In this document: positions 1 to 64,000 of the stretch, one piece after another
Numbering within the stretch: the first letter of the stretch is position 1
Layout of the letters: each line of letters starts with the position of its first letter
Origin: Cytophagales bacterium
GTDB lineage: Bacteria > Bacteroidota > Bacteroidia > Cytophagales > Microscillaceae
NCBI GenBank assembly: GCA_013298075.1
Contig: JAAFJG010000012.1
Location: 1 to 64,000, forward strand
DNA length: 64,000 bases
Direction: 5' to 3'
Program-made: the position numbers and the translations under genes
The notes under the pieces: model-generated
Told to the model about the DNA's origin: nothing
Databases searched by the model: none
Seen by the model: only the letters and a program-made list of their open reading frames with translations

Positions 1-87
1 ACTACGAAACTTTTCTTTAGTATTTGGGTCATTTAAAAAAACTTTTAACGACTCAATTATGTTTAATAATTTACTACTACAAACCAT
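1..87 (-). CDS. 5' end of an unknown gene cut by the left edge
   Basis: The minus strand is open from an ATG at 85-87 to base 1, giving 29 residues that begin MVCSSKLLNIIESLKVFLND. A TATCTTTG element lies about 25 bases upstream at roughly 108-118, fitting the Bacteroidota promoter consensus TAnnTTTG. That makes a real gene start likely even though only the N-terminus is visible. The short helical start followed by a lysine- and arginine-rich stretch resembles the N-termini of some IS4-type transposases, but this is a guess from 29 residues. The function is not established. Confidence 0.45.
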   Translation of the reverse strand, partial: MVCSSKLLNIIESLKVFLNDPNTKEKFRS

Positions 88-293
88 AACTAATATAATA
101 TTTTTTTGCAAAGATAATAAATTTTTGTAAATTATTTCGCTTTTCTTAAGTTAATAGCATTGGGCTAAAGCCAAAATTTTGTACTTTTCCATATTTCAAA
201 TAAATGAGAAAAATCTTACTTCTGTCCAAATAATAGTACGTTAAAAGTAACTTCTCAACAATTTTTTAAAACCATCAATTTCTTATTTTTAGG
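88..293. other. Intergenic region before the helix-hairpin-helix gene
   Basis: About 200 bases of AT-rich sequence between the edge gene and the 3' end of the minus-strand helix-hairpin-helix gene. It contains the leftward promoter at about 108-118. A short GGCTAAAGCC near-palindrome at about 173-182 also occurs in the dispersed repeats at 15.3 and 63.3 kb, and may be a degraded inverted copy of that repeat. No other gene is visible. Confidence 0.4.
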
Positions 294-1292
294 CTATTCA
301 TAAGATAACAAAGGAGCAATTTTTTCTAAAAAATCGGGCGTAACTACTTTTATATTTTTGAAATCACTGATATTTCTAAAATTGCCGTGTTGTTTTCTAT
401 AATTGATAATAATTCGAGCCATTCCGTCTTTGAAATTTGGATTTTTACTCAATTCTTCTTCAGAAATGCTATTGATAAATATTTTGATAGCATTTTTGTT
501 GATTTGTGCATATTTTTTAATTTCTTCTATTACTTCAGGACGTTTTTTGAGGATATAAACCTCGTCTAATTGCTCCAAAGACGTAAAACCACCCAATTTA
601 TTTCTGTATTTGATAATACTCAAAGCCGTTTTCAGACCTACGCCACTGATTTGCATCAATGTAGTCGTATCAGCCAAATTCAAATCAAAAACTTCGATAT
701 TTTTAGATTTTTTAGATTTTTTTTCTGCTATATTTTCCTCTTTTTTGTCTTTTTCTTCTTTTGGAATATTGATATAAGGCTCTAATTCTTCGTATAATTC
801 ATTGGGAAATCCATAGACTTTTTTTAGGCTTTCTTTGGTTCTAAATTTCCCACCTTTGTCGATATATTTTCTAATATTTTGTGCGATTTTATTGCGTACA
901 CCTAACTTTTCCCATTGTTCGATAGAAATTTCATTGGGATTAAATTCGAATAATTCTTTGGGAATATTGCTTTTTTCTGTTCTTTGTTTTCTTTCTTTTT
1001 TGGGATAATATTTTTTCTGATATTTTGGATAATTCACATACGAATTTTGCTCGTCTGTGCTATCGTTTTGAATAAGTTGGGCAACTATTTGATTTAATTT
1101 TTCAGTATTTTCAATTTTTTTATTTTTATTCCAAAAAAAATCTACCAAAAAAGGAAGGAACAGCAAAAATATCATAATCAACAACAAAACAAAAAAACCT
1201 CTGATTTCTGAATGACTGAAACCAAAAACTTCTTGAAAAAATAGCGTTATTTTGTATTTTATTTTTCTCACAGAATTTTTATTTATACTCAA
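294..1292 (-). CDS. Membrane-anchored helix-hairpin-helix (ComEA-like) protein
   Basis: A 332-residue protein with one hydrophobic segment at about residues 31-54, a charged low-complexity linker, then repeated helix-hairpin-helix modules from about residue 115 to the end. The clearest is around FDLNLADTTTLMQISGVGLK, with the GVG hairpin typical of ComEA-type non-specific DNA-binding domains. Such proteins bind double-stranded DNA at the membrane; in competence systems ComEA helps DNA uptake. The domains are clear but an uptake role is only inferred, because no com or pil genes are nearby. The gene lies downstream of the pseudouridine synthase gene on the same strand, separated by a hairpin, so it probably has its own transcript. 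Confidence 0.75.
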   Translation of the reverse strand: MSINKNSVRKIKYKITLFFQEVFGFSHSEIRGFFVLLLIMIFLLFLPFLVDFFWNKNKKIENTEKLNQIVAQLIQNDSTDEQNSYVNYPKYQKKYYPKKERKQRTEKSNIPKELFEFNPNEISIEQWEKLGVRNKIAQNIRKYIDKGGKFRTKESLKKVYGFPNELYEELEPYINIPKEEKDKKEENIAEKKSKKSKNIEVFDLNLADTTTLMQISGVGLKTALSIIKYRNKLGGFTSLEQLDEVYILKKRPEVIEEIKKYAQINKNAIKIFINSISEEELSKNPNFKDGMARIIINYRKQHGNFRNISDFKNIKVVTPDFLEKIAPLLSYE

Positions 1293-1322
1293 ATTAAAAC
1301 TAAGAAACTCGCAATTTGTTTC

Positions 1323-1364
1323 AAAAAATCAAGAATAAATTTTTGGATTATTCTTGATTTTTTT
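1323..1364. terminator. Bidirectional hairpin terminator
   Basis: A 15-base arm (1323-1337, AAAAAATCAAGAATA) pairs with its reverse complement at 1349-1363 around an 11-base loop, with A and T runs outside the stem on both strands. It sits just after the stop of the minus-strand pseudouridine synthase gene and is a likely intrinsic terminator for it. Confidence 0.7.
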
Positions 1365-1373
1365 ATTCAATTT

Positions 1374-2093
1374 CTATCTATTTTTTTCTAATTGAGCCAA
1401 TAAAGCCTTCATATCTTTTGGATAAGGTGCTTCTATAGAAATTTCTTTGTCATCTAAACCTTCAAAAATAAGTTGTTTTGCGTGCAAGGCAACTCTTTGA
1501 ATCAATGGTTTTTCGTCTGTTTCAAATTTCAAATTAAATTTCTTTTTGAGTTCAGATAAAAACAAAGGTTTGCCACCATACAAATTATCAAACACAATGG
1601 GCGCACCCAAAACCGCCAAATGAATACGAATTTGGTGCATTCTGCCTGTAATAGGCTTACATTCAATCAAAGTATTTTTGGTATAAACATCTAAAGTTGT
1701 AAAAAATGTAGTTGCTTCTTTGCCGTTTTCGTGGTCAATTTTGACTACTCCCGTATTAAAAGCGTGAATAGGTTTACTTACTTCGACGTTTTTAAAATCT
1801 TGGATACCATTGATGATGGCGTGATAGATTTTTTTTGTTTTTCTTTTTTCGAATTGAATCGATAAATGCCTATATGCTTCTGGGTTTTTCGCAATCGCCA
1901 AACAGCCCGAAGTTTCTTTATCTAATCTATGCCCAATTTGAATGGTAGAACAATATTTTTTTGCCAACGCCAACACACTTACTTTTCCTTCGGTTACTCT
2001 ATCATCAAGCGTAGATAAATATGGCGGTTTGTTGATAACAATATAATCTTGGTTTTCAAATAAAATTATATCTTCAAAATCAATTTTTTTCAT
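1374..2093 (-). CDS. RluA-family pseudouridine synthase
   Basis: A 239-residue enzyme that isomerises specific uridines in rRNA or tRNA to pseudouridine. The family signature HRLDKETSGC is at about residues 55-64, and D58 is the expected catalytic aspartate. Further conserved blocks are the arginine region near GRMHQIRIHL and the AHP-like stretch near the C-terminus (VALHAKQL). No N-terminal S4 RNA-binding domain is present, so it belongs to the short RluA/RluC-like branch. The target uridine cannot be read from sequence. The start is supported by a short non-coding region upstream with no competing in-frame start. Likely housekeeping, cytoplasmic. Confidence 0.88.
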   Translation of the reverse strand: MKKIDFEDIILFENQDYIVINKPPYLSTLDDRVTEGKVSVLALAKKYCSTIQIGHRLDKETSGCLAIAKNPEAYRHLSIQFEKRKTKKIYHAIINGIQDFKNVEVSKPIHAFNTGVVKIDHENGKEATTFFTTLDVYTKNTLIECKPITGRMHQIRIHLAVLGAPIVFDNLYGGKPLFLSELKKKFNLKFETDEKPLIQRVALHAKQLIFEGLDDKEISIEAPYPKDMKALLAQLEKNR

Positions 2094-2256
2094 AAAAACT
2101 TTTAAAATTTGTGCAAAGTTAGTGTTTTTTTATGGTAAATAATATTTTTTTTTGAATTATTTGTTTTACTTTCCTTGTTGTACTTCTAAAAATTGATAAA
2201 TTTTATGGTTTTTTAGGGAAAGTAATGGGTTTTATTGTGATAAAAATTTGATGTTT

Positions 2257-3990
2257 TTATAACTTTGGACGACAATATCCAACTGTTAAAATACCTTTTT
2301 TATCGTGTATATCATTAATTTTCACTATAACAATAGTATTTTCAGCTAATTCAGATGTATAACCAGATAAATTAAATTCTGGTTGATCACTTTCACTAAT
2401 CAGTAATTTTACTCGATTAGGTTTTCCAGATTTTATAACCTTGGCATTAATTTCTATACCTTTTCTTACTTTAATACCTAATTTTAAATATTCAGGTTTT
2501 ACTTCTAATGCTAATTCAAGTAGTGATTTTTCTGGTTTTACCTCCATACTACTTAAGGTTTCAGCATTATTCTTGTCCGCTAAAATTATCCAGCCCATTG
2601 GTTTAATTTCCTCTTGTTCTGTAATCATTCGACGTGATTTGGGGATTTTCTCAAAATATTTTTCTCTATTTTGAGGGATTTTTCCAATGTTAAAATCTAT
2701 CATAATATTTTCAAATAAGATTTTAAAAATTTGAGAGAACTTTTTTAAATAAAGAATTTCGGTCATTCCAGTAAAACCTGTTGCATAACCCAAACGCACC
2801 ATAAATTCTTGGTTTTTTATTTTATCAAAAGGTTCTATCATTTTAGATTTAAAACTATTTGTGGCATCTTCTGATTTAAAATTTTCAAACCATTTATTAT
2901 CAGATTCTTTTTGTACTTGACTAAAATCATATACACATTGTAAGATATGATTTTCGACCTCATATCTTTTTTCTTCTTTATTATCTTGAGTAAGATCATT
3001 AATATCTAAATTAAAAAGCATTTTTACTTTTTCAGTAATTCCAATCCAATTTTTTTTATTGTTGGTTTCAATAAAACTTTTATTATTTTCATTCTTAATT
3101 GTACTTTTTATTGAAACTAAAAAATCGATATTAAAATGAAATTTATTAGATAAATACTGCCCTTCTTTGATATACTCAACATAAGGAGTTTGTGATTGTT
3201 GTTTTCCTCCAATGTATAAATTGACTTTTCCTATTCCCATTGGATTGGAATTATTATTTAGTATTGCATCAGAAAAAGAAACAAGTTTCATTAAATCAAA
3301 CTTTTCATCATTGGTTTTAGTTTCTACTTTACCACTATCTTTTTTAATTTCAACTCCACAATAGAAACAAAATTGATCGATAAGTTCATCTAATTGTTGT
3401 CGTTTTCTGTCCTCGTTCATTCCAATATCACTTTTTAATTTCTTGAATTGTTCTTCAATCATTTCCTTTATTAAACCTTCTTTTGTTTTGTTTAATACAC
3501 TAAAAAGTAATGCTGTTCTAACACTTCCTTTTATACTTGTGGCTGGAATATATAAATGGTTATTGCCTATTTTTAAAGCACCTTTTATTTGATTACCATG
3601 AGGAAAAATTGGAGTTTCCGCGTTTACATCACATTGTTTTTTTAAAAAATCATAAAATTTATCAACTAAGTTATGTTTTTGAGCAAATTTTAATAGATTA
3701 AAATTTTGTCTTGCAATATTTAACTCTTGATTATAATTTTTTTCTGCTGTTCTATTTTTTGATTGTCTAGCCCTTTCTCTATTTTGATCTAAAGTACTAA
3801 TTTCAGCAGAATTTTTTTGAATCCATGAAACATAATCAGTTAATAATTTTTCATCATTTCCTAAAAATTTTAGAAATTGATTTTGTGTAATACGATAATA
3901 TGTTTTATTATGAATAACATAATCTAGCGCATATAATTCTTCACCATTGCCAATATGAATAGGTGTGAATGTTTTTAATGAAAGTTCCAT
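2257..3990 (-). CDS. csm5: CRISPR type III-A RAMP protein Csm5
   Basis: A 577-residue RAMP-fold protein, last gene of the Csm operon and 10 bases after csm4. Csm5 caps the 3' crRNA end of the Csm interference complex and helps crRNA maturation. The N-terminus MELSLKTFTPIHIGNG matches the first strand and loop of RAMP proteins, the IPATSIKGSVRTALLF segment at about residues 148-163 is the conserved RAMP glycine-basic loop, and a second glycine-rich stretch (LGYATGFTG) lies near residue 400. It seems longer than many Csm5 proteins because of a lysine-, glutamate- and asparagine-rich insertion at about residues 50-115 and an extended middle. A lone CxxC pair (FCFYCG) near residue 210 could bind metal only with partners elsewhere. 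Assignment rests on motif and gene order. Confidence 0.85.
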   Translation of the reverse strand: MELSLKTFTPIHIGNGEELYALDYVIHNKTYYRITQNQFLKFLGNDEKLLTDYVSWIQKNSAEISTLDQNRERARQSKNRTAEKNYNQELNIARQNFNLLKFAQKHNLVDKFYDFLKKQCDVNAETPIFPHGNQIKGALKIGNNHLYIPATSIKGSVRTALLFSVLNKTKEGLIKEMIEEQFKKLKSDIGMNEDRKRQQLDELIDQFCFYCGVEIKKDSGKVETKTNDEKFDLMKLVSFSDAILNNNSNPMGIGKVNLYIGGKQQSQTPYVEYIKEGQYLSNKFHFNIDFLVSIKSTIKNENNKSFIETNNKKNWIGITEKVKMLFNLDINDLTQDNKEEKRYEVENHILQCVYDFSQVQKESDNKWFENFKSEDATNSFKSKMIEPFDKIKNQEFMVRLGYATGFTGMTEILYLKKFSQIFKILFENIMIDFNIGKIPQNREKYFEKIPKSRRMITEQEEIKPMGWIILADKNNAETLSSMEVKPEKSLLELALEVKPEYLKLGIKVRKGIEINAKVIKSGKPNRVKLLISESDQPEFNLSGYTSELAENTIVIVKINDIHDKKGILTVGYCRPKL

Positions 3991-4000
3991 AATGTGAGGT

Positions 4001-5092
4001 TTATTTTTGTTTCAAATCTATATTAAGCATAAAACCTTTTCCATAATGATAAACTTTATGAGAAAGATTATTTATTTTTGACACATTTGTTTCAATATTT
4101 TTTCCATAATAGATTGATGAATTATTGGGAAAAATAGAACTTTCTTTAAAAAACAACAGAGCATCTTTTTCTACATTTTGAAAATTTAGAAAGCCTAATT
4201 TACCTTTTCTATCTTCTAATTGATAGGTAAAGTCTTTGTCTATAAAACTCTCAAATTCATCATCTGTGGGATAGTATAACGATAAATTAGTTACAAATTT
4301 TGATGTTTTGGACATTTTTAGATAAAAATCTTGTAGTTCTGAAATTTCAAAACTACCTTTTCCTATACTCCTATCCCCGCCTATACCCACGTGATTAAGA
4401 TAACGCAATGCTCCACTTAACAAAGAAAAATCATTTCCTTTGGCTAAAAAAAATAGTCCTGTATTTTCTTGTTCGAAATAAAATTCCTCCACGTGAAAAA
4501 GTTGTCCAACATCATTTACTTTTAAAGTTCCACCTTTTATACGATCTATTTTATTCCGAGTTATCGCTACACTATTTTGTTTTGGAAAAGTTAAATTATC
4601 GTCTTTAATGATATTTTCACCATTAATTACTTTTTCAAAATTTATTTTGCTCAGCCAAGTGATTGCTTTTTTTTGTTTCTTTTGCTTTGTCATTTCTAAT
4701 AGTTTATCTTTAAAAGATAAATTATTAGAAATCGGTGATTTTTCTTCCCATACAAATGGTTTTGGAAAAAAAGGAATTTTTTCATTATTAGCATCAACCA
4801 AAAATGGAAAAGTAGAACTAATAATAAAAGGTTCTTTTTCTATAAATTCCTCTAATTTATCGTTACCGTACACCATACGAATAGCCCAACAAATATTCCC
4901 CCACAATGTATCAGACCTCATTAAAGTTCTAAAAGTGGCTTTTGGAGTAAGGTAAACAATTTTCATCACCTCGTCCTTATTTAAAATATTCATATTTTTT
5001 TTAGTTTTAACAATATTTTCAGATTTAACCTCATTTCCTTTATTTTTTGAATAAGGATAAGAAGGAGTTTTTTGTTTATTTTTATTCCCCAT
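4001..5092 (-). CDS. csm4: CRISPR type III-A RAMP protein Csm4
   Basis: A 363-residue RAMP protein that holds the 5' crRNA handle and contacts Cas10 in the Csm complex. Family features are TFRTLMRSDTLWGNICWA at about residues 53-70 and the glycine-rich loop GIGGDRSIGKG at residues 236-246. The annotated start overlaps the csm3 end by 11 bases. The first 42 residues are lysine- and asparagine-rich and do not look like RAMP sequence. A second start at 4966 (MKIVYLTPKATFR), preceded by a purine-rich AAGGACGAGG, would give a more typical 321-residue protein. I keep the long form because the frame is open and coupled to csm3, but the short form is credible. Confidence 0.85.
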   Translation of the reverse strand: MGNKNKQKTPSYPYSKNKGNEVKSENIVKTKKNMNILNKDEVMKIVYLTPKATFRTLMRSDTLWGNICWAIRMVYGNDKLEEFIEKEPFIISSTFPFLVDANNEKIPFFPKPFVWEEKSPISNNLSFKDKLLEMTKQKKQKKAITWLSKINFEKVINGENIIKDDNLTFPKQNSVAITRNKIDRIKGGTLKVNDVGQLFHVEEFYFEQENTGLFFLAKGNDFSLLSGALRYLNHVGIGGDRSIGKGSFEISELQDFYLKMSKTSKFVTNLSLYYPTDDEFESFIDKDFTYQLEDRKGKLGFLNFQNVEKDALLFFKESSIFPNNSSIYYGKNIETNVSKINNLSHKVYHYGKGFMLNIDLKQK

Positions 5093-5897
5093 AAACTAAA
5101 GATATTTCAGCAAGTGATTTATAGTTATTTGCACTTTTATTTATACTTTTATAAGCATCAGTATTATTTTGATAATCCGAAACTTTGATAGTATCACATT
5201 TTTCAATGTGAAATTTGACTTGTCCATAACCTCTTGAGCCAGATTTACCTAAAAAATTATTTTCTAACAATCTAAGAGATGTTAGCAAATTTTTTAAATC
5301 AGCCTCTATTTTTTCTTTATTATCCTGTTCGTTCATTTTATACACGCCATAGATAATTTCAAAATTGAAAAAAGAGCCTGAAACTACACGTTCTATAAAT
5401 CGAGGATTTGCCGCTGAAGTCAATCTATCAATCGTATTTTCAGGTTTGTACTCTGTATAAAGTAACTCAGAGTCCATATTTTTCCACATTTCTATTGTTT
5501 TCTGGTCAGGATTACAATCTCGAACTATTAACCTTGTCGTTCCAACATCACTTAAATAAGCATTTTGTGTGTCTTGATATTTTTTTGTATTTTCTTTGTC
5601 ATCTGCACCAATGCCAAAAAGTCTTACAATATTTTCAGATTTAGAAACATCACCAATATTTTTAATAGGATTAAGAATTGCACCAGTTGCAAATTCTAAT
5701 AAAGAACGTAACTTTCCTTTGAGAGAACTACCTGGTATATAGGGATAGCTTGTCTGCGGATTACGTAAAACGGGTGAATCAACGCCACCTATTTCTAATT
5801 TTTCTTTGCTTCCACCAATATGAAGCCCTGTTAAGCACTCTATTTTACCTTTCAAAATAATATTTGCTTCGAAAATAGGAAATTTTGTATTGTCCAT
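5082..5897 (-). CDS. csm3: CRISPR type III-A backbone RNase Csm3
   Basis: A 271-residue RAMP protein that forms the repeated backbone of the Csm complex and cleaves target RNA at 6-nucleotide steps. The catalytic loop is visible as EIGGVDSPVLRNP, with D40 in the place of the known Csm3 catalytic aspartate, so target RNA cleavage should be intact. The RAMP glycine loop IPGSSLKGKLRSLLE follows at about residues 54-68, and LTGLHIGGS at 22-30 is the crRNA-contact strand. It lies 27 bases after csm2 and overlaps the csm4 start, which supports translational coupling. One of the most secure calls in the locus. Confidence 0.92.
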   Translation of the reverse strand: MDNTKFPIFEANIILKGKIECLTGLHIGGSKEKLEIGGVDSPVLRNPQTSYPYIPGSSLKGKLRSLLEFATGAILNPIKNIGDVSKSENIVRLFGIGADDKENTKKYQDTQNAYLSDVGTTRLIVRDCNPDQKTIEMWKNMDSELLYTEYKPENTIDRLTSAANPRFIERVVSGSFFNFEIIYGVYKMNEQDNKEKIEADLKNLLTSLRLLENNFLGKSGSRGYGQVKFHIEKCDTIKVSDYQNNTDAYKSINKSANNYKSLAEISLVYGE

Positions 5898-5924
5898 AAT
5901 TGTAAAAATTTAAAATTTATTTGT

Positions 5925-6338
5925 TTATTTATCTCCACCATAAAATTTGTGATATGCCACTACACTTTCGATAATTGTTATGAAATTTATAATAGCACTT
6001 TCTCTATTTATTGAGAGTTTATATGCGTCTATTAATTCTTTTACAAAATCATAAAAAGGTTTCACTTTCGTTTGTCTTCCTGCTGCATAAGCAAGTTTTG
6101 GCTCAAGTAAAATAAGTTCAGTATGAATCTCTCTTGTAAGTTCCACAAAACGCACTTTTTCCTTGTCATCATTTTTAAACTTATTCTTTTCTTGCATTTT
6201 TACTCTAATGCTATTAACAGCACTATAAAAATTACGAATTTGATTTGTTTTGATACCATTGTTACCAGCAAATTCTTTTCCTTTTTTTTCTGAAATGGCA
6301 ACCATTGTTTCAGGAGTCATTACATCTAAATTTTCCAT
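5925..6338 (-). CDS. csm2: CRISPR type III-A small subunit Csm2
   Basis: A 137-residue, mostly helical, lysine-rich protein between cas10 (12 bases upstream) and csm3 (27 bases downstream). Csm2 is the small subunit that lines the target-RNA groove of the Csm complex. Features typical of the family are the TNQIRNFYSAVNSI segment near residues 31-44 and the ELILLEPKLAYAAGRQ segment near residues 75-90. The family has no catalytic motif. Length and position are standard for subtype III-A, and the small-subunit position between cas10 and csm3 is decisive. Confidence 0.88.
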   Translation of the reverse strand: MENLDVMTPETMVAISEKKGKEFAGNNGIKTNQIRNFYSAVNSIRVKMQEKNKFKNDDKEKVRFVELTREIHTELILLEPKLAYAAGRQTKVKPFYDFVKELIDAYKLSINRESAIINFITIIESVVAYHKFYGGDK

Positions 6339-6350
6339 ATTTTAAGGGGT

Positions 6351-8621
6351 TTAAAGTTTTCTTGTTTTTAATAAAATGTAATGCATTGAAACTAAATAGT
6401 CTTTAATTTCTGTTTTTTTAGAGAAGTTATTTAAAATTTGTTGAATAACAATTTTCGCAATTTTATCACTTCTTTCTTTTAGTTCGTGCTCAGATTTTGT
6501 TTCAACTTCTTCAAGTTTTTGATGATCATATCCTTGTCTTGCAAAAAGATAATGAAGTTGAGAAATATTACGATTAAAATTTCGGCTAATAATATTACCA
6601 TTTCTACACAAAGAAGATTTAATAATACGTAAGAGTCGATGCATTAATGAACGAGCTAATTTTCCTTTGTTATCATCAGGTGTGTTTTCATTCTCTATAA
6701 ATTCTAATATTTTTTCGGCAAAGATAATTTGAGATTTATAACTCTCCCAACTTAAAGTATGGTCAAAAACACAAATTGCATTTTTAGACATCATTTCACC
6801 GTTTGTATTGTTTCTTTCAAATGATTTAGATTTTTTTTCAGCCATTTCAGCATCTTTAGCAAACTTAGCTATGGGATAATTTTCATTACACATAAAAATT
6901 CCAGCACTAAAAGCAAGATTTGTATTATTACAAGTAAATATTTTAAAATCTTCTTGTAATCGAGTAGCAAAATGTATCATATTATACCAAGAACCAATTA
7001 TAAAAGCATCATCACCACCTGAATAAGTAATATAAAGTTGATATTCTTTTGCTAAATTATTAAAATATCCACTAAAAAATATAGTCAATTCTCGGCTCAA
7101 AGAAGCTATTTTAGCAAGATATGATTTTTCATTTAATCCAAAGGCGAATATTCCACCCAAATTATCTACATCAAGTCGCATAACTGCTAATTGTGGGTAA
7201 GATAAACGAGTAAAACTATCGTAATTTAGTTTTGATATTTCTTCAAAGCCAGCCACATCACCTTCCTCATTTTTATAACATTCATTACCTATAAAACGAT
7301 AAGAATAACTTATGGGAAAACTCGACTCCATCATGATAATATTTTTAATACTATCATAGTTTGTATCGTTTATTTTAATAATTTTTAATGAGTCAAAACA
7401 ATCTTTATAATCGTTTAATAATCTATTTAAAGACTTTTCTGTTACACTTACATACTTTTTCTTTTCAGAATCAGTAGGTAAAGGCATAAAATAAATTACA
7501 CTTCGTTCTAAAAAATTAGCAACCATTCTCTCGTCATCGCTAATTTTATTTATAAATTCTTTACTATCAATCAATTCTTTTTTAATTGTGAACTCGACCA
7601 AATAATCAGAATAGGGCATTGCTTTACCTAATTTTTTTATATCTTGAAGATAATAAGACTTTTTACCAAAATTATCAAAAACTTCTTTTAAATATTTTTT
7701 ATGTTTTTGTGTTTTATTTTTATCTAAAGATTTATTTACTTCATAAAAATAATTTCCAGCATTATTTTTATACAAATCACTTTTTGCATAAACAAAAGCT
7801 AAATTTAAACTTAAACTTGTACCAATTTTTTTGATGAGAATTAAATTCAATTCTTTTTCTAATGTTTCTAATATTTTTTTAACCTTTTCTGTATTAGGAG
7901 CAACAATATTAAAGTGTCCACCTCCTGAAAAAATAATATTTGGTGATGATAAATTGATTTGTTTTATAATCTCTTCTGCAAAAAATTGACTTAAAAGCGA
8001 AATATAAAATGATTTTCCACGCAAAGTTTTCGCTGTACCTTTGCCTTGTCCAGCTTCTTCAGTATTTATGTCAGAATAAATAAATTTTTGAATCCCTGAA
8101 ATATCACCTTTTATAAGTAAAAAAGGTAATTCGTTATTCTCCTTATTCCCCTCCAAACAAACCATCAAACCCATCAAAGTTTTCAAATGATCATACAAAC
8201 TTACATCTTCTAAACCTTTGATTTGGCAAGGCGTATAAGAAAAATACTTTTCTAATAACGCAAAACAAGTATCTACAAAAGCACGATTTTCGAATTTTTT
8301 TATTTTTTCAAAATCAGTTTTAAAATCTGAAAACGTATTGTTTTGTGTTATCTCTTCTTTTTTCTTTGGAAAATTAAAAGGAGAAATTGACATTGTTTTT
8401 GGCTCAAAATAATGTTTTATTTCTGATTTGTTGCTTGCCAAATTATTAAAAATACTTTCTAAATATTTTTGTTCTTCATACAAACACGCACCTCCACAAG
8501 CATATTGCAAGGCTTTATCGTAAGTATTTTTTATATTTTCATCAACTTTTCCTAAGTTTTCTAAGGTTTTTGTTTGAGAAAATATATGTAAAAGTATTTC
8601 TTTCATTTTGATTTCTATCAT
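6351..8621 (-). CDS. cas10: CRISPR type III-A Cas10/Csm1 (no HD motif, GGDD intact)
   Basis: A 756-residue large subunit of the Csm complex. The cyclase Palm motif SGGDD is at residues 534-538 and the paired LDVDNLGGIF at about 483-492, so synthesis of cyclic oligoadenylate from ATP should be possible. The family block SLYDHLKTLMG at about 141-151 is also present. In contrast, the N-terminal 130 residues show no HD pair of the kind that gives Cas10 its single-strand DNase activity. The complex therefore probably signals and cuts RNA but does not use Cas10 to cut DNA. A few cysteines (CGGACLYEE near residue 42) lie in the N-terminus. M6 is an alternative start. It follows the PD-(D/E)XK-like gene by 9 bases. 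Confidence 0.92.
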   Translation of the reverse strand: MIEIKMKEILLHIFSQTKTLENLGKVDENIKNTYDKALQYACGGACLYEEQKYLESIFNNLASNKSEIKHYFEPKTMSISPFNFPKKKEEITQNNTFSDFKTDFEKIKKFENRAFVDTCFALLEKYFSYTPCQIKGLEDVSLYDHLKTLMGLMVCLEGNKENNELPFLLIKGDISGIQKFIYSDINTEEAGQGKGTAKTLRGKSFYISLLSQFFAEEIIKQINLSSPNIIFSGGGHFNIVAPNTEKVKKILETLEKELNLILIKKIGTSLSLNLAFVYAKSDLYKNNAGNYFYEVNKSLDKNKTQKHKKYLKEVFDNFGKKSYYLQDIKKLGKAMPYSDYLVEFTIKKELIDSKEFINKISDDERMVANFLERSVIYFMPLPTDSEKKKYVSVTEKSLNRLLNDYKDCFDSLKIIKINDTNYDSIKNIIMMESSFPISYSYRFIGNECYKNEEGDVAGFEEISKLNYDSFTRLSYPQLAVMRLDVDNLGGIFAFGLNEKSYLAKIASLSRELTIFFSGYFNNLAKEYQLYITYSGGDDAFIIGSWYNMIHFATRLQEDFKIFTCNNTNLAFSAGIFMCNENYPIAKFAKDAEMAEKKSKSFERNNTNGEMMSKNAICVFDHTLSWESYKSQIIFAEKILEFIENENTPDDNKGKLARSLMHRLLRIIKSSLCRNGNIISRNFNRNISQLHYLFARQGYDHQKLEEVETKSEHELKERSDKIAKIVIQQILNNFSKKTEIKDYLVSMHYILLKTRKL

Positions 8622-8630
8622 TTTAGTTTT

Positions 8631-9224
8631 TTAGTTTTCGTTGATAATAAATTGAAAAACGCCTAATAATTTTTTTGGATTATCTACATAATATTTTTCT
8701 GTATCGATGCTAAGTTGTTTATCTTTTAATCGTAAAAATTGCCACACATCACCATTGCTCACACAACCATAAATAGTCGAAATTTGATTTTTTTTGCGTT
8801 CATTAAACAAAAATGCGCCCAACATTTGTGCCACACATTGTCCCATACTATTTTCGACAATGTTTTGTTTTGCCTCTACTAACCCAAAAATTGGTGCTTT
8901 CAAACTAAAACTTTTAGGACTTTTACTTAAAATATAATCACATTCGCCATTCAAATCTTGTTCAATATCACCTTCCAAATTTTCGCCTGAAAAAATAGTA
9001 ATTTCATTTTGATTATTTTCTGCTATTGCCAATAAAATCGGCATAATCAATAATTCCGACCTCGATTTTTCACTTTTTGCGGGCATAAGTTTTGCCTTTT
9101 CTAATGTTTCTAACAGCCAATTTGTTGTTTGAATATCAGGAATTTTTTCAAATAGTTTTACTTTTTCTTCGTTCAAATTAAATAAATTTTCTATTTGTTC
9201 TAAGGTGAATTTGTTATATGGCAT
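8631..9224 (-). CDS. PD-(D/E)XK nuclease-like protein in the Csm operon
   Basis: A 197-residue protein with a restriction-endonuclease-like core: E57 in the first helix (SRSELLIMPI), D96 in GECDYIL, E117-x-K119 in FGLVEAKQ, then a glutamine-rich helix (MGQCVAQMLGA). This pattern fits the PD-(D/E)XK fold with an intact D...ExK active site, so it could cut nucleic acid. It differs from the 207-215-residue family elsewhere in the window, although the overall plan is the same. The 9-base gap to cas10 and 21-base gap to the preceding gene argue for one transcript. I do not recognise a named family. A role in CRISPR immunity is inferred from position only. Confidence 0.6.
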   Translation of the reverse strand: MPYNKFTLEQIENLFNLNEEKVKLFEKIPDIQTTNWLLETLEKAKLMPAKSEKSRSELLIMPILLAIAENNQNEITIFSGENLEGDIEQDLNGECDYILSKSPKSFSLKAPIFGLVEAKQNIVENSMGQCVAQMLGAFLFNERKKNQISTIYGCVSNGDVWQFLRLKDKQLSIDTEKYYVDNPKKLLGVFQFIINEN

Positions 9225-9245
9225 TTTTTTATTTTATTTGATACA

Positions 9246-9869
9246 TTATGGCAATAAAAATTTAATTTTTTGTAACATCGCAAATATAAAATTTATATCA
9301 TCTTTTTCATTGGCTTGATAAGGACGAGTTATCGCATATTTTGCCTCCTCTAAAATCATAAAATACCAATCTTTGCCTACCACATACGCCCCATACACAA
9401 GGTTTTTATTTTGATTCAAATATTGTGCAGTCAGCATAGCCGCCAATAATTGTCCTAATGGGTCATTATTTGCTCCTTTTTCTTTTTTATATTCGTGCAA
9501 AAAAAAGTAAGGAATTTCGGGAAATTGTTGTCCTGATGCCAAAACCCAATCTACTACGCCCGACAATTCAATATTTTCTATTTGCATTTGTAAACTCCTT
9601 TGCGAAAATGGGTGATATTTTTCACTATCAGTATAATCAACCAAATACAACAAAGGAGCAATAAATTGCATTTTTAATTCATCTTCATTCCAATCCATAC
9701 AATTATCAGCCAAATTTACGCTCAATTTTTCCAAAGATTTCTCGATTTCATTCGAGATAATATATGGATAATGAAGCCATTTTGATAAGGCATCTAACTC
9801 TTTTAATTTTTGAAGCCCAAAAATTTTATTTAGTTCTGACCAAGTGCAGTTTTCGAATGTTTTTTTCAT
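9246..9869 (-). CDS. PD-(D/E)XK-like paralogue B in the Csm operon
   Basis: A 207-residue protein of a family with six-plus conserved blocks that recurs at 11.8, 28.7, 29.5 and 30.3 kb. The core reads E62/E64 in WNEDELKMQF, D107 in GVVDWVLASG, E126-x-K128 in FLHEYKKE, then DPLGQLLAAMLTAQ, consistent with a PD-(D/E)XK fold. This copy alone carries aspartate rather than glutamate at the first metal-binding position, so it is the most likely to be catalytically standard. It starts 4 bases after the 181-residue gene and ends 21 bases before the next nuclease-like gene. Function unknown; nuclease activity is inferred. Confidence 0.6.
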   Translation of the reverse strand: MKKTFENCTWSELNKIFGLQKLKELDALSKWLHYPYIISNEIEKSLEKLSVNLADNCMDWNEDELKMQFIAPLLYLVDYTDSEKYHPFSQRSLQMQIENIELSGVVDWVLASGQQFPEIPYFFLHEYKKEKGANNDPLGQLLAAMLTAQYLNQNKNLVYGAYVVGKDWYFMILEEAKYAITRPYQANEKDDINFIFAMLQKIKFLLP

Positions 9870-9873
9870 TTTT

Positions 9874-10419
9874 TTATCCTTCTATTTTTGTGGATAATGC
9901 CTCGCTAATTTTATACGGAAAGGCTTTTCTTATCGCATAATTAAATAAATCTAAATGCAAACCCATTTGTTCTGCTAATACTTTTCCCTCAAAAGCCAAT
10001 CTAAGTAAAATAACACTTCCTCCCTTATTTTTTAAACCATGTCCGTATATTCTTTGCCATGTATCTTCAAAAAAACATTCATAGGCTTCGCCTTCTTCAA
10101 AAAAATGATTCCATTTTTCGTAAGGATTATTTTTTAAAAAGTCTATAGCTTTCTGACAATCTGTATCATTATTTGAATAAGATAGTCCGTAATATATCTC
10201 ATAAAACTCTTCCAAAAAAGGTATAAGTTGGGTTTCCAACACCTTATCGTCTATTTTGTAGATAAGTTTTTTGTCTTCGAAAGTTACATTATAAATACCT
10301 TCGGGCATTTCTTTCATATCTTCGTCAGCCGCTGCTTTTTTGATTGCGTCTATTTCTTGTTCGTTTTCGCAAGATATTTCACACTGCATTCTTAAGCCTG
10401 TCATTAAATATGTTCCCAT
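9874..10419 (-). CDS. Unknown 181-residue protein in the Csm operon
   Basis: I do not recognise this protein. It is acidic in its first half (for example AAADEDMKEMPEG near residues 29-41) and contains an aromatic middle (FLEEFYEIYYGLSY near residues 88-101). It ends in a helical region with GGSVILLRLAFEGKVLAEQMG. No membrane segment or signal peptide is seen. It lies between csx1 (59 bases upstream) and the PD-(D/E)XK-like gene (4 bases downstream) on the same strand, so it is probably co-transcribed with the CRISPR effector genes. It could be an accessory, inhibitor or immunity protein for its neighbours, but nothing in the sequence decides this. Confidence 0.6.
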   Translation of the reverse strand: MGTYLMTGLRMQCEISCENEQEIDAIKKAAADEDMKEMPEGIYNVTFEDKKLIYKIDDKVLETQLIPFLEEFYEIYYGLSYSNNDTDCQKAIDFLKNNPYEKWNHFFEEGEAYECFFEDTWQRIYGHGLKNKGGSVILLRLAFEGKVLAEQMGLHLDLFNYAIRKAFPYKISEALSTKIEG

Positions 10420-10478
10420 AATTTTTTTTGTTTATGTTTTTTTTATATTAAAAGTTGTTTTATTGGGTTTATATTTAT

Positions 10479-11741
10479 TTATAAATTGCTAGTTTTATAA
10501 ATAATAGCTTTTGCTTTTCTTATCCTATTTTTCAAGTTTTGTATATCACTTAAAAAAGCATTATCTCTATTTTCAATAGAAGCATGTGCTATTTTATTTC
10601 TAATTTTGTCAATGGTAAAATAAGACGTATCATTTTTAATAAATAGATATTTATTATCTTTTATAATTTTTTGCCTTGCTTCTTTTCTGTAATCTCTGTG
10701 TGTTTTATTATCTAAAGTTAAAACGTCAGGATATTTTTCTTGTTCATACACATAAGTAACCAATGCTTCTGCAAGGACAATATATGCTGATGAATAAATA
10801 TGTTTATCTGCATACCAATCAGCTAACTCTATTTGGAATTGGCTATCGGTTTTACATCTTTTAAATTTATCTGTTAAATCATTCAAAACTTGAGGTACAA
10901 CCAAGTTTGCAAACACATCTAAACTTTCTAAGTTTAAATTTTTAAAACTTTCTATTTGCTGTTTTAATGTTGAAACATAGTTTATTTCAACGGCTTGAGA
11001 AAAATTATTTAATTTTTTAGAGATTTCATTATTTTCTCCTAAAAGTGTGGTTATTAATTCAGCATTTCCAAAATTTTTGAATGTATATGCACCTTTAATC
11101 CAATTATTCATTTTATCTAATAACCCGATATTTACTATTGGTGCAAATCCCAACTCTCTTATAACTTCCAACATTCCATAATAAATGCCATTTACTTGAA
11201 TACTTTTATTACTTACATCTCTCAAATACATTAGACTTGTTGTCAAAAGAATAGGTAATGATCTAAAAGAGTGTGTTATATCAATAAATAACTCATCATT
11301 ATCTAAAAGAATAGAATTTAATATTTGGATAGATGCTAAATTTTCTTTTAGTTCTTCTTCATTCAAACCATATTTTATAGGTATTATTTTAGAACCATTA
11401 CCCAATAATTTTTCTAATTGTAAAAAAATATCACTATCTAATTCCGTAGTGTTATCAGATTTTTCAGAGATTTCTGACAAATCCTGATAGTATTTATCAG
11501 ATATTATTTCATCATCAGTTTTCTTCGATATAATTCTATAGAGTTCTTCCCACATTGATTTCATAGTTCCAATAAAAATATGTGTATCAATCTTAAAATG
11601 CTCACTTAAAACTACTGAAACAAAAGACTTATCTTTAAATAAAATTTCGTCTATTTTATAATTTGCAGACTTATATACCCTACGTACATTACTCTCAGGA
11701 TTTCCTGTCCCCAAAAAACTAATTAAAACTTTCCTTCCCAT
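10479..11741 (-). CDS. csx1: Csx1-type CARF-HEPN ribonuclease
   Basis: A 420-residue CRISPR ancillary protein. The N-terminal CARF domain starts with the Rossmann strand KVLISFLGTGN and contains the signature DITHSFRSLPILL at about residues 155-167, the ligand-binding motif of Csx1/Csx2 (TIGR02221-type) proteins. The C-terminal HEPN domain carries RNKIAH, an RX4H ribonuclease motif with R381 and H386. Cyclic oligoadenylate made by Cas10 would bind the CARF dimer and switch on non-specific RNA cleavage. This fits the intact GGDD in the neighbouring Cas10. The gene has its own Bacteroidota-type promoter in the 77-base gap upstream, duplicated from the one before the preceding gene. Confidence 0.88.
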   Translation of the reverse strand: MGRKVLISFLGTGNPESNVRRVYKSANYKIDEILFKDKSFVSVVLSEHFKIDTHIFIGTMKSMWEELYRIISKKTDDEIISDKYYQDLSEISEKSDNTTELDSDIFLQLEKLLGNGSKIIPIKYGLNEEELKENLASIQILNSILLDNDELFIDITHSFRSLPILLTTSLMYLRDVSNKSIQVNGIYYGMLEVIRELGFAPIVNIGLLDKMNNWIKGAYTFKNFGNAELITTLLGENNEISKKLNNFSQAVEINYVSTLKQQIESFKNLNLESLDVFANLVVPQVLNDLTDKFKRCKTDSQFQIELADWYADKHIYSSAYIVLAEALVTYVYEQEKYPDVLTLDNKTHRDYRKEARQKIIKDNKYLFIKNDTSYFTIDKIRNKIAHASIENRDNAFLSDIQNLKNRIRKAKAIIYKTSNL

Positions 11742-11756
11742 ATTCTTATTTTTTTT

Positions 11757-11813
11757 AAATTTTGCACAATAGTAGCAAATCTTTTTTAAATAACCAAATT
11801 TTTAATAAAATAT
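11757..11813 (-). promoter_or_regulatory. csx1 promoter, duplicated element copy 1
   Basis: Read on the minus strand, this segment has a TTTG-like box, about 19 bases of spacer, then TACTATTG, one mismatch from TAnnTTTG. It matches the segment at 12497-12555 upstream of the next gene over more than 50 bases with few changes, including the shared TTTTTGCACAATA core. The duplicated control region suggests the two genes are co-regulated. Confidence 0.55.
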
Positions 11814-11818
11814 TTTTT

Positions 11819-12451
11819 TTAAATAATCAATTTTATATTTTGTAAAATAGCATACACTTTTAACAATTTATCTAATTCTGTTACACTATAAGGCAATGTT
11901 CTTTGGTATTGTTTGCCCGCCAAAGCCACAAAATACCAATCTTTTCCTGTAATATATGTGCCATACAAAATCTTATTTTTGTCCTGATTTAGATATTGTG
12001 CTGTTAGCATAGCCGCCAATAATTGTCCCAAAGGGTCAGCCTCAGTGCCTTGTTCTTTCTTATATTCGTGCAAAAAAAAGTAAGGCTCTCTCGGAATTTG
12101 TTTGCCCGAAGCCAATACCCATTCTACTATTCCCGAAATTTCTATTTTTTCTGTTTCCATACGCATCATACGTTGCGAAAAAGGTTGAAATTTATGGCTA
12201 TTATGATAATCTACTTGATGCAACAAAGGAGAAATAAATTGCATTTTTAGTTCATCTTCATTCCAATCTGTAAAACGTTTCGAAACTAAATGATGTAAAA
12301 TTTGTAATTGTTTTTGCTCTTCTTCGTTTATAATTATCGAATCAGTACGTAATAAATGTTGCAAAGGCTCAAAATTTTCTTCTAATCTTTCTAAATCAAA
12401 CCAAAAATTGAGGTCTTCCCACAAACATTTTTCAAAAGTTTTTTTTATCAT
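11819..12451 (-). CDS. PD-(D/E)XK-like paralogue A upstream of csx1
   Basis: A 210-residue member of the same family as the gene at 9246-9869, with shared blocks WNEDELKMQFISPLLHQVDY, PFFL-type strand YFFLHEYKKE and DPLGQLLAAMLTAQYLNQ. The putative active site is E110 (GIVEWVLASG), E129 and K131, with glutamate replacing the usual first aspartate. It is the first gene of the minus-strand CRISPR block and has its own promoter, whose sequence is duplicated before csx1. Function unknown. The fold call rests on the E/D...ExK spacing and the following glutamine helix. Confidence 0.55.
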   Translation of the reverse strand: MIKKTFEKCLWEDLNFWFDLERLEENFEPLQHLLRTDSIIINEEEQKQLQILHHLVSKRFTDWNEDELKMQFISPLLHQVDYHNSHKFQPFSQRMMRMETEKIEISGIVEWVLASGKQIPREPYFFLHEYKKEQGTEADPLGQLLAAMLTAQYLNQDKNKILYGTYITGKDWYFVALAGKQYQRTLPYSVTELDKLLKVYAILQNIKLII

Positions 12452-12496
12452 TGTTTCAATTATTTAAAATAAAATCTCAAAAAATAAGAAATATAT

Positions 12497-12555
12497 AATT
12501 TTTGCACAATAATAGTAATTCTTTTTTTAACTACCAAATTTTTAGTAATATTTAT
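12497..12555 (-). promoter_or_regulatory. Promoter of the PD-(D/E)XK-like gene, duplicated element copy 2
   Basis: Read on the minus strand this gives a TTTGGTAG-like -33 region and TATTATTG as the -7 region, followed by about 45 bases of AT-rich leader to the ATG at 12451. It is a near copy of the element at 11757-11813 in front of csx1. Confidence 0.5.
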
Positions 12556-12889
12556 TTCTTCGCAAAGATAGAAAGCAAATATCAGAAAAAAAAGAGAAAT
12601 CAAAATTGTTAGTTGCTTTCTAATTGCTGTCGAGTTGCTGAATATACAAAATATTGATAATCAATGAATTATAAAAATTAAAATATTTTTGAGAATAAAA
12701 ATATCAATCATAAAAAAATATTTTCAATAGATTTAGAACAAAATAAAGGAATTTTATAGATGTTTAAATTTTAATAATCTGATTTTATTTTTAACAATAT
12801 TTTGAATTGAAATTAAATATAAAAGATAAATTTGAAAAATTATTTTTTTTTCTTACCTTTGCGAATAAATAAAATTTTTTTAAAAAAGT
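12556..12889. other. Intergenic region between the CRISPR block and yggS
   Basis: About 330 bases of AT-rich sequence separating divergent genes. I searched it for regularly spaced repeats of CRISPR type and found none. A TTACCTTTGCG element at about 12855-12865, matching TAnnTTTG, is the likely promoter of yggS, with the ATG about 25 bases further on. A TTCGCAAAG motif near 12558 is a possible minus-strand promoter element. No other gene is visible. Confidence 0.5.
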
Positions 12890-13555
12890 ATGTCTATTCA
12901 AAATAATTTAGATTATTTTAATCAACAAATCAAAAATACGTCTGCGAAACTCTTAGCGGTCAGCAAAACTCATTCTACCGAAAAAATTTTAGAAGCATAT
13001 CAAGCAAATTGTAAAATTTTTGCAGAAAATCGTGTGCAGGAATTAGTTCCTAAATATGAAGCTTTGCCCAAAGATATTTCGTGGCATTTGATAGGAACAT
13101 TACAATCGAATAAAGTAAAATATATCGCTCCTTTTATTTCGATGATTCATTCGATTGATAAATTTTCATTGTTGGAAGAAGTAAATAAACAAGCAAAAAA
13201 ATGTGATAGAATAATTGATTGTCTGTTGCAAATTTATATCGCAGAAGAAGAAACTAAATTTGGATTCGATTTTGAAGAAGCATACCAAATATTAGATAAT
13301 CATAATTTTGAAAATTTAGAAAATATTTGCATCAAAGGCGTGATGGGTATGGCAACTTTTACCGAAAATACGCAACAAATTAGACAAGAATTTAAAAGTT
13401 TGAAATCTTTTTTTGAGAAAGTAAAAAATAATATTCATAAAAAAAATATCAATATGACCGAAATTTCGATGGGAATGAGTAGCGATTATCAAATTGCTAT
13501 CGAAGAAGGTAGCACTTATATCAGAGTGGGTTCGGCTATTTTTGGCAATAGATAA
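12890..13555 (+). CDS. YggS-family pyridoxal phosphate homeostasis protein
   Basis: A 221-residue single-domain PLP-binding protein of the alanine racemase N-terminal fold (YggS/PROSC family), which buffers pyridoxal phosphate and affects amino-acid and keto-acid balance. The PLP lysine is K26 in LLAVSKTHS, followed by the family blocks FAENRVQELVPKY (about residues 44-56), WHLIGTLQSNKVKY (about 64-77), GVMGMATF and the C-terminal SMGMSSDYQIAIEEGSTYIRVGS. These give a secure assignment. The ATG follows a TAnnTTTG promoter. It is 27 bases upstream of the PspA-like gene, so the two may share a transcript. Confidence 0.92.
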   Translation: MSIQNNLDYFNQQIKNTSAKLLAVSKTHSTEKILEAYQANCKIFAENRVQELVPKYEALPKDISWHLIGTLQSNKVKYIAPFISMIHSIDKFSLLEEVNKQAKKCDRIIDCLLQIYIAEEETKFGFDFEEAYQILDNHNFENLENICIKGVMGMATFTENTQQIRQEFKSLKSFFEKVKNNIHKKNINMTEISMGMSSDYQIAIEEGSTYIRVGSAIFGNR

Positions 13556-13582
13556 ACAAAAAATAAAAACTAACAAAATATT

Positions 13583-14536
13583 ATGTGGTCAAATTTTTTC
13601 AAGAAAAAAAAGGAAAATATGGAGGATAACGCAGGGGAAATTTCCGCAGAAAATACTATTCAAGCTGTGATTGAGGACATCGCAAAAGCCATTTTGAGTT
13701 GTGAAAAATCATTAACAGACGCACAAAAAAATAAAGATGATATTGCCACTATTTATTTTTCTCACCAAGAAAAAAGTAAAAATTGGTACGAAAAAGCCAT
13801 GGAAGCAATGAAAAAAGGCAACGAAAATCAAGCAAAAAATTATTTGAATGAAAAAAATATGGCAGATTTAGGCGTAAAAAATTATGCAAGTATTTATGAA
13901 AACGCCTCAGAAAATGTCAAAAAATTAGAAATACAATTATTGAAAATGAATACGCAACTCGTAGAAATTCGCACCAAAAAAACGATTTTAACGGCACAAC
14001 TTTCACAAGCAAAAACGCAAAAAGAAATTACGCAAAAATTACAATCGTTACAAATTTCGACTGACGAAGTAGAAAATCAAATCAGTTATGCACAAGCAGA
14101 AAATTTTGTAGAACAAGACCAATTAGCATCTCAATTTAATCATTTAGACGATTTTGAAAGACAAATTGAAAAGCAAAATCCTGATTTGAATGTATTATCG
14201 AAAGCAATAGAAGAAGAAAATCAACGTAAAAAAGAACAAGATTTGAAAAATCAAGCAAAGAAATTTGGCAATTTTTTTGAGGATAAAAATAATAAAAAAA
14301 CCAATCCAACAGAAAAAAAAGATGCTGTAAAAGATTTTTTTGTAGCACAAAATATTCCAGAAAAAGATAAAAAAAATGATATTGATACTTTTTTTACACA
14401 AAAAAACAATGAAATAATTCCCGAAAAAGATACCTCAAAAGACAATAAAAAATCTGATATTGATGATTTTTTCACTAAAAAAGAAGACGATAAAGACAAA
14501 AAGATAAATGATTTTTTCAGTAATAATTCAAAATAA
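13583..14536 (+). CDS. PspA/IM30-like coiled-coil protein with repeated FF-motif tail
   Basis: A 317-residue soluble protein. Residues about 20-210 are a long coiled coil rich in K, E, Q and A, with helical spacing like PspA/IM30 membrane-stress proteins. The tail from about residue 225 is disordered and lysine/aspartate-rich, with a short motif repeated about five times (GNFFEDK, KDFFVAQ, DIDTFFTQK, DIDDFFTKK, INDFFSNN). PspA-like proteins encoded beside TerD occur in the tellurite/stress-type ter systems, and here terD starts 34 bases downstream. The tail repeat may be a docking motif; that is inference. PspA assignment is by architecture and context, not a firm motif. Confidence 0.6.
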   Translation: MWSNFFKKKKENMEDNAGEISAENTIQAVIEDIAKAILSCEKSLTDAQKNKDDIATIYFSHQEKSKNWYEKAMEAMKKGNENQAKNYLNEKNMADLGVKNYASIYENASENVKKLEIQLLKMNTQLVEIRTKKTILTAQLSQAKTQKEITQKLQSLQISTDEVENQISYAQAENFVEQDQLASQFNHLDDFERQIEKQNPDLNVLSKAIEEENQRKKEQDLKNQAKKFGNFFEDKNNKKTNPTEKKDAVKDFFVAQNIPEKDKKNDIDTFFTQKNNEIIPEKDTSKDNKKSDIDDFFTKKEDDKDKKINDFFSNNSK

Positions 14537-14570
14537 AAACTCAATCTAAACGATTGAAAAATAAAAACAA

Positions 14571-15131
14571 ATGGCAATTTCACTCAAAAAAGGAGGTAGT
14601 TTTAACCTCACAAAAAAAGAACCTGCTCTCAAAAAAATGATGATTGGCTTGGGTTGGGAAATGAAATCAGGCAATACTTTAGACCTTGATGCGTCTATTT
14701 TTTTGTTGGGTAACAATGGAAAATTACCCGTAGAAGAATATTTTGTTTTCTATAATAATCTAAAATCTCCCGATGGCTCTGTGCAACATACAGGCGACAA
14801 CCGCACAGGAGCAGGCGAGGGCGATGATGAAATGATTTTAGCAAATTTAGATTTGATAAATCCAAACATCAAAGACGTTGTGATTACGGTCAGTATTCAC
14901 GAGGCAGAAGCACGCAGGCATACATTTGGTATGATGCAAGAAGCGTATATTCGCATCGTTGATGTGGATAGCAATAGAGAAATTTTGCGTTATGATTTAG
15001 ATGCAGAATTTAATGGTTATACAGATATGGAATTTGGAAGATTGCGTTTGGAGGAAGATGGCTGGCATTTTATTGCGTCTGGCATTGGCTCAAATATCGG
15101 TTTGGGTGGTTATGTAGATATGTACGCTTAG
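14571..15131 (+). CDS. TerD-family calcium-binding stress protein
   Basis: A 186-residue TerD-domain protein. Typical features are the N-terminal MAISLKKGGSFNLTKK, the acidic calcium-binding DLDASIFLL at about residues 39-47, GDNRTGAGEGDDE at about 76-88, and RYDLDAEF with the C-terminal GLGGYVDMYA. TerD proteins bind calcium and act in chemical-stress, tellurite and phage-related responses, usually with TerC or PspA-like partners. Only the PspA-like partner precedes it here; no terC, terB or vWA-ter gene is seen. A strong hairpin terminator follows at 15143-15190. Confidence 0.92.
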   Translation: MAISLKKGGSFNLTKKEPALKKMMIGLGWEMKSGNTLDLDASIFLLGNNGKLPVEEYFVFYNNLKSPDGSVQHTGDNRTGAGEGDDEMILANLDLINPNIKDVVITVSIHEAEARRHTFGMMQEAYIRIVDVDSNREILRYDLDAEFNGYTDMEFGRLRLEEDGWHFIASGIGSNIGLGGYVDMYA

Positions 15132-15142
15132 ATTTTTTAAGA

Positions 15143-15190
15143 AAATGAATGATAGATAAACCAATTTCTATCATTCATTTTTTGTTTTTT
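15143..15190 (+). terminator. Intrinsic terminator after terD
   Basis: A perfect 13-base stem (AAATGAATGATAG at 15143-15155 with its complement at 15168-15180) has a 12-base loop and is followed by a run of T. It starts 11 bases after the terD stop and probably ends the pspA-terD transcript. Confidence 0.8.
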
Positions 15191-15234
15191 TCTTATCATT
15201 TTATTGGTTCATAGGAAATTATTGCGGAGCTAAT

Positions 15235-15400
15235 TTTGTTCTAATATGAATAATAATTTATTTTGAAAATATAGAAAAATATTAATTTGAGAAACACAGA
15301 AATTTCGGCTAAAGCCAAGAATTGAATTTTATATTATCCTCCAGATAAATCTGGAGACAATTCAAAAAGTAGGTTTCCAAAAAATATATTCATTTTTTCT
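15235..15400. repeat. Dispersed intergenic repeat, copy 1
   Basis: This copy shares its layout with repeats at about 34101-34240 and 63230-63360: an ATTTTGAAAATATAGAAAAAT arm, a GGCTAAAGCC near-palindrome, then the perfect palindrome CTCCAGATAAATCTGGAG near 15341. It has no coding content. It lies between terD and the histidine kinase gene. The conserved hairpins suggest a non-autonomous miniature element or a REP-like repeat. Confidence 0.65.
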
Positions 15401-15435
15401 TTTTTTCTTATCATTTTCTTTAGTTTTTTTCAAAT

Positions 15436-16479
15436 ATGCGTTTTAATTCACGCCTCATTTCATTTTTATTGGCGTTATCGGTTGGATTGATTACAACCGC
15501 TTTTATTTCTTTGGTAAAAGATGCTAATTGGCGAATATTATTTGTTTGTTTTGCCATAAGTTTATCATCTACGTTTATTTTATGTTATTTTACCTTAGAA
15601 TTTTTGGTTTTAGGAGAAATAAATGAGGCTTATAATATGTTGGCAAAAATCAAAAAAAAAGATTTTAAATTATACAAAAAAAAGATGTCAAACATTACGC
15701 CTATTCAAAAACTAAACGAAGAATTGCATCATTACGCCAAAAATAAACAGCAAGAAATTGATAGATTAGAAGAATTGGCAATGTATAGGCGTGAGTTTTT
15801 GGCTGATGTTTCACACGAATTAAAAACGCCTATTTTTGCCGCACAAGGTTTTTTGCATACTTTATTAGATGGTGCGGTTGATGATATTGAAGTTCGATAT
15901 AAATTTTTGAAAAAAGCAGCGAATAGTCTTGATGGTTTGAATGGTTTGGTGGAAGATTTATTTACGCTTTCTCAATTAGAAGCACATATTATTACAATGA
16001 AAAAGGAAAAATTTAATATTATTCCTTTGATTGATAGAGCCTTCGAACAAGTGGAAGAAATGGCGAGAGAAAAGAAAATTTTTTTGATATTTGAGCCAGA
16101 AATAGAAGAGATTTTTGTCAATGCAGATTCAGAAAAAATGTTGAGAGTATTGATTAATTTAATTTCAAATGCGATTAAATACGGAAAAGAAAACGGAAAA
16201 GTAGCACTCAAAACAAGCATAGACAATCAAAAATTAAAAATAGAAATTGAAGACGATGGACAAGGAATTGCTCCCGAAAATATAGACCGAATTTTTGAAC
16301 GATTTTATAGAGTAGAAAAAAGTAGGCACAGAGAAAAAAACAAAGGCGGAACAGGATTAGGTTTGGCGATTGTAAAACATATTATTGAAGCACACCAAAG
16401 CGAAGTTTTTGTAAAAAGTAAACTTCACGAAGGGTCTATTTTTTGGTTTGAATTGGCTTGTGATGAAGTTATTTTATGA
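15436..16479 (+). CDS. Two-transmembrane sensor histidine kinase
   Basis: A 347-residue kinase with hydrophobic segments at about residues 8-26 and 33-59, a short cytoplasmic linker, a HisKA domain with phospho-acceptor H127 in FLADVSHELKTPIF, and a HATPase domain (NLISNAIKYG N-box, DDGQGI G1, GGTGLGLAIV G2). The almost absent extracytoplasmic loop suggests it senses a membrane or intracellular cue. Its layout resembles the PhoR-type kinases of this phylum. No response regulator gene is next to it, so its partner is encoded elsewhere. The start is the ATG after a TTTTTTTCAAAT leader; no better upstream start is seen. Confidence 0.88.
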   Translation: MRFNSRLISFLLALSVGLITTAFISLVKDANWRILFVCFAISLSSTFILCYFTLEFLVLGEINEAYNMLAKIKKKDFKLYKKKMSNITPIQKLNEELHHYAKNKQQEIDRLEELAMYRREFLADVSHELKTPIFAAQGFLHTLLDGAVDDIEVRYKFLKKAANSLDGLNGLVEDLFTLSQLEAHIITMKKEKFNIIPLIDRAFEQVEEMAREKKIFLIFEPEIEEIFVNADSEKMLRVLINLISNAIKYGKENGKVALKTSIDNQKLKIEIEDDGQGIAPENIDRIFERFYRVEKSRHREKNKGGTGLGLAIVKHIIEAHQSEVFVKSKLHEGSIFWFELACDEVIL

Positions 16480-16574
16480 TAATTATTTTCAACAAAAAAT
16501 TATTTTACTGACTTTCCAAACTTCTATTTTATAAAAAAAATCGTATAGAAAATCAGTAAAAATAACCAAAAAAT

Positions 16575-17636
16575 CTACTTATTTTCGTACATTTTTTGAT
16601 AATAATTTTGATAATCTCCCGAAGTTACATTTTCTAACCAAGTTTGATTTGTCAAATACCAATCTATTGTTTTTTCGATTCCTTCCTCAAATTGTAAAGA
16701 AGGTTTCCAGCCCAATTCTTCCATAATTTTAGTGGCATCAATCGCATAACGCAAATCGTGTCCTGCTCTATCGGTTACATACGTGATTAGTTTTTCAGAT
16801 TCTCCTTCTTCTCTCCCCAATTTTTTATCCATTATTTTACAAATCACTTTAATTAAATCGATATTTTTCCATTCATTAAATCCGCCAATGTTATAAGTAT
16901 CACCTATTTTTCCACTATGAAAAACCACGTCAATCGCACGCGCATGGTCAAGCACATACAACCAATCTCTTACATTTTCGCCTTTTCCATAGACAGGCAA
17001 AGGTTTTTTGAGTTGAATATTATTGATAAATAAAGGAATTAATTTTTCAGGAAAATGATTAGGTCCATAATTATTTGAACAATTGGAAACCACTGTCGGT
17101 AATTTATAGGTGTTATAATATGCCCTTACAAAATGGTCAGAAGAGGCTTTTGAGGCAGAATATGGCGATTGTGGAGAATAAGCAGTTGTTTCATAAAAAA
17201 ATCCGCCTTCATCAAGCGAGCCATACACTTCATCAGTAGAAACGTGATAAAACAAACAATTTCTCTCGAATTTCCCTAATCTATCTTTCCAAATTTCTTT
17301 ACAAGCGTTCAATAAATTAACCGTTCCCATCACATTAGTTTGCACAAATTCTAATGGATTTGAAATCGATCTATCTACGTGAGATTCGGCAGCCAAATGA
17401 ATCACCGCATCAGGTTTTTCAGTAGTAAGCAAATGTTGAATAAAATCTGCGTCAGTAATATCTCCTTTGATAAACCGATAATTTTTTTCTTGACTAATAT
17501 CAGTTAAATTATTCAAATTACCTGCATAAGTCAATTTATCTAAATTAATAATTTCATAATTTGGATATTTTTTTACAAACAAACGAACTACATGAGAGCC
17601 AATAAAACCCGCACCACCTGTGATGATTATTTTCAT
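16575..17636 (-). CDS. rfbB: dTDP-glucose 4,6-dehydratase
   Basis: A 353-residue short-chain dehydrogenase/reductase of the RfbB/RmlB type, which converts dTDP-glucose to dTDP-4-keto-6-deoxyglucose for rhamnose and other deoxysugars of surface polysaccharides. It shows the NAD-binding GGAGFIGSHVV at residues 7-17, the HVSTDEVYG active-site block with T134-D-E136, and Y159xxxK163 in SPYSASKASS. RAGHDLRYAIDA near the C-terminus is also diagnostic. Other rml genes are not adjacent. It is divergent from the hydroxylase gene, and a TATTTTTG promoter element on the minus strand lies about 35 bases before the ATG. Confidence 0.93.
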   Translation of the reverse strand: MKIIITGGAGFIGSHVVRLFVKKYPNYEIINLDKLTYAGNLNNLTDISQEKNYRFIKGDITDADFIQHLLTTEKPDAVIHLAAESHVDRSISNPLEFVQTNVMGTVNLLNACKEIWKDRLGKFERNCLFYHVSTDEVYGSLDEGGFFYETTAYSPQSPYSASKASSDHFVRAYYNTYKLPTVVSNCSNNYGPNHFPEKLIPLFINNIQLKKPLPVYGKGENVRDWLYVLDHARAIDVVFHSGKIGDTYNIGGFNEWKNIDLIKVICKIMDKKLGREEGESEKLITYVTDRAGHDLRYAIDATKIMEELGWKPSLQFEEGIEKTIDWYLTNQTWLENVTSGDYQNYYQKMYENK

Positions 17637-17684
17637 ACGTATTTTTTATTTAATATTTTTTTTGCAAAAATAAAGACAAATCAT

Positions 17685-17692
17685 TAAATTTG
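17685..17692 (+). promoter_or_regulatory. -7 promoter element of the hydroxylase gene
   Basis: TAAATTTG matches the Bacteroidota TAnnTTTG box and lies 27 bases before the ATG at 17720. It overlaps the TTG at 17690, which rules that codon out as the start. Confidence 0.65.
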
Positions 17693-17719
17693 CATAAAAT
17701 AACAAAAATAAAATTTTAT

Positions 17720-18952
17720 ATGAACTTCGACCCTGTAACTTTATCGATTCCTTTTTACTTTTTTTTGATAGGTTTAGAATTATTATTTGATAAAATTCAA
17801 CACCAAAAAAGTTATCGTTTGCATGATGCCTTGACAAATATTAGTTGTGGAGCAAGTCAGCAAATTGTGGGCGTATTTTTGAAAGTTTTATCAGTAGGAA
17901 TATTCGAAATGATACGTTTTAATTTTGCTATTTTTGATATTCCTGTCAATTGGTGGAGTTTTATAGTTGTATTTATTTTAGCCGATTTATCTTATTATTG
18001 GGCGCATAGAATGAGCCACGAAATCAATCTTTTTTGGCAAGCGGGACACGTGGTGCATCATCAAAGTGAAGATTATAATTATTCTGTGGCGTTGAGACAA
18101 AGTTGGTTTCAAACTTTTTTTACCTCTCCTTTTTATTGGTATTTGGCTTTATTGGGCTTTGATACCACCCAATTTTTGTTGGCTTATAGTTTGAATACAG
18201 TCTATCAATTTTGGATTCATACCGAAAAAGTAGGAAAATTAGGCATATTAGAATGGGTAATGAATACGCCTTCGCATCATCGCGTACATCATGGGCGAAA
18301 TCCAAAATATATAGATAAAAATCACGCGGGAGTTTTTATTATTTGGGATAGAATGTTTGCGACTTTTCAAGTAGAAGAAGAAAAACCTACTTACGGCATC
18401 ACTACGCCTATCAAAACTTGGAATCCGATTTGGTCGCAATTTTTTGGTATGTATCAAATCTATCAAACCACTCAAAAAATGCCTCATTTTTTAGATAAAA
18501 TAAAAGTTCTTTTCAAAAAACCGGGCTGGCAACCCGATTATTTAGGTGGTAGTATTGCTGCTCCCGAAATCGATAAAAATACCTATCAAAAATATGATAT
18601 TCATGCTCCCACAAAAATAAATGGGTATATTTTTTTTCAATATGTATTAACTTTTTTGGGTATTGCTTATTTTATATTCGAACAACATAAATGGCATCTG
18701 GAATATCGATTATTATATAGTTTTGTGGCTGGTTGGGCTGTTTTGAGTGCAGGAAAATTATTTGAAAATAATAAAATTTGGTATTATATTGAGTTTTTTC
18801 GTTTGATTTTTACGTTTATTTTAGTAGGAATCGGACTTGTTTTTTTGTTTGGATATATGACTGAAATAAGTATTTTATTTAGTTTGATAACGATTATAAG
18901 TGTGATTTGGTTGATAAAAATAAATGATAATCAACACAAAAAAATTTCATAA
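17720..18952 (+). CDS. Sterol desaturase/fatty acid hydroxylase superfamily membrane protein
   Basis: A roughly 410-residue integral membrane di-iron enzyme. Histidine clusters HRMSHE, HVVHHQSEDYNYSVALR and HRVHHGRNPKYIDKNH match the eight-histidine pattern of the sterol desaturase/fatty-acid-hydroxylase superfamily. Several hydrophobic segments precede and follow the core, and a block of three helices lies at the C-terminus. Relatives include alkylglycerol monooxygenase-like proteins, and the substrate cannot be read here. I place the start at the ATG at 17720, because the longer frame begins with TTG inside the TAAATTTG promoter element at 17685-17692. A C-terminal gene relic of the neighbouring ATPase family follows directly after the stop. 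Confidence 0.85.
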   Translation: MNFDPVTLSIPFYFFLIGLELLFDKIQHQKSYRLHDALTNISCGASQQIVGVFLKVLSVGIFEMIRFNFAIFDIPVNWWSFIVVFILADLSYYWAHRMSHEINLFWQAGHVVHHQSEDYNYSVALRQSWFQTFFTSPFYWYLALLGFDTTQFLLAYSLNTVYQFWIHTEKVGKLGILEWVMNTPSHHRVHHGRNPKYIDKNHAGVFIIWDRMFATFQVEEEKPTYGITTPIKTWNPIWSQFFGMYQIYQTTQKMPHFLDKIKVLFKKPGWQPDYLGGSIAAPEIDKNTYQKYDIHAPTKINGYIFFQYVLTFLGIAYFIFEQHKWHLEYRLLYSFVAGWAVLSAGKLFENNKIWYYIEFFRLIFTFILVGIGLVFLFGYMTEISILFSLITIISVIWLIKINDNQHKKIS

Positions 18953-18956
18953 TTGA

Positions 18957-18991
18957 GGTCGAATTTGGAAACAAAAATATCGATAATTTAG
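18957..18991 (+). pseudogene. Relic of the 3' end of an ATPase/nuclease array gene (left edge)
   Basis: The bases after the hydroxylase stop, beginning GTCGAATTTGGAAACAAAAA, resemble the last codons of the downstream array genes (ATCGAATTTGGAGATAAAAA) with small changes and a short gap. This looks like the tail of a deleted array member. It sits just before the promoter of array copy 1. Confidence 0.5.
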
Positions 18992-19057
18992 AACTGAAAC
19001 ATCAATATTTATAAGAAAAAATGATTATATTTGCAAAAAAATAAAACAATTAAAAAT

Positions 19058-20641
19058 ATGAAAAAAGAATTTAATGACACAGGCGTTTGCGTAGAAAGAA
19101 GACATTTTATGGTAAATACTACTCCAAAAATTGATAAAATTTTTGAAATGATAGAATATGAAAAATATTTTATAATGAATCGCCCACGTCAATTTGGTAA
19201 AACAACTTCTCTATATCGTTTGTATAAAGAGTTGTTAGCAAAAGACGATTATTTGACAATTTTATTAAGTTTTGAAATAAGTAGTGATAATATTTTTAAA
19301 GATATAGAAACCTTTTCTACTTATTTTATAACAATTTTTAATCGTGAATTGAAATTAAGTTACCCTAATCAACAAATTTTTATTGATCCAAATTTGCAAA
19401 CCACTGAAACAGAGTTTAATAAATTATCTTTACAAATCACTGATTTTGTTGAAAAATCAGGAAAAAAAGTAGTAGTTTTGATTGATGAAGTCGATAAATC
19501 GACTAACAATCAATTATTTTTACATTTTTTAGGTATGCTGCGTGATAAATATTTGAGAAGAGATTTGGGAACTCAACCTACTTTTCACTCCGTTGTATTA
19601 GTTGGGATTCACGATATAAAAACCATCAAATTAAAACTTCGTCCTGATGAGGAAAAGAAAATAAATAGTCCTTGGAATATTGCTGTAGATTTTAAAGTCA
19701 ATATGTTTTTCAATCCTGCAGAAATTTCGACAATGTTGTTGCAATATTCACAAGAAAAAAATATACAAATGAATATTCAAAAACTCTCAGAACGTCTTTT
19801 TTATTATACTTCTGGTTATCCTTTTTTGGTGAGTAAAATGTGTAAAGTGATTGATGAAATATTACTACCTGAAAAAGAAAATCAGACAGAATGGGACTTG
19901 ACAGATGTAGAAAATAGTTTTAAATATTTAGTAAAAATAAATTATACCACTACCATTTTTGATGATTTATTTAAGAATATAGAAAACAATAAAGACTTGT
20001 ATGATTTGACAAAAGACGTTGTCATCAATGGTTTAAAATTACCTAATAATGCCAATGATTACTTGATAGAATTAGCAAATACGTATGGAGTTTTTGATAG
20101 AGATGCAGAATATTGTAAAATCAATAATCGTATTTTTGAGCAAAGAATGTACTTATTTTTTACGACACAAGCCATTAGAAAACACGAATATAGACCTAAT
20201 TTTTTACTATCAGATTCATATACTTCGATAGATAATACGTTAGATATGCCTAAAATTTTGCGTAAATTTCAACAATTTATGCTCGAAAATTACAACCAAA
20301 AAGATGCGGAATTTATTGAAAGAGAAGGACGTTTGTTGTTTTTATCTTTTTTAAGACCGATTATAAATGGCGTAGGTTTTGATTTCAAAGAGCCAACAGT
20401 GGGTGAGGAAAGACGAATGGATATTGTGATAACGTATATGAAAGTTTTGTATATTTTAGAATTAAAAATTTGGAGAGGCGAAAGTTATCATCAAAAAGGT
20501 TTAGAACAATTAAGCGAATATTTAGACTTATACAACAAAAAAGAAGGCTTTTTATTGATATTTAATTTTAATCAAAAAAAGGAATTTAAAGAAGAAAATA
20601 TCGAATTTGGAGATAAAAATATTTTGGCGATTTGGGTTTAA
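19058..20641 (+). CDS. AAA-ATPase-like/PD-(D/E)XK fusion, array copy 1
   Basis: A 527-residue protein of the PF09820-type AAA-ATPase-like family with a C-terminal PD-(D/E)XK domain (PF08011-like). The Walker A region is RPRQFGKTT at residues 42-50 and Walker B is VVVLIDEVDK at 138-147. YYTSGYPFLVSKMC in the middle is a sensor/lid helix block. The nuclease-like core reads D455 (RMDIVITY) and E468-x-K470 (ILELKIW), preceded by EREGRLLFLSFL. The start is set at ATG 19058 to match the three paralogues; an upstream in-frame ATG at 19031 overlaps the TATATTTG promoter at 19026-19033. Family function is unknown; an ATP-driven nuclease or defence role is inferred. Residues about 72-125 differ strongly from the other copies. 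Confidence 0.85.
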   Translation: MKKEFNDTGVCVERRHFMVNTTPKIDKIFEMIEYEKYFIMNRPRQFGKTTSLYRLYKELLAKDDYLTILLSFEISSDNIFKDIETFSTYFITIFNRELKLSYPNQQIFIDPNLQTTETEFNKLSLQITDFVEKSGKKVVVLIDEVDKSTNNQLFLHFLGMLRDKYLRRDLGTQPTFHSVVLVGIHDIKTIKLKLRPDEEKKINSPWNIAVDFKVNMFFNPAEISTMLLQYSQEKNIQMNIQKLSERLFYYTSGYPFLVSKMCKVIDEILLPEKENQTEWDLTDVENSFKYLVKINYTTTIFDDLFKNIENNKDLYDLTKDVVINGLKLPNNANDYLIELANTYGVFDRDAEYCKINNRIFEQRMYLFFTTQAIRKHEYRPNFLLSDSYTSIDNTLDMPKILRKFQQFMLENYNQKDAEFIEREGRLLFLSFLRPIINGVGFDFKEPTVGEERRMDIVITYMKVLYILELKIWRGESYHQKGLEQLSEYLDLYNKKEGFLLIFNFNQKKEFKEENIEFGDKNILAIWV

Positions 20642-20689
20642 TTTGAAAGGAAAAATACGTATATTTGCAAAAAATAAATCATTAAAACT

Positions 20690-22273
20690 ATGAAAAAAGA
20701 ATTTAACGATACAGGTGTTTGTATAGAAGACGAACATTTTATGGTCAATACGACTTCAAAAAATGAACAGATTTTTGAAATGATTGAGCGTAAAAAATAT
20801 TTTATTATGAATCGTCCTCGTCAATTTGGAAAAACGACGGCTTTATATCGTTTACATCAAGAGTTATTAACCAAAGATGACTATTTAACAATTTTATTGA
20901 GTTTTGAGGGGAGTAGTGATGATGTTTTTAAAGAGGCTGATATTTTTTGTGTTTATTTTGTAGCAATGTTTAATGATGAATTAAAATTAAGTTATCCCAA
21001 TCAACAAGTTTTTATTGACCAAGACTTTCAGACAATTAAAATTGGTTTTGATAAATTATCTTTACAAATTACTGATTTTATGCAAAAAGTGCAAAAAAAG
21101 GTAGTGGTTTTGATTGATGAAGTGGATAAATCGACTAATAATCAACTATTTTTACACTTCTTGGGTATGTTGCGTGATAAATATTTGAAAAGAAATCTGA
21201 GTACACAATTAACATTTCATTCGATTGTTCTGGTAGGAATTCACGATATAAAAACCATTAAATTAAAACTTCGTCCTGATGAAGAGAAGAAATTTAATAG
21301 TCCTTGGAATATTGCCGTAGATTTTAAAGTAGATATGTTTTTTAATCCTGCCGAAATCTCAACAATGTTGGAGCAGTATTCACAGGAAAAAAATATAAAA
21401 ATGGATATTGAAAAACTCTCAGAACGCATTTTTTATTATACTTCTGGCTATCCATTTTTAGTCAGTAAAATGTGTAAAGTCATCGATGAAATATTATTAC
21501 CAAAAAAAGAAAATCAGACAGAATGGGATTTAGAAGATATAGAAAATAGCTTTAAATATTTAGTAAAAGATAATTACACCACAACTATTTTTGATGATTT
21601 GACAAAAAATGTAGATAATAATCCAAAGTTAAAAAATTTATTGACTAATATTTTAATGAAAGGTTTAAAAGTGCCTTTTGTGGTATCAGACGAAACGATT
21701 TCATTGGGACAAATTTATGGAATGTTGGATATTGATGACAGATATTGTAAGATTCATAATCGTATTTTTGAGCAAAAATTATACAGTCATTTATTGGCTG
21801 GAATGATTATAAACGGCGATTATGACCATATAAATATCCTAAGTGATGTGTATTCGAGTCCAAAAGGTACGTTGGATATGCCTAAAATTTTGCGTAAATT
21901 TCAAGAATTTATGAAAGAAAATTATAGTAAAAAAGATGCAGAATTTATCGAGAGAGAAGGTCGTTTGATATTTTTATCATTCTTAAAACCAATTATTAAT
22001 GGGCGTGGTTTTGATTTTAAAGAACCCAATATTGGCGAAGAAAGAAGAATGGACATCGTGATTACTTACACAACAAATATCTATATTTTAGAATTAAAAA
22101 TTTGGCGAGGTGAAAGTTATCATCAAGAAGGTTTAGAACAATTAAGCAATTATTTAGATTTTTATAATAAAAAAGAAGGCTTTTTATTGATTTTTAATTT
22201 TAATCAAAAGAAAGAATTTAAAGAAGAAAATATCGAATTTGGAGATAAAAATATTTTGGCGATTTGGGTTTAA
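20690..22273 (+). CDS. AAA-ATPase-like/PD-(D/E)XK fusion, array copy 2
   Basis: A 527-residue paralogue of copy 1 with identical architecture: Walker A RPRQFGKTT near residue 46, Walker B VVVLIDEVDKS near 142, and RMDIVITY...ILELKIW near 454-470. Regions 72-125 and 300-380 differ from copy 1, while the Walker, sensor and nuclease blocks are almost unchanged. Its own promoter is TATATTTG at 20660-20667. Its first about 220 bases and the stretch before them back into the copy 1 tail are repeated almost exactly at copy 3. The intergenic gap is 48 bases, so the array genes may be read separately or by readthrough. Confidence 0.85.
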   Translation: MKKEFNDTGVCIEDEHFMVNTTSKNEQIFEMIERKKYFIMNRPRQFGKTTALYRLHQELLTKDDYLTILLSFEGSSDDVFKEADIFCVYFVAMFNDELKLSYPNQQVFIDQDFQTIKIGFDKLSLQITDFMQKVQKKVVVLIDEVDKSTNNQLFLHFLGMLRDKYLKRNLSTQLTFHSIVLVGIHDIKTIKLKLRPDEEKKFNSPWNIAVDFKVDMFFNPAEISTMLEQYSQEKNIKMDIEKLSERIFYYTSGYPFLVSKMCKVIDEILLPKKENQTEWDLEDIENSFKYLVKDNYTTTIFDDLTKNVDNNPKLKNLLTNILMKGLKVPFVVSDETISLGQIYGMLDIDDRYCKIHNRIFEQKLYSHLLAGMIINGDYDHINILSDVYSSPKGTLDMPKILRKFQEFMKENYSKKDAEFIEREGRLIFLSFLKPIINGRGFDFKEPNIGEERRMDIVITYTTNIYILELKIWRGESYHQEGLEQLSNYLDFYNKKEGFLLIFNFNQKKEFKEENIEFGDKNILAIWV

Positions 22274-22321
22274 TTTGAAAGGAAAAATACGTATATTTGC
22301 AAAAAATAAATCATTAAAACT

Positions 22322-23905
22322 ATGAAAAAAGAATTTAACGATACAGGTGTTTGTATAGAAGACGAACATTTTATGGTCAATACGACTTCAAAAAATGAAC
22401 AGATTTTTGAAATGATTGAGCGTAAAAAATATTTTATTATGAATCGTCCTCGTCAATTTGGAAAAACGACGGCTTTATATCGTTTACATCAAGAATTATT
22501 AACCAAAGATGACTATTTAACAATTTTATTGAGTTTTGAAATAAGTACTGATAATTTTTTTGAAGATGCTGATAAATTTTCTTTTTATTTCATCGAAAAA
22601 TTTAATGATGAATTAAAATTAAGTTACCCAAATCAAGAAATTTTTTTACATAAAAAATTTAAAACAAATAAAACAGGATTTGAAAAACTATCCTTGCAAA
22701 TCACTGATTTTGTTCAAAAAGTAGGAAAAAAAGTAGTTGTTTTGATTGATGAAGTGGATAAATCGACTAACAATCAATTATTTTTACATTTTTTAGGTAT
22801 GTTAAGAAATAAATATTTAGATAGAAATTTGGGAAATCGACCAACTTTTCACTCCGTTGTATTAGTTGGGATTCACGATATAAAAACCATCAAATTAAAA
22901 CTTCGTCCTGATGAGGAAAAGAAAATAAATAGTCCTTGGAATATTGCTGTAGATTTTAAAGTCAATATGTTTTTCAATCCTGCAGAAATTTCGACAATGT
23001 TGTTGCAATATTCACAAGAAAAAAATATACAAATGAATATTCAAAAACTCTCAGAACGTCTTTTTTATTATACTTCTGGTTATCCTTTTTTGGTGAGTAA
23101 AATGTGTAAAGTGATTGATGAAATATTACTACCTGAAAAAGAAAATCAGACAGAATGGGACTTGACAGATGTAGAAAATAGTTTTAAATATTTAGTAAAA
23201 ATAAATTATACCACTACCATTTTTGATGATTTATTTAAGAATATAGAAAACAATAAAGACTTGTATGATTTGACAAAAGACGTTGTCATCAATGGTTTAA
23301 AATTACCTAATAATGCCAATGATTACTTGATAGAATTAGCAAATACGTATGGAGTTTTTGATAGAGATGCAGAATATTGTAAAATCAATAATCGTATTTT
23401 TGAGCAAAGAATGTACTTATTTTTTACGACACAAGCCATTAGAAAACACGAATATAGACCTAATTTTTTACTATCAGATTCATATACTTCGATAGATAAT
23501 ACGTTAGATATGCCTAAAATTTTGCGTAAATTTCAACAATTTATGCTCGAAAATTACAACCAAAAAGATGCGGAATTTATTGAAAGAGAAGGACGTTTGT
23601 TGTTTTTATCTTTTTTAAGACCGATTATAAATGGCGTAGGTTTTGATTTCAAAGAGCCAACAGTGGGTGAGGAAAGACGAATGGATATTGTGATAACGTA
23701 TATGAAAGTTTTGTATATTTTAGAATTAAAAATTTGGAGAGGCGAAAGTTATCATCAAAAAGGTTTAGAACAATTAAGCGAATATTTAGACTTATACAAC
23801 AAAAAAGAAGGCTTTTTATTGATATTTAATTTTAATCAAAAAAAGGAATTTAAAGAGGAAAATATCGAATTTGGAGATAAAAATATCTTAGCCATTTGGG
23901 TATAA
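22322..23905 (+). CDS. AAA-ATPase-like/PD-(D/E)XK fusion, array copy 3 (mosaic)
   Basis: A 527-residue paralogue that is a mosaic of its neighbours. From the preceding intergenic region to about base 22537 it equals copy 2 apart from one base. Bases about 22540-22835 are unique. From about 22837 (encoding PTFHSVVLVGIHDIK) to about 23855 it is identical to copy 1 (19573-20591) for roughly 1 kb. The Walker and PD-(D/E)XK motifs are intact, so it is probably functional. Its promoter TATATTTG is at 22292-22299. The mosaic is direct evidence of recent gene conversion or unequal crossing-over within the array. Confidence 0.85.
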   Translation: MKKEFNDTGVCIEDEHFMVNTTSKNEQIFEMIERKKYFIMNRPRQFGKTTALYRLHQELLTKDDYLTILLSFEISTDNFFEDADKFSFYFIEKFNDELKLSYPNQEIFLHKKFKTNKTGFEKLSLQITDFVQKVGKKVVVLIDEVDKSTNNQLFLHFLGMLRNKYLDRNLGNRPTFHSVVLVGIHDIKTIKLKLRPDEEKKINSPWNIAVDFKVNMFFNPAEISTMLLQYSQEKNIQMNIQKLSERLFYYTSGYPFLVSKMCKVIDEILLPEKENQTEWDLTDVENSFKYLVKINYTTTIFDDLFKNIENNKDLYDLTKDVVINGLKLPNNANDYLIELANTYGVFDRDAEYCKINNRIFEQRMYLFFTTQAIRKHEYRPNFLLSDSYTSIDNTLDMPKILRKFQQFMLENYNQKDAEFIEREGRLLFLSFLRPIINGVGFDFKEPTVGEERRMDIVITYMKVLYILELKIWRGESYHQKGLEQLSEYLDLYNKKEGFLLIFNFNQKKEFKEENIEFGDKNILAIWV

Positions 23906-23943
23906 AATGATTACATTTACAAGAAAATAAAACAATTAAAACT

Positions 23944-25527
23944 ATGAAAAAAGAATTTAACGACACAGGCGTTTGCATCAAAGATGAACATTTTATGGTG
24001 GATACTACTTTAAAAATTGAAAATATTTTTGAGTTGATTGAACGTAAAAAATATTTTATTATGAATCGTCCACGTCAATTTGGAAAAACGACTGCTTTGT
24101 ATCGTATATATGAAGAATTATTAGCCAAAGATGACTATTTAACAATTTTATTGAGTTTCGAAGGAAGTGGCGATGATATTTTTAAAGATGCTGATGTTTT
24201 TGGAGCTTACTTTGTAAGAATGTTTAATCGTGAATTAAAAACAAGTTATCCCAATCAACAAATCTTACTTGATCAAGATTTTGAAACTACCGAGAGAGGT
24301 TTTGAAAAACTATCTTTACAAATCACAAATTTTATGCAAAAAGTAGCAAAAAAAGTAGTTGTTTTGATTGATGAAGTGGACAAATCAACCAATAATCAAT
24401 TATTTTTACACTTTTTGGGAATGTTGCGTGATAAATATTTGAAAAGAAATTTAAGTAGTCAACCTACTTTTCATTCCGTTGTGTTGGTTGGGATTCACGA
24501 TATAAAAACCATTAAATTAAAATTACGTCCTGATGAAGAAAAGAAATTTAATAGTCCTTGGAATATTGCTGTAGATTTTAAGGTGGATATGTTTTTTAAT
24601 CCTATTGAAATTTCAACTATGTTGTTGCAATATTCAACAGAAAGAAATATAAAAATGAATATTCAAAAACTCTCAGAACGTCTTTTTTATTATACTTCTG
24701 GTTATCCTTTTTTGGTGAGTAAAATGTGTAAAGTGATTGATGAGATTTTATTACCCAAAAAAGAAAATCAATTAGAATGGGATTTAGAAGACGTAGAAAA
24801 TAGTTTTAAATATTTGATAAAAGAAGATTATGTAACGACCATTTTTGATGATTTAGCAAAGAATTTAGAAAATAACAGAGAATTATATCAAACAACCAAA
24901 GATATTATTTTTAACGGAGCAAAAATTCCTTTTAATTTGAGTGAACCTATGATCTCGCTCGGACACGTGTACGGAATTTTTGATAAAGATGAAAGATATT
25001 GCAAAATTCATAACCGAATTTTTGAGCAAAAAATTTATTTGCATTTTTTAGCAACAATGATTCGATTGCGTCAGCATAGTCAAATCAATGATTTGGCTGA
25101 TGTGTATTCCACCTACGAAGGTACATTAGATATGCCAAAAATCTTGCGTAAATTTCAAGAATTTATGAAAGAAAATTATAGCCAAAAAGATGCAGAATTT
25201 ATCGAGAGAGAAGGAAGATTGATATTTTTATCATTCCTAAAACCAATTATTAATGGGCGTGGTTTTGATTTTAAAGAGCCCAATATTGGCGAAGAAAGAA
25301 GAATGGACATCGTAATCACTTACACAACAAATATCTATATTTTAGAATTAAAAATTTGGCGAGGCGAAAGTTATCACCAAAAAGGTTTAGAACAATTAAG
25401 CGAATATTTAGACTTATACGACAAAAAAGAAGGCTTTTTATTGATTTTTAATTTTAATCAAAAGAAAGAATTTAAAGAGGAAAATATCGAAGTGGGTGAT
25501 AAAAATATCTTAGCCGTTTGGGTGTAA
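23944..25527 (+). CDS. AAA-ATPase-like/PD-(D/E)XK fusion, array copy 4
   Basis: The last full copy of the array, 527 residues, with Walker A RPRQFGKTT, Walker B VVVLIDEVDKS and the C-terminal RMDIVITY...ILELKIW nuclease-like motif intact. Its segments at about residues 72-125 and 300-390 are unlike copies 1 to 3, while its nuclease end is closest to copy 2. The promoter box is weaker here, TACATTTA at 23912-23919, so its expression may be lower or depend on readthrough from copy 3, whose stop is 38 bases upstream. A gene-tail relic follows immediately after the stop. Confidence 0.85.
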   Translation: MKKEFNDTGVCIKDEHFMVDTTLKIENIFELIERKKYFIMNRPRQFGKTTALYRIYEELLAKDDYLTILLSFEGSGDDIFKDADVFGAYFVRMFNRELKTSYPNQQILLDQDFETTERGFEKLSLQITNFMQKVAKKVVVLIDEVDKSTNNQLFLHFLGMLRDKYLKRNLSSQPTFHSVVLVGIHDIKTIKLKLRPDEEKKFNSPWNIAVDFKVDMFFNPIEISTMLLQYSTERNIKMNIQKLSERLFYYTSGYPFLVSKMCKVIDEILLPKKENQLEWDLEDVENSFKYLIKEDYVTTIFDDLAKNLENNRELYQTTKDIIFNGAKIPFNLSEPMISLGHVYGIFDKDERYCKIHNRIFEQKIYLHFLATMIRLRQHSQINDLADVYSTYEGTLDMPKILRKFQEFMKENYSQKDAEFIEREGRLIFLSFLKPIINGRGFDFKEPNIGEERRMDIVITYTTNIYILELKIWRGESYHQKGLEQLSEYLDLYDKKEGFLLIFNFNQKKEFKEENIEVGDKNILAVWV

Positions 25528-25596
25528 ATCGAATTGGGAGATAAAAATATTTTAACAATTTGTATGTAAAATGTTGATATTTGTAAGAAAATTTTC
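25528..25596 (+). pseudogene. Relic of the 3' end and promoter of a fifth array copy
   Basis: Directly after the copy 4 stop comes ATCGAATTGGGAGATAAAAA and a degenerate tail ending in TAA. It matches the last about 42 bases of the intact genes (ATCGAATTTGGAGATAAAAA and on) with a one-base deletion and several substitutions. It is followed by AAAATGTTGATATTTGTAAG, which resembles the promoter segment before copy 4. This is best read as the remains of another array member removed by recombination. Confidence 0.6.
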
Positions 25597-25780
25597 GTCT
25601 AATCTACCTCGATTATATTCCCTTTTTAGAACATAAATGATACGGATTGAACAGATAAAAGATAGATTTTTAAAATGAAAATTTTTAGCAAGGTAAAGTA
25701 TCGATTTATAATGTTTCAAATATACTTAAATATATATAATTTTCAAGATAAAAAATATAATTTTGAGTATATAAAACCGA

Positions 25781-25997
25781 CCTTCCGCACCCTATTTTTA
25801 AAAATGAGTATTATCGTTGAAATTCGAGAATTTATTGGCAAAATCATCTAATAAATTTTATTTTAACAATAATCTGAATAGAAATTAATAAATCGAGTAA
25901 ATTTTCAGATAAATTAAATATATTTTATGCGTAAAATTTTAAATACTTATACATTTTTGAGTAAATGCTCTAAACTGAAAAAAGGGTGCGGAAAGTA
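25781..25997. repeat. Candidate miniature element with 11-base inverted ends
   Basis: TTCCGCACCCT at 25783-25793 is the reverse complement of AGGGTGCGGAA at 25983-25993, the only GC-rich bases in this stretch. The about 190 bases between them are AT-rich and non-coding. This looks like a non-autonomous element or the ends of a small mobile element; no second copy was seen in the window. Confidence 0.4.
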
Positions 25998-26001
25998 GGA
26001 T

Positions 26002-26100
26002 AAAAAATACTCAAAAAATCTAACCAAAAAAAATATTTTTGTCTTTCTCAATTTTTAAGCGTAATTTTGTGCTTTAAAATCAATAAAAAAGATGAAAAAA
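26002..26100 (+). repeat. Direct repeat of the mtaB promoter and start region (left copy)
   Basis: These 99 bases match 31028-31125 with only a few changes, including TCTCAATTTTTAAGC, TAATTTTG and CTTTAAAATCAATAAAAAAG followed by ATGAAAAAA. The right copy is the genuine mtaB leader and start. The left copy contains the same promoter box and start but is followed by an inserted miniature element instead of mtaB. Confidence 0.7.
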
Positions 26101-26103
26101 ATT

Positions 26104-26218
26104 GATGTTGTCCCTAATTCGTTGCAATTTTTTTATTTTGGAACATTTGCTACATTACAGACGTTGTATGCAACGTCTGTACAACGATATACTTTTTCAA
26201 CGAATTTGGGACACTACC
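26104..26218. mobile_element. Miniature transposon-like element M1, copy 1
   Basis: A 115-base element with inverted ends: GATGTTGTCCCTAATTCGTT on the left and the related CAACGAATTTGGGACACTAC on the right, with an inner perfect palindrome ACAGACGTTG/CAACGTCTGT. A second copy with the same ends lies at 43270-43388. It is too short for a transposase and is best seen as a MITE mobilised by an insertion sequence elsewhere. Confidence 0.6.
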
Positions 26219-26346
26219 AAAAAATTTGCATTTTAAATGAATTGATTATAAAATTTACAAATTTTATAAAAAAAATAATCAATTAGAATAATATCAGTCT
26301 AATATTTGATACTTTTGCTATCAAAATGATAGACTATCCCAATTAT

Positions 26347-28617
26347 ATGAAAAAAATAATTATATTATGTTTTTTGTCCTATGTTTTGATTTCAAATATA
26401 AATGCCCAAAACAAAAAAAACTTAGATAGTCTGATGCGTATTTATAAAACCGCTAAACATGACACAACGAAAATTTTAGCTTTGAAAGACATCGCCTCTG
26501 AATATCGTAATAGCAAACCTGATACTTGCATTGCCTTAGTAGAAAAATCCCTGCAAATAAGTGAAAAAATAAACTTTGAAAAGGGGAAAGCATGGGCTTG
26601 GAATATAATGGGTATAGTCTATGTGGATAAAGGCAAGTACCCTGATGCTTTGTCTTATTATCAAAAAGCACTGCCTATATTCGAAAAAGTACAAGACAAA
26701 AAAGGCATAGCATCGACTTTGAATAACATAGGGAGTATTTACTACAAGCAAGGCAATTATCCCTCAGCATTAGAATACTACCAAAAAAGCATGAAAATAC
26801 AAGAAGTAATGGGTAATAAACGAGGCATCGCATCTAATTTGAGTAACATCGGAAATATTTACACCAATCAGGGTGATTATCTCTCAGCATTAGAATACTA
26901 CCAAAAAAGTCTCAAAATACGAGAAGCAATAGGTGACAAAAGAGGTACAACGGTGACCTTGAACAATATAGGGGTTGTTTACGAAACGCAAGGCAATTAT
27001 CTTTTATCATTGGAATACCACCAAAAAAGTCTCAAAATAAAAGAAACAATAGGTGATAAACAAGGAATAGCAGCAAGTTTGAATAACATTGGGAATATTT
27101 ATAATAATCAAAAAAACTACCCGTTAGCATTGGAATATCAACAAAAAAGCCTCAAAATACAAGAAGAAATAGACGATAAATTAGGCATGACTTACTCTTT
27201 TAGTGGAATAGGAGTAATCTACCAAAAACAAAAAGACTATGATAAGAGTATCGAGTATTCCCAAAAAAGTCTCCAAGTTGCGAAACAAATCAAGGCATTG
27301 TTAGAAATAAAAGAGGTCAGCAAAATACTTTTTGAAACCTATAAACTCAAAGGTGACTATGTAAAAGCACTCGAATACCTCGAACTATACAAAAATACCA
27401 ATGACAGTCTTTTCAATGCGGAAAAGTCAAAAGTTATTGCCAATCTTGAATCAACAGCAAAATTAGAACGAAAAGAAAAAGAAATTATGTTATTGAACAA
27501 AAACCAAGAAATTTTAGAAAAAGATAATGGACTCCAAAAATCAGAAAAAGAAAGAGAGCGCAATGAAAGACTTGCTATTGAAAAACAAAAAGAAGCCAAC
27601 GAATTCATCGCCTTAGCCCAACAAGAAAAAGATAAACGCAAACAAGACAGCCTTTATCACATCGCCCAACAAAAACAACTCGAAGCAGACAAGTTTTGGG
27701 CAGAAAGCAAAGCTCAAAAAATCCAAATCCAACAAGCAAAACAAGCAAAAGAGGCTCAAAAACACATTTTGTATGTCGTTTTAGCAGGTTTGGTGGTTGC
27801 TTTGATACTCGCCTACCTTGCCTACCGAAGTAGGCAGGCCGAGAAATATGCCAAAGAAACAATGGCAGAGCAGAAGCAGGAAATACAACAAATGAATGAA
27901 GAACTAACAATACAAACCGAACATCTGGAGGAAGCAAATAACACTAAAAATAAACTTTTTTCTATCTTAGGACACGATTTGCGAAGCCCCATAGGTTCAT
28001 TGGAGAGTATTTTAAATTTGATGAATATAGGATTAGTTACCCAAGAAGAGTTCGAAGTATTTGTTCCCCGACTTCATAGGAATGTTAAAAATATGCAAAG
28101 TACTTTAGAAAACCTTTTGCAATGGTCTATCACTCAAATGGAAGGTATCAATGCCAATCCTGTATCTATATCAGTACAAGAGATGGCTGAAGAACAAGTA
28201 CAATTATTTGGAGAGGTAGGTAAGGCAAAAAATATACAAATAGTGGCAGAAATACCCGAAAGTACGATTGTTTGGGCAGATGTGAACCATCTACGTTTGG
28301 TATTGCGTAATTTAGTAAACAATGCACTTAAGTTTACACGTGAAAACGGTAAAATAAAAATAGTAGCCCAATCAACCCTTAAAACTGTAACAATTAGTGT
28401 AGAAGACAACGGCGTGGGTATGTCAAATCAGCAGTTAGGAAAGATATTTCAGAAAAATCAAAGTTTTACTACGTATGGTACAGGTGGCGAAAAAGGTACA
28501 GGTTTAGGCTTACAACTCTGCCAAGAAATAGTGAAAGAAAACAAAGGAGAGATTTGGGCAACAAGTGAAAAAGACAAAGGAAGTATCTTTTCATTTCGTT
28601 TACCTACGCAAATGTAG
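26347..28617 (+). CDS. Secreted-leader TPR sensor histidine kinase
   Basis: A kinase of about 756 residues. It has an N-terminal signal sequence ending ISNINAQ, seven or so TPR units of about 40 residues (GIASTLNNIGSIYYKQGNYPSALEYYQKS type), a long charged coiled coil, one membrane segment (HILYVVLAGLVVALILAYLAY), and a kinase core. The core has a HisKA-like LFSILGHDLRSPIGSL, an N-box LVNNALKFT and ATP boxes DNGVGM and GTGLGL. This is a Bacteroidota architecture in which periplasmic TPRs sense a partner. The longer frame starts at 26326, but the ATG at 26347 gives a clean signal peptide and sits better behind the promoter box TACTTTTG near 26310. No response regulator is adjacent. Confidence 0.85.
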   Translation: MKKIIILCFLSYVLISNINAQNKKNLDSLMRIYKTAKHDTTKILALKDIASEYRNSKPDTCIALVEKSLQISEKINFEKGKAWAWNIMGIVYVDKGKYPDALSYYQKALPIFEKVQDKKGIASTLNNIGSIYYKQGNYPSALEYYQKSMKIQEVMGNKRGIASNLSNIGNIYTNQGDYLSALEYYQKSLKIREAIGDKRGTTVTLNNIGVVYETQGNYLLSLEYHQKSLKIKETIGDKQGIAASLNNIGNIYNNQKNYPLALEYQQKSLKIQEEIDDKLGMTYSFSGIGVIYQKQKDYDKSIEYSQKSLQVAKQIKALLEIKEVSKILFETYKLKGDYVKALEYLELYKNTNDSLFNAEKSKVIANLESTAKLERKEKEIMLLNKNQEILEKDNGLQKSEKERERNERLAIEKQKEANEFIALAQQEKDKRKQDSLYHIAQQKQLEADKFWAESKAQKIQIQQAKQAKEAQKHILYVVLAGLVVALILAYLAYRSRQAEKYAKETMAEQKQEIQQMNEELTIQTEHLEEANNTKNKLFSILGHDLRSPIGSLESILNLMNIGLVTQEEFEVFVPRLHRNVKNMQSTLENLLQWSITQMEGINANPVSISVQEMAEEQVQLFGEVGKAKNIQIVAEIPESTIVWADVNHLRLVLRNLVNNALKFTRENGKIKIVAQSTLKTVTISVEDNGVGMSNQQLGKIFQKNQSFTTYGTGGEKGTGLGLQLCQEIVKENKGEIWATSEKDKGSIFSFRLPTQM

Positions 28618-28684
28618 AGGTCTTAATTTTGTGAAATATACAAAAAAATGTAGTAAAATATTTTGTGAAATGCTTAAAAATTTG

Positions 28685-28692
28685 TAAATTTG
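28685..28692 (+). promoter_or_regulatory. -7 promoter element of nuclease-like trio copy 1
   Basis: TAAATTTG, 23 bases before the ATG at 28715. The same box with the same leader recurs at 29502-29509 and 30315-30322 before copies 2 and 3, so each gene has its own promoter, with an ATTTTGTGAAAT-like upstream segment also repeated. Confidence 0.65.
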
Positions 28693-28714
28693 AAACAAAA
28701 TAAAATATAAAAAT

Positions 28715-29362
28715 ATGAAACCTTTTGAAAAGTGGAAAACAGAAGAAGTAGAGCGTACTTTTAATGTGAAGTTTTTGCGCAGTATGCCCTTGATGAAAGA
28801 TTGGATACAATTTCAGCAAGACCTTACGCCCAGAGAAGAAGAACAAGCCGATTTTTGTCGGGAAAGACTACGAGATTATATAGATTTTTGGAATGAAGAA
28901 GATATGAAAATGTTTTTCATATCTCCTATTTTACAAATAATTGATTTTTATGTATTTGAAAAGTACAGAATATTCATGGAAGCGACTTTGGAAGCTAATA
29001 TTTTAGATGTTCAAAATAATCCGTGTGTTTTACGAGGAAGAGTGGAAATGGTAATAGCTACAGGCAAACAAGACCCACAAACACCTTTCTTTTTCTTGAA
29101 TGAATATAAGGCTCAAAGGAAAATCATCGCAGATCCCAAAGGGCAACTTTTAATTGCTATGCTTACCGCACAAGCAAAAAACAATGGTATGAATTTACCT
29201 ATTTATGGGTTATATAACATTGGGCAACTTTGGTTTTTTGTTATCGTGGCGGGCAAGGAATATACTACCAGCAAAGCCTTTGATGCTACTGATAAAAATG
29301 ACCTCAAACAAATTATCAATATGTTGCAATACGTAAAAGCACATATTGAACGAAATATTTGA
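28715..29362 (+). CDS. Small PD-(D/E)XK-like protein, trio copy 1
   Basis: A 215-residue protein of the same family as the genes at 9246 and 11819. It has FWNEEDMKMFFISPILQIIDFY (about residues 58-79; E61/E62), GRVEMVIATG with E111, FFFLNEYKAQ with E130-x-K132, then DPKGQLLIAMLTAQ and a conserved tail ending QYVKAHIERNI. The C-terminal 110 residues are nearly identical among the three tandem copies; residues about 14-60 are variable. The first metal-binding position is glutamate, not aspartate, so catalytic competence is uncertain. Function unknown. Its own promoter precedes it and a hairpin follows it. Confidence 0.6.
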   Translation: MKPFEKWKTEEVERTFNVKFLRSMPLMKDWIQFQQDLTPREEEQADFCRERLRDYIDFWNEEDMKMFFISPILQIIDFYVFEKYRIFMEATLEANILDVQNNPCVLRGRVEMVIATGKQDPQTPFFFLNEYKAQRKIIADPKGQLLIAMLTAQAKNNGMNLPIYGLYNIGQLWFFVIVAGKEYTTSKAFDATDKNDLKQIINMLQYVKAHIERNI

Positions 29363-29380
29363 AAATTTTAGATAAAAAAA

Positions 29381-29420
29381 TAGAATTTTTGAGTATCTAA
29401 AAAATACTCAAAAAATTCTA
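29381..29420 (+). terminator. Hairpin after nuclease-like trio copy 1
   Basis: TAGAATTTTTGAGTAT at 29381-29396 pairs with its near-perfect complement at 29404-29420. Related hairpins follow copies 2 (30197-30233) and 3 (31010-31048). The element is part of the duplicated unit and probably acts as terminator of each gene. Confidence 0.6.
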
Positions 29421-29530
29421 ACCAAAAAATATTTTTGTCTTTCTCAATCTTTAAGCGTAATTTTTTTAATAAGATATTTTGTGAAATGCTTAAAAATTTG
29501 TAAATTTGCAACAAAATAAAATATAAAAAT

Positions 29531-30178
29531 ATGAAACCTTTTGAAAAGTGGAAAACAGAAGAAGTAGAGCGTACTTTTGGGATTAAATATTTAGAAAATA
29601 TGCCTTTGATGCAAAATTGGCTGCAATTCCAACAAGATTTAACGCCTGAAGAGGAAAATATTTCTGAAAAATTACGATTATTTTTACAAAGACTCGCTAA
29701 CTTTTGGAATGAAGAAGATATAAAAGTATTTTTTATCATCCCTATTTTACAAATTGTAGATTTCTACGAATTTGATAAATATCGTACCTTCATGGAAGCA
29801 ACTATAGAGGCTAATCTTACAGATGCTCAAAATAATCCTTGTACACTTCGAGGCAGAGTTGAGATGGTAGTTGCTACGGGCAAACAAGACCCACAAACAC
29901 CCTTCTTCTTTCTAAATGAATATAAAGCACAACGAAAAGTGGTAACAGACCCACAAGGGCAGTTATTAATTGCTATGCTTGCTGCACAGGCAAAAAACAA
30001 CGGTATGAATTTGCCTATTTATGGCTTGTATAACATTGGACAAATTTGGTTCTTTGTTATTTTGGCTGGTAAGGAATATACTACCAGCAAAGCATTTGAT
30101 GCTACGGACAAAAATAATCTCAAACAAATTATCAATATGTTGCAATACGTAAAAGCACATATTGAAAGAAATATTTGA
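29531..30178 (+). CDS. Small PD-(D/E)XK-like protein, trio copy 2
   Basis: A 215-residue paralogue lying exactly one unit (816 bases) downstream of copy 1. It shares MKPFEKWKTEEVERTFG and the whole C-terminal half with the neighbours, including GRVEMVVATG, FFFLNEYKAQRK and DPQGQLLIAMLAAQ. It differs in residues about 18-60 (for example KYLENMPLMQNWLQFQ). The residues corresponding to E111, E130 and K132 are conserved. It has its own TAAATTTG promoter at 29502-29509 and a trailing hairpin at 30197-30233. The role is unknown; a nuclease or recognition role is inferred from the fold pattern. Confidence 0.6.
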   Translation: MKPFEKWKTEEVERTFGIKYLENMPLMQNWLQFQQDLTPEEENISEKLRLFLQRLANFWNEEDIKVFFIIPILQIVDFYEFDKYRTFMEATIEANLTDAQNNPCTLRGRVEMVVATGKQDPQTPFFFLNEYKAQRKVVTDPQGQLLIAMLAAQAKNNGMNLPIYGLYNIGQIWFFVILAGKEYTTSKAFDATDKNNLKQIINMLQYVKAHIERNI

Positions 30179-30344
30179 AAAGTATTAGATAAAAAATAGA
30201 ATTTTGAGTATCTAACAATACTCAAAAATTCTAATCAAAAAATATTTTTCTTTTTCTCAATTTTTAAGCGTAATTTTTTTTAATACAATATTTTGTGAAA
30301 TCCTTAAAAATTTGTAAATTTGCAACAAAATAAAATATAAAAAT

Positions 30345-30992
30345 ATGAAACCTTTTGAAAAGTGGGAAACCGATGAAGTGGAAAGAGTTTTTGGTATTGA
30401 CTCTGTCAAAAATATGCCTTTAATGTTGGATTGGCTTCAATTTTCGCAACCTCTCACACCCAAAGAAGAAGAAAAAGCGGAAGAATTACGCCTTTTTTTG
30501 GAAGAATTTGCGTCTTCTTGGAACGAAGAAGATATGAAAGTATTTTTTATAGTGCCTACTTTGCAAATAGTCAATTTTTATGCACATAAAAAATATCGCA
30601 CTTTTATGGAAGCTACCTTAGAAGCAAATCTTACAGACGCACAAGGCAACCCATGTACCTTGCGAGGAAGAGTGGAAATGGTGGTAGCCACAGGTAAGCA
30701 ACGTCCTCAAACACCTTTTTTCTTTTTGAATGAATATAAGGCACAACGTAAAGTAGTAACAGACCCAGAAGGACAAGTATTGATAGCAATGCTTGCCGCA
30801 CAAGCCAAAAATAATGGTATGAATTTACCTATTTATGGATTGTATAATATTGGACAATTCTGGTTTTTTGTTATCTTGGCAGGAAAGGAATATACTACCA
30901 GCAAAGCATTTGATGCTACTGACAAAAATGACCTCAAGCAAATTATCAATATGTTACAATACGTAAAAATACATATTGAAAGAAATATTTAA
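30345..30992 (+). CDS. Small PD-(D/E)XK-like protein, trio copy 3
   Basis: A 215-residue paralogue 814 bases after copy 2. The N-terminal MKPFEKWETDEVERVFG and variable segment (DSVKNMPLMLDWLQFSQPLTP) differ from copies 1 and 2, while LRGRVEMVVATG, FFFLNEYKAQRK, DPEGQVLIAMLAAQ and the tail are shared. The codon choice inside the shared blocks also differs from the other copies, so the amino-acid conservation reflects selection and not only recent conversion. It has its own promoter box at 30315-30322. A hairpin and then the mtaB promoter follow. Confidence 0.6.
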   Translation: MKPFEKWETDEVERVFGIDSVKNMPLMLDWLQFSQPLTPKEEEKAEELRLFLEEFASSWNEEDMKVFFIVPTLQIVNFYAHKKYRTFMEATLEANLTDAQGNPCTLRGRVEMVVATGKQRPQTPFFFLNEYKAQRKVVTDPEGQVLIAMLAAQAKNNGMNLPIYGLYNIGQFWFFVILAGKEYTTSKAFDATDKNDLKQIINMLQYVKIHIERNI

Positions 30993-31116
30993 AAGTCTTA
31001 AATAAAAAATAGAATTTTTGAGTATCTAAAAAATACTCAAAAATTCTAACTAAAAAAATATTTTTGTTTTTCTCAATTTTTAAGCATAATTTTGCACTTT
31101 AAAATCAATAAAAAAG

Positions 31117-32514
31117 ATGAAAAAAGTTGCATTTTATACATTAGGTTGTAAACTAAATTATTCAGAAACTTCTACCATTGCTCGCCAATTTACTGAAAAG
31201 GGATTTCAAAAAGTAGATTTTTATGATAATCCTGATATTTTTATTATCAATACTTGTTCTGTTACCGAAAATGCAGACAAGAAATGCAAAAAATTAGTCA
31301 AAGAAGCCCAAAAAATATCTCCCAATGCGTACATTGCGATAATGGGTTGTTATGCCCAACTCAAACCACAAGAAATTGCGAATATTGAAGGAGTTGATGC
31401 GGTGTTGGGGGCAGCAGAAAAATTTCGATTATTTGATTTAATTCCTACTTTTGAGAAAAAAATAAATACAAAAAATAATCAAAAAAACGATACAAATCTT
31501 GCTAATCAAGACGATAATGAAACTTCTTGCACTGATATTGCGCAAGCAAAAATATTTGTAGGCAATGTAAATGAAGCCAAAATTTTTCATTCTTCTTATT
31601 CTTATGGCGATAGAACTCGGACTTTTTTGAAAGTGCAAGATGGTTGTGATTATAGTTGTACTTTTTGCACCATTCCACAAGCACGCGGAGAAAGTAGAAG
31701 TGATAGCATCGAAAATGTAATCGAAAAAGCAAAAGAAATTGCAGCAACAGACGTAAAAGAAATTGTTTTAACAGGCGTAAATACAGGTGATTTTGGTTTA
31801 CAAAACGGAAAAAGAGTAGAAAAATTTGTCGATTTAGTCAAAGCATTAGATACATTAGAAAACATCGAAAGAATTAGAATTTCATCTATCGAACCCAATC
31901 TTTTAACCGATGAAATCATCGAATTTACGTTAAAAAATTCACGTTTATTCGTTCCTCATTTTCATATTCCTTTGCAATCTGGCTCAAATAAAATCTTAAA
32001 ATTGATGAAAAGACGTTATTTGCGTGAATTATATGCAGATAGAGTAGCAAAAATTAAAGCAATTCGCCCAGATTGTTGTATTGGAGTTGATGTGATTGTA
32101 GGTTTTCCTGATGAAACTCAAGAGGATTTTTTAGAAACATATCAATTTTTGAATGATTTAGATATTTCATATTTGCACGTTTTTACGTATTCAGAGCGAG
32201 CAAACACAGAAGCTATCAAAATAAAAACAGTCGTTCCTGCTCATATACGCAATGAAAGGTCAAAAATGTTGCATATTCTTTCAGACAAAAAAAGGCGTTA
32301 TTTTTATGAACAAAATATTGGTTCTGTGCGAAATGTTTTGTTTGAAAATGACATAGAAAATGGTCAAATGGAAGGTTTTACAGAAAATTATATTCGCGTC
32401 ATTGCTAAATATGATGCGGTTTTGGTGAATGAAATCAAAACTTTACAACTTTCAAAAATCAATGAAAATATGTTGATGGAAGTAGAAGAATGTGAAGAAA
32501 TTTTGATGCATTAA
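31117..32514 (+). CDS. mtaB: tRNA-t6A37 methylthiotransferase MtaB
   Basis: A 465-residue radical-SAM enzyme that adds a methylthio group to t6A at position 37 of ANN-decoding tRNAs. The N-terminal UPF0004 domain carries three spaced cysteines (LGCKLNYSE, NTCSVTENADKKCKK and MGCYAQ) for one iron-sulphur cluster. The radical-SAM CxxxCxxC motif is CDYSCTFCTIPQARG near residues 181-195. A C-terminal TRAM domain follows. The sequence around CTIPQARGESRS is typical of MtaB and not of MiaB. Its promoter is TAATTTTG at 31087-31094 with a duplicated copy upstream at 26 kb. A strong hairpin follows the stop. Confidence 0.93.
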   Translation: MKKVAFYTLGCKLNYSETSTIARQFTEKGFQKVDFYDNPDIFIINTCSVTENADKKCKKLVKEAQKISPNAYIAIMGCYAQLKPQEIANIEGVDAVLGAAEKFRLFDLIPTFEKKINTKNNQKNDTNLANQDDNETSCTDIAQAKIFVGNVNEAKIFHSSYSYGDRTRTFLKVQDGCDYSCTFCTIPQARGESRSDSIENVIEKAKEIAATDVKEIVLTGVNTGDFGLQNGKRVEKFVDLVKALDTLENIERIRISSIEPNLLTDEIIEFTLKNSRLFVPHFHIPLQSGSNKILKLMKRRYLRELYADRVAKIKAIRPDCCIGVDVIVGFPDETQEDFLETYQFLNDLDISYLHVFTYSERANTEAIKIKTVVPAHIRNERSKMLHILSDKKRRYFYEQNIGSVRNVLFENDIENGQMEGFTENYIRVIAKYDAVLVNEIKTLQLSKINENMLMEVEECEEILMH

Positions 32515-32532
32515 TTTTATTTTAACAAAGGT

Positions 32533-32590
32533 AAATAACAATCAATTTTTATTTTTATCTATCAAAAAACGAAAATTGATTGTTATTTTT
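32533..32590 (+). terminator. Intrinsic terminator after mtaB
   Basis: AAATAACAATCAATTTT (32533-32549) pairs with its complement at 32572-32588 over a 22-base loop, followed by T-rich sequence. It lies 18 bases after the mtaB stop and overlaps the apparent upstream start of the next frame, which supports choosing a later start there. Confidence 0.7.
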
Positions 32591-32621
32591 TATTCTATTT
32601 TTTCTTATTTTATTGCTGATT

Positions 32622-33665
32622 ATGTATAAATTTTATATTTTTATCAATTTATTTTTTTTGATTTTTTCTTTTACAAATGCGCAAGAAAAACAAAAATTAG
32701 CTTTCAAAATTGATTCTTTGATTGCGACCAAAAATATTAGATTTTTTAATGGCGTGATTATAATTGCCCATAAAAATAAGATTATCTACGAAAAAACACA
32801 AGGTTTTGCTGATATGGAGGCTAAAAAACCACTTAATTTTCAAAATAAATTTATTATTGGCTCAGTCAGTAAGCAAATTACGGCGGTGATTATTTTGCAA
32901 TTAGTAGATAAAAAATGGTTAGATTTACATACGCCTATCAAAAAATATTTACCAAAAATAACAAAATCTTGGGCTGATTCTGTTACGATTCATCATTTGC
33001 TCAATCATACTTCAGGTTTTGTAGATATAGAAAAACCTTTGTCTTTTCCTGTTGGATCGAAGTTTTCTTATTCTAATGTTGCCTACAATTTATTGGGACA
33101 AATTGCTGAAAATGTATCTCAAAAATCTTTTGAAACGTTGATGAATGGTTTATTTAAGCAATGCAAAATGAAAAATTCAACTTCTATCCACACAAAAAAT
33201 AGAGAAAGTTTTGCCAAAGGATACGTTTTAAATCAAAACAACACAATAAAAGAGGAAATTCACGGCTCAGACAATAAAAATATTCCTGCGGCTTTTATGG
33301 TTTCTAATGTAAAAGATTTGTGGTTATGGAACAAAAATTTGCATCAAGGAAAATTATTATCCAAAAAAAGTTATGAATTGATGACAAAAACAAGTTCTGT
33401 TCGTTTGCACCCAATTTTTGGGGAGTTGGATTATGGTTATGGAGTGCAAATGGATAAAAGTGAACAATTATTTGAAATCGGTCATGGTGGATATGCGACA
33501 GGTTTTGCGACAGTTAATTTTTATTATCCTGCTACAAAAACAAGCATTATCATCACGGAAAACATTGATTTTCAAGACGAAACATTCAAAAAAACTTTTT
33601 TCTTTGAAACAGAAATTAGAAAAATTATAAGAGAAAATTTATTGCGTATTGACTTGAAAAAATAA
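32622..33665 (+). CDS. Secreted serine hydrolase (beta-lactamase class C fold)
   Basis: About 347 residues with an N-terminal signal peptide (MYKFYIFINLFFLIFSFTNA). It carries the penicillin-binding/class C signature S81xxK84 in IGSVSKQITAV, Y150-S-N152 in KFSYSNVAYN, and a third motif HGG in EIGHGGYATGF. Such proteins are exported D-Ala-D-Ala-type peptidases or esterases, not necessarily beta-lactamases, and the substrate cannot be assigned. I choose the ATG at 32622 because the earlier frame start at 32580 overlaps the mtaB terminator and gives no clean signal peptide. No partner genes are adjacent. Confidence 0.85.
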   Translation: MYKFYIFINLFFLIFSFTNAQEKQKLAFKIDSLIATKNIRFFNGVIIIAHKNKIIYEKTQGFADMEAKKPLNFQNKFIIGSVSKQITAVIILQLVDKKWLDLHTPIKKYLPKITKSWADSVTIHHLLNHTSGFVDIEKPLSFPVGSKFSYSNVAYNLLGQIAENVSQKSFETLMNGLFKQCKMKNSTSIHTKNRESFAKGYVLNQNNTIKEEIHGSDNKNIPAAFMVSNVKDLWLWNKNLHQGKLLSKKSYELMTKTSSVRLHPIFGELDYGYGVQMDKSEQLFEIGHGGYATGFATVNFYYPATKTSIIITENIDFQDETFKKTFFFETEIRKIIRENLLRIDLKK

Positions 33666-33864
33666 TTTTTTTTTGAACACAAAATTGATTTATCAAATAA
33701 AAATAATATCTTTGCTATTTAGTTACACATTTTTTAAAAAAGTTCTGGGAAGTTATTATTGAACTAATTTTGTCATATATATATATATATGGACAACCAT
33801 TTAGGGACTAAATAAAAAATAATATACCTAAAAAAACTCCCTCACCTTCGGGGAGGGCTGGGGT

Positions 33865-34025
33865 CAGTGTTGTTAAGTTCTAATATTTGTCAGGTAAATT
33901 ATTTTACAAATCAAAATATAATTTGCCAAATCTATAAGATTTTCAAAAAATTATAGATTTTTTACAGAATATTATACAAGTTAATTTCTATTTTATTTGT
34001 TAAAAAAAAGAATTTAACAACACTG
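33865..34025. mobile_element. Miniature transposon-like element M2, left copy
   Basis: 161 bases with near-perfect 17-base inverted ends, CAGTGTTGTTAAGTTCT and AGAATTTAACAACACTG. It is embedded in a GC-rich hairpin repeat (GGGGAGGGCTGGGG and CCCTAACCCTCCCC on either side). A reverse-complement copy lies at 35707-35869 on the other side of the ompA-like gene. It codes for no protein. Confidence 0.75.
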
Positions 34026-34100
34026 ACCCTAACCCTCCCCAGCGGTGAGGGGACTAAAAATGAGTTTTTTGAGTGGGTAATTTATTTTTTAGATGATCCC

Positions 34101-34240
34101 TTATTTTGAAAATATAGAAAAATATCAAAACAAATAAATTTTATATTATTCTCCAAATAAATCTGGAGGCTTCTCAAAAAACAACTTTCAAAAAAACACA
34201 TTTTCTGTACAAATTTCTTAAGAACGAAATAAATTAAAAC
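34101..34240. repeat. Dispersed intergenic repeat, copy 2 (internally deleted)
   Basis: It shares ATTTTGAAAATATAGAAAAA and TTTATATTATTCTCCAAATA plus AATCTGGAGG with the repeats near 15.3 and 63.3 kb, but lacks the GGCTAAAGCC segment between them. Non-coding. Confidence 0.55.
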
Positions 34241-34277
34241 AATTTTATTTATTAGTCCGAAGTTCTGTAAAAGATTT

Positions 34278-35597
34278 TTAATCTTTCACAATTTTTAGTT
34301 CTACGCGTCTATTTTTTTTGCGACCATCTTCGTTTCCGTTGTCTGCAAGCGGTTTTTCTTCTCCCAAACCTATAAAAATCATTCTATTTTTTTTAATAAA
34401 TCCATGTTCTGCTACATAATTAACGACTGCTTCGGCTCTATGCAAAGAAAGTTCTTTATTTACCTTCGCATCTCCGATATTGTCTGTATGTCCTGAAATT
34501 TCGATATGATAATTGGGGTGTGTTTGTAAAAAATCTATCAACGAATTGAGTTCTGGAATAGATTGTTTTTGTAAAGTTGCCTTTCCATAATCAAAATGCA
34601 AATGCTCCAAAACAATCGAACCTCCGATAGAAACAGGTTGCAAAAAAAAATCCTTTTCAAATTTTTTGTCTGTTGGCTTTGCTTCGATCAAAACTCGTGT
34701 CGTAAAATATCCTTTTGCTTTTGCTTCTAAATAAAAAAACGAGGAATGTTGGAGATGACTAAATTCATATTTTCCGTTTTTATCAGCCTCTTCATACACT
34801 CTATAATTGATTTCTCCCAATACAAAATCCACTCTTGCCTCTAAGCCTTTGTTAGTTAACGCATCATAGACACGCCCTGTAATTTTCATAAAATTGGCTT
34901 CATTATCTTCTGAAATAATAGGCGTAACCGAAATTTCATCAATATAATAATATGCTCCTTCGTAGCCTGCTTTTCTAATTCTTTGTGCTTTGGTTTGTTT
35001 TTTGGAAAAGAAATTACCAATAATCAAATATTTATAATTATCATCAGCAACAATCGTTTTGTTTAAAGTAACCCAACCTGTGCTATTTGTAATCACAGAA
35101 GTTGATTTTAAATGTGCCATTCCTGCATCATGAAAGTCTTTTAATTCATTTGAAAACAACATTCCTAAATTGTTTGCGACAAAATTTGAGTACATTTCCG
35201 CCAAACTTACTTTCATACTTATTTCGTATTTTTCATTTTTTTTCAATGGCTCTGTGAGTTTAATTCCGATAAATTCATTGGGAGAATTTTCGTGATAGGC
35301 AACCAAACCTGCATACGCCTTGCCCTCAGATGCTTCTTCTTTGCCATAAAAATTATATGGAATTTTTACTTTTTCACTAAACGCATCAGTAGAAAATAAG
35401 TCTGGAGTATGATATAATTTTTCCCAACCTTTTGCGTGCATAATTTCACCATAATCATCAGGTTGTTCTTTCAATTCCTCAAAACTTGGATTAGGGACTA
35501 AGTTTTTTTTGATAGTTATTGGAGGAGTATTTTGTGCTACTAAATCAGACAAAACAAAAAAATTAATCAGTAAAATAAATAAAATTGAATGTAACAT
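34278..35597 (-). CDS. OmpA-family peptidoglycan-binding outer-membrane lipoprotein-like protein
   Basis: A roughly 439-residue exported protein. A signal peptide (LLINFFVLSDLVAQ) leads into a beta-rich carbohydrate-binding-like region at residues about 30-220. A carboxypeptidase-regulatory-like repeat then follows (GRVYDALTNKGLEARVDF). The C-terminal OmpA domain has LHFDYGKATL, ISGHTDNIGDAKVN, LSLHRAEAVVNYV and GRKKNRRVELKIV, the peptidoglycan-binding signature. It should anchor the outer membrane to peptidoglycan. The longest frame begins at 35651, but the ATG at 35597 gives the clean signal peptide and the extra residues look non-coding. The gene lies between inverted copies of element M2. 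Confidence 0.85.
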   Translation of the reverse strand: MLHSILFILLINFFVLSDLVAQNTPPITIKKNLVPNPSFEELKEQPDDYGEIMHAKGWEKLYHTPDLFSTDAFSEKVKIPYNFYGKEEASEGKAYAGLVAYHENSPNEFIGIKLTEPLKKNEKYEISMKVSLAEMYSNFVANNLGMLFSNELKDFHDAGMAHLKSTSVITNSTGWVTLNKTIVADDNYKYLIIGNFFSKKQTKAQRIRKAGYEGAYYYIDEISVTPIISEDNEANFMKITGRVYDALTNKGLEARVDFVLGEINYRVYEEADKNGKYEFSHLQHSSFFYLEAKAKGYFTTRVLIEAKPTDKKFEKDFFLQPVSIGGSIVLEHLHFDYGKATLQKQSIPELNSLIDFLQTHPNYHIEISGHTDNIGDAKVNKELSLHRAEAVVNYVAEHGFIKKNRMIFIGLGEEKPLADNGNEDGRKKNRRVELKIVKD

Positions 35598-36152
35598 AAG
35601 TGTATTTAAGTCTAAATAAAAAAATAATATACCTAAAGAAAACTTCCTCATCTTTGGGGAGGGCTGGGGTGGGGCAAAATTTGAGCAAAAAGCCCCACCC
35701 TAACCCCAGTGTTGTTAAATTCTTTTTTTTTTAACAAATAAAATAGAAATTAACTTGTATAATATTCTCTAAAAAATCTATAATTTTTTGAAAATCTTAT
35801 AGATTTGGCAAATTATATTTTGATTTGTAAAATAATTTACCTGACAAATATTAGAACTTAACAACACTGACCCTAACCCTCCCCAGCGGTGAGGGAACTA
35901 AAAATAAGTTTTTTTGAATGGGTAGTTTATTTTTTAGATTCCCCCCTTAAGTCTATAAAAAGCCGTTTTTTCTTTATTATATTGCAATTATTTTACCAAA
36001 AAAATAAATCATTCAAAACAAAATTTATGCATTGTAAATTAGTCTAAAATTGTTGGATTTATTTCATAAAAAACAAAAAAATTTGCACAATTTATAATAA
36101 TTATTTACCTTTGCTATATCGTGTATATTTTTTAAAAAACTCGATAATTAAG
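35598..36152. other. Intergenic region upstream of the ompA-like gene
   Basis: About 550 bases holding a hairpin repeat (GGGGAGGGCTGGGG and GGGGCAAAATTTGAGC, with their complements), element M2 right copy, and an AT-rich tail. Near 36104 TTACCTTTGC fits a TAnnTTTG promoter for the plus-strand unknown gene at 36153. No extra gene is visible. The promoter of the minus-strand ompA-like gene is not clear. Confidence 0.5.
35707..35869. mobile_element. Miniature transposon-like element M2, right copy (inverted)
   Basis: 163 bases that are nearly the reverse complement of 33865-34025, with the same inverted ends CAGTGTTGTTAAATTCT and AGAACTTAACAACACTG. It is inserted in the arm of another copy of the GC-rich hairpin repeat. 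The outer hairpin flanks of the two copies are in the same orientation while the cores are opposite. Confidence 0.75.
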
Positions 36153-36584
36153 ATGTTAAAGCCTATCAAAGATGTTAGTTTTTTAAAGCAATTACTTGGG
36201 GGAGAAATTATTGCTCAAAAATCGGATGCTCGTTTTCCTCTTTTGGTATTATTTGAAAATGGATTGGGTGAAAATCTTCCTATCAAAGAAGAAGAATTAT
36301 TAGGAAAAATTATGAATGGTATCAATATTCACGTCGATAGTATCAAAGTGTTAAATATTGCTTATACTTTTCCTTATCAAACCATCACAGAATTACCTGC
36401 TTATATCGTTATTTCCTTTGGAATTGAAAGAAAATTAACCCAATTCCCTGCGTATGAACCAAAGTATATTTGGCAAAATAGAGGTGGATATGAATTTTTA
36501 TTTGCAGATTCGTTGGAGATTATCTCAAATAGTGCGGAATTAAAATCAGCACTTTGGAAAGCATTGAAAGATAAGAAAATATAG
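36153..36584 (+). CDS. Unknown 143-residue protein
   Basis: I do not recognise this protein. The start is placed at ATG 36153, because the longer frame from 36111 lies within the promoter-leader stretch. The protein is soluble and compact, with GEIIAQKSDARFPLLVLFEN near residue 20, IPIKEEELLGKIMNGI-type helices, a middle hydrophobic segment (IVISFGIERK), and a C-terminal half with WQNRGGYEFLFADSLEI. No motif for a catalytic family is seen. It is flanked by an ompA-like gene upstream (opposite strand) and a divergently placed unknown exported protein downstream. Probably real, given its length and even codon use. Confidence 0.55.
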   Translation: MLKPIKDVSFLKQLLGGEIIAQKSDARFPLLVLFENGLGENLPIKEEELLGKIMNGINIHVDSIKVLNIAYTFPYQTITELPAYIVISFGIERKLTQFPAYEPKYIWQNRGGYEFLFADSLEIISNSAELKSALWKALKDKKI

Positions 36585-36637
36585 AATGTAGTTTTTTGGC
36601 TATTAAAAAAATAAAAAAAACATCATCTAAATACCCA

Positions 36638-37240
36638 TTATTTTTGAATAAAAGAAACTAATTTTTCAGAAAAAGCCTTTGCTTTTGATTTATCTTCAAA
36701 GAAAATAACAAAATTATATTCTTCGTCTGTTACTTCTATTTCAGTTTTTTTATTTTCTAATACACTCATTTCTGTACTTTTGTAATTTTGTTGATTCATA
36801 TTGATTTTGATTTCAAAAGCATTTTTTGTATTTATATTTCCTTTGATTTCTTTGGGTTCAAAATCATATTTATTTCCTTTTTCATCTTTGTAAGGAATAA
36901 TAGTGGTAGGAATTTTCTGAAAATAAATAAGTTTTAAATCATTTTTTGTTCCTTGTTTTTTGATAATTTCTGCTTTTGTTTTCGCAAAAACGTGGTATTG
37001 AATTTTATAAAAAGCAAAAGTATCTTTATCGATTTCATAATAAGATTCAGAAATTTCTTTAAAAAAACGTCCTTTTTTATCATCTTTTTTAGGCTCAACA
37101 ATAACCTCTGCAAGATAATCATATTTTTTTGAGAATTTCTTATTAAAATTTTCAACTTCTATAGTTTTTTGAGCAAAAATAGTGAAAGAACAGAAAAAAT
37201 AAGAGATAAAAATAAAGAAAATAGATTTTTTTGTATTCAT
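36638..37240 (-). CDS. Unknown exported lysine-rich protein
   Basis: About 200 residues. An N-terminal signal peptide (MNTKKSIFFIFISYFFCSFT, then IFAQ) is followed by a lysine- and glutamate-rich beta/alpha protein of the periplasm or surface. It contains no catalytic motif that I recognise. The start at 37240 is preferred over the longer frame start at 37276, since the longer form has extra hydrophobic residues without a signal-peptide cleavage pattern. Likely a phylum-restricted exported protein. Confidence 0.6.
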   Translation of the reverse strand: MNTKKSIFFIFISYFFCSFTIFAQKTIEVENFNKKFSKKYDYLAEVIVEPKKDDKKGRFFKEISESYYEIDKDTFAFYKIQYHVFAKTKAEIIKKQGTKNDLKLIYFQKIPTTIIPYKDEKGNKYDFEPKEIKGNINTKNAFEIKINMNQQNYKSTEMSVLENKKTEIEVTDEEYNFVIFFEDKSKAKAFSEKLVSFIQK

Positions 37241-37614
37241 AATTATATAGATTTTTGGAGTAATAAAATAAAGCAATACAAATGTAAATAAATAGACATC
37301 AATTTAAAAATAATTAACAAAAAATTAAGAAAAAGTTGTTTTTTTAGGAAAGAAAAGGTTCTTTATGATTTTATTGGAAAGATAATTTGTAACTTCTGTT
37401 TCAAGTAAAAAAAAGTATCTTTTTAAAAAATATTTAGAAATTTTAGCTTAGTTTTGCTACTTTTTCCAGTAATTTCATAAAGAACCAAAGAAAAAAATAT
37501 TTTCAAAAAATTAAACTTTTTTTCAGTAAAAACGTTGTAGTATTATTATTCTTTTGAATAAGTGAAGTTAGAAAGAATAATCTAAAATATATTAGATTTT
37601 TAAAATATAAGATA
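37241..37614. other. Intergenic region before the CSD-TPR-NTPase gene
   Basis: About 370 bases of very AT-rich sequence between divergent genes. It has a possible hairpin: AAGGTTCTTTATGATTTTATTGG (about 37357-37379) resembles the reverse complement of CCAGTAATTTCATAAAGAACC (37465-37485). No gene is visible. The promoter for 37615 is not obvious; a TTTTGAATAAG stretch near 37552 is the best candidate. Confidence 0.4.
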
Positions 37615-40600
37615 ATGATTGAAACACTTAAAAAGCGATATAAAGTAGGCGATAACATAACCTTACATATCAATGAGATTTCATCTTTTACAGGTGTAAT
37701 TGATAGTTTTGAGGATACTTGTGTAATTTTGGTAACAGAAGTAGGTGAAGAGTATATTCTTAATGACACAATTAAACGTATATCGGTTTCTAAATCAATA
37801 AGTGAAAATAAAGAAACTAATCAATCAATAATTGAAGAAAAAATTAATATAAATATTATTGAAAAATTACCTGAGATTGAAAAAGTTGAAGTTTCTATTA
37901 ATAAAATACAAACTTTACCTATTAATAAAGAATATAAAATAGGTGATAAAATTCCATTAGAAGAACTTGAAAGATTAACTACTCAAGAAGAAAGACGTTT
38001 ACAAGTAAAAAAGGCTAAACAGCAATATAAGGAGGAGAATAAAGAAAATAGTAATGTACCAATAATTATTAAAGACTCTTCAAAATTAATTGAGTTTATT
38101 TTACCAGAAATTGAAACAGAAAACAAAAAAATAGTTTCCGCAAACGGAACAATAACTAAATATTTTGGTGATAGAAATTTTGGTTTTCTAACTGATAAGT
38201 TTGGTTATGAAATTTGGTTTGGATTTAATAGTATCATTGATAAAAATCTACTTGAATCTTTAATAGGCACAGTTACAAGAGCAAATATTCCTGTACTTTT
38301 TACTTTGGCTAAGAACTACAAAGGCGAATCAGCCATACATATACACAAACCAAAAACTGTTGAACAGGTTATTCAACTTACAAAACAATACTTTGAAAAA
38401 GAAAATAAATCTGATACAGCACTTGGACTGGTTGAACAAATTTTGTTTTCTTACCCCGAAAACTATACAGCAATAAAACTTAAAGAAGAAATAGAGCAAA
38501 AAAGATTTAAACAGCCAACTTTTAAATCTACTTTGAAAAGTTACGATTTTAACTATCAAAAAGCAGTAAGATCAAAAAATATTGATAAAAATTATAAGGG
38601 TGCATTAAAGTATTATTTGACAGCCTTTGAAAATAATGAAAAAAGAGAAGCTTGTATTAAAGATATAGGAATGCTTTACGTTTCAATGGGCGAAACTAAA
38701 AAAGCAGTAGAATTCATCAACAAATACGAAAATGAGTTACCTAACAGCATAACTACATACAACTATTTAGAAAACTTTTATGCATCAGTCAAAGATTTTG
38801 AAAAGGTTTTAGAATATACAGAACTATTACTTGAAGAAAAATCTGTAATTAATGATAAACGTAAAAACTCAATGTATTTGTCAAAAAAAGGATTTGTATT
38901 GATTCAACTAGAACAACTAGACGAAGCAAGGGAAGTTTTAGAAGAAGCCATAAGTATTCATGCTGAAAACACCTATGCAAATCGCCTTTTGCAAGCGCTT
39001 GAAGAAGCAAATATTTCAGGAGATTTTAAATTATTTAATCAACTTATAGAATCAACCAATGTTTTAAGTTTTTATGGAGGATTTAGCAGTTATATTCAAA
39101 CTATCATAAATCAATCAGAATACTATGGTTTAAAAGAGTCTGTCAAGTTAAAAGAAGTTTTTACATTAGAACATCTTTCTCAACTAAGAGAAGATAGTAA
39201 AAAAATAACTGAAGGAAAACCAAGAGAAAGGGCAAAATATCTTTTAACAGAAGCAAAATTACTACAAGAAATTGAACCTGAAAAAGATGAAGAGATTCGT
39301 TCTGTATTAGCAAGACACTGTAATGCAATGGGAATCAGTGGAATTTATGATAATTTCTCTGCTGATGTCGTTAGGTTTTACTACTTTGAATCGTTCAATT
39401 TGGAAGATAAATGGGACAGTATAATTAGACAATTTATTATTTACTTGGATTCATATTCTAAAAACTTTCCTGAACTAAGGCGAATAACGGCTCGGGAAAT
39501 TAGGGAACTTTTTACTGAAGTATTTCCAAAATCAATACAATATCTACATAACAATAATCCTACTATATATGAAGAATTGCTAACTCTCTTTGTTAATAAT
39601 ACAACTATTTCAGATAAAGTGTCACACGCCATCTATAACGACAAGAAAGTACTGAATGCCATTGTAAATTATTTTAAAATTCCAAGTAATAATACTTCTT
39701 CTTTTGAATTATTTTATAAACAGATAAATATACTGAGAGAAAAAAGGCAGCAAGAAATATATAAATGGTTTGCTATAAATAAAGCTATAATTTCTAATGA
39801 AAATATAGGGACACTTATTAATGTATTATACACTTCCTTAGAAACAAATAAGGTGATTTGGCTGCCACAACTTGACTCGTTCAGACTAAATACAATATTG
39901 AGTAATGTCTATGAATCATTAAATCAATATTTGCGAGAATCAGGTTACAGAGATCAAGAACGAAGTTATAAAGTAACAAAATCTCAAATTAATCAACTAA
40001 TTACCGAAATTAAAGAAAAACCGACTAAATTTTCTTATGAAGGCTTTATTCCGTTACTTGAAAAAATTGAATATCTATTAGAAAAATCTTTTAAGGATGT
40101 AGAATCTGCGAGTAGTCCAAAAGTTGAAATTTCCATTTTAGGAGAAGCCAATGTTCTTGGGAATGATAACATAATACCTTTTCAATTAAAGGTTGAATCG
40201 TCTAAAAATTCTTCACCTATTCGCAATATCAAAATAATGGTACAAAATACCAATGATGTTTCTTTTATTGAAAAAAATAATGAATATTCTGATGATTCAA
40301 TTGATGGAGGTGAAAACCACATTTTTAATATTTCTGTAAAAGTATCAAGAAAAATTGCAACTGAAAAAGCAACATCTATTAACGTTACTTGTTTTTACAA
40401 TAATCATACAGAAGATGAGCCTATTAAGTTAGAAAGACAACTTTCATTGCGCCTTTATTCTGAAAATGAATTTGAGATAATTCCAAATCCGTATGAAAAG
40501 TTAGCGAATGGGGGACCTGTTACAGATAGAAGTATGTTTTACGGTAGAAATGAGTTTATTGATAGAATTACAGAAGCAATTATCTCAACAAATTCTAAGC

Positions 40601-41658
40601 AGGTAGTTATTTACGGTCAAAAACGTTCAGGAAAATCTTCCGTTTTATATCATTTACAAAAAAGTTTAGAAGACACTCAAAAGACTTTTTGTGTTTCATT
40701 TAGTATCGGAGAAATTTTTGAAAATATATCATCGGCAACTTTTTTCCATAAAATACTTTTTACGATAGAAGAAGAATTAGAAAATCTTGCCTATAATGGC
40801 ATAGAAGTGCCAACTTTTAAATGTCCTCCATACGTAGAACTTAAAGATGCTCTAAATTCGGCAGATGTATTTAGGAAATACCTTCGGGATTTTAAACGTA
40901 TTTGTCAGAATACACCTAATTGGCAAGATAAGAAATTAGTGGTGATGATAGATGAGTTCACGTATTTATACACTGCTATAAAAGAAGGTAAAGTTTCTGA
41001 TGCTATTATGAAACAGTGGAAAGCAATCACTCAAAATGAGGACGCAAACTTTTCTTCTGTTTTAGTTGGACAAGATGTTTTTCCTTTATTTAAAAGTGAA
41101 TTCCCTAATGAGTTTGGCATTACACAAGACGAAAGGCTAACATATCTCTCAAAAAGAGATGCGCTAAAACTTATTGACGAACCCGTTTGGAATACAAAAT
41201 CAAATAAAAGTCGCTATTTAGAAGATGCAATAGAAAAAATCATAGAGTACACGTCTTGTAATCCATATTACATACAAATTTTTTGTGCAAGGCTAATAAA
41301 AGAAATGAATGATAAAAAATTCATTGAGTCCACAAGAAGTGATATTAAACCTATTGCAGATAGTTTTTTGTCTGGTGGGCAAGCATTGACAAATGACAAA
41401 TTTGATAATTTGCTAAATGCAGGTGAAAAATACGATATTCAACATATTCCACAAGAGTATTCAAAAGCAGTTTTGAAAAAAATTGCAGAGGCAACTAAAT
41501 TTGTTGCTTATTGCTCACGTGAAGATATAACTATAGGAAATAAAGAATATGAAGACCTAATTCTTGAAGACCTTAAAAATAGAGAAGTCATTGAACAGCA
41601 AGAAAATAATTACAAGATACAAGTTAAACTTTTTCAAGAATGGTTATTAAAGAACTAA
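37615..41658 (+). CDS. Large cold-shock-like/TPR/beta-sandwich/P-loop NTPase protein
   Basis: A 1,347-residue multidomain protein. Visible parts: small beta motifs at the N-terminus; a cold-shock/S1-like domain at about 177-248 with RNP-like NFGFLTDKFGYEIWFGFNSI; helical TPR-like repeats at about 250-500; an unassigned helical region to about 850; a CARDB-like beta-sandwich at about 860-965; and a P-loop NTPase with Walker A GQKRSGKSS near 1010, Walker B LVVMIDEFTY near 1125, and a C-terminal winged-helix-like region. The FYGRNEFIDRI start and the ATPase type resemble STAND/Orc-like NTPases of conflict systems. It overlaps the next gene by 19 bases, so the two are translationally coupled. Nucleic-acid sensing is inferred. 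Confidence 0.7.
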   Translation: MIETLKKRYKVGDNITLHINEISSFTGVIDSFEDTCVILVTEVGEEYILNDTIKRISVSKSISENKETNQSIIEEKININIIEKLPEIEKVEVSINKIQTLPINKEYKIGDKIPLEELERLTTQEERRLQVKKAKQQYKEENKENSNVPIIIKDSSKLIEFILPEIETENKKIVSANGTITKYFGDRNFGFLTDKFGYEIWFGFNSIIDKNLLESLIGTVTRANIPVLFTLAKNYKGESAIHIHKPKTVEQVIQLTKQYFEKENKSDTALGLVEQILFSYPENYTAIKLKEEIEQKRFKQPTFKSTLKSYDFNYQKAVRSKNIDKNYKGALKYYLTAFENNEKREACIKDIGMLYVSMGETKKAVEFINKYENELPNSITTYNYLENFYASVKDFEKVLEYTELLLEEKSVINDKRKNSMYLSKKGFVLIQLEQLDEAREVLEEAISIHAENTYANRLLQALEEANISGDFKLFNQLIESTNVLSFYGGFSSYIQTIINQSEYYGLKESVKLKEVFTLEHLSQLREDSKKITEGKPRERAKYLLTEAKLLQEIEPEKDEEIRSVLARHCNAMGISGIYDNFSADVVRFYYFESFNLEDKWDSIIRQFIIYLDSYSKNFPELRRITAREIRELFTEVFPKSIQYLHNNNPTIYEELLTLFVNNTTISDKVSHAIYNDKKVLNAIVNYFKIPSNNTSSFELFYKQINILREKRQQEIYKWFAINKAIISNENIGTLINVLYTSLETNKVIWLPQLDSFRLNTILSNVYESLNQYLRESGYRDQERSYKVTKSQINQLITEIKEKPTKFSYEGFIPLLEKIEYLLEKSFKDVESASSPKVEISILGEANVLGNDNIIPFQLKVESSKNSSPIRNIKIMVQNTNDVSFIEKNNEYSDDSIDGGENHIFNISVKVSRKIATEKATSINVTCFYNNHTEDEPIKLERQLSLRLYSENEFEIIPNPYEKLANGGPVTDRSMFYGRNEFIDRITEAIISTNSKQVVIYGQKRSGKSSVLYHLQKSLEDTQKTFCVSFSIGEIFENISSATFFHKILFTIEEELENLAYNGIEVPTFKCPPYVELKDALNSADVFRKYLRDFKRICQNTPNWQDKKLVVMIDEFTYLYTAIKEGKVSDAIMKQWKAITQNEDANFSSVLVGQDVFPLFKSEFPNEFGITQDERLTYLSKRDALKLIDEPVWNTKSNKSRYLEDAIEKIIEYTSCNPYYIQIFCARLIKEMNDKKFIESTRSDIKPIADSFLSGGQALTNDKFDNLLNAGEKYDIQHIPQEYSKAVLKKIAEATKFVAYCSREDITIGNKEYEDLILEDLKNREVIEQQENNYKIQVKLFQEWLLKN

Positions 41659-43244
41659 ATATAGAAAACCCCTTTGCAGATAATGCTGCAATTGTAATAA
41701 GCGAACGTTTTGTTGGTAGAAAATTCGAAATAAATGAAATACGTACAAGAGTACTTGGTGAACTATATGGTAATTTGGCTATTGTCGGGCTACCACGAAT
41801 TGGCAAATCAAGCCTTGTATGGAACAGTCTAATTCCACTAAAAGACAAATTATTACAAGAAAAGCATATTATTGCGTATATTTCAATAAGTTCAGGCGAC
41901 AATGCTATCAATTTTTTTAAAGGTTTATCTTCTGCTATCCTTGAAGAAATAGAATTTGAGAATGAGTTATTTGACATATATGAAAGATTAAAAAATATCT
42001 ATAATGACATTAAACTTAATCAAAATGATAGATTTGAATTTTTGAATCACGTAAAAAAATTTTTTAAGTTTTGTAAAAAGGGTAATATTCGCACAACTTT
42101 TATTCTTGACGAATTTGATTATTCAGAAAGAATATTTACGGTGGCAGATTTTCAGTTTTTAAGAGAACTTTCAACACTCCCAGAAACAAAAGTTTGTCTT
42201 GTAACTATTTCAAGACGTACAATTCAAGAATTAGAACCTGAAAATGGAGCTATTTCTAATTTTTATGGTGTTTTTTCATACCTTCATTTGCAATTATTTA
42301 ATGATGTTGATTTAATTGCTTATTGGGAGAGGCTTAAGAGTTTGGGAATTGAAGTTTCGGAAGAGTATAAAAAAGATGTTTATTATTTTATAGGTAGTCA
42401 CCCATATTGGTTAGATATGGTAAATTATCATATTTTCAATAGAATTAAGTCCGATAATAAAACTAGTATTAATTTATTATCAGGAATTAGTACCGACCTG
42501 AAGAATATATTTTGGAATAACTACGATAATATTATTTCCTTAATGGATAAGGAAGGACTAAAAAGTCATTTTATACAAGCAGTAGTTGGACCCGTTTTGA
42601 ATCTTACTCAAATGAGTATAGAAAGATTGACTAAATACGGTTTAGTTCAATCAGTTTCAGCACGTGAAAAGTATGGTACGTACTTTCAAACATTAATTAA
42701 TGCAGGTTTAGTGAAAGAAGGTGATATTTCGTATAATTCTATTTCAATACACTTAGATGATTATCTCAGACAGAAAGAAATAGAATTTGATATTTGGCCA
42801 CTGTGGAATGAAGCAGAACATCAAGTTCGCAACTTAATCACAGTTCACTTGAAAGGAAAATATGGTGAAGATTGGCGAAATAATTTTGTTACTAAAAACC
42901 CAAGGCAAGAAGACAATATTAAAAAAATGGAACAAGTGAGAGATTCCAACATACATCGCTTTGGAACATTAGCTTCTAATGAATTAGTTCGTTATACATA
43001 TCCATTAGATATGTGGGATACTTTCATTACTTCAGATTGGACATGGTTTCAAGTTATCTTCAAGAATAATAAATCAGATTGGCAAATAAAATTCTCTTTG
43101 CTTGCAAAAATAAGAAACCCCATTTCACATAGTAATAAAGATTTTGTATTACAAGATACCCTAACTAAAGCAAAAGAAATTTGTAATGAAATTATTGAAA
43201 AAATTAAAATTTGGGAAAATAGTATAATTAGACTGCCTGAATAG
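41640..43244 (+). CDS. P-loop NTPase with C-terminal HEPN (Swt1-like) domain
   Basis: A 534-residue protein with FVGRKFEINEIR, Walker A GLPRIGKSS at residues 50-58 and Walker B TTFILDEFDYSE around D157-E158, an ATPase of the same broad type as its upstream partner. The C-terminal about 140 residues are helical. They carry KIRNPISHSNKD with an RX4H motif (R492, H497), the signature of HEPN ribonucleases such as Swt1-type domains. Conserved upstream context includes EAEHQVRNLI and RDSNIHRFG. The gene overlaps the first gene by 19 bases. Predicted function: an ATPase-controlled RNase acting with the large sensor-like partner. This is inference from domain logic and no partner such as an antitoxin is evident. 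Confidence 0.7.
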   Translation: MVIKELNIENPFADNAAIVISERFVGRKFEINEIRTRVLGELYGNLAIVGLPRIGKSSLVWNSLIPLKDKLLQEKHIIAYISISSGDNAINFFKGLSSAILEEIEFENELFDIYERLKNIYNDIKLNQNDRFEFLNHVKKFFKFCKKGNIRTTFILDEFDYSERIFTVADFQFLRELSTLPETKVCLVTISRRTIQELEPENGAISNFYGVFSYLHLQLFNDVDLIAYWERLKSLGIEVSEEYKKDVYYFIGSHPYWLDMVNYHIFNRIKSDNKTSINLLSGISTDLKNIFWNNYDNIISLMDKEGLKSHFIQAVVGPVLNLTQMSIERLTKYGLVQSVSAREKYGTYFQTLINAGLVKEGDISYNSISIHLDDYLRQKEIEFDIWPLWNEAEHQVRNLITVHLKGKYGEDWRNNFVTKNPRQEDNIKKMEQVRDSNIHRFGTLASNELVRYTYPLDMWDTFITSDWTWFQVIFKNNKSDWQIKFSLLAKIRNPISHSNKDFVLQDTLTKAKEICNEIIEKIKIWENSIIRLPE

Positions 43245-43269
43245 TTTTATTCAATAAAACAAAATTTTC

Positions 43270-43388
43270 GATGCCGTCACAAATTCGTTGCAAAAAAATA
43301 TAATTTTAAAAGAAAATACAGTCATTAAGTATTTTTGATTTTAAAGTAAAGAATAAAAATAAAGTTGCAACGAATTTAGGACAACATC
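43270..43388. mobile_element. Miniature transposon-like element M1, copy 2
   Basis: 119 bases with inverted ends related to those of 26104-26218: GATGCCGTCACAAATTCGTT on the left and AACGAATTTAGGACAACATC on the right. The interior differs from copy 1, so only the ends are conserved, as expected for MITEs. It lies between the HEPN-NTPase gene and mrdA, in the upstream region of mrdA. Confidence 0.6.
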
Positions 43389-43453
43389 AAAAAAAAAATT
43401 GTTTTTTTAATCATTTTAGTTACTTTTGCACATACATATAACGCATAAAAAAA

Positions 43454-45310
43454 ATGCTCGATAATCGTAGATGGATAGTCAGTGGAATTTTTATTTCCAT
43501 TGGAATTATTTTTTTAATTAAACTATTTTTTATTCAAGTTTGGGACAATAGTTATCAAACGGCAGCAGCCAATATTTCTATCAAAAAAATTATTATTTAT
43601 CCACATAGAGGAATTATTACGGATAGAAATGGTAAATTATTGATTGCCAACGCACCTGTATATGATGTGATGGTGATTCCTGCGAAAGTAAAATTAAAAG
43701 ATACTTTAGGTTTTTGTGATTTTTTGGGTATTACTATTCAGGAATTTAAACAAAATATGGGAAAAGCACGCAAACAAATCACTTCAGATTTACAGCCTGC
43801 TCCATTTTTAAAACAATTAAGCAAAGAAGATTATGCCCGAATACAAGAAAGAATTGACGAATATCAAGGGTTTTTTATGATTTCGAGAACTTTAAGAGGA
43901 TACCCACAAAATAGTTTGGCACACGTGTTAGGATATGTAGGCGAAATTAGTCCACAAGCCTTAGAAAAGGATAAATCAGGATATTATAGACAAGGTGATT
44001 ATGTCGGAATTAGTGGTATGGAAGCGTCTTATGAACACGAATTAAGAGGACAAAGAGGAGTAGCACATATTTGGGTTGATGCCAAAGGAAAAGAAAAAGG
44101 AAAATATCAAGATGGAAAATTAGATACAGCTTCGATTGCAGGACAAAATTTAATTAGTACCATTGATTTAGATTTACAACAATTTGGAGAAAAATTAATG
44201 GAAGGAAAAGCAGGTGCAATTGTCGCCATTGAACCTGCTACAGGCGAGATTTTGGCAATGCTTTCTGCTCCTACTTATGACCCAAATTTATTGGCTGGTC
44301 GTGGAGCATCTCGAAATTATGGGCTTTTATCGCAAGATGAAAATAAACCTTTGTTCAATCGTACTATTTCGGCGTTGTATCCACCCGGCTCTACTTTCAA
44401 AACGGTGCAGGCTTTGATTGCTTTGCAAGAAGGTTTTATACGTCCTGAAACCGTTTTTCCTTGTGATGTTTCTTTGGTAAAATGTCACGGACATCCTGTG
44501 GGTGGCGTGCATAATTCGATTCAATTTTCTTGTAATCCTTATTATTTTAGTGTATATCGAAGAATTATCTACCAAAAAAAGATGATATTAAAAGATAGTG
44601 TTATGACTATTAGCCCCGATGGCGATGGAAAAAAAGGTTATACTCTTTGGAGAGATTATTTATCGAGGTTTAATTTAGGACGAAAAACAGACATTGATTT
44701 AGTCCACGAATTAAAAGGTGAAGTACCTACGCTTAATTTTTATAATAAGAGATTTGGAGGAGAATCACAATGGAAGTTTTCAAATATTTATTCTTTGGGA
44801 ATTGGACAAGGTGAAATAGGCGTTTTACCTTTGCAGTTGGCAAATGTGTGTGCAACGATTGCCAATCGTGGTTTTTATTATACGCCTCATTTGGTAAAAT
44901 CTATCGGAGAAAAAAAATTAATCAGAAGTAGTTTTTTGAAAAAACACGAAATTGGCATCGATAAAGTACATTTTGAACTCGTCATAAATGGTATGCGTGA
45001 TGCGTATAGAATGGGAACAGTTTCGCCTTTGGCAATTATTCAAGATTTAGAAATATGTGGAAAAACAGGCACTGCACAAAATCCAAGAGGAGAAGATCAC
45101 TCGGTTTTTATTGCTTTTGCACCCAAAGATAATCCAAAAATCGCCATTGCTGTTTATGTTGAAAATGCAGGTTTTGGAGGTGCTATTGCAGCTCCTGTAG
45201 CTGTTTTAATGATTGAAAAATATCTAAAAGGTAAAATTTCAAGAGATTATTTGCAAAAACAAATCACAGATTTAAAAATAATAAAAATAAATAAAAAAGC
45301 AATAGAATGA
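43454..45310 (+). CDS. mrdA: Penicillin-binding protein 2 (elongasome transpeptidase)
   Basis: A 618-residue class B penicillin-binding protein that cross-links peptidoglycan during elongation. A short cytoplasmic N-terminus and one membrane helix (GIFISIGIIFLIKLFFIQVW) are followed by the PBP dimerisation region (HRGIITDRNGKLL) and the transpeptidase. Active-site motifs: SxxK in YPPGSTFKTV, SxN in QFSCNPYYF and KTGT in CGKTGTAQNP. Element M1 copy 2 ends about 65 bases upstream, and TTACTTTTGC at about 43420-43429 gives a TAnnTTTG-type promoter in front of the ATG. rodA is not adjacent. Length and motifs are standard. Confidence 0.93.
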   Translation: MLDNRRWIVSGIFISIGIIFLIKLFFIQVWDNSYQTAAANISIKKIIIYPHRGIITDRNGKLLIANAPVYDVMVIPAKVKLKDTLGFCDFLGITIQEFKQNMGKARKQITSDLQPAPFLKQLSKEDYARIQERIDEYQGFFMISRTLRGYPQNSLAHVLGYVGEISPQALEKDKSGYYRQGDYVGISGMEASYEHELRGQRGVAHIWVDAKGKEKGKYQDGKLDTASIAGQNLISTIDLDLQQFGEKLMEGKAGAIVAIEPATGEILAMLSAPTYDPNLLAGRGASRNYGLLSQDENKPLFNRTISALYPPGSTFKTVQALIALQEGFIRPETVFPCDVSLVKCHGHPVGGVHNSIQFSCNPYYFSVYRRIIYQKKMILKDSVMTISPDGDGKKGYTLWRDYLSRFNLGRKTDIDLVHELKGEVPTLNFYNKRFGGESQWKFSNIYSLGIGQGEIGVLPLQLANVCATIANRGFYYTPHLVKSIGEKKLIRSSFLKKHEIGIDKVHFELVINGMRDAYRMGTVSPLAIIQDLEICGKTGTAQNPRGEDHSVFIAFAPKDNPKIAIAVYVENAGFGGAIAAPVAVLMIEKYLKGKISRDYLQKQITDLKIIKINKKAIE

Positions 45311-45427
45311 TAAATTTATAACAAGATTTATTTCATTTTTAATGATTAAAATAAGTATAAATTATGGTCATTTTTTTCTTTATTGATTACCAAAACTCCC
45401 CTCTGAGATGGAGGAATTTTATCCTAT

Positions 45428-46246
45428 ATGTCAACTTATTCTGCAGAAGTAAAGCGTGTAACTACGCACACTTTACAAGAAATGAAAAATAGAAATGAAA
45501 AAATATCTATGCTTACTGCATACGATTTTTCATTAGCAAAAATTGTAGATGAAGCTGGAATTGATGCTATTTTGGTCGGTGATTCTGCGTCTAATGTAAT
45601 GGCAGGACACGAAACTACACTTCCTATCACATTGGAACAGATGATTTATCACGCTTCTTCTGTCGTAAGAGCCGTAAAACGTGCTTTGGTGGTGGTTGAT
45701 ATGCCTTTTGGAACGTATCAAGGTAATTCTTCGGAGGCGTTGAGGTCGGCTATCAAAATTATGAAAGAATCAGGCGGACACGCCGTCAAAATGGAAGGCG
45801 GGCGAGAAATTAAAGAGTCTGTTATCCGAATTTTGAGTGCGGGAATTCCTGTGATGGGACACCTCGGATTGACCCCACAATCTATCTATAAATTTGGCAC
45901 TTATACCGTCAGAGCAAAAGAAGAAGAAGAGGCAGAAAGATTGATAGAAGACGCAAAAATGTTAGCAGAATTGGGTTGTTTTGGATTGGTTTTAGAAAAA
46001 ATCCCTGCCCATTTAGCCAAAAAAGTAGCAGAAACTATTCAAATTCCTGTGATTGGCATTGGTGCAGGCAACGAAGTTGATGGACAAATTTTGGTTTTGC
46101 ACGATATGTTAGGCATCAATAAAGAGTTTAAACCGCGTTTTTTAAGACGTTATGCAGATTTGCATACCATTATTTTGAGCGGAATTAAACAATATGTAGA
46201 TGATGTTCGTAGAGTTGATTTTCCCAATGAAAAAGAACAATATTAA
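45428..46246 (+). CDS. panB: 3-methyl-2-oxobutanoate hydroxymethyltransferase
   Basis: A 272-residue TIM-barrel enzyme of pantothenate synthesis; it transfers a hydroxymethyl group from methylene-tetrahydrofolate to ketoisovalerate. Diagnostic blocks are [36 protein letters not shown] (metal site), [17 protein letters not shown] and [14 protein letters not shown], with [21 protein letters not shown] at the C-terminal end. Other pan genes are not adjacent. The short gap to the macrodomain gene (6 bases) suggests co-transcription. Confidence 0.95.
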
Positions 46247-46252
46247 AATAAA

Positions 46253-46765
46253 ATGATTGAATTAATACAAGGTGATATTACAAAAATTGCAGTTGATGCG
46301 ATTGTAAATGCCGCAAATTCTTCTTTGTTAGGAGGTGGTGGAGTTGATGGAGCAATTCATCGGGCTGGCGGTGGGGAAATTTTGGAAGAATGTATAAAAA
46401 TTCGAAATAGACAAGGCGGTTGTAATACGGGCAAAGCAGTCATCACAACGGCGGGAAGATTGCCTGCAAGTTTTGTGATTCATACGGTAGGTCCAATTTG
46501 GCATAATCGCCCTGAACAAGCAAAAGATTTAGCAAATTGTTATGAAAATTCATTGCAATTAGCCGTAGAAAATGGTTGCAAAACGATTTCTTTTCCAAAT
46601 ATTAGCACAGGAGTTTATCATTATCCAAAAAAAGAAGCAGCACAAATTGCGATTCAAACTACTCAAAAATTTTTATTTGAGAATGAAAATGCTCTCGAAA
46701 AAGTTATTTTTGTTTGTTTTGATGAAGAAAATTTTGATATTTATGAAGAAATATTAGCCATTTAA
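46253..46765 (+). CDS. Macrodomain ADP-ribose hydrolase (O-acetyl-ADP-ribose deacetylase type)
   Basis: A 170-residue single macrodomain of the YmdB/AF1521 type, expected to bind ADP-ribose and hydrolyse O-acetyl-ADP-ribose or ADP-ribosylated proteins. Conserved loops are [20 protein letters not shown] at about residues 18-37, [16 protein letters not shown] at about 65-80, and [18 protein letters not shown]. It lies 6 bases after panB; no ADP-ribosyltransferase gene is nearby, so no toxin-antitoxin reading is justified from this window alone. Confidence 0.92.
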
Positions 46766-46788
46766 AAAAATAAAAAACGAACAAAAAA

Positions 46789-47031
46789 ATGCAAGATAAT
46801 CCTAATAATTATTTTACGCCAAGTCCATTGACAAACAAAATTGGTTGTTATGGTTGTTTGATTTATATTATTTTATTTTTTATTTCGGGCTGGTTTGTGA
46901 GTGCGATAATGGGTTGGGCAACAATGTGGGTCATTCCGTTTATGGCATTTTTTGTGGTGATTTGGATGGGAATTTTGATTTGGTCTATTCAAAAACAAAA
47001 GAAAGAACAAGAAAATAAAAACGAAAAATAA
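46789..47031 (+). CDS. Small two-helix membrane protein
   Basis: An 80-residue protein with two hydrophobic segments (IGCYGCLIYIILFFISGWFV and WVIPFMAFFVVIWMGILIW) and a short charged C-terminus (KQKKEQENKNEK). I do not recognise a family. It is 23 bases downstream of the macrodomain gene and precedes the phosphoglucomutase gene on the same strand. Likely inner-membrane; function unknown. Confidence 0.6.
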   Translation: MQDNPNNYFTPSPLTNKIGCYGCLIYIILFFISGWFVSAIMGWATMWVIPFMAFFVVIWMGILIWSIQKQKKEQENKNEK

Positions 47032-47109
47032 AAACATAAAATAAAAAGCAATTTTGCTCTGTTGCTTTCGAAAAATAAAATCCTTTTGAGCAAAGGAATA
47101 AATACAAAA

Positions 47110-47757
47110 ATGGTTGCTTGTTTATTTGATTTAGATGGCGTAATTGTAGATACTGCCAAATATCACTTTTTAGCGTGGAAACGTTTGGCGAAAGAATGGA
47201 ATTTTGAACTCACAGAAGAACAAAATGAACATTTGAAAGGAGTTAGTCGTACAGAATCTTTAGAAATTATTTTGAAATTGGCAAATCATCATTTATCAAA
47301 AGAAGCATTTGAAAAAGCTTTGCAAGATAAAAATGAATGTTTTTTAGAATTTGTCAATCAAATGAATGAAAGCGAAATTTTGGAAGGCGTGGCAGATTTT
47401 TTACAACAATTAAAACAACATCATATTACTTTTTCTTTGGCTTCATCAAGTAAAAATGCTCGAAATATCCTCCAAAAAATTGGACTTTTAGAGAAATTTG
47501 ATGCAATTATTGATGGAAATGATATTATTAACGGAAAACCGCACCCTGAAATTTTTGAAAAGGCAGCCAAAACATTAAATATGAATATAAAAAATTGTAT
47601 CGTATTCGAAGATGCTGTCGCAGGCATACAAGCGGGCAAAAGTGCAGGTATGAAAGTGATTGGAATTGGTGAAAAACATATCTTGCACGAGGCAGATATT
47701 GTTATCAAAAATTTGACTGAAATTAGTATCGAAGACTTAAAAAAAATGATTGCATAA
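47110..47757 (+). CDS. Beta-phosphoglucomutase-like HAD phosphatase
   Basis: A roughly 215-residue HAD-superfamily enzyme with DxD nucleophile and acid/base in CLFDLDGVIVDTAKYH (D7, D9), cap-region motifs of the PGMB group (LKGVSRTESLEIIL), motif II SSSKNARNIL, and motif III/IV GKPHPEIFEKAA with VFEDAVAGIQAGKSAGM. This is the pattern of beta-phosphoglucomutase, which interconverts beta-glucose 1- and 6-phosphates after maltose or trehalose phosphorolysis. The ATG at 47110 is chosen over an upstream frame start at 47062 because the extra residues do not match the family. No phosphorylase gene is nearby. The pgmB name is likely but not proven. Confidence 0.8.
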   Translation: MVACLFDLDGVIVDTAKYHFLAWKRLAKEWNFELTEEQNEHLKGVSRTESLEIILKLANHHLSKEAFEKALQDKNECFLEFVNQMNESEILEGVADFLQQLKQHHITFSLASSSKNARNILQKIGLLEKFDAIIDGNDIINGKPHPEIFEKAAKTLNMNIKNCIVFEDAVAGIQAGKSAGMKVIGIGEKHILHEADIVIKNLTEISIEDLKKMIA

Positions 47758-47789
47758 GCATCAAAAATTTATAAAAAAATACAAAAAAA

Positions 47790-48563
47790 ATGGAAAAAAG
47801 ACCTTTAATTTTAATATCAAACGATGATGGAATTACTGCCAAAGGTATTGCAAATTTGGTGGAAGTGATGAGAGAAATTGGCGAGGTAGTCGTGGTTGCT
47901 CCCAACAAACCACAATCGGGAATGGGACACGCCATTACGATTGGGCAACCTATTCGCCTCGATAAATCTACTATTTTTGGAGAAGATGTATTGGCTTTTG
48001 AATGTTCGGGAACTCCAGCAGATTGCGTAAAGTTAGCCAAATATCATTTATTCAAAGACAGAACGCCTGATTTGGTGGTGAGCGGAATTAATCACGGAAG
48101 TAATTCTTCTATTAGTGTGATTTATTCGGGAACGATGTCTGTGGCGATTGAGGCTGCGATTGAAGGTTTGCCTTCGATTGGTTTTTCTTTGTGTGATTAT
48201 GGTTCGCAGGCAGATTTTTCGCATACGCATGAATATATTCGTAAGATAGTATTACAAGTATTAGCAAATAAATTGCCTAAAGGAGTTGCGTTAAATGTCA
48301 ATATTCCTAAAAAATCAGACGAAAAAATAAAAGGAATTAAGATTACAAGGCAAGCTTTGGGACATTGGGGCGAAGAATTTGACGAAAGAACAGACCCACA
48401 TCATAGAAAATATTTTTGGCTGACTGGTTATTTTGTCAATCAGGACAAAGGTGAAGACACAGACGAATGGGCTTTAAAAAATAATTATGTGTCTGTTGTA
48501 CCTTGTTTGTACGATTTAACGGCACATTTTGCTTTGAGCGGTATGAATGAATGGGAGTTATGA
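47790..48563 (+). CDS. surE: 5'-nucleotidase SurE
   Basis: A 257-residue SurE-family phosphatase that dephosphorylates nucleoside monophosphates, with roles in stress survival. The metal site is ISNDDGI at residues 9-15, and further conserved blocks are VVAPNKPQSGMGHAIT, SGTPADCVKLAKYHLF, VSGINHGSNSSISVIYSGTMSVAIEA and NVNIPKK. The stop overlaps the next start as ATGA, so the two genes are translationally coupled. Confidence 0.95.
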   Translation: MEKRPLILISNDDGITAKGIANLVEVMREIGEVVVVAPNKPQSGMGHAITIGQPIRLDKSTIFGEDVLAFECSGTPADCVKLAKYHLFKDRTPDLVVSGINHGSNSSISVIYSGTMSVAIEAAIEGLPSIGFSLCDYGSQADFSHTHEYIRKIVLQVLANKLPKGVALNVNIPKKSDEKIKGIKITRQALGHWGEEFDERTDPHHRKYFWLTGYFVNQDKGEDTDEWALKNNYVSVVPCLYDLTAHFALSGMNEWEL

Positions 48564-49522
48564 TTAAAAAAAAAATATTGATTATTGATGATATGCACCT
48601 CTCAATCTTTCCTTTGTTAGAAAAGTTAGATTTTGAGGTGATATATAAACCAACTATTCAAAGAAATGAAATTTTTTTGATATTAAATGATATTTTTGGA
48701 TTAATTGTAAGAAGTAAAACTCTAATTGATGAAGGATTTTTAAGTTATGCTCATTCGCTTGCCTTCATTGCGCGTGCAGGAGCAGGCTTAGATTTAATCG
48801 ATATAACAATTACTAAAAATAAAAATATTCATTTATTGAACGCACCCGAAGGCAATCGAGATTCTGTGGCAGAACATACTTTAGGTTTGATGTTAAATTT
48901 ATTGAACAAAATAAGTTTAGCAGATAAAGAAATACGAAATAAAATTTGGAAAAGAGAAGAAAATCGTGGTTTTGAAATCAAAAATAAAACGATTGCCATT
49001 ATTGGTTTTGGGAATATTGGACAAGAAGTAGCCAAAAGATTATCGAGTTTTGATTGTAAAATATTAGCTTACGATAAAAATAAAAAGGATTTTTCAAAAA
49101 CATCTGCACAAGAATCAACTTTGTCGCAAATTTTTGAGGAAACCGATATACTTACTTTGCATATTCCATTAGACAAGGAAAATTTGGCTTGGGTCAATGC
49201 AGATTTTTTGGCAAATTTCAAAAAACCAATTTGGATTATCAATACAGCAAGAGGTGAAATTTTATGTTTGGAGGCTTTGATTGAGGGTTTGGAAAGTGGA
49301 AAAATTATTGGAGCAGGTTTAGATGTGTTAGAAAATGAAAAATTACATACGCTTTCTATCACACAACAAAAACATTTTGAGTATCTTAGTCATTCCAATC
49401 AAGTAATTTTAACACCTCATATTGCAGGTTGGACGTATGAATCTTATGAAAGAATTAATACGGTTTTGGTGGAAAAAATTAGTGATTTGATGGAAAATGA
49501 GGTTTTAAAATATAACCAATAA
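48560..49522 (+). CDS. D-2-hydroxyacid dehydrogenase (NAD-dependent)
   Basis: A roughly 320-residue enzyme of the phosphoglycerate/lactate dehydrogenase-like family. It has the NAD-binding AIIGFGNIGQEVAKRL, the catalytic arginine in IINTARGEILCLEAL, glutamate in LDVLENEKLH, and histidine in LTPHIAGWTYES. These give the Arg-Glu-His triad. Substrate cannot be fixed; it lacks the C-terminal ACT domain of classical SerA, and its N-terminus (KKILIIDDMHLSIF) is short. The start at 48560 overlaps the surE stop as ATGA. Likely a housekeeping oxidoreductase coupled to SurE translation. Confidence 0.85.
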   Translation: MIKKKILIIDDMHLSIFPLLEKLDFEVIYKPTIQRNEIFLILNDIFGLIVRSKTLIDEGFLSYAHSLAFIARAGAGLDLIDITITKNKNIHLLNAPEGNRDSVAEHTLGLMLNLLNKISLADKEIRNKIWKREENRGFEIKNKTIAIIGFGNIGQEVAKRLSSFDCKILAYDKNKKDFSKTSAQESTLSQIFEETDILTLHIPLDKENLAWVNADFLANFKKPIWIINTARGEILCLEALIEGLESGKIIGAGLDVLENEKLHTLSITQQKHFEYLSHSNQVILTPHIAGWTYESYERINTVLVEKISDLMENEVLKYNQ

Positions 49523-49562
49523 AAAGAAATAAAAACGTTTAAAAACATAAACAAAATGCAAT

Positions 49563-49712
49563 ATGAATTACGAAATCTCATTAGAGGAAATGAATCGTTT
49601 GGGCAAGGAAATATTATCCAAACAATCAAAAATCACCTTCGAAGAAGCCAAAATACAAGTTCAGAAAGTCAAACAACAGAGTTCACAAAAGAACAAGAAA
49701 CAAGAATTTTGA
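49563..49712 (+). CDS. Small 49-residue helical protein
   Basis: A short frame beginning MNYEISLEEMNRLGKEILSK and ending in a lysine-glutamine stretch, with a good charge balance and helix periodicity. It overlaps and outcompetes an alternative 93-residue frame in another register that has a disordered, hydrophobic end. The leader AATAAAAACGTTTAAAAACA precedes it. It could be an antitoxin-like or regulatory peptide, but I have no family for it. The restriction-modification gene begins about 105 bases later. Confidence 0.4.
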   Translation: MNYEISLEEMNRLGKEILSKQSKITFEEAKIQVQKVKQQSSQKNKKQEF

Positions 49713-49789
49713 TAGATATTTATATTCAAGAAAACAATATTTTTAAATTAGTTTTTGTTTTATTTTTTTGCAAATATAAATTTTTTGAT

Positions 49790-49797
49790 TATTTTTG
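49790..49797 (+). promoter_or_regulatory. -7 promoter element of the restriction-modification gene
   Basis: TATTTTTG at 49790-49797 fits TAnnTTTG and lies 20 bases before the ATG at 49818. The frame is open further upstream to 49755, but this element marks the true start. Confidence 0.6.
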
Positions 49798-49817
49798 CAG
49801 AAATAAATATTATAAAA

Positions 49818-52800
49818 ATGAAATTACTAATAAATAATATCAACAAATCTTTAAATAAATCTTATTTATCACAATCTTTATTTATGAATGAAGTAGATTT
49901 GTTTAAAACCAATTTTCTAAACCTTTTGAAACTTATTCAAAATAATGATAGCGAAGAAACTTTGAAAGATTATATTCACGATTTTTTTAAAAATACTTAT
50001 TATAAAGGAAAATTTGCTACCAAAGAAAATTTTAATTTAATGGATTTAGTAATTTTAAATGGTAAAAATAGTGATGATTCTGTTGGAATAATTATCGAAA
50101 CTAAATCAATCAAAAATACTTCAGAGATGATTTCTGTTACTGATGTAAACAAAAAAGCATTTTATGAAATAGTACAATATTATTTAGAAGAAAGAATTAT
50201 CAAGCAAAATATAGAAATTAAACATTTAATTATTACTAATTCTGTGGATTGGTTTATTTTTGATGCTCAAGTATTTGAAAAAATATTTTATCAAAATAAA
50301 TCATTCCAAAAAAAATATATTGATTGGTATGATGGAAAATTAGTAAGTAAAAATAAAGATTGGTTTTATAATGAAATAGCCAAACCTTTTATTCAAAATG
50401 AAAATGATAATATCGAATGTACTTATTTTCAAATTTCAAAAAATGCGATTGATACAGAAAAAGATTTAATCGCTTTATATAAAATATTTTCCCCTGAACA
50501 TCTTTTAAAATTATCTTTTCAAAACGATAATAACACCTTAAATTCTACTTTTTACAACGAACTTTTATATATTATTGGTTTGCAAGAAGTAAAAATAAAT
50601 AGTGTCAAACGAATTGAAAGATTGCCAACCAAAGACAGACAAGAAGCAAGTTTATTAGAAAATATAATCAATATTTTGCAAGTAGATGAAACTTTACAAC
50701 AAATCGAAAACCCTGAAAAATTTGGCGAAAATGAAGAAGAACAATTATTTAGTCTTGCTTTAGAATTGTGTATTACTTGGCTGAATAGAATTTTATTTTT
50801 AAAATTATTAGAAGGACAATTATTAAAATATAATCAATTTGATAACAATTATTTATTCTTAAATTATCAAAAAGTAAGAGATTTTGAAGAATTAAGAGAA
50901 CTTTTTTTTGAAGTATTAGCCACCAGACCTGCAGAAAGAAAATCAAACTTACAAAATAAATATCAACACGTTCCGTATTTGAATAGCTCATTATTTGAGC
51001 AAACAACCTTAGAAAAACAAACCGTTAAAATCAATCAACTTAAAAATCATATCGAAATTAATGTATATAATGGTACAATTTTAAAAAATCAAAATAGTAA
51101 AAAAGTGATAGGCAAAAAACCTATTTTACAATATTTATTCGCATTTTTGGATAGTTATAATTTTGCGAGCAACACAGAAGCAACGATTCAAGAAGCAAAC
51201 AAAACAATTATTAATACGTCTGTTTTAGGTTTAATTTTTGAAAAAATAAACGGCTATAAAGATGGAAGTTATTTTACGCCCAGCTTCGTAACTATGTATA
51301 TGTGTAGAGAAACGATTCGAAAAGCAATAGTAGCAAAATTCAAATCACACCAAAAATTCAAAAATGTTAATAATTTTATAGATGTTTATAATCTTATTCA
51401 TACTATTTCTTTGATAGAGGCAAATCAAATTTTTGATTCGATTAAAATATGCGACCCAGCCGTTGGAAGTGGACATTTTTTGGTTTCTGCTTTGAATGAA
51501 CTGATGGCTATAAAATCTGATTTGGGAATTTTGATAGATAAAGAAGGAAAATTATTGAGAGATGTAAATATTGAAGTGATTAATGATGAATTGTTTATTT
51601 CAGTAGCAGGCGAACTTTTTAGTTATCATTTTAAAAATCCACAAAGCCAACGCATACAAGAAACTATTTTTTATGAAAAACAAAATCTTATCGAAAATTG
51701 TTTATTTGGCGTAGATATTAATCCAAAATCAGTCAATATTTGTCGATTGCGTTTGTGGATAGAATTGCTTAAAAATGCGTATTATACGCACAAAAGCAAT
51801 TTTTTAGAATTAGAAACGTTACCCAATATTGATATTAATATTAAATGTGGCAATTCTTTGGTCAGTCATTTTCCTTTGAATAATAACGATAAAGGACAAT
51901 CTTTGCAGTTTTTTACACAAAAATATAAACAAGCAGTAGCAGATTATAAAAATACAAATGATAGAAATGCTAAACGGGTTTTAGAAGGATTTATCAAAGA
52001 ACAAAAACAAAATTTTGCTCGAACTATTTTACCTAATGACGAAGACTTAAAAAATATCAAAAAAATAGAACACGAAATGGGTTCGATGCCTATGTTTTTT
52101 AGTGAAAAAGATAAATCAAATTGGAAAACAAGACTCGAATTATTAGAACACGAACGAAATATATTACAAAGTAAATATGAAGAAAAACTAAAAACGGTTT
52201 ATTATGAGGCGTTCGAATGGCGTTTTGAATTTCCCGAAATATTAGATAATAACGGACTATTTATAGGTTTTGATGTGTTGATAGGCAATCCACCTTATGG
52301 AGTTTTGCTTACCAAAAGTATGACAGATTATTTTATATTTCATTATCAAAGTTCAAAAACGATTACAAAAGTACAAAAAGGTTCGACAGATACTTACGTT
52401 TTGTTTATAGAAAGGGCTTTATCTTTGTTAAAAAAAGATGGATTTACTCATTTTATTGTCCCTATTTCTATTACTTGTAGCGATTCGATGGTTTCTTTAC
52501 ATAAAATATTAGAACAAAATTGTGAAACTATCAAAATATCTTCTTACGCAGTGCGTCCTCAACCTATTTTTGATAATGCTGTGGTAGATGTTTCGATTGT
52601 TGATTTACATAAAACTAACACACCTTGTAAACAATTACTTTCTACTAAAATGTATCGAAAAAATAAAGCTATCGATGGCAATAAATTAATGAATAATTTG
52701 GCTTTTGTTGATGTGTTGCATACAAAATTGAAAGGACGAATTCCAAAAATAAGCTTAGAAATTGAACAAAGAATTTTAAATAAATTGTTACAAATCGAGC

Positions 52801-53324
52801 ATAAAATTACCGATGAAATAGTAGAAGTAAATGATAAAAAAATCTATTATCGTGCAGCAGGCGGGAGATATTTTAAAGTAGTTACTAATTATTCGACTTA
52901 TTCATCAGCAGAAAAATTTTTACGTCTTTCTCTTAAAAATGCGGATATAATTGGAGCAATTTTAAGTAGTAATTTATTTTTTTGGTACTATCAAATTTTT
53001 TCGGATAATAGAAATTTGAAATTATCAGAAATATTATTATTTCCTTTTCCTATCAAACTTTTTTCTGCTTCAGAAATCAAACAAATTAAAGCAATTTATG
53101 CCAAATATTTGATTGATATTGAAAAAAATGCACTCACAAGAGAAACCAAAAAATACAAAAATATAGATTCATTTAAGGAATATAAAATTAAAAAATCTAA
53201 ACATTTAATCGATAAAATTGATGATATAATTGCCAATGCTTATGGACTTGATGCAGAAGAATTATTATTTATCAAAAATTGCGATATAGAATTTAGGATT
53301 CAAGAAGAAGAAAATGAAGATTAA
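49818..53324 (+). CDS. Single-chain type IIG-like restriction-modification enzyme
   Basis: A 1,168-residue protein combining an N-terminal PD-(D/E)XK nuclease (D76 in LMDLVIL, E94-x-K96 in IIIETKSI) with an Eco57I/N6-adenine methyltransferase domain: motif I DPAVGSGHFLVSALNEL near residue 546 and motif IV DVLIGNPPYGVLL near residue 824. A C-terminal region with LRLSLKNADIIGAILSSNLFFWYY is a likely target-recognition domain. This is the plan of type IIG/BREX-PglX-like enzymes; I favour IIG because nuclease and methylase are in one chain and no brx genes are adjacent. It should cut unmodified foreign DNA and methylate the host. Long enough to be complete. Confidence 0.8.
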   Translation: MKLLINNINKSLNKSYLSQSLFMNEVDLFKTNFLNLLKLIQNNDSEETLKDYIHDFFKNTYYKGKFATKENFNLMDLVILNGKNSDDSVGIIIETKSIKNTSEMISVTDVNKKAFYEIVQYYLEERIIKQNIEIKHLIITNSVDWFIFDAQVFEKIFYQNKSFQKKYIDWYDGKLVSKNKDWFYNEIAKPFIQNENDNIECTYFQISKNAIDTEKDLIALYKIFSPEHLLKLSFQNDNNTLNSTFYNELLYIIGLQEVKINSVKRIERLPTKDRQEASLLENIINILQVDETLQQIENPEKFGENEEEQLFSLALELCITWLNRILFLKLLEGQLLKYNQFDNNYLFLNYQKVRDFEELRELFFEVLATRPAERKSNLQNKYQHVPYLNSSLFEQTTLEKQTVKINQLKNHIEINVYNGTILKNQNSKKVIGKKPILQYLFAFLDSYNFASNTEATIQEANKTIINTSVLGLIFEKINGYKDGSYFTPSFVTMYMCRETIRKAIVAKFKSHQKFKNVNNFIDVYNLIHTISLIEANQIFDSIKICDPAVGSGHFLVSALNELMAIKSDLGILIDKEGKLLRDVNIEVINDELFISVAGELFSYHFKNPQSQRIQETIFYEKQNLIENCLFGVDINPKSVNICRLRLWIELLKNAYYTHKSNFLELETLPNIDINIKCGNSLVSHFPLNNNDKGQSLQFFTQKYKQAVADYKNTNDRNAKRVLEGFIKEQKQNFARTILPNDEDLKNIKKIEHEMGSMPMFFSEKDKSNWKTRLELLEHERNILQSKYEEKLKTVYYEAFEWRFEFPEILDNNGLFIGFDVLIGNPPYGVLLTKSMTDYFIFHYQSSKTITKVQKGSTDTYVLFIERALSLLKKDGFTHFIVPISITCSDSMVSLHKILEQNCETIKISSYAVRPQPIFDNAVVDVSIVDLHKTNTPCKQLLSTKMYRKNKAIDGNKLMNNLAFVDVLHTKLKGRIPKISLEIEQRILNKLLQIEHKITDEIVEVNDKKIYYRAAGGRYFKVVTNYSTYSSAEKFLRLSLKNADIIGAILSSNLFFWYYQIFSDNRNLKLSEILLFPFPIKLFSASEIKQIKAIYAKYLIDIEKNALTRETKKYKNIDSFKEYKIKKSKHLIDKIDDIIANAYGLDAEELLFIKNCDIEFRIQEEENED

Positions 53325-53334
53325 ATACATATTC

Positions 53335-53392
53335 AAAAAAACTCAAAAAAAATGAAAGAAGAAAAATATGATTGGCACAAAGCGAAGTTATA
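53335..53392 (+). repeat. Left direct repeat: duplicated start region of the 54.1-kb gene
   Basis: About 48 bases including ACTCAAAAAAA and ATGAAAGAAGAAAAATATGA match 54081-54128. Here the copied start codon at 53352 reads MKEEKYDWHKA and then leaves the frame of the real gene. The copies flank an HTH-gene module of about 0.7 kb. Confidence 0.75.
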
Positions 53393-53594
53393 TATAATTT
53401 TAAAATTGTTCTTTACAAAATTAAAAGTCGTTGTCAAAGTTACAAATGTATAAAATTCAAAATAATTATATTTTTACACAATTTTGTTTCGTTTATTTCG
53501 TTTATTAAAATAGAAAACGAAAATATTTGAAAGTGAAATTAGCATTATAAATTCTAAAATCGTATAAATATCGATATAAAACATATATAATTTT

Positions 53595-54026
53595 ATGAAA
53601 ACGAAAGAAAATATTACTATACAAGAGCAAAAAATTGCTTCTGAATCTCAAAAGGTAATCAATAAAATCTTACAAAAATATTCAACAAAAGAAAATAAAA
53701 GTTTTTTTATTCATTTTGAAAATGAAAAAGATGAGATTGAAATTCCATATATTGTATTAAAAGCCACATTAAACTATATAAATGTGATTTTGACATCTCA
53801 AAATAAAGAAATAACTACACAAATATTGGCTGATATGCTTAATGTTTCTCGTCCTTATGTGGTTAAATTGCTCGAAAATGGCGAAATTCCATACAAAAAA
53901 GTAGGGAAACATCGTAGAATTATGTATGATGATGCCTTAATTTACAAAGAAAAACAACAAAATGAACGCCTAAAAAATCTTGAGATTTTGGCTCAACAAG
54001 CACAAGAATTTAATTTAGGTTACTAA
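53595..54026 (+). CDS. Excisionase/antitoxin-like HTH DNA-binding protein (no adjacent toxin)
   Basis: A 143-residue protein with a C-terminal winged HTH: ITTQILADMLNVSRPYVVKL and IPYKKVGKHRRIMYDDALIY, typical of the excisionase-type HTH_17 family. Such proteins are often antitoxins encoded just upstream of a PIN-domain RNase. No PIN gene follows here; the next gene is an unrelated 129-residue protein. It lies inside a segment flanked by 48-base direct repeats, suggesting it was carried in as a module or that its toxin has been lost. DNA binding is well supported; its target is not. Confidence 0.75.
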   Translation: MKTKENITIQEQKIASESQKVINKILQKYSTKENKSFFIHFENEKDEIEIPYIVLKATLNYINVILTSQNKEITTQILADMLNVSRPYVVKLLENGEIPYKKVGKHRRIMYDDALIYKEKQQNERLKNLEILAQQAQEFNLGY

Positions 54027-54096
54027 AAAATGGAAGATGGTAAGGTAAAAATAGTGGTACTATACACTCAAAAAAACCTAAAAAACTCAAAAAAAA

Positions 54097-54486
54097 ATGA
54101 AAGAAGAAAAATATGATTGGCACAAAGCCACACACGACAAAACGCCTTACGGAAAAGAATTAGCCAAAAAAGTAGCTGATTATTTAGAAAAAGGTGGTGC
54201 GATTGGAAACGTCCACAGAGATTATTGCGGAATGGGTTTGATTGCTCAAGATAATATTTATTATTACTGCTCCATTTTTGACGGATATTTTTTGGAAGAT
54301 GATATAAGATTTACCAAAGAAGATTTTATCGATTGGTTGGCGGTTCAAAATGATTATACGATGAGTTTAAAAGAAAAAGGAAACGCTTGGGATACTGATA
54401 ATCAAGTAATTACCAAAGAAAGATTGGTTAATTTACCAAATCCAATAGAATTAGATAGAATTTTATCAAAAAAACAAAATAATTAA
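54097..54486 (+). CDS. Unknown 129-residue protein
   Basis: I do not recognise this family. It has a KYDWHKATHDKTPYGKELAK start, a glycine-rich GAIGNVHRDYCGMG region and an aromatic YYYCSIFDGYFLEDDIRF, resembling small immunity-like or uncharacterised proteins of the phylum. The start region (48 bases) is duplicated at 53335-53392, so this gene was probably interrupted by, or recombined around, the HTH module upstream of it. The promoter is not clear. Terminates 65 bases before mnmE. Confidence 0.5.
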   Translation: MKEEKYDWHKATHDKTPYGKELAKKVADYLEKGGAIGNVHRDYCGMGLIAQDNIYYYCSIFDGYFLEDDIRFTKEDFIDWLAVQNDYTMSLKEKGNAWDTDNQVITKERLVNLPNPIELDRILSKKQNN

Positions 54487-54550
54487 ACCAAAAAATAAAC
54501 CAAAAAAATAACCAAAAAAAATAAAGAAAATTTATTTTTATCTTTTTAAA

Positions 54551-55933
54551 ATGATATTATACACACAAAAAAATGATACGATTGTAGCACTTTCTACGCC
54601 TGTGGGAGTGAGTGCGATTGCGGTCATACGCTTATCAGGTGAGGATTGTATAGAGATTGTGCAACGTATTTGGCAAGGCAAAAACCTCCAACAACAAGCA
54701 GGAAATATGGCTTTATTTGGTAAAATTATCAACCAAAAAAAAGAAATTATTGACGAAGTTGTTTTGACTTTATTCAAAGCACCGAAATCATTTACGAAAC
54801 AAAACGTCATCGAAATTTCGTGTCACGGCTCGGCGTATGTGGTGCAAGAAATTCTAACTTTATGTTTGCAAAACGGCGCTAGATTAGCAGAAGCAGGCGA
54901 ATTTACGCAACGTGCTTATTTGAATGGACAATTTGATTTGGCACAAGCAGAGGCAATCGCAGATTTAATTCACGCAGATTCGAAAGCCTCTCATCAATTA
55001 GCCATTTCACAAATGCGTGGTGGTTTTTCGAATAAAATCAAAGAATTAAGAGAAGATTTGATAAAATTAGCGGCTTTATTAGAATTAGAATTGGACTTTT
55101 CAGAGGAAGATGTAGAGTTTGCTCATCGGGGAGAATTATTGACACAAGTAACCGATTTGCAAGCGGTGATTATAAAAATGGCAAACTCATTTCAATTAGG
55201 AAATGTAATGAAAAATGGCTTTTCTGTCGCTATTATGGGAAAACCAAACGCTGGAAAATCTACTTTATTGAATACAATTTTGGAAGAAGACAGAGCCATT
55301 GTTTCGAATATTGCAGGCACTACACGCGATACTATCGAAGAATCTAAGATTATAAATGGGATTAAATTTAGATTTATAGATACGGCTGGTTTGAGAGAAA
55401 CTGAAGATACGATTGAAAAAATTGGCATAGAACGAACGCGCAAAAAAATCAAAGAAACGCAATTTATTTTGTATTTATTTGATACTGAAACAATGAATAT
55501 TGAGGAAGTTTTGGCAGAAGAAATCAATGAAATTCAACCTTATCAAATTCCTTATTGTTTGATAGGAAATAAAATTGATTTGATAACCGAAACGCAATTA
55601 GCAACGCTCAAACAATTAGAAAATTTTATTGGTCTTTCGGTGCGTCAGCCACAAACCATCAAAGATTTAGAAGATTTTTTGGCGAATTATATTGAGCATA
55701 TTTCGAGCAATGAATCTCAAATTATTGTCAATAATACTCGTCATCAACAATGTTTATTAGAGGCTGCGAATGCGTTACAAGTGGTTCAAAATGCGATTAA
55801 AGACCGATTAGCCACCGAAATGATTGCTTCAGATTTGCGTCAGGCAATTTATCATTTGGGAAGTATTGTAGGCGAAGTAACGAATAACGATTTGTTAGAT
55901 TTTATTTTTAGTAAGTTTTGTATTGGTAAATAA
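54551..55933 (+). CDS. mnmE: tRNA uridine-5-carboxymethylaminomethyl modification GTPase
   Basis: A 460-residue MnmE/TrmE protein. It acts with MnmG to install the cmnm5 group at wobble uridine 34 of certain tRNAs. Features are the N-terminal tetrahydrofolate domain (DTIVALSTPVGVSAIAVIRLSG), the helical middle, the GTPase G1 loop IMGKPNAGKSTLLN, G2/G3 GTTRDTIEE and DTAGLRETED, G4 IGNKIDL, and the invariant C-terminal FCIGK. These are diagnostic and the gene is full length. Confidence 0.96.
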   Translation: MILYTQKNDTIVALSTPVGVSAIAVIRLSGEDCIEIVQRIWQGKNLQQQAGNMALFGKIINQKKEIIDEVVLTLFKAPKSFTKQNVIEISCHGSAYVVQEILTLCLQNGARLAEAGEFTQRAYLNGQFDLAQAEAIADLIHADSKASHQLAISQMRGGFSNKIKELREDLIKLAALLELELDFSEEDVEFAHRGELLTQVTDLQAVIIKMANSFQLGNVMKNGFSVAIMGKPNAGKSTLLNTILEEDRAIVSNIAGTTRDTIEESKIINGIKFRFIDTAGLRETEDTIEKIGIERTRKKIKETQFILYLFDTETMNIEEVLAEEINEIQPYQIPYCLIGNKIDLITETQLATLKQLENFIGLSVRQPQTIKDLEDFLANYIEHISSNESQIIVNNTRHQQCLLEAANALQVVQNAIKDRLATEMIASDLRQAIYHLGSIVGEVTNNDLLDFIFSKFCIGK

Positions 55934-55978
55934 TCAACGAAAAAAGCCAAAAATCAACGAAAAAATATCACTTTTAAA

Positions 55979-56707
55979 ATGAAAAATCCGACAAAAAACA
56001 ATACCAAAATCTATATCATTGACAACTTAACGATAGAAGTCATATACAAAAAAATGAAAAATATTCGCTTATCTGTGCGTTATCCTGCGGGTGATATTCG
56101 TGTGGCTGTGCCTATGCGTACAACGGAAAGTAAAATTCGTTCTTTTGTGTTGTCAAAAATAGATTGGATAAAAAAACATCAAGATAATTTTAAAAAACAA
56201 CCTATTCCTTCGCCCAAAATATACGCCAATAACGAAAGCCACGATTTTCAAGGAAAGACTTATTTATTGAATGTAATCGAAGGAAAAATTACGCCAAAAA
56301 TAGAAATCAAAGACGAAAATTATATCAATTTATACGTAAAACCAAACACTTCCATCGCTAAAAAAGTACTTTTGATGCAAAAATGGTATCGCGAAACAAT
56401 GAAAAATGAAATGGTGAAATTGATAGAAAAATGGGAAAAAATAATCGGCGTAAAAACCAACGAATATCAAATTAAAAAAATGAAAACGAAATGGGGAACG
56501 TGTAATATTCGAGAAAAACGCATTTGGTTGAATTTAGAATTGATAAAAAGACCCATAGAGTGTTTGGAAATGGTATTAGTTCACGAATTGGTGCATCTCT
56601 TGGAGCGTTATCATAATGATAGATTTTATGGTTTTATGGATAAATTTTTACCTGATTGGAAACAAACCGACAAAATTTTGAATAATTTGAGAATACAAAT
56701 TGATTGA
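55979..56707 (+). CDS. YgjP-like (SprT/DUF45) zinc metallopeptidase
   Basis: A 242-residue metalloprotease-like protein with HELVH (MVLVHELVHLLERYHNDRFY), followed by the third zinc ligand region, and the family blocks IRLSVRYPAGDIRVAVP and KTKWGTCNIREKRIWLNLELI. Such YgjP/DUF45 domains are putative zinc proteases. The start is the ATG 46 bases after mnmE. The substrate is unknown. Confidence 0.85.
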   Translation: MKNPTKNNTKIYIIDNLTIEVIYKKMKNIRLSVRYPAGDIRVAVPMRTTESKIRSFVLSKIDWIKKHQDNFKKQPIPSPKIYANNESHDFQGKTYLLNVIEGKITPKIEIKDENYINLYVKPNTSIAKKVLLMQKWYRETMKNEMVKLIEKWEKIIGVKTNEYQIKKMKTKWGTCNIREKRIWLNLELIKRPIECLEMVLVHELVHLLERYHNDRFYGFMDKFLPDWKQTDKILNNLRIQID

Positions 56708-57124
56708 TTTTTTTTTTTGGAATAAATAATTGATAATCAATACTTTATACTTAAAAAAAAATCAAAATCAAGCAGAAGTTTGTAAAATAAATTTTTAAAA
56801 ATAGAAAATTATAAATTGATACCTTTTCAAAAATCCCGTTTTTTTCAGTTTGTCAAGTATTCGATGTTGACAACTGAAAAGGTTACTATCTAATAAAAAA
56901 ATATTTTTACCTTTTTCTTAAAAAAATATTCGTACTTATTTTTTCAGTTAGAGTTGTCAATATCGAAAGATTAACAAACTCCAACTGAAATTTTTTGTTT
57001 ATTTGTAGTTGAAAAAACATATTTTTTCAAAGTTATTAACAACTCATTAAAAATAAATTTAATTTTCATTAACATTTTATTTAATTTTACGTATATACTA
57101 AAAATCATTTAAAAATAATTTGTT
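56708..57124. other. Intergenic region with two inverted repeats
   Basis: About 415 bases with no gene. Hairpins lie at about 56841-56880 (TTTTTCAGTTTGTCAA with TTGACAACTGAAAA) and at about 56941-56990 (TTTTCAGTTAGAGTTGT with ACAAACTCCAACTGAAA). Both carry a CAGTT/AACTG core, so they may be terminators or copies of a short element. A clear promoter for the VWA gene is not seen. Confidence 0.5.
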
Positions 57125-58684
57125 ATGAAAAAAATGTTAAAGTTCGCAGCGGTATATTTTATTACTATTGGGTTGTTTTCTTGTAATAATAGCGGAGAAC
57201 ACCGAACATCTTCTGATGGTATCGAAAAAAAAGTGGAGACAGAATATGCAAAAGAAGAAAACTACAGATCCGAAGAAAAAAAAGAAGTAAGTAGTCAAAA
57301 AAAATCAGATGAAGAATATTCTCGTCAAATTGATGACCAGAAAAAAGCAGAGTTTTTAGAAAATCCATTTATGGCTGCCTCTAAATCATCTACTTCTACT
57401 TTTTCGATTGATGTGGATAATGCGTCTTATACTTATGCTAGAAGTATTATTAACAATGGCTCAATGCCCGCTCCAGCCATGATTCGTACCGAAGAATTTA
57501 TCAATTATTTTGATTACACTTATCCACAACCGAAAGGAAATTTGCCTTTTTCTGTGTATCAAGAAGTGGCAAATTGTCCTTGGAAAGAGAGTAATAAATT
57601 AGTTCATATTGGTTTGCAAGGCAAAAATATGGACAATCAAAAAAGAAAAAATGCTAATTTAGTCTTTTTAATTGACGTTTCTGGCTCGATGCAAGATGAA
57701 AGTAAATTGCCTTTACTCAAAAAATCTTTTGAAATATTAGTCAAAGAATTGGGAGAAGAAGATAAAATTTCGATGGTTGTATATGCGGGTGCTGCGGGCT
57801 TGGTTTTACCGCCTACATCTGGAGCAAATAAAGCAAAAATTTTGAATACCTTGAATAATTTGACTGCTGGTGGCTCAACTGCAGGTGGAGAAGGATTGCG
57901 TTTGGCGTATCAAATAGCCGAAAAAAATAAGTTGACGAATGGTAATAATCGTGTAATTATTGCTTCTGATGGTGATTTTAATGTAGGCGAATCGAGTGAT
58001 GAAGCGATGCAAACCTTGATAGAAGAAAAACGTAAATCGGGAATTTTTATCACCGTATTAGGCTTTGGACAAGGTAATTATCAAGACAATAAAATGGAAA
58101 CGATTGCTAACAAAGGGAACGGAAATTATTATTATATTGACAATGTAAGCGAAGCAAAAAAAGTATTTGGGACAGGTTTGACAGGGACACTTTTTACAAT
58201 TGCCAAAGATGTAAAAATTCAAGTTGAATTTAATCCTGCAGTCGTAAAAACATATCGATTATTGGGTTATGAAAATCGAATGTTAAACAAAGAGGATTTT
58301 GAAGATGATAAAAAAGATGCGGGAGAAATTGGGGCAGGACATAGCGTAACTGCCATTTATGAAGTAGAGTTGCATCAAAATACAAACAATGCCAAAATCG
58401 GAGAATTGCGTATGCGTTACAAAGCACCACAAGGCGAAAATAGTCTTTTAATCAGTGAAAATATATTGAATGACACACAAAAATTTGAGGAAAGTAGCCA
58501 TAATTTTAAATTTTCTGCGGCTGTAGCTGGTTTTGCCATGTGCTTAAGAAATTCAAAATACAAAGAAAATTTTAGTTTAAATGATGTTTTACGCATTGGA
58601 AAAGCATCAAAAGGAAAAGATATTTATAATTATCGGGGTAATTTTTTGGATTTAGTCATTAAAACTTTATCTTTGCCAAAATAA
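57125..58684 (+). CDS. VWA-domain lipoprotein (YfbK-like)
   Basis: A 519-residue exported protein with a lipobox (TIGLFSC, C20), a charged linker, an N-terminal vWF_A-type region (STSTFSIDVDNASYTYA), a vWA domain with MIDAS DVSGSM at residues 184-189, and a DUF3520-like C-terminus (NFKFSAAVAGFAMCLRNSKY). It would be anchored in a membrane and bind a divalent cation and protein partners. The YfbK family function is not established. It precedes the YiaA/B gene by 16 bases. Confidence 0.88.
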   Translation: MKKMLKFAAVYFITIGLFSCNNSGEHRTSSDGIEKKVETEYAKEENYRSEEKKEVSSQKKSDEEYSRQIDDQKKAEFLENPFMAASKSSTSTFSIDVDNASYTYARSIINNGSMPAPAMIRTEEFINYFDYTYPQPKGNLPFSVYQEVANCPWKESNKLVHIGLQGKNMDNQKRKNANLVFLIDVSGSMQDESKLPLLKKSFEILVKELGEEDKISMVVYAGAAGLVLPPTSGANKAKILNTLNNLTAGGSTAGGEGLRLAYQIAEKNKLTNGNNRVIIASDGDFNVGESSDEAMQTLIEEKRKSGIFITVLGFGQGNYQDNKMETIANKGNGNYYYIDNVSEAKKVFGTGLTGTLFTIAKDVKIQVEFNPAVVKTYRLLGYENRMLNKEDFEDDKKDAGEIGAGHSVTAIYEVELHQNTNNAKIGELRMRYKAPQGENSLLISENILNDTQKFEESSHNFKFSAAVAGFAMCLRNSKYKENFSLNDVLRIGKASKGKDIYNYRGNFLDLVIKTLSLPK

Positions 58685-58700
58685 ACGAATAAAAAAAAAT

Positions 58701-58973
58701 ATGGAAAGTTCAAAAAATACCCCCGCATTTTACTTTTTAGCTTGGATTTCTTTTTTGATTTCATCTTTTGGAGTAGTGCTAGGAATTGTATTTATGGAAG
58801 GAGTTTGGTTTGCAAAAGCTTTTTTTACGATGGCTTATTTATTCTCTTTGTCTTCTTGTTTTATGGTTGCAAAAGTGGTGAGAGATAAGCAAGAAGAAGA
58901 ATCATTGACCAACAAAATTGAGAAAGCAAAAACTCAACATCTTATCAATAAATATGTAGATACTTCTGAATAA
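58701..58973 (+). CDS. YiaA/YiaB-family two-helix inner-membrane protein
   Basis: A 90-residue protein with two membrane helices (FYFLAWISFLISSFGVVLGI and FFTMAYLFSLSSCFMVAKVV) followed by a charged tail (DKQEEESLTNKIEKAK). The YiaA/B domain is recognised by the AFYFLAWISF start and WFAKAFFTMAYLF block. It is co-directional and close to the VWA gene, so probably in the same operon. Function unknown. Confidence 0.8.
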   Translation: MESSKNTPAFYFLAWISFLISSFGVVLGIVFMEGVWFAKAFFTMAYLFSLSSCFMVAKVVRDKQEEESLTNKIEKAKTQHLINKYVDTSE

Positions 58974-58976
58974 AAT

Positions 58977-59019
58977 AAAAAAACACATACAAAGAAATTT
59001 TTTTGTATGTGTTTTTTTG
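58977..59019 (+). terminator. Intrinsic terminator after the YiaA/B gene
   Basis: AAAAAAACACATACAAA pairs with TTTGTATGTGTTTTTTT over an 8-base loop, followed by T bases. A strong rho-independent terminator signature, 4 bases after the stop codon. Confidence 0.85.
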
Positions 59020-59090
59020 TTACTATAATTGTTCGTGTGATAAATAAGAGCCTGATTTTATTTATAATTTTATACCAATTAGTTCGCTTT

Positions 59091-59264
59091 AGGATCGAGA
59101 AAATAATAATGTAAACTTTTTATTTTATTTATTTTTGAGATATAAAAAATGTTATCACTGCAAAAAATAGCTTAGTGATAAACAAACTAAATAACTAAAA
59201 AATAGAATAATTTTAATTTTATATTTACTTTTTTTAGTGTTTACATTATTTAAAATTCGATCCT
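59091..59264. mobile_element. Miniature transposon-like element M3
   Basis: 174 bases with long imperfect inverted ends: AGGATCGAGAAAATAATAAT and ATTATTTAAAATTCGATCCT, both continuing into GTAAAC/GTTTAC. An internal GTTATCACTG...AGTGATAAAC hairpin lies near 59152-59183. No coding capacity. No second copy was seen in this window. Confidence 0.6.
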
Positions 59265-59390
59265 TATGTATTAAAAATTGTAATTATTTTGTATCAAAAT
59301 AATTTTCGACACTTTTAATTACAATAATCAATTTTTTTAAGAATGAAAATTTTTTTGTGTTATTTGCTTTTTTATGAAGTTTAATTTTTT

Positions 59391-59398
59391 TATATTTG
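59391..59398 (+). promoter_or_regulatory. -7 promoter element of the Ppx/GppA gene
   Basis: TATATTTG fits TAnnTTTG and lies inside the longest possible frame, downstream of the ATG at 59374. This argues for initiation at the TTG at 59416. Confidence 0.55.
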
Positions 59399-59415
59399 CA
59401 GAAAAAAACTACATT

Positions 59416-60366
59416 TTGGATAATTCATATTCGCACAAAAATTCTTGGGCTGTGATTGATTTGGGTACAAATATTATTAAATTAGGTTTGGCAAATCAAG
59501 AAGGGAAAAAAATAATGTATTTTAGGCATCAAGATTTTCCTGTTTTTATTGGTAAAAATGGAATCAATCAAAATATTATTCAAAAAGATGCTGAAATAAG
59601 ATTATTTGAAGCATTAGATGAGTGCGAAAAAATATTAATAGAAGAAAAAATACCAAAACCCCAAACCTATGTTGTCGCTACAAGTGCGTTAAGAAATGCT
59701 CACAATGGACAAGAAATAGCACTCAAAATTAGACAAAAATATAAATTTTTTATAGAGGTAATCTCAGGAGATAGAGAAGCAGGATTTATTGCCGAAGGCG
59801 TAAAACAAGGCTTTCCCAAAATCAATGAAAAGATTTTGATTATGGATATTGGCGGAGGAAGTGTAGAATTTATTTTAACAAACGGATATAAAATTTTTTG
59901 GCAAAAAAGTTTTGAAATCGGAGCAACTCGATTGAAAGAAAAATACCATCGAACCGAACCCATTTCTGATTTAGATTTGTATAGATTAATGATTTTTTTG
60001 GAATATGAACTAGCCTCATTAAGAGAAATTTGTTTTCATTATTCCCCTCAATATTTGATTGGAACAGCAGGAACTTTTGTTTCCTTAGCAGAAATGCACC
60101 TTTTAAATCTCGGAACACCTGATATTAGTTCACACGGATTAATATTATCGATGGCAGAATTTAATAATTTATACCAAATTCTTATCAATCGAACTTATGA
60201 ACAACGATTAGAATTAGGTGGATTAGAAGAATTTAGAGCAGAATTAATTGTCATTGCCGTTTGTCTTCTCAAAAATGTACTTTTAATGACAAATATTGAT
60301 AAAATTTGTGTTTCTGAATATGCACTCAAAGAAGGATATTTACAAAAAGTTATTTTTCCTGAATAA
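59416..60366 (+). CDS. Ppx/GppA-family phosphatase
   Basis: A roughly 316-residue exopolyphosphatase/pppGpp phosphohydrolase-type enzyme. Conserved ASKHA-ATPase blocks are WAVIDLGTNIIKLGL, TSALRNAHNG, EVISGDREAGFIAEGV, MDIGGGSVEFIL and LIGTAGTFVSLAEM. The longest frame starts with ATG at 59374, but a TATATTTG promoter box sits at 59391-59398, so transcription probably begins after it. The in-frame TTG at 59416 (LDNSYSHKNSWAV) is the likely start. Substrate is polyphosphate or pppGpp; the sequence does not separate them. Confidence 0.82.
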   Translation: MDNSYSHKNSWAVIDLGTNIIKLGLANQEGKKIMYFRHQDFPVFIGKNGINQNIIQKDAEIRLFEALDECEKILIEEKIPKPQTYVVATSALRNAHNGQEIALKIRQKYKFFIEVISGDREAGFIAEGVKQGFPKINEKILIMDIGGGSVEFILTNGYKIFWQKSFEIGATRLKEKYHRTEPISDLDLYRLMIFLEYELASLREICFHYSPQYLIGTAGTFVSLAEMHLLNLGTPDISSHGLILSMAEFNNLYQILINRTYEQRLELGGLEEFRAELIVIAVCLLKNVLLMTNIDKICVSEYALKEGYLQKVIFPE

Positions 60367-60446
60367 TTTTTTATAAAAATGTAATATTTCAATAGCTTGT
60401 TATACATATTACTAAAAATCATATATCCTCTAACAAAAAAATATTT

Positions 60447-61595
60447 ATGGCAAGGAAAATATTTATCGGACTAATAATTTCAGGTCTTGTATTATTATCA
60501 TTTTGGCTAAGTGCCTATTTTTATAATAAAAGCGTTTCTGACCCCGTCATTCATAAAACAGGAAAGCCTTTTTATACTGATATTATCAAAAAAACAGTAG
60601 CGACTGGCTCTATCGTGCCACGAAGAGAAGTGCAAATCAAACCGCAAGCATCAGGAATTGTGGAGGCTTTATATGTGCAGGCAGGTGAGCCTGTGCGAGC
60701 AGGACAACTCATTGCCAAAGTACGTTTGGTACAAAGTATATCAGGAAAAAATAATGATATGATTAACTCAAATAATGCTCAAAATTTGATGGATAATGCA
60801 GGTATAAACCTAAAAAACGCACAAATCGAATACGATAGACAGAAAAAATTGTTTGATGAAAAAGTTATTTCTGAACAAGAATTTAACCGAAGTATTGTAG
60901 ATATTAACCTAAGAAAAGAAGCTGTGAGAACAGCAGAAGCAAATATGTTGTTGATTAATCGCGGTATTTTGCAAAATTCGGGAGGCGTTGCTAACGAAAT
61001 TTATTCTACAGTTGATGGAACAATTTTAGACGTGCCTGTCAAAGTTGGTAGCTCGGTAGTGGAACGCAATAATTTTAACGAAGGTACAACGATTGCTATT
61101 GTGGCTGATATGAATACATTGGTTTTTGAGGGTAAAATTGATGAATCGGAAGTTGGAAAATTGACCGAAGGAATGAATTTGAAACTAAATATTGGTGCGA
61201 TTGCTGATAAATCTTTTCCTGCAGAATTAGAATATATCTCTCCCAAAGGAATTGAAAAAGAAGGAGCGATTAAATTTGATATTCGTGCTAAATTAAAACT
61301 AACCGAAGGCATCAAATTAAGAGCAGGTTATAGTGCCAGTGCTGATATTGTGCTTGATGATAAGAAAAATGTATTGGCTATCAAAGAAAGTATGCTCCAA
61401 TTTGGAAAAGGTGAAAAGGGAAAAGATAGCGTTTTTGTAGAAATAGAAACTTCTAAAAATAAATTCGTCAAAAAACTGATTAAAACAGGTATTTCTGATG
61501 GTTTAAATATCGAAATTTTGTCAGGCGTAACGCAAAAAGATAAAATTAAAACACCACCTGAACAAAAAGATAAAGATAAAGAAAAGAAAAATTAA
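60447..61595 (+). CDS. HlyD-family efflux periplasmic adaptor (MacA-like)
   Basis: A 382-residue membrane-fusion protein. Features are an N-terminal membrane anchor (GLIISGLVLLSFWLSAYFY), a lipoyl-like domain (TGSIVPRREVQIKPQASGIV and EALYVQAGEPVRAGQLIAKV), a short coiled coil at about 110-160, a beta-barrel (LNIGAIADKSFPAELEYISP), and a membrane-proximal domain ending in KDKIKTPPEQ. It links an inner-membrane transporter to the outer membrane. A MacB or other transporter gene is expected downstream but none lies here; a strong terminator follows instead, so it acts with a partner encoded elsewhere. Confidence 0.85.
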   Translation: MARKIFIGLIISGLVLLSFWLSAYFYNKSVSDPVIHKTGKPFYTDIIKKTVATGSIVPRREVQIKPQASGIVEALYVQAGEPVRAGQLIAKVRLVQSISGKNNDMINSNNAQNLMDNAGINLKNAQIEYDRQKKLFDEKVISEQEFNRSIVDINLRKEAVRTAEANMLLINRGILQNSGGVANEIYSTVDGTILDVPVKVGSSVVERNNFNEGTTIAIVADMNTLVFEGKIDESEVGKLTEGMNLKLNIGAIADKSFPAELEYISPKGIEKEGAIKFDIRAKLKLTEGIKLRAGYSASADIVLDDKKNVLAIKESMLQFGKGEKGKDSVFVEIETSKNKFVKKLIKTGISDGLNIEILSGVTQKDKIKTPPEQKDKDKEKKN

Positions 61596-61602
61596 GGCTC
61601 TT

Positions 61603-61740
61603 ACTGTGTTCAGTCTTTCTCAAAATTTCGCACACTATATTAAAAACTTGTTTCTCATCTAAAAAATAGGCGTTAACGCCTATTTTTTTAGATGCTATTT
61701 ACAAAATAAAAAACGAATTTTTCACTCCGACTGAACACTA
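61603..61740. repeat. Candidate short element with 12-base inverted ends
   Basis: CTGTGTTCAGTC on the left (61604-61615) pairs with GACTGAACACTA on the right (61729-61740), with one mismatch; the interior holds the terminator at 61656-61694. It might be a miniature element, or simply a terminator with chance flanking complementarity. Confidence 0.3.
61656..61694 (+). terminator. Perfect hairpin terminator after the HlyD-type gene
   Basis: CATCTAAAAAATAGGCGTT pairs with AACGCCTATTTTTTTAGATG with almost no loop, giving a 19-base stem with a T run. It starts about 60 bases after the stop codon and is symmetric, so it may serve both strands. Confidence 0.8.
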
Positions 61741-61814
61741 GTCAGATTGATATCAAACCGTTTTACAGAATTATTTTTTATCAATCTAAATTTTAGTAAG
61801 AACAATAAGAATTT

Positions 61815-63113
61815 CTATTGACAATATTCTTCAATTCCTTCTTTGATAGCATGGAAAGTATGCAATAAAATTTCTTCATTTTCTTCTAATAAAGTAACTC
61901 TAAAACCTTCTAATTCAGAACAAAAAGAAGAAATTGGCACGACACAAACGCCTTTCGCACCCAACAAATAATATACAAAACGTTTATCAAAAGGCATTTC
62001 TTGGCTTGTCCATTCTTCGACCATTTTTTGAATAGATGGATTTTTGATTGCCATTGTTTGTCCTTTTTTTAATACATTTTTCTTAAAAATAATGGTATTA
62101 TAAAAAGCACCATACGTTTTATTAAATCTAATTTGTGGTAAATTTCCTAAAATATCAGCAATTACTTCGCTTCTTTTTCCAATTTTTTCGTTTACTTCTT
62201 GACGATAAGCCGCATATCTTTGGTCTTGCATAATTTTTGGAATTGCCATTTGAGGTAATTTCGTTGAGCAAACCTCGATCATTTTTGCGTTATCCAATGC
62301 TAAACAAAATTGGTTAAATTCCTCATCTTTTTCTCTGTTATAATATTCTAACCAACCACAACGAGAGCCAGGCCAAGGAAACTCTTTTGAAATTCCTTTC
62401 ATCGCAATCGCAGGCACATCTTCAATTACTTGTGCCAACGGAATTGCTTTGATACCATTATAAGTAATGTTCAAATAAATTTCATCACTAATCAAAAAAA
62501 GTCCAAATTCTTTAGCAATTTTGACAATTTTTTGTAATATTTCCAAAGGATATACCATTCCTGTAGGATTATCAGGGTTGATTATCAGAATACCAACCAC
62601 ATTTGGATTGTATTTTATTTTGTTATATAAATCATCAATATCAGGATACCAATGATTATCGGGGTCTAATTTATAAGTCAATGGCTCGTTTTTAGCGTGT
62701 GCTGCTTCCGCACTCGAATGGGTAGAATACGCAGGCGAAGGACCAATAACTCTCGAAGTTCGAGTAATAAATTGATACACTTTTGCTATGCCATCTCCCA
62801 ATCCATTCACAAAACAAATATCATTAGGCGTAATTTGAACGCCTTTTACTTGATTGTTTAACTCGGCTAAAAATTTTCTTGTTTCTAAAATTCCTTTCGA
62901 AGGACAATAACCATACGCCTCATTATCCATCGAAATTTCTGCAATAATTTCTTTTATCCACGCAGGCATTTGATGGTTTTTTTGGATTGGGTCGCCAATA
63001 TTTTCCCAAAAAATTTCTTGTCCTTGTGCTTGTATTAATTCTGCTTTTTTAACGATTTCACGAATTTCATAACTCAATTCGTTTGCTCCCGCACTTAATA
63101 ATCTTTGACGCAT
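61815..63113 (-). CDS. PLP-dependent aminotransferase (class I/II, AlaA-like)
   Basis: A 432-residue fold-type I aminotransferase. The PLP-binding region is visible: ILIINPDNPTG (substrate/PLP site), LFLISDEIYL (aspartate), MKGISKEFPWPGSRCGW with the Schiff-base lysine, and a downstream arginine block (EGFRVTLLEENEE) binding the carboxylate. The general plan is like alanine or aspartate aminotransferases. The exact amino acid cannot be fixed. Likely cytoplasmic and biosynthetic. Confidence 0.85.
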   Translation of the reverse strand: MRQRLLSAGANELSYEIREIVKKAELIQAQGQEIFWENIGDPIQKNHQMPAWIKEIIAEISMDNEAYGYCPSKGILETRKFLAELNNQVKGVQITPNDICFVNGLGDGIAKVYQFITRTSRVIGPSPAYSTHSSAEAAHAKNEPLTYKLDPDNHWYPDIDDLYNKIKYNPNVVGILIINPDNPTGMVYPLEILQKIVKIAKEFGLFLISDEIYLNITYNGIKAIPLAQVIEDVPAIAMKGISKEFPWPGSRCGWLEYYNREKDEEFNQFCLALDNAKMIEVCSTKLPQMAIPKIMQDQRYAAYRQEVNEKIGKRSEVIADILGNLPQIRFNKTYGAFYNTIIFKKNVLKKGQTMAIKNPSIQKMVEEWTSQEMPFDKRFVYYLLGAKGVCVVPISSFCSELEGFRVTLLEENEEILLHTFHAIKEGIEEYCQ

Positions 63114-63382
63114 TTTTTATTTATTTTTGTTTGTTTTTTGGTTTTATTTTTTGGTTTTATTTTTTGGTTTTTAGGTGATTATTGTATAAATAATTTTGTT
63201 TTACTATAAATAGAAATACTATTTATTTAAAAAATATAGTGAAATATTAATATGAGAAACATAAAATTTTGGCTAAAGCCAACGATTAAATTTTATATTA
63301 TCCTCCAGATAAATCTGGAGGCAATTCAAAAAATACATTTCAAAATATATATTTTCATTTTCAGCACAAACTTCGTAATAAC
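63114..63382. repeat. Intergenic region with dispersed repeat copy 3
   Basis: About 270 bases. A repeated GGTTTTATTTTTT run follows the aminotransferase start on the plus strand. The dispersed repeat at about 63230-63360 has the GGCTAAAGCC near-palindrome and the perfect CCTCCAGATAAATCTGGAGG hairpin, as near 15.3 kb. No gene is visible. Confidence 0.6.
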
Positions 63383-63979
63383 CTATTTTTTCATACCAAT
63401 AAAAACCATATAATCCCAAACTCCCAACAAACCTTTTCTCACTTGTGAAATTAAAGGCGTAAAATTTTGCTCCAAAATAGGCAATATATGTCCGTCTAAT
63501 TTTACGTGATTTCCTCTCATAAATTTTCTATAAAATTCAAAATTAGCATCATGAAAATCTACCACAGCCACTACGCCATGCTCGGTTAAATCTTTGGGAG
63601 TTTGATGTACTAATTCTTGCCATTGTGGATTTATCATCGTGAGTGCGTAAGAAAATAAAATGGCATCAAATTTTTTATCAAACTTGTTGCCTGCTCCATA
63701 AGGTTCTTCCAAAAGCGTAACTCTGTCTTCGTATTTTTCTAATTTCGTTTTAGCGATGTTCAACATATCACCTGAAACGTCCATTCCTGTCAATTTTGCG
63801 TTAGGATACATTTTGGCTAAGGCTTTTATGTTTGAGCCTGTGCCACAACCTACTTCTAAAATTTCGATAGGTTTGAATCTATCCAAAGGTAATTTTTTTA
63901 AGATAGCATTACGTCCAAATAAAAAACTCCAACGTGTTGCATCATATATTTTTGCTTGAAAAGCATAATAACTTTTCAT
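63383..63979 (-). CDS. Class I SAM-dependent methyltransferase, BtaB-like (5' end may be outside the window)
   Basis: At least 198 residues with the SAM-binding motif EVGCGTGSNIKALAKMYPNA, the acidic motif KLTGMDVSGDM and the post-motif FDAILFSYALTM. The N-terminal YAFQAKIYDATRWSFLFGRN resembles BtaB-type methyltransferases, which trimethylate the head group of betaine lipids; the partner btaA is not in the window. The frame is open upstream to the right edge (the preceding codons read QEGQVND), so residues before the ATG at 63979 may belong to the true protein. The family is firm; the substrate is a likeness only. Confidence 0.75.
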   Translation of the reverse strand: MKSYYAFQAKIYDATRWSFLFGRNAILKKLPLDRFKPIEILEVGCGTGSNIKALAKMYPNAKLTGMDVSGDMLNIAKTKLEKYEDRVTLLEEPYGAGNKFDKKFDAILFSYALTMINPQWQELVHQTPKDLTEHGVVAVVDFHDANFEFYRKFMRGNHVKLDGHILPILEQNFTPLISQVRKGLLGVWDYMVFIGMKK

Positions 63980-64000
63980 ATCGTTTACTTGCCCTTCTTG

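Follow-up and report, generated by a model that had tools for sequence, protein, structure and literature searches.

Two overlapping genes in the window, by which we mean the whole 64,000-nucleotide stretch of Cytophagales DNA analysed here, encode a large ATPase with predicted RNA-binding domains (P1) and a smaller ATPase ending in a HEPN domain (P2), and together they probably constitute a mobile two-protein sensor-effector conflict system, presumably anti-phage, that activates a Swt1-like HEPN RNase. A preliminary description of the locus had proposed a sensor-effector conflict system. There is good support for a coupled module that has a HEPN effector, while we infer the anti-phage function, and likewise the RNase activity, RNA as the trigger and the formation of a hetero-oligomer. 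The sensor-effector reading draws on the pairing of the two genes and the correlated divergence of their products, the homology of their ATPases, the invariant arginine and histidine of the HEPN domain, the RNA-binding-type domains of P1, lateral transfer, defence-type neighbours and a gene fusion in Acinetobacter.

ORF calling in the window placed the two reading frames (1347 and 534 residues) exactly where they had been described, as plus-strand neighbours that overlap by 19 nt, and a chance ORF pair was rejected. An Rfam scan revealed no RNA gene at the locus. Pfam scans with the window proteins as single sequences returned TPRs and otherwise sub-threshold matches to ATPases and HEPN_Swt1, so that the claim needed homologues. 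The following features were delimited, all on the plus strand:

37615..41658, plus strand: P1, putative sensor/ATPase gene; ORF of 1347 aa with 10 homologues over most of its length, in four phyla
37615..37800, plus strand: probable Sm/Lsm/Hfq-like N-terminal domain, P1 residues 1-62 (profile against PDB; Pfam)
38137..38355, plus strand: cold-shock (OB-fold) domain, P1 175-247 (profile, Pfam, AF2 and alignment)
38359..39024, plus strand: TPR helices, P1 about 249-470 (Pfam TPR families; AF2 helices)
39025..40119, plus strand: family-specific helical domain, P1 471-835 (AF2 helices; without Pfam assignment)
40120..40464, plus strand: beta-sandwich, P1 836-950 (7 strands in the AF2 model)
40519..41364, plus strand: ORC/STAND-type ATPase, P1 969-1250 (Pfam and Foldseek)
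41452..41655, plus strand: winged-helix-like tail, P1 1280-1347 (three helices and two strands in AF2)
41640..43244, plus strand: P2, putative ATPase-HEPN effector gene; ORF of 534 aa with 15 other P2 homologues
41697..42419, plus strand: ORC/STAND-type ATPase, P2 20-260 (Pfam, Foldseek and alignment)
42561..42788, plus strand: winged-helix-like domain, P2 308-383 (AF2 secondary structure)
42798..43229, plus strand: Swt1-like HEPN domain, P2 387-530 (PF18731, PADLOC, AF2 and alignment)
43113..43115 and 43128..43130, plus strand: codons of R492 and H497, the RX4H motif ('IRNPISH')

Knowing that the case depended on homologues, we collected them at three scales. Both genes are present in 3/146 related genomes, namely the window's own, another from its genus (G001) and a third from its order (G101), while among 395 genomes of a phylum sample the window's alone holds a full-length P2 or P1 core. 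Scanning a single genome for each species with an alignment of three P2 sequences revealed 15 P2 loci, a lower bound since seeding relies on two short motifs, and nearly all lie in metagenome bins. These include the G101 and G001 copies (L031 and L042, respectively), and the others belong to further Bacteroidota, Sulfurovum, another member of the Campylobacterales, Spirochaeta, Chloroflexi and Rhodocyclaceae.

P1 and P2 adjoin in 11 of the 14 loci that could be judged (L032 and L043, cut by contig ends, were left out), across Bacteroidota, Campylobacterota, Spirochaetota and Chloroflexota. In all 11 (the window, L030, L031, L033, L035, L036, L038, L040, L041, L042 and L044) P1 lies directly upstream of P2; the 19 nt overlap recurs in six of them (the window, L030, L031, L033, L035 and L036), L042 and L044 have overlaps of 34 and 4 nt, respectively, and a few-base gap separates the genes in L040 and L041. 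When the 11 paired loci are compared two by two, the distances of P1 (from residues 790-1347) correlate with those of P2 (r = 0.82, permutation p 1e-4), a value to which shared descent contributes. P1 without P2 was not found among the relatives, the phylum sample and the loci searched. The co-occurrence count thus revealed no frequent separation of the two genes, though a P2-only clade exists, and the conclusion that P1 and P2 form a real two-gene module is well supported.

The P2-only clade (support 100/100) comprises three genes in two genomes (L034, L037 and L039), and a profile search of those genomes detected no P1, showing that P2 can be kept alone. It bears on the unlikely alternative that the genes form a toxin-antitoxin-like pair, in which P2 would be a HEPN toxin and P1 would mainly keep it inactive until P1 is lost or titrated. 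The close overlap of the two genes and the position of the HEPN gene at the end fit such an arrangement, as does the frequent occurrence of HEPN toxins in two-gene modules (PMC3710099), but P1 cannot be a required antidote in this well supported clade, whereas the toxin of a type II system always occurs with its antitoxin. Moreover, P1 has a conserved ATPase of its own and greatly exceeds usual antitoxins in size, and the ATPases of both proteins are conserved.

The effector assignment rests on the C-terminus of P2, where an RX4H motif typical of HEPN proteins had been noted. Neither R492 nor H497 varies among the 16 aligned P2 sequences, and the Pfam HEPN_Swt1 family (PF18731) matches 14 of these 16 (best 2.6e-9), the window P2 alone scoring 0.005, below the cut-off. 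PADLOC likewise returned PDC-M34B (3.5e-6), a candidate family that covers the HEPN part alone. In an AF2 model built from the 16-sequence alignment (mean pLDDT 85.6), residues 387-530 are all-helical, mostly with pLDDT above 80, and the motif lies between the last two long helices (478-492 and 505-530), so that the C-terminal HEPN domain also holds in the fold prediction; Foldseek returned no match of its own for this region. By profile, motif and predicted helical bundle, the P2 C-terminus is a Swt1-like HEPN domain, and its invariant arginine and histidine argue for catalysis.

P1 has domains of predicted RNA-binding type in its N-terminal part. At its N-terminus (residues 1-62), a 7-sequence profile searched against the PDB matched the Hfq-like protein Asl2047 (4.6e-4) and Lsm, SmD1 and Hfq (0.01-0.02), and single members matched Pfam Hfq (0.0017), LSM (0.0028) and Hfq_1 (0.0067). 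Other small-barrel families score as well, making the fold class firmer than the family, and this moderate evidence points to a probable Sm/Lsm/Hfq-like domain. The cold-shock-like fold that had been read from the sequence was borne out: a 6-sequence profile of these segments matched the cold-shock protein 2k5n at 2.9e-7, Pfam CSD matches 2/11 P1 homologues (best 3.5e-5) and the AF2 model has five strands here. The segment aligns in six of nine full-length P1 proteins and is lacking from the other three, so RNA sensing through this domain would not be universal.

Further along P1, the predicted TPR-like helices were recovered by Pfam TPR families, and the helical domain that follows is nearly constant in length across homologues (349-373 aa). 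The beta-sandwich appears as a 7-strand domain (residues about 837-948) in the AF2 model, which spans residues 148-1347 with a pTM of 0.54, making the placement of the domains relative to one another unreliable. P1 is best conserved in its ATPase (mean identity 0.47) and its winged-helix region (residues 1251-1347; 0.42), the other parts averaging about 0.2-0.3; length is most variable ahead of the TPRs, and N-terminal content is variable too. A variable N-terminal part joined to a conserved ATPase and winged helix is expected for a sensor.

Both P-loops are intact, as had been suggested, with Walker A and B motifs conserved in 11 P1 and 15-16 P2 homologues. In P1, Walker A (GQKRSGKSS) is at residue 1001 and Walker B at 1109-1114 (IDEF given at 1112); the domain matches Pfam ATPase_2 (1.8e-6) and nSTAND1 (4.4e-5), and Foldseek aligns it with 2qen (E 3.2e-9, TM (target) 0.72) and also with ORC, CED-4 and the NLR RPP1. 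In P2, Walker A (GLPRIGKSS) is at residue 50 and Walker B at 152-158 (LDEFD given at 156); across homologues Pfam assigns AAA_22/ATPase_2/AAA_16/nSTAND, and Foldseek returned the archaeal ATPase 2fna (1.7e-6), ORC/Cdc6, the plant NLR NRC3 and EfAvs5 (9.9e-4). The two ATPases are homologous to each other (hhalign probability 98, E 2.6e-13), which makes a P1-P2 hetero-oligomer plausible. An SR motif (residues 191-192) is invariant in P2 and replaced by GQD at the same place in P1, a difference that may, speculatively, reflect an asymmetric ATPase arrangement. Each protein has the P-loop, ORC/STAND-type fold and trailing winged helix of STAND proteins. The sensor, switch and effector of a STAND protein are not on one chain here; the sensor-like parts lie on P1 and the effector on P2, and the arrangement is therefore split. 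The preliminary description had not noticed the mutual homology of the ATPases, the winged-helix-like segments after each of them or the probable Sm/Lsm/Hfq-like domain.

Based on this domain organization, P1 would be the sensor, its Sm/Lsm-like and cold-shock domains binding RNA (or ssDNA), its TPR, helical and beta-sandwich parts providing a scaffold or surfaces for recognition, and its ORC/STAND-type ATPase acting as a nucleotide switch. The trigger would be an infection-linked (abnormal) nucleic acid or ribonucleoprotein state. On sensing it, the P1 and P2 ATPases would assemble as a hetero-oligomer and bring HEPN domains together. Known HEPN RNases act as dimers, and the joined domains would create a composite R-X4-H active site; cleavage of cellular RNA there would lead to dormancy or death.

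Lateral transfer of the module is clear from a comparison of identities. The window P2 shares 74% identity with a Saprospiraceae copy and 30-31% with the one carried by G001, the genome of the same genus, whereas the neighbouring PBP2 gene is 45% identical to that of the Saprospiraceae genome and 93% to that of G001. Similarity between G001 and the window starts 63 bases upstream of PBP2, and the G001 module sits elsewhere. In L035 the pair lies between an ABC-transporter ATPase gene and a permease gene, separated from these by 18 and 3 bases. Patchy distribution joined to lateral transfer is the pattern looked for in a defence system. The P2 search detected no close match on plasmids and phages, and nothing close was found in viral contigs with P1 and P2; phage carriage is therefore without evidence.

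Defence-type genes occur beside or near several copies. A type IIG restriction-methylase gene (3.1e-197) lies 6.5 kb downstream in the window, where the immediate neighbours are mostly ordinary genes. An MkoA-like helicase gene and a WYL-domain gene lie just upstream and just downstream of the pair, respectively, in L036, a WYL gene just downstream in L040, a PLD-helicase gene (3.8e-235) nearby in L038, and an NYN-EAD11 gene just upstream in L044, whose P1 was searched for a pairing EAD11 domain and has none. The neighbours in L033, L034, L035 and L042 are mostly ordinary, those in L033, L035 and L042 being housekeeping-like. No housekeeping complex was matched by homology, and this identity was rejected. 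An RNA quality-control or stress-response machine, acting for example in translation or cold stress, in which the HEPN domain cleaves cellular RNA captured by the Lsm-like and cold-shock domains, would account for the RNA-binding-type domains of P1 and for copies among housekeeping genes. We regard it as improbable, given a distribution too patchy for a core function (3/146 relatives; 1/395 of the phylum sample with full-length genes), the clear lateral transfer and the defence-type neighbours. Counted against a conflict system were the P2-only genes, the ordinary neighbours at several loci, the absence from phages and viral contigs and the lack of a match to a characterised defence system.

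Parts of this architecture have precedents. The survey of Anantharaman et al. (2013) lists Swt1-like HEPN domains with STAND-ATPase, TPR and S1 domains (examples are Npun_F6454, MED222_16016 and Desac_1927), mostly predicted to be active, and also mentions HEPN-STAND proteins with cold-shock-like domains (PMC3710099). Compared by description only, these share with the window the HEPN family, a STAND-type ATPase, TPRs and an OB-fold RNA-binding domain, but they are listed as fusions, whereas the window splits its parts over two genes and adds a second, homologous ATPase, a beta-sandwich and an Lsm-like domain. The preliminary statement that no named defence system has this architecture holds, within the searches made, for systems that are named and tested, and not for the kind of domain combination, which was already listed in 2013; the kind is not wholly new, and what differs is the split two-gene, two-ATPase form. 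No description of the gene pair was found in the open-licence papers searched.

Among other relatives, the DUF499-ATPase/HEPN systems with methylase and helicase (Hma, 'BREX-related' type 1; PMC12839542) also join, within a defence context, a Swt1/Abi2-type HEPN domain to an ORC/Cdc6-STAND ATPase, but with an N-terminal HEPN domain, a single ATPase and methylase and helicase partners, neither of which adjoins the window pair. Avs and other bacterial STAND immune proteins (e.g. EfAvs5) likewise couple a STAND/ORC-type switch to an effector, but hold sensor, ATPase and effector in one protein; the Avs models of PADLOC were unmatched (mad8, CSD_V and PDC-M34B were its only matches), and an Avs protein was rejected. 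The best fold matches of both ATPases are ORC/Cdc6 and SSO1545/PAB2304-type archaeal ATPases. ORC, like the window pair, consists of paralogous ATPases with winged helices, but these proteins either initiate replication or are archaeal ATPases of unknown role, and they lack a HEPN domain. If our reading is right, a split two-ATPase design joins the one-chain bacterial STAND immune proteins, with an RNA-binding sensor that feeds an RNase, and an ORC-like heteromeric ATPase design would be linked to bacterial immunity.

An Acinetobacter ursingii plasmid (NZ_MH220285) holds a relative of the pair with other attachments. It carries a type I R subunit gene, then a methylase-specificity fusion and then an overlapping P2-like ATPase gene, an arrangement documented by a single plasmid group (three Acinetobacter ursingii records). 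The C-terminus of the fusion corresponds to the P1 core (beta-sandwich, ATPase and winged helix; hhalign E 3.5e-20), and the P2-like ATPase matches the P2 ATPase core (E 7.9e-12), with no HEPN_Swt1 match in its C-terminus. The P1 C-terminal core, the P2 ATPase core and the overlap of the genes are thus shared with the window, whereas methylase and specificity domains replace the sensor part.

The occurrence of this core, homologous to that of P1, in an operon resembling type I R-M would also suit a role as DNA-directed restriction accessory, with the HEPN domain a non-catalytic RNA-binding module, as the HEPN domain of eukaryotic Swt1 is thought to be inactive (PMC3710099). We consider such a role very unlikely for the window pair, in view of the invariance of R and H throughout P2 and of the fact that neither a methylase nor a restriction subunit adjoins the pair. 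Rhodococcus plasmid matches to the ATPase core, which are single ATPases beside a PLD-family gene with no pair, were discarded as support for a wider family of such pairs. Returning to the conflict-system reading, we tentatively propose, as a possibility somewhat short of even, a general defence chassis in which two separate genes encode homologous ORC/STAND ATPases, the P1-type with exchangeable sensors (Lsm, cold-shock and TPR, or methylase and specificity) and the P2-type with an effector, of which the window version would be an RNA-surveillance branch where abnormal RNA triggers the HEPN RNase. The comparison of the two operons suggests that one conserved ATPase pair accepts different sensors, which is directly testable.

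The pair formed by P1 (sensor/ATPase gene) and P2 (ATPase-HEPN effector gene) is flanked in the window by the following features.

20690-25527: tandem array of three ORFs, all 527 aa long
28715-30992: three tandem ORFs, each 215 aa
43265-43393: MITE-like element of 129 bp, bounded by imperfect 29-nt inverted repeats
46253-46765: macro-domain gene (ADP-ribose family; match 3e-48)
49815-53321: Type IIG restriction enzyme-methyltransferase gene (PADLOC 3.1e-197)

The MITE-like element separates P2 from the PBP2 gene, and its 3' limit coincides with the onset of similarity (about 43391) to G001, a same-genus genome whose own P1-P2 module lies elsewhere. A search of the window's genome revealed 56 matches to pieces related to this element. 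Farther downstream, a panB-like gene adjoins the macro-domain gene, and the restriction enzyme gene is followed by a small helix-turn-helix gene at 53595.

Upstream of the pair, the 527-aa array looks like a local gene amplification; a domain scan of its first ORF alone identified an AAA ATPase and a PD-(D/E)XK-like C-terminus. The first 215-aa ORF matched a PD-DExK model of CRISPR-associated proteins (2.8e-10); the second and third closely resemble each other.

Homologous loci in other genomes showed the following arrangements.

L031, 3-3685: P1 reading frame broken by a stop at 575, with the following start at 650
L035, 5070-12331: P1-P2 pair with an ABC-transporter ATPase gene on one side and a permease gene on the other, separated from them by 18 and 3 bases
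L040, 9968-11869: P2 with an additional C-terminal extension of roughly 80-100 residues
L044, 4012-5028: gene with an NYN ribonuclease-type domain and EAD11, directly upstream of P1

At L035, the pair looks like a tidy insertion into an apparent operon. The P1 frame break at L031, where P2 is intact, reflects either decay or a sequencing error. A Pfam scan of the L040 extension gave no match; the extension has a look that is beta-rich and possibly cold-shock-like. The NYN-EAD11 product of L044 is a possible second effector.
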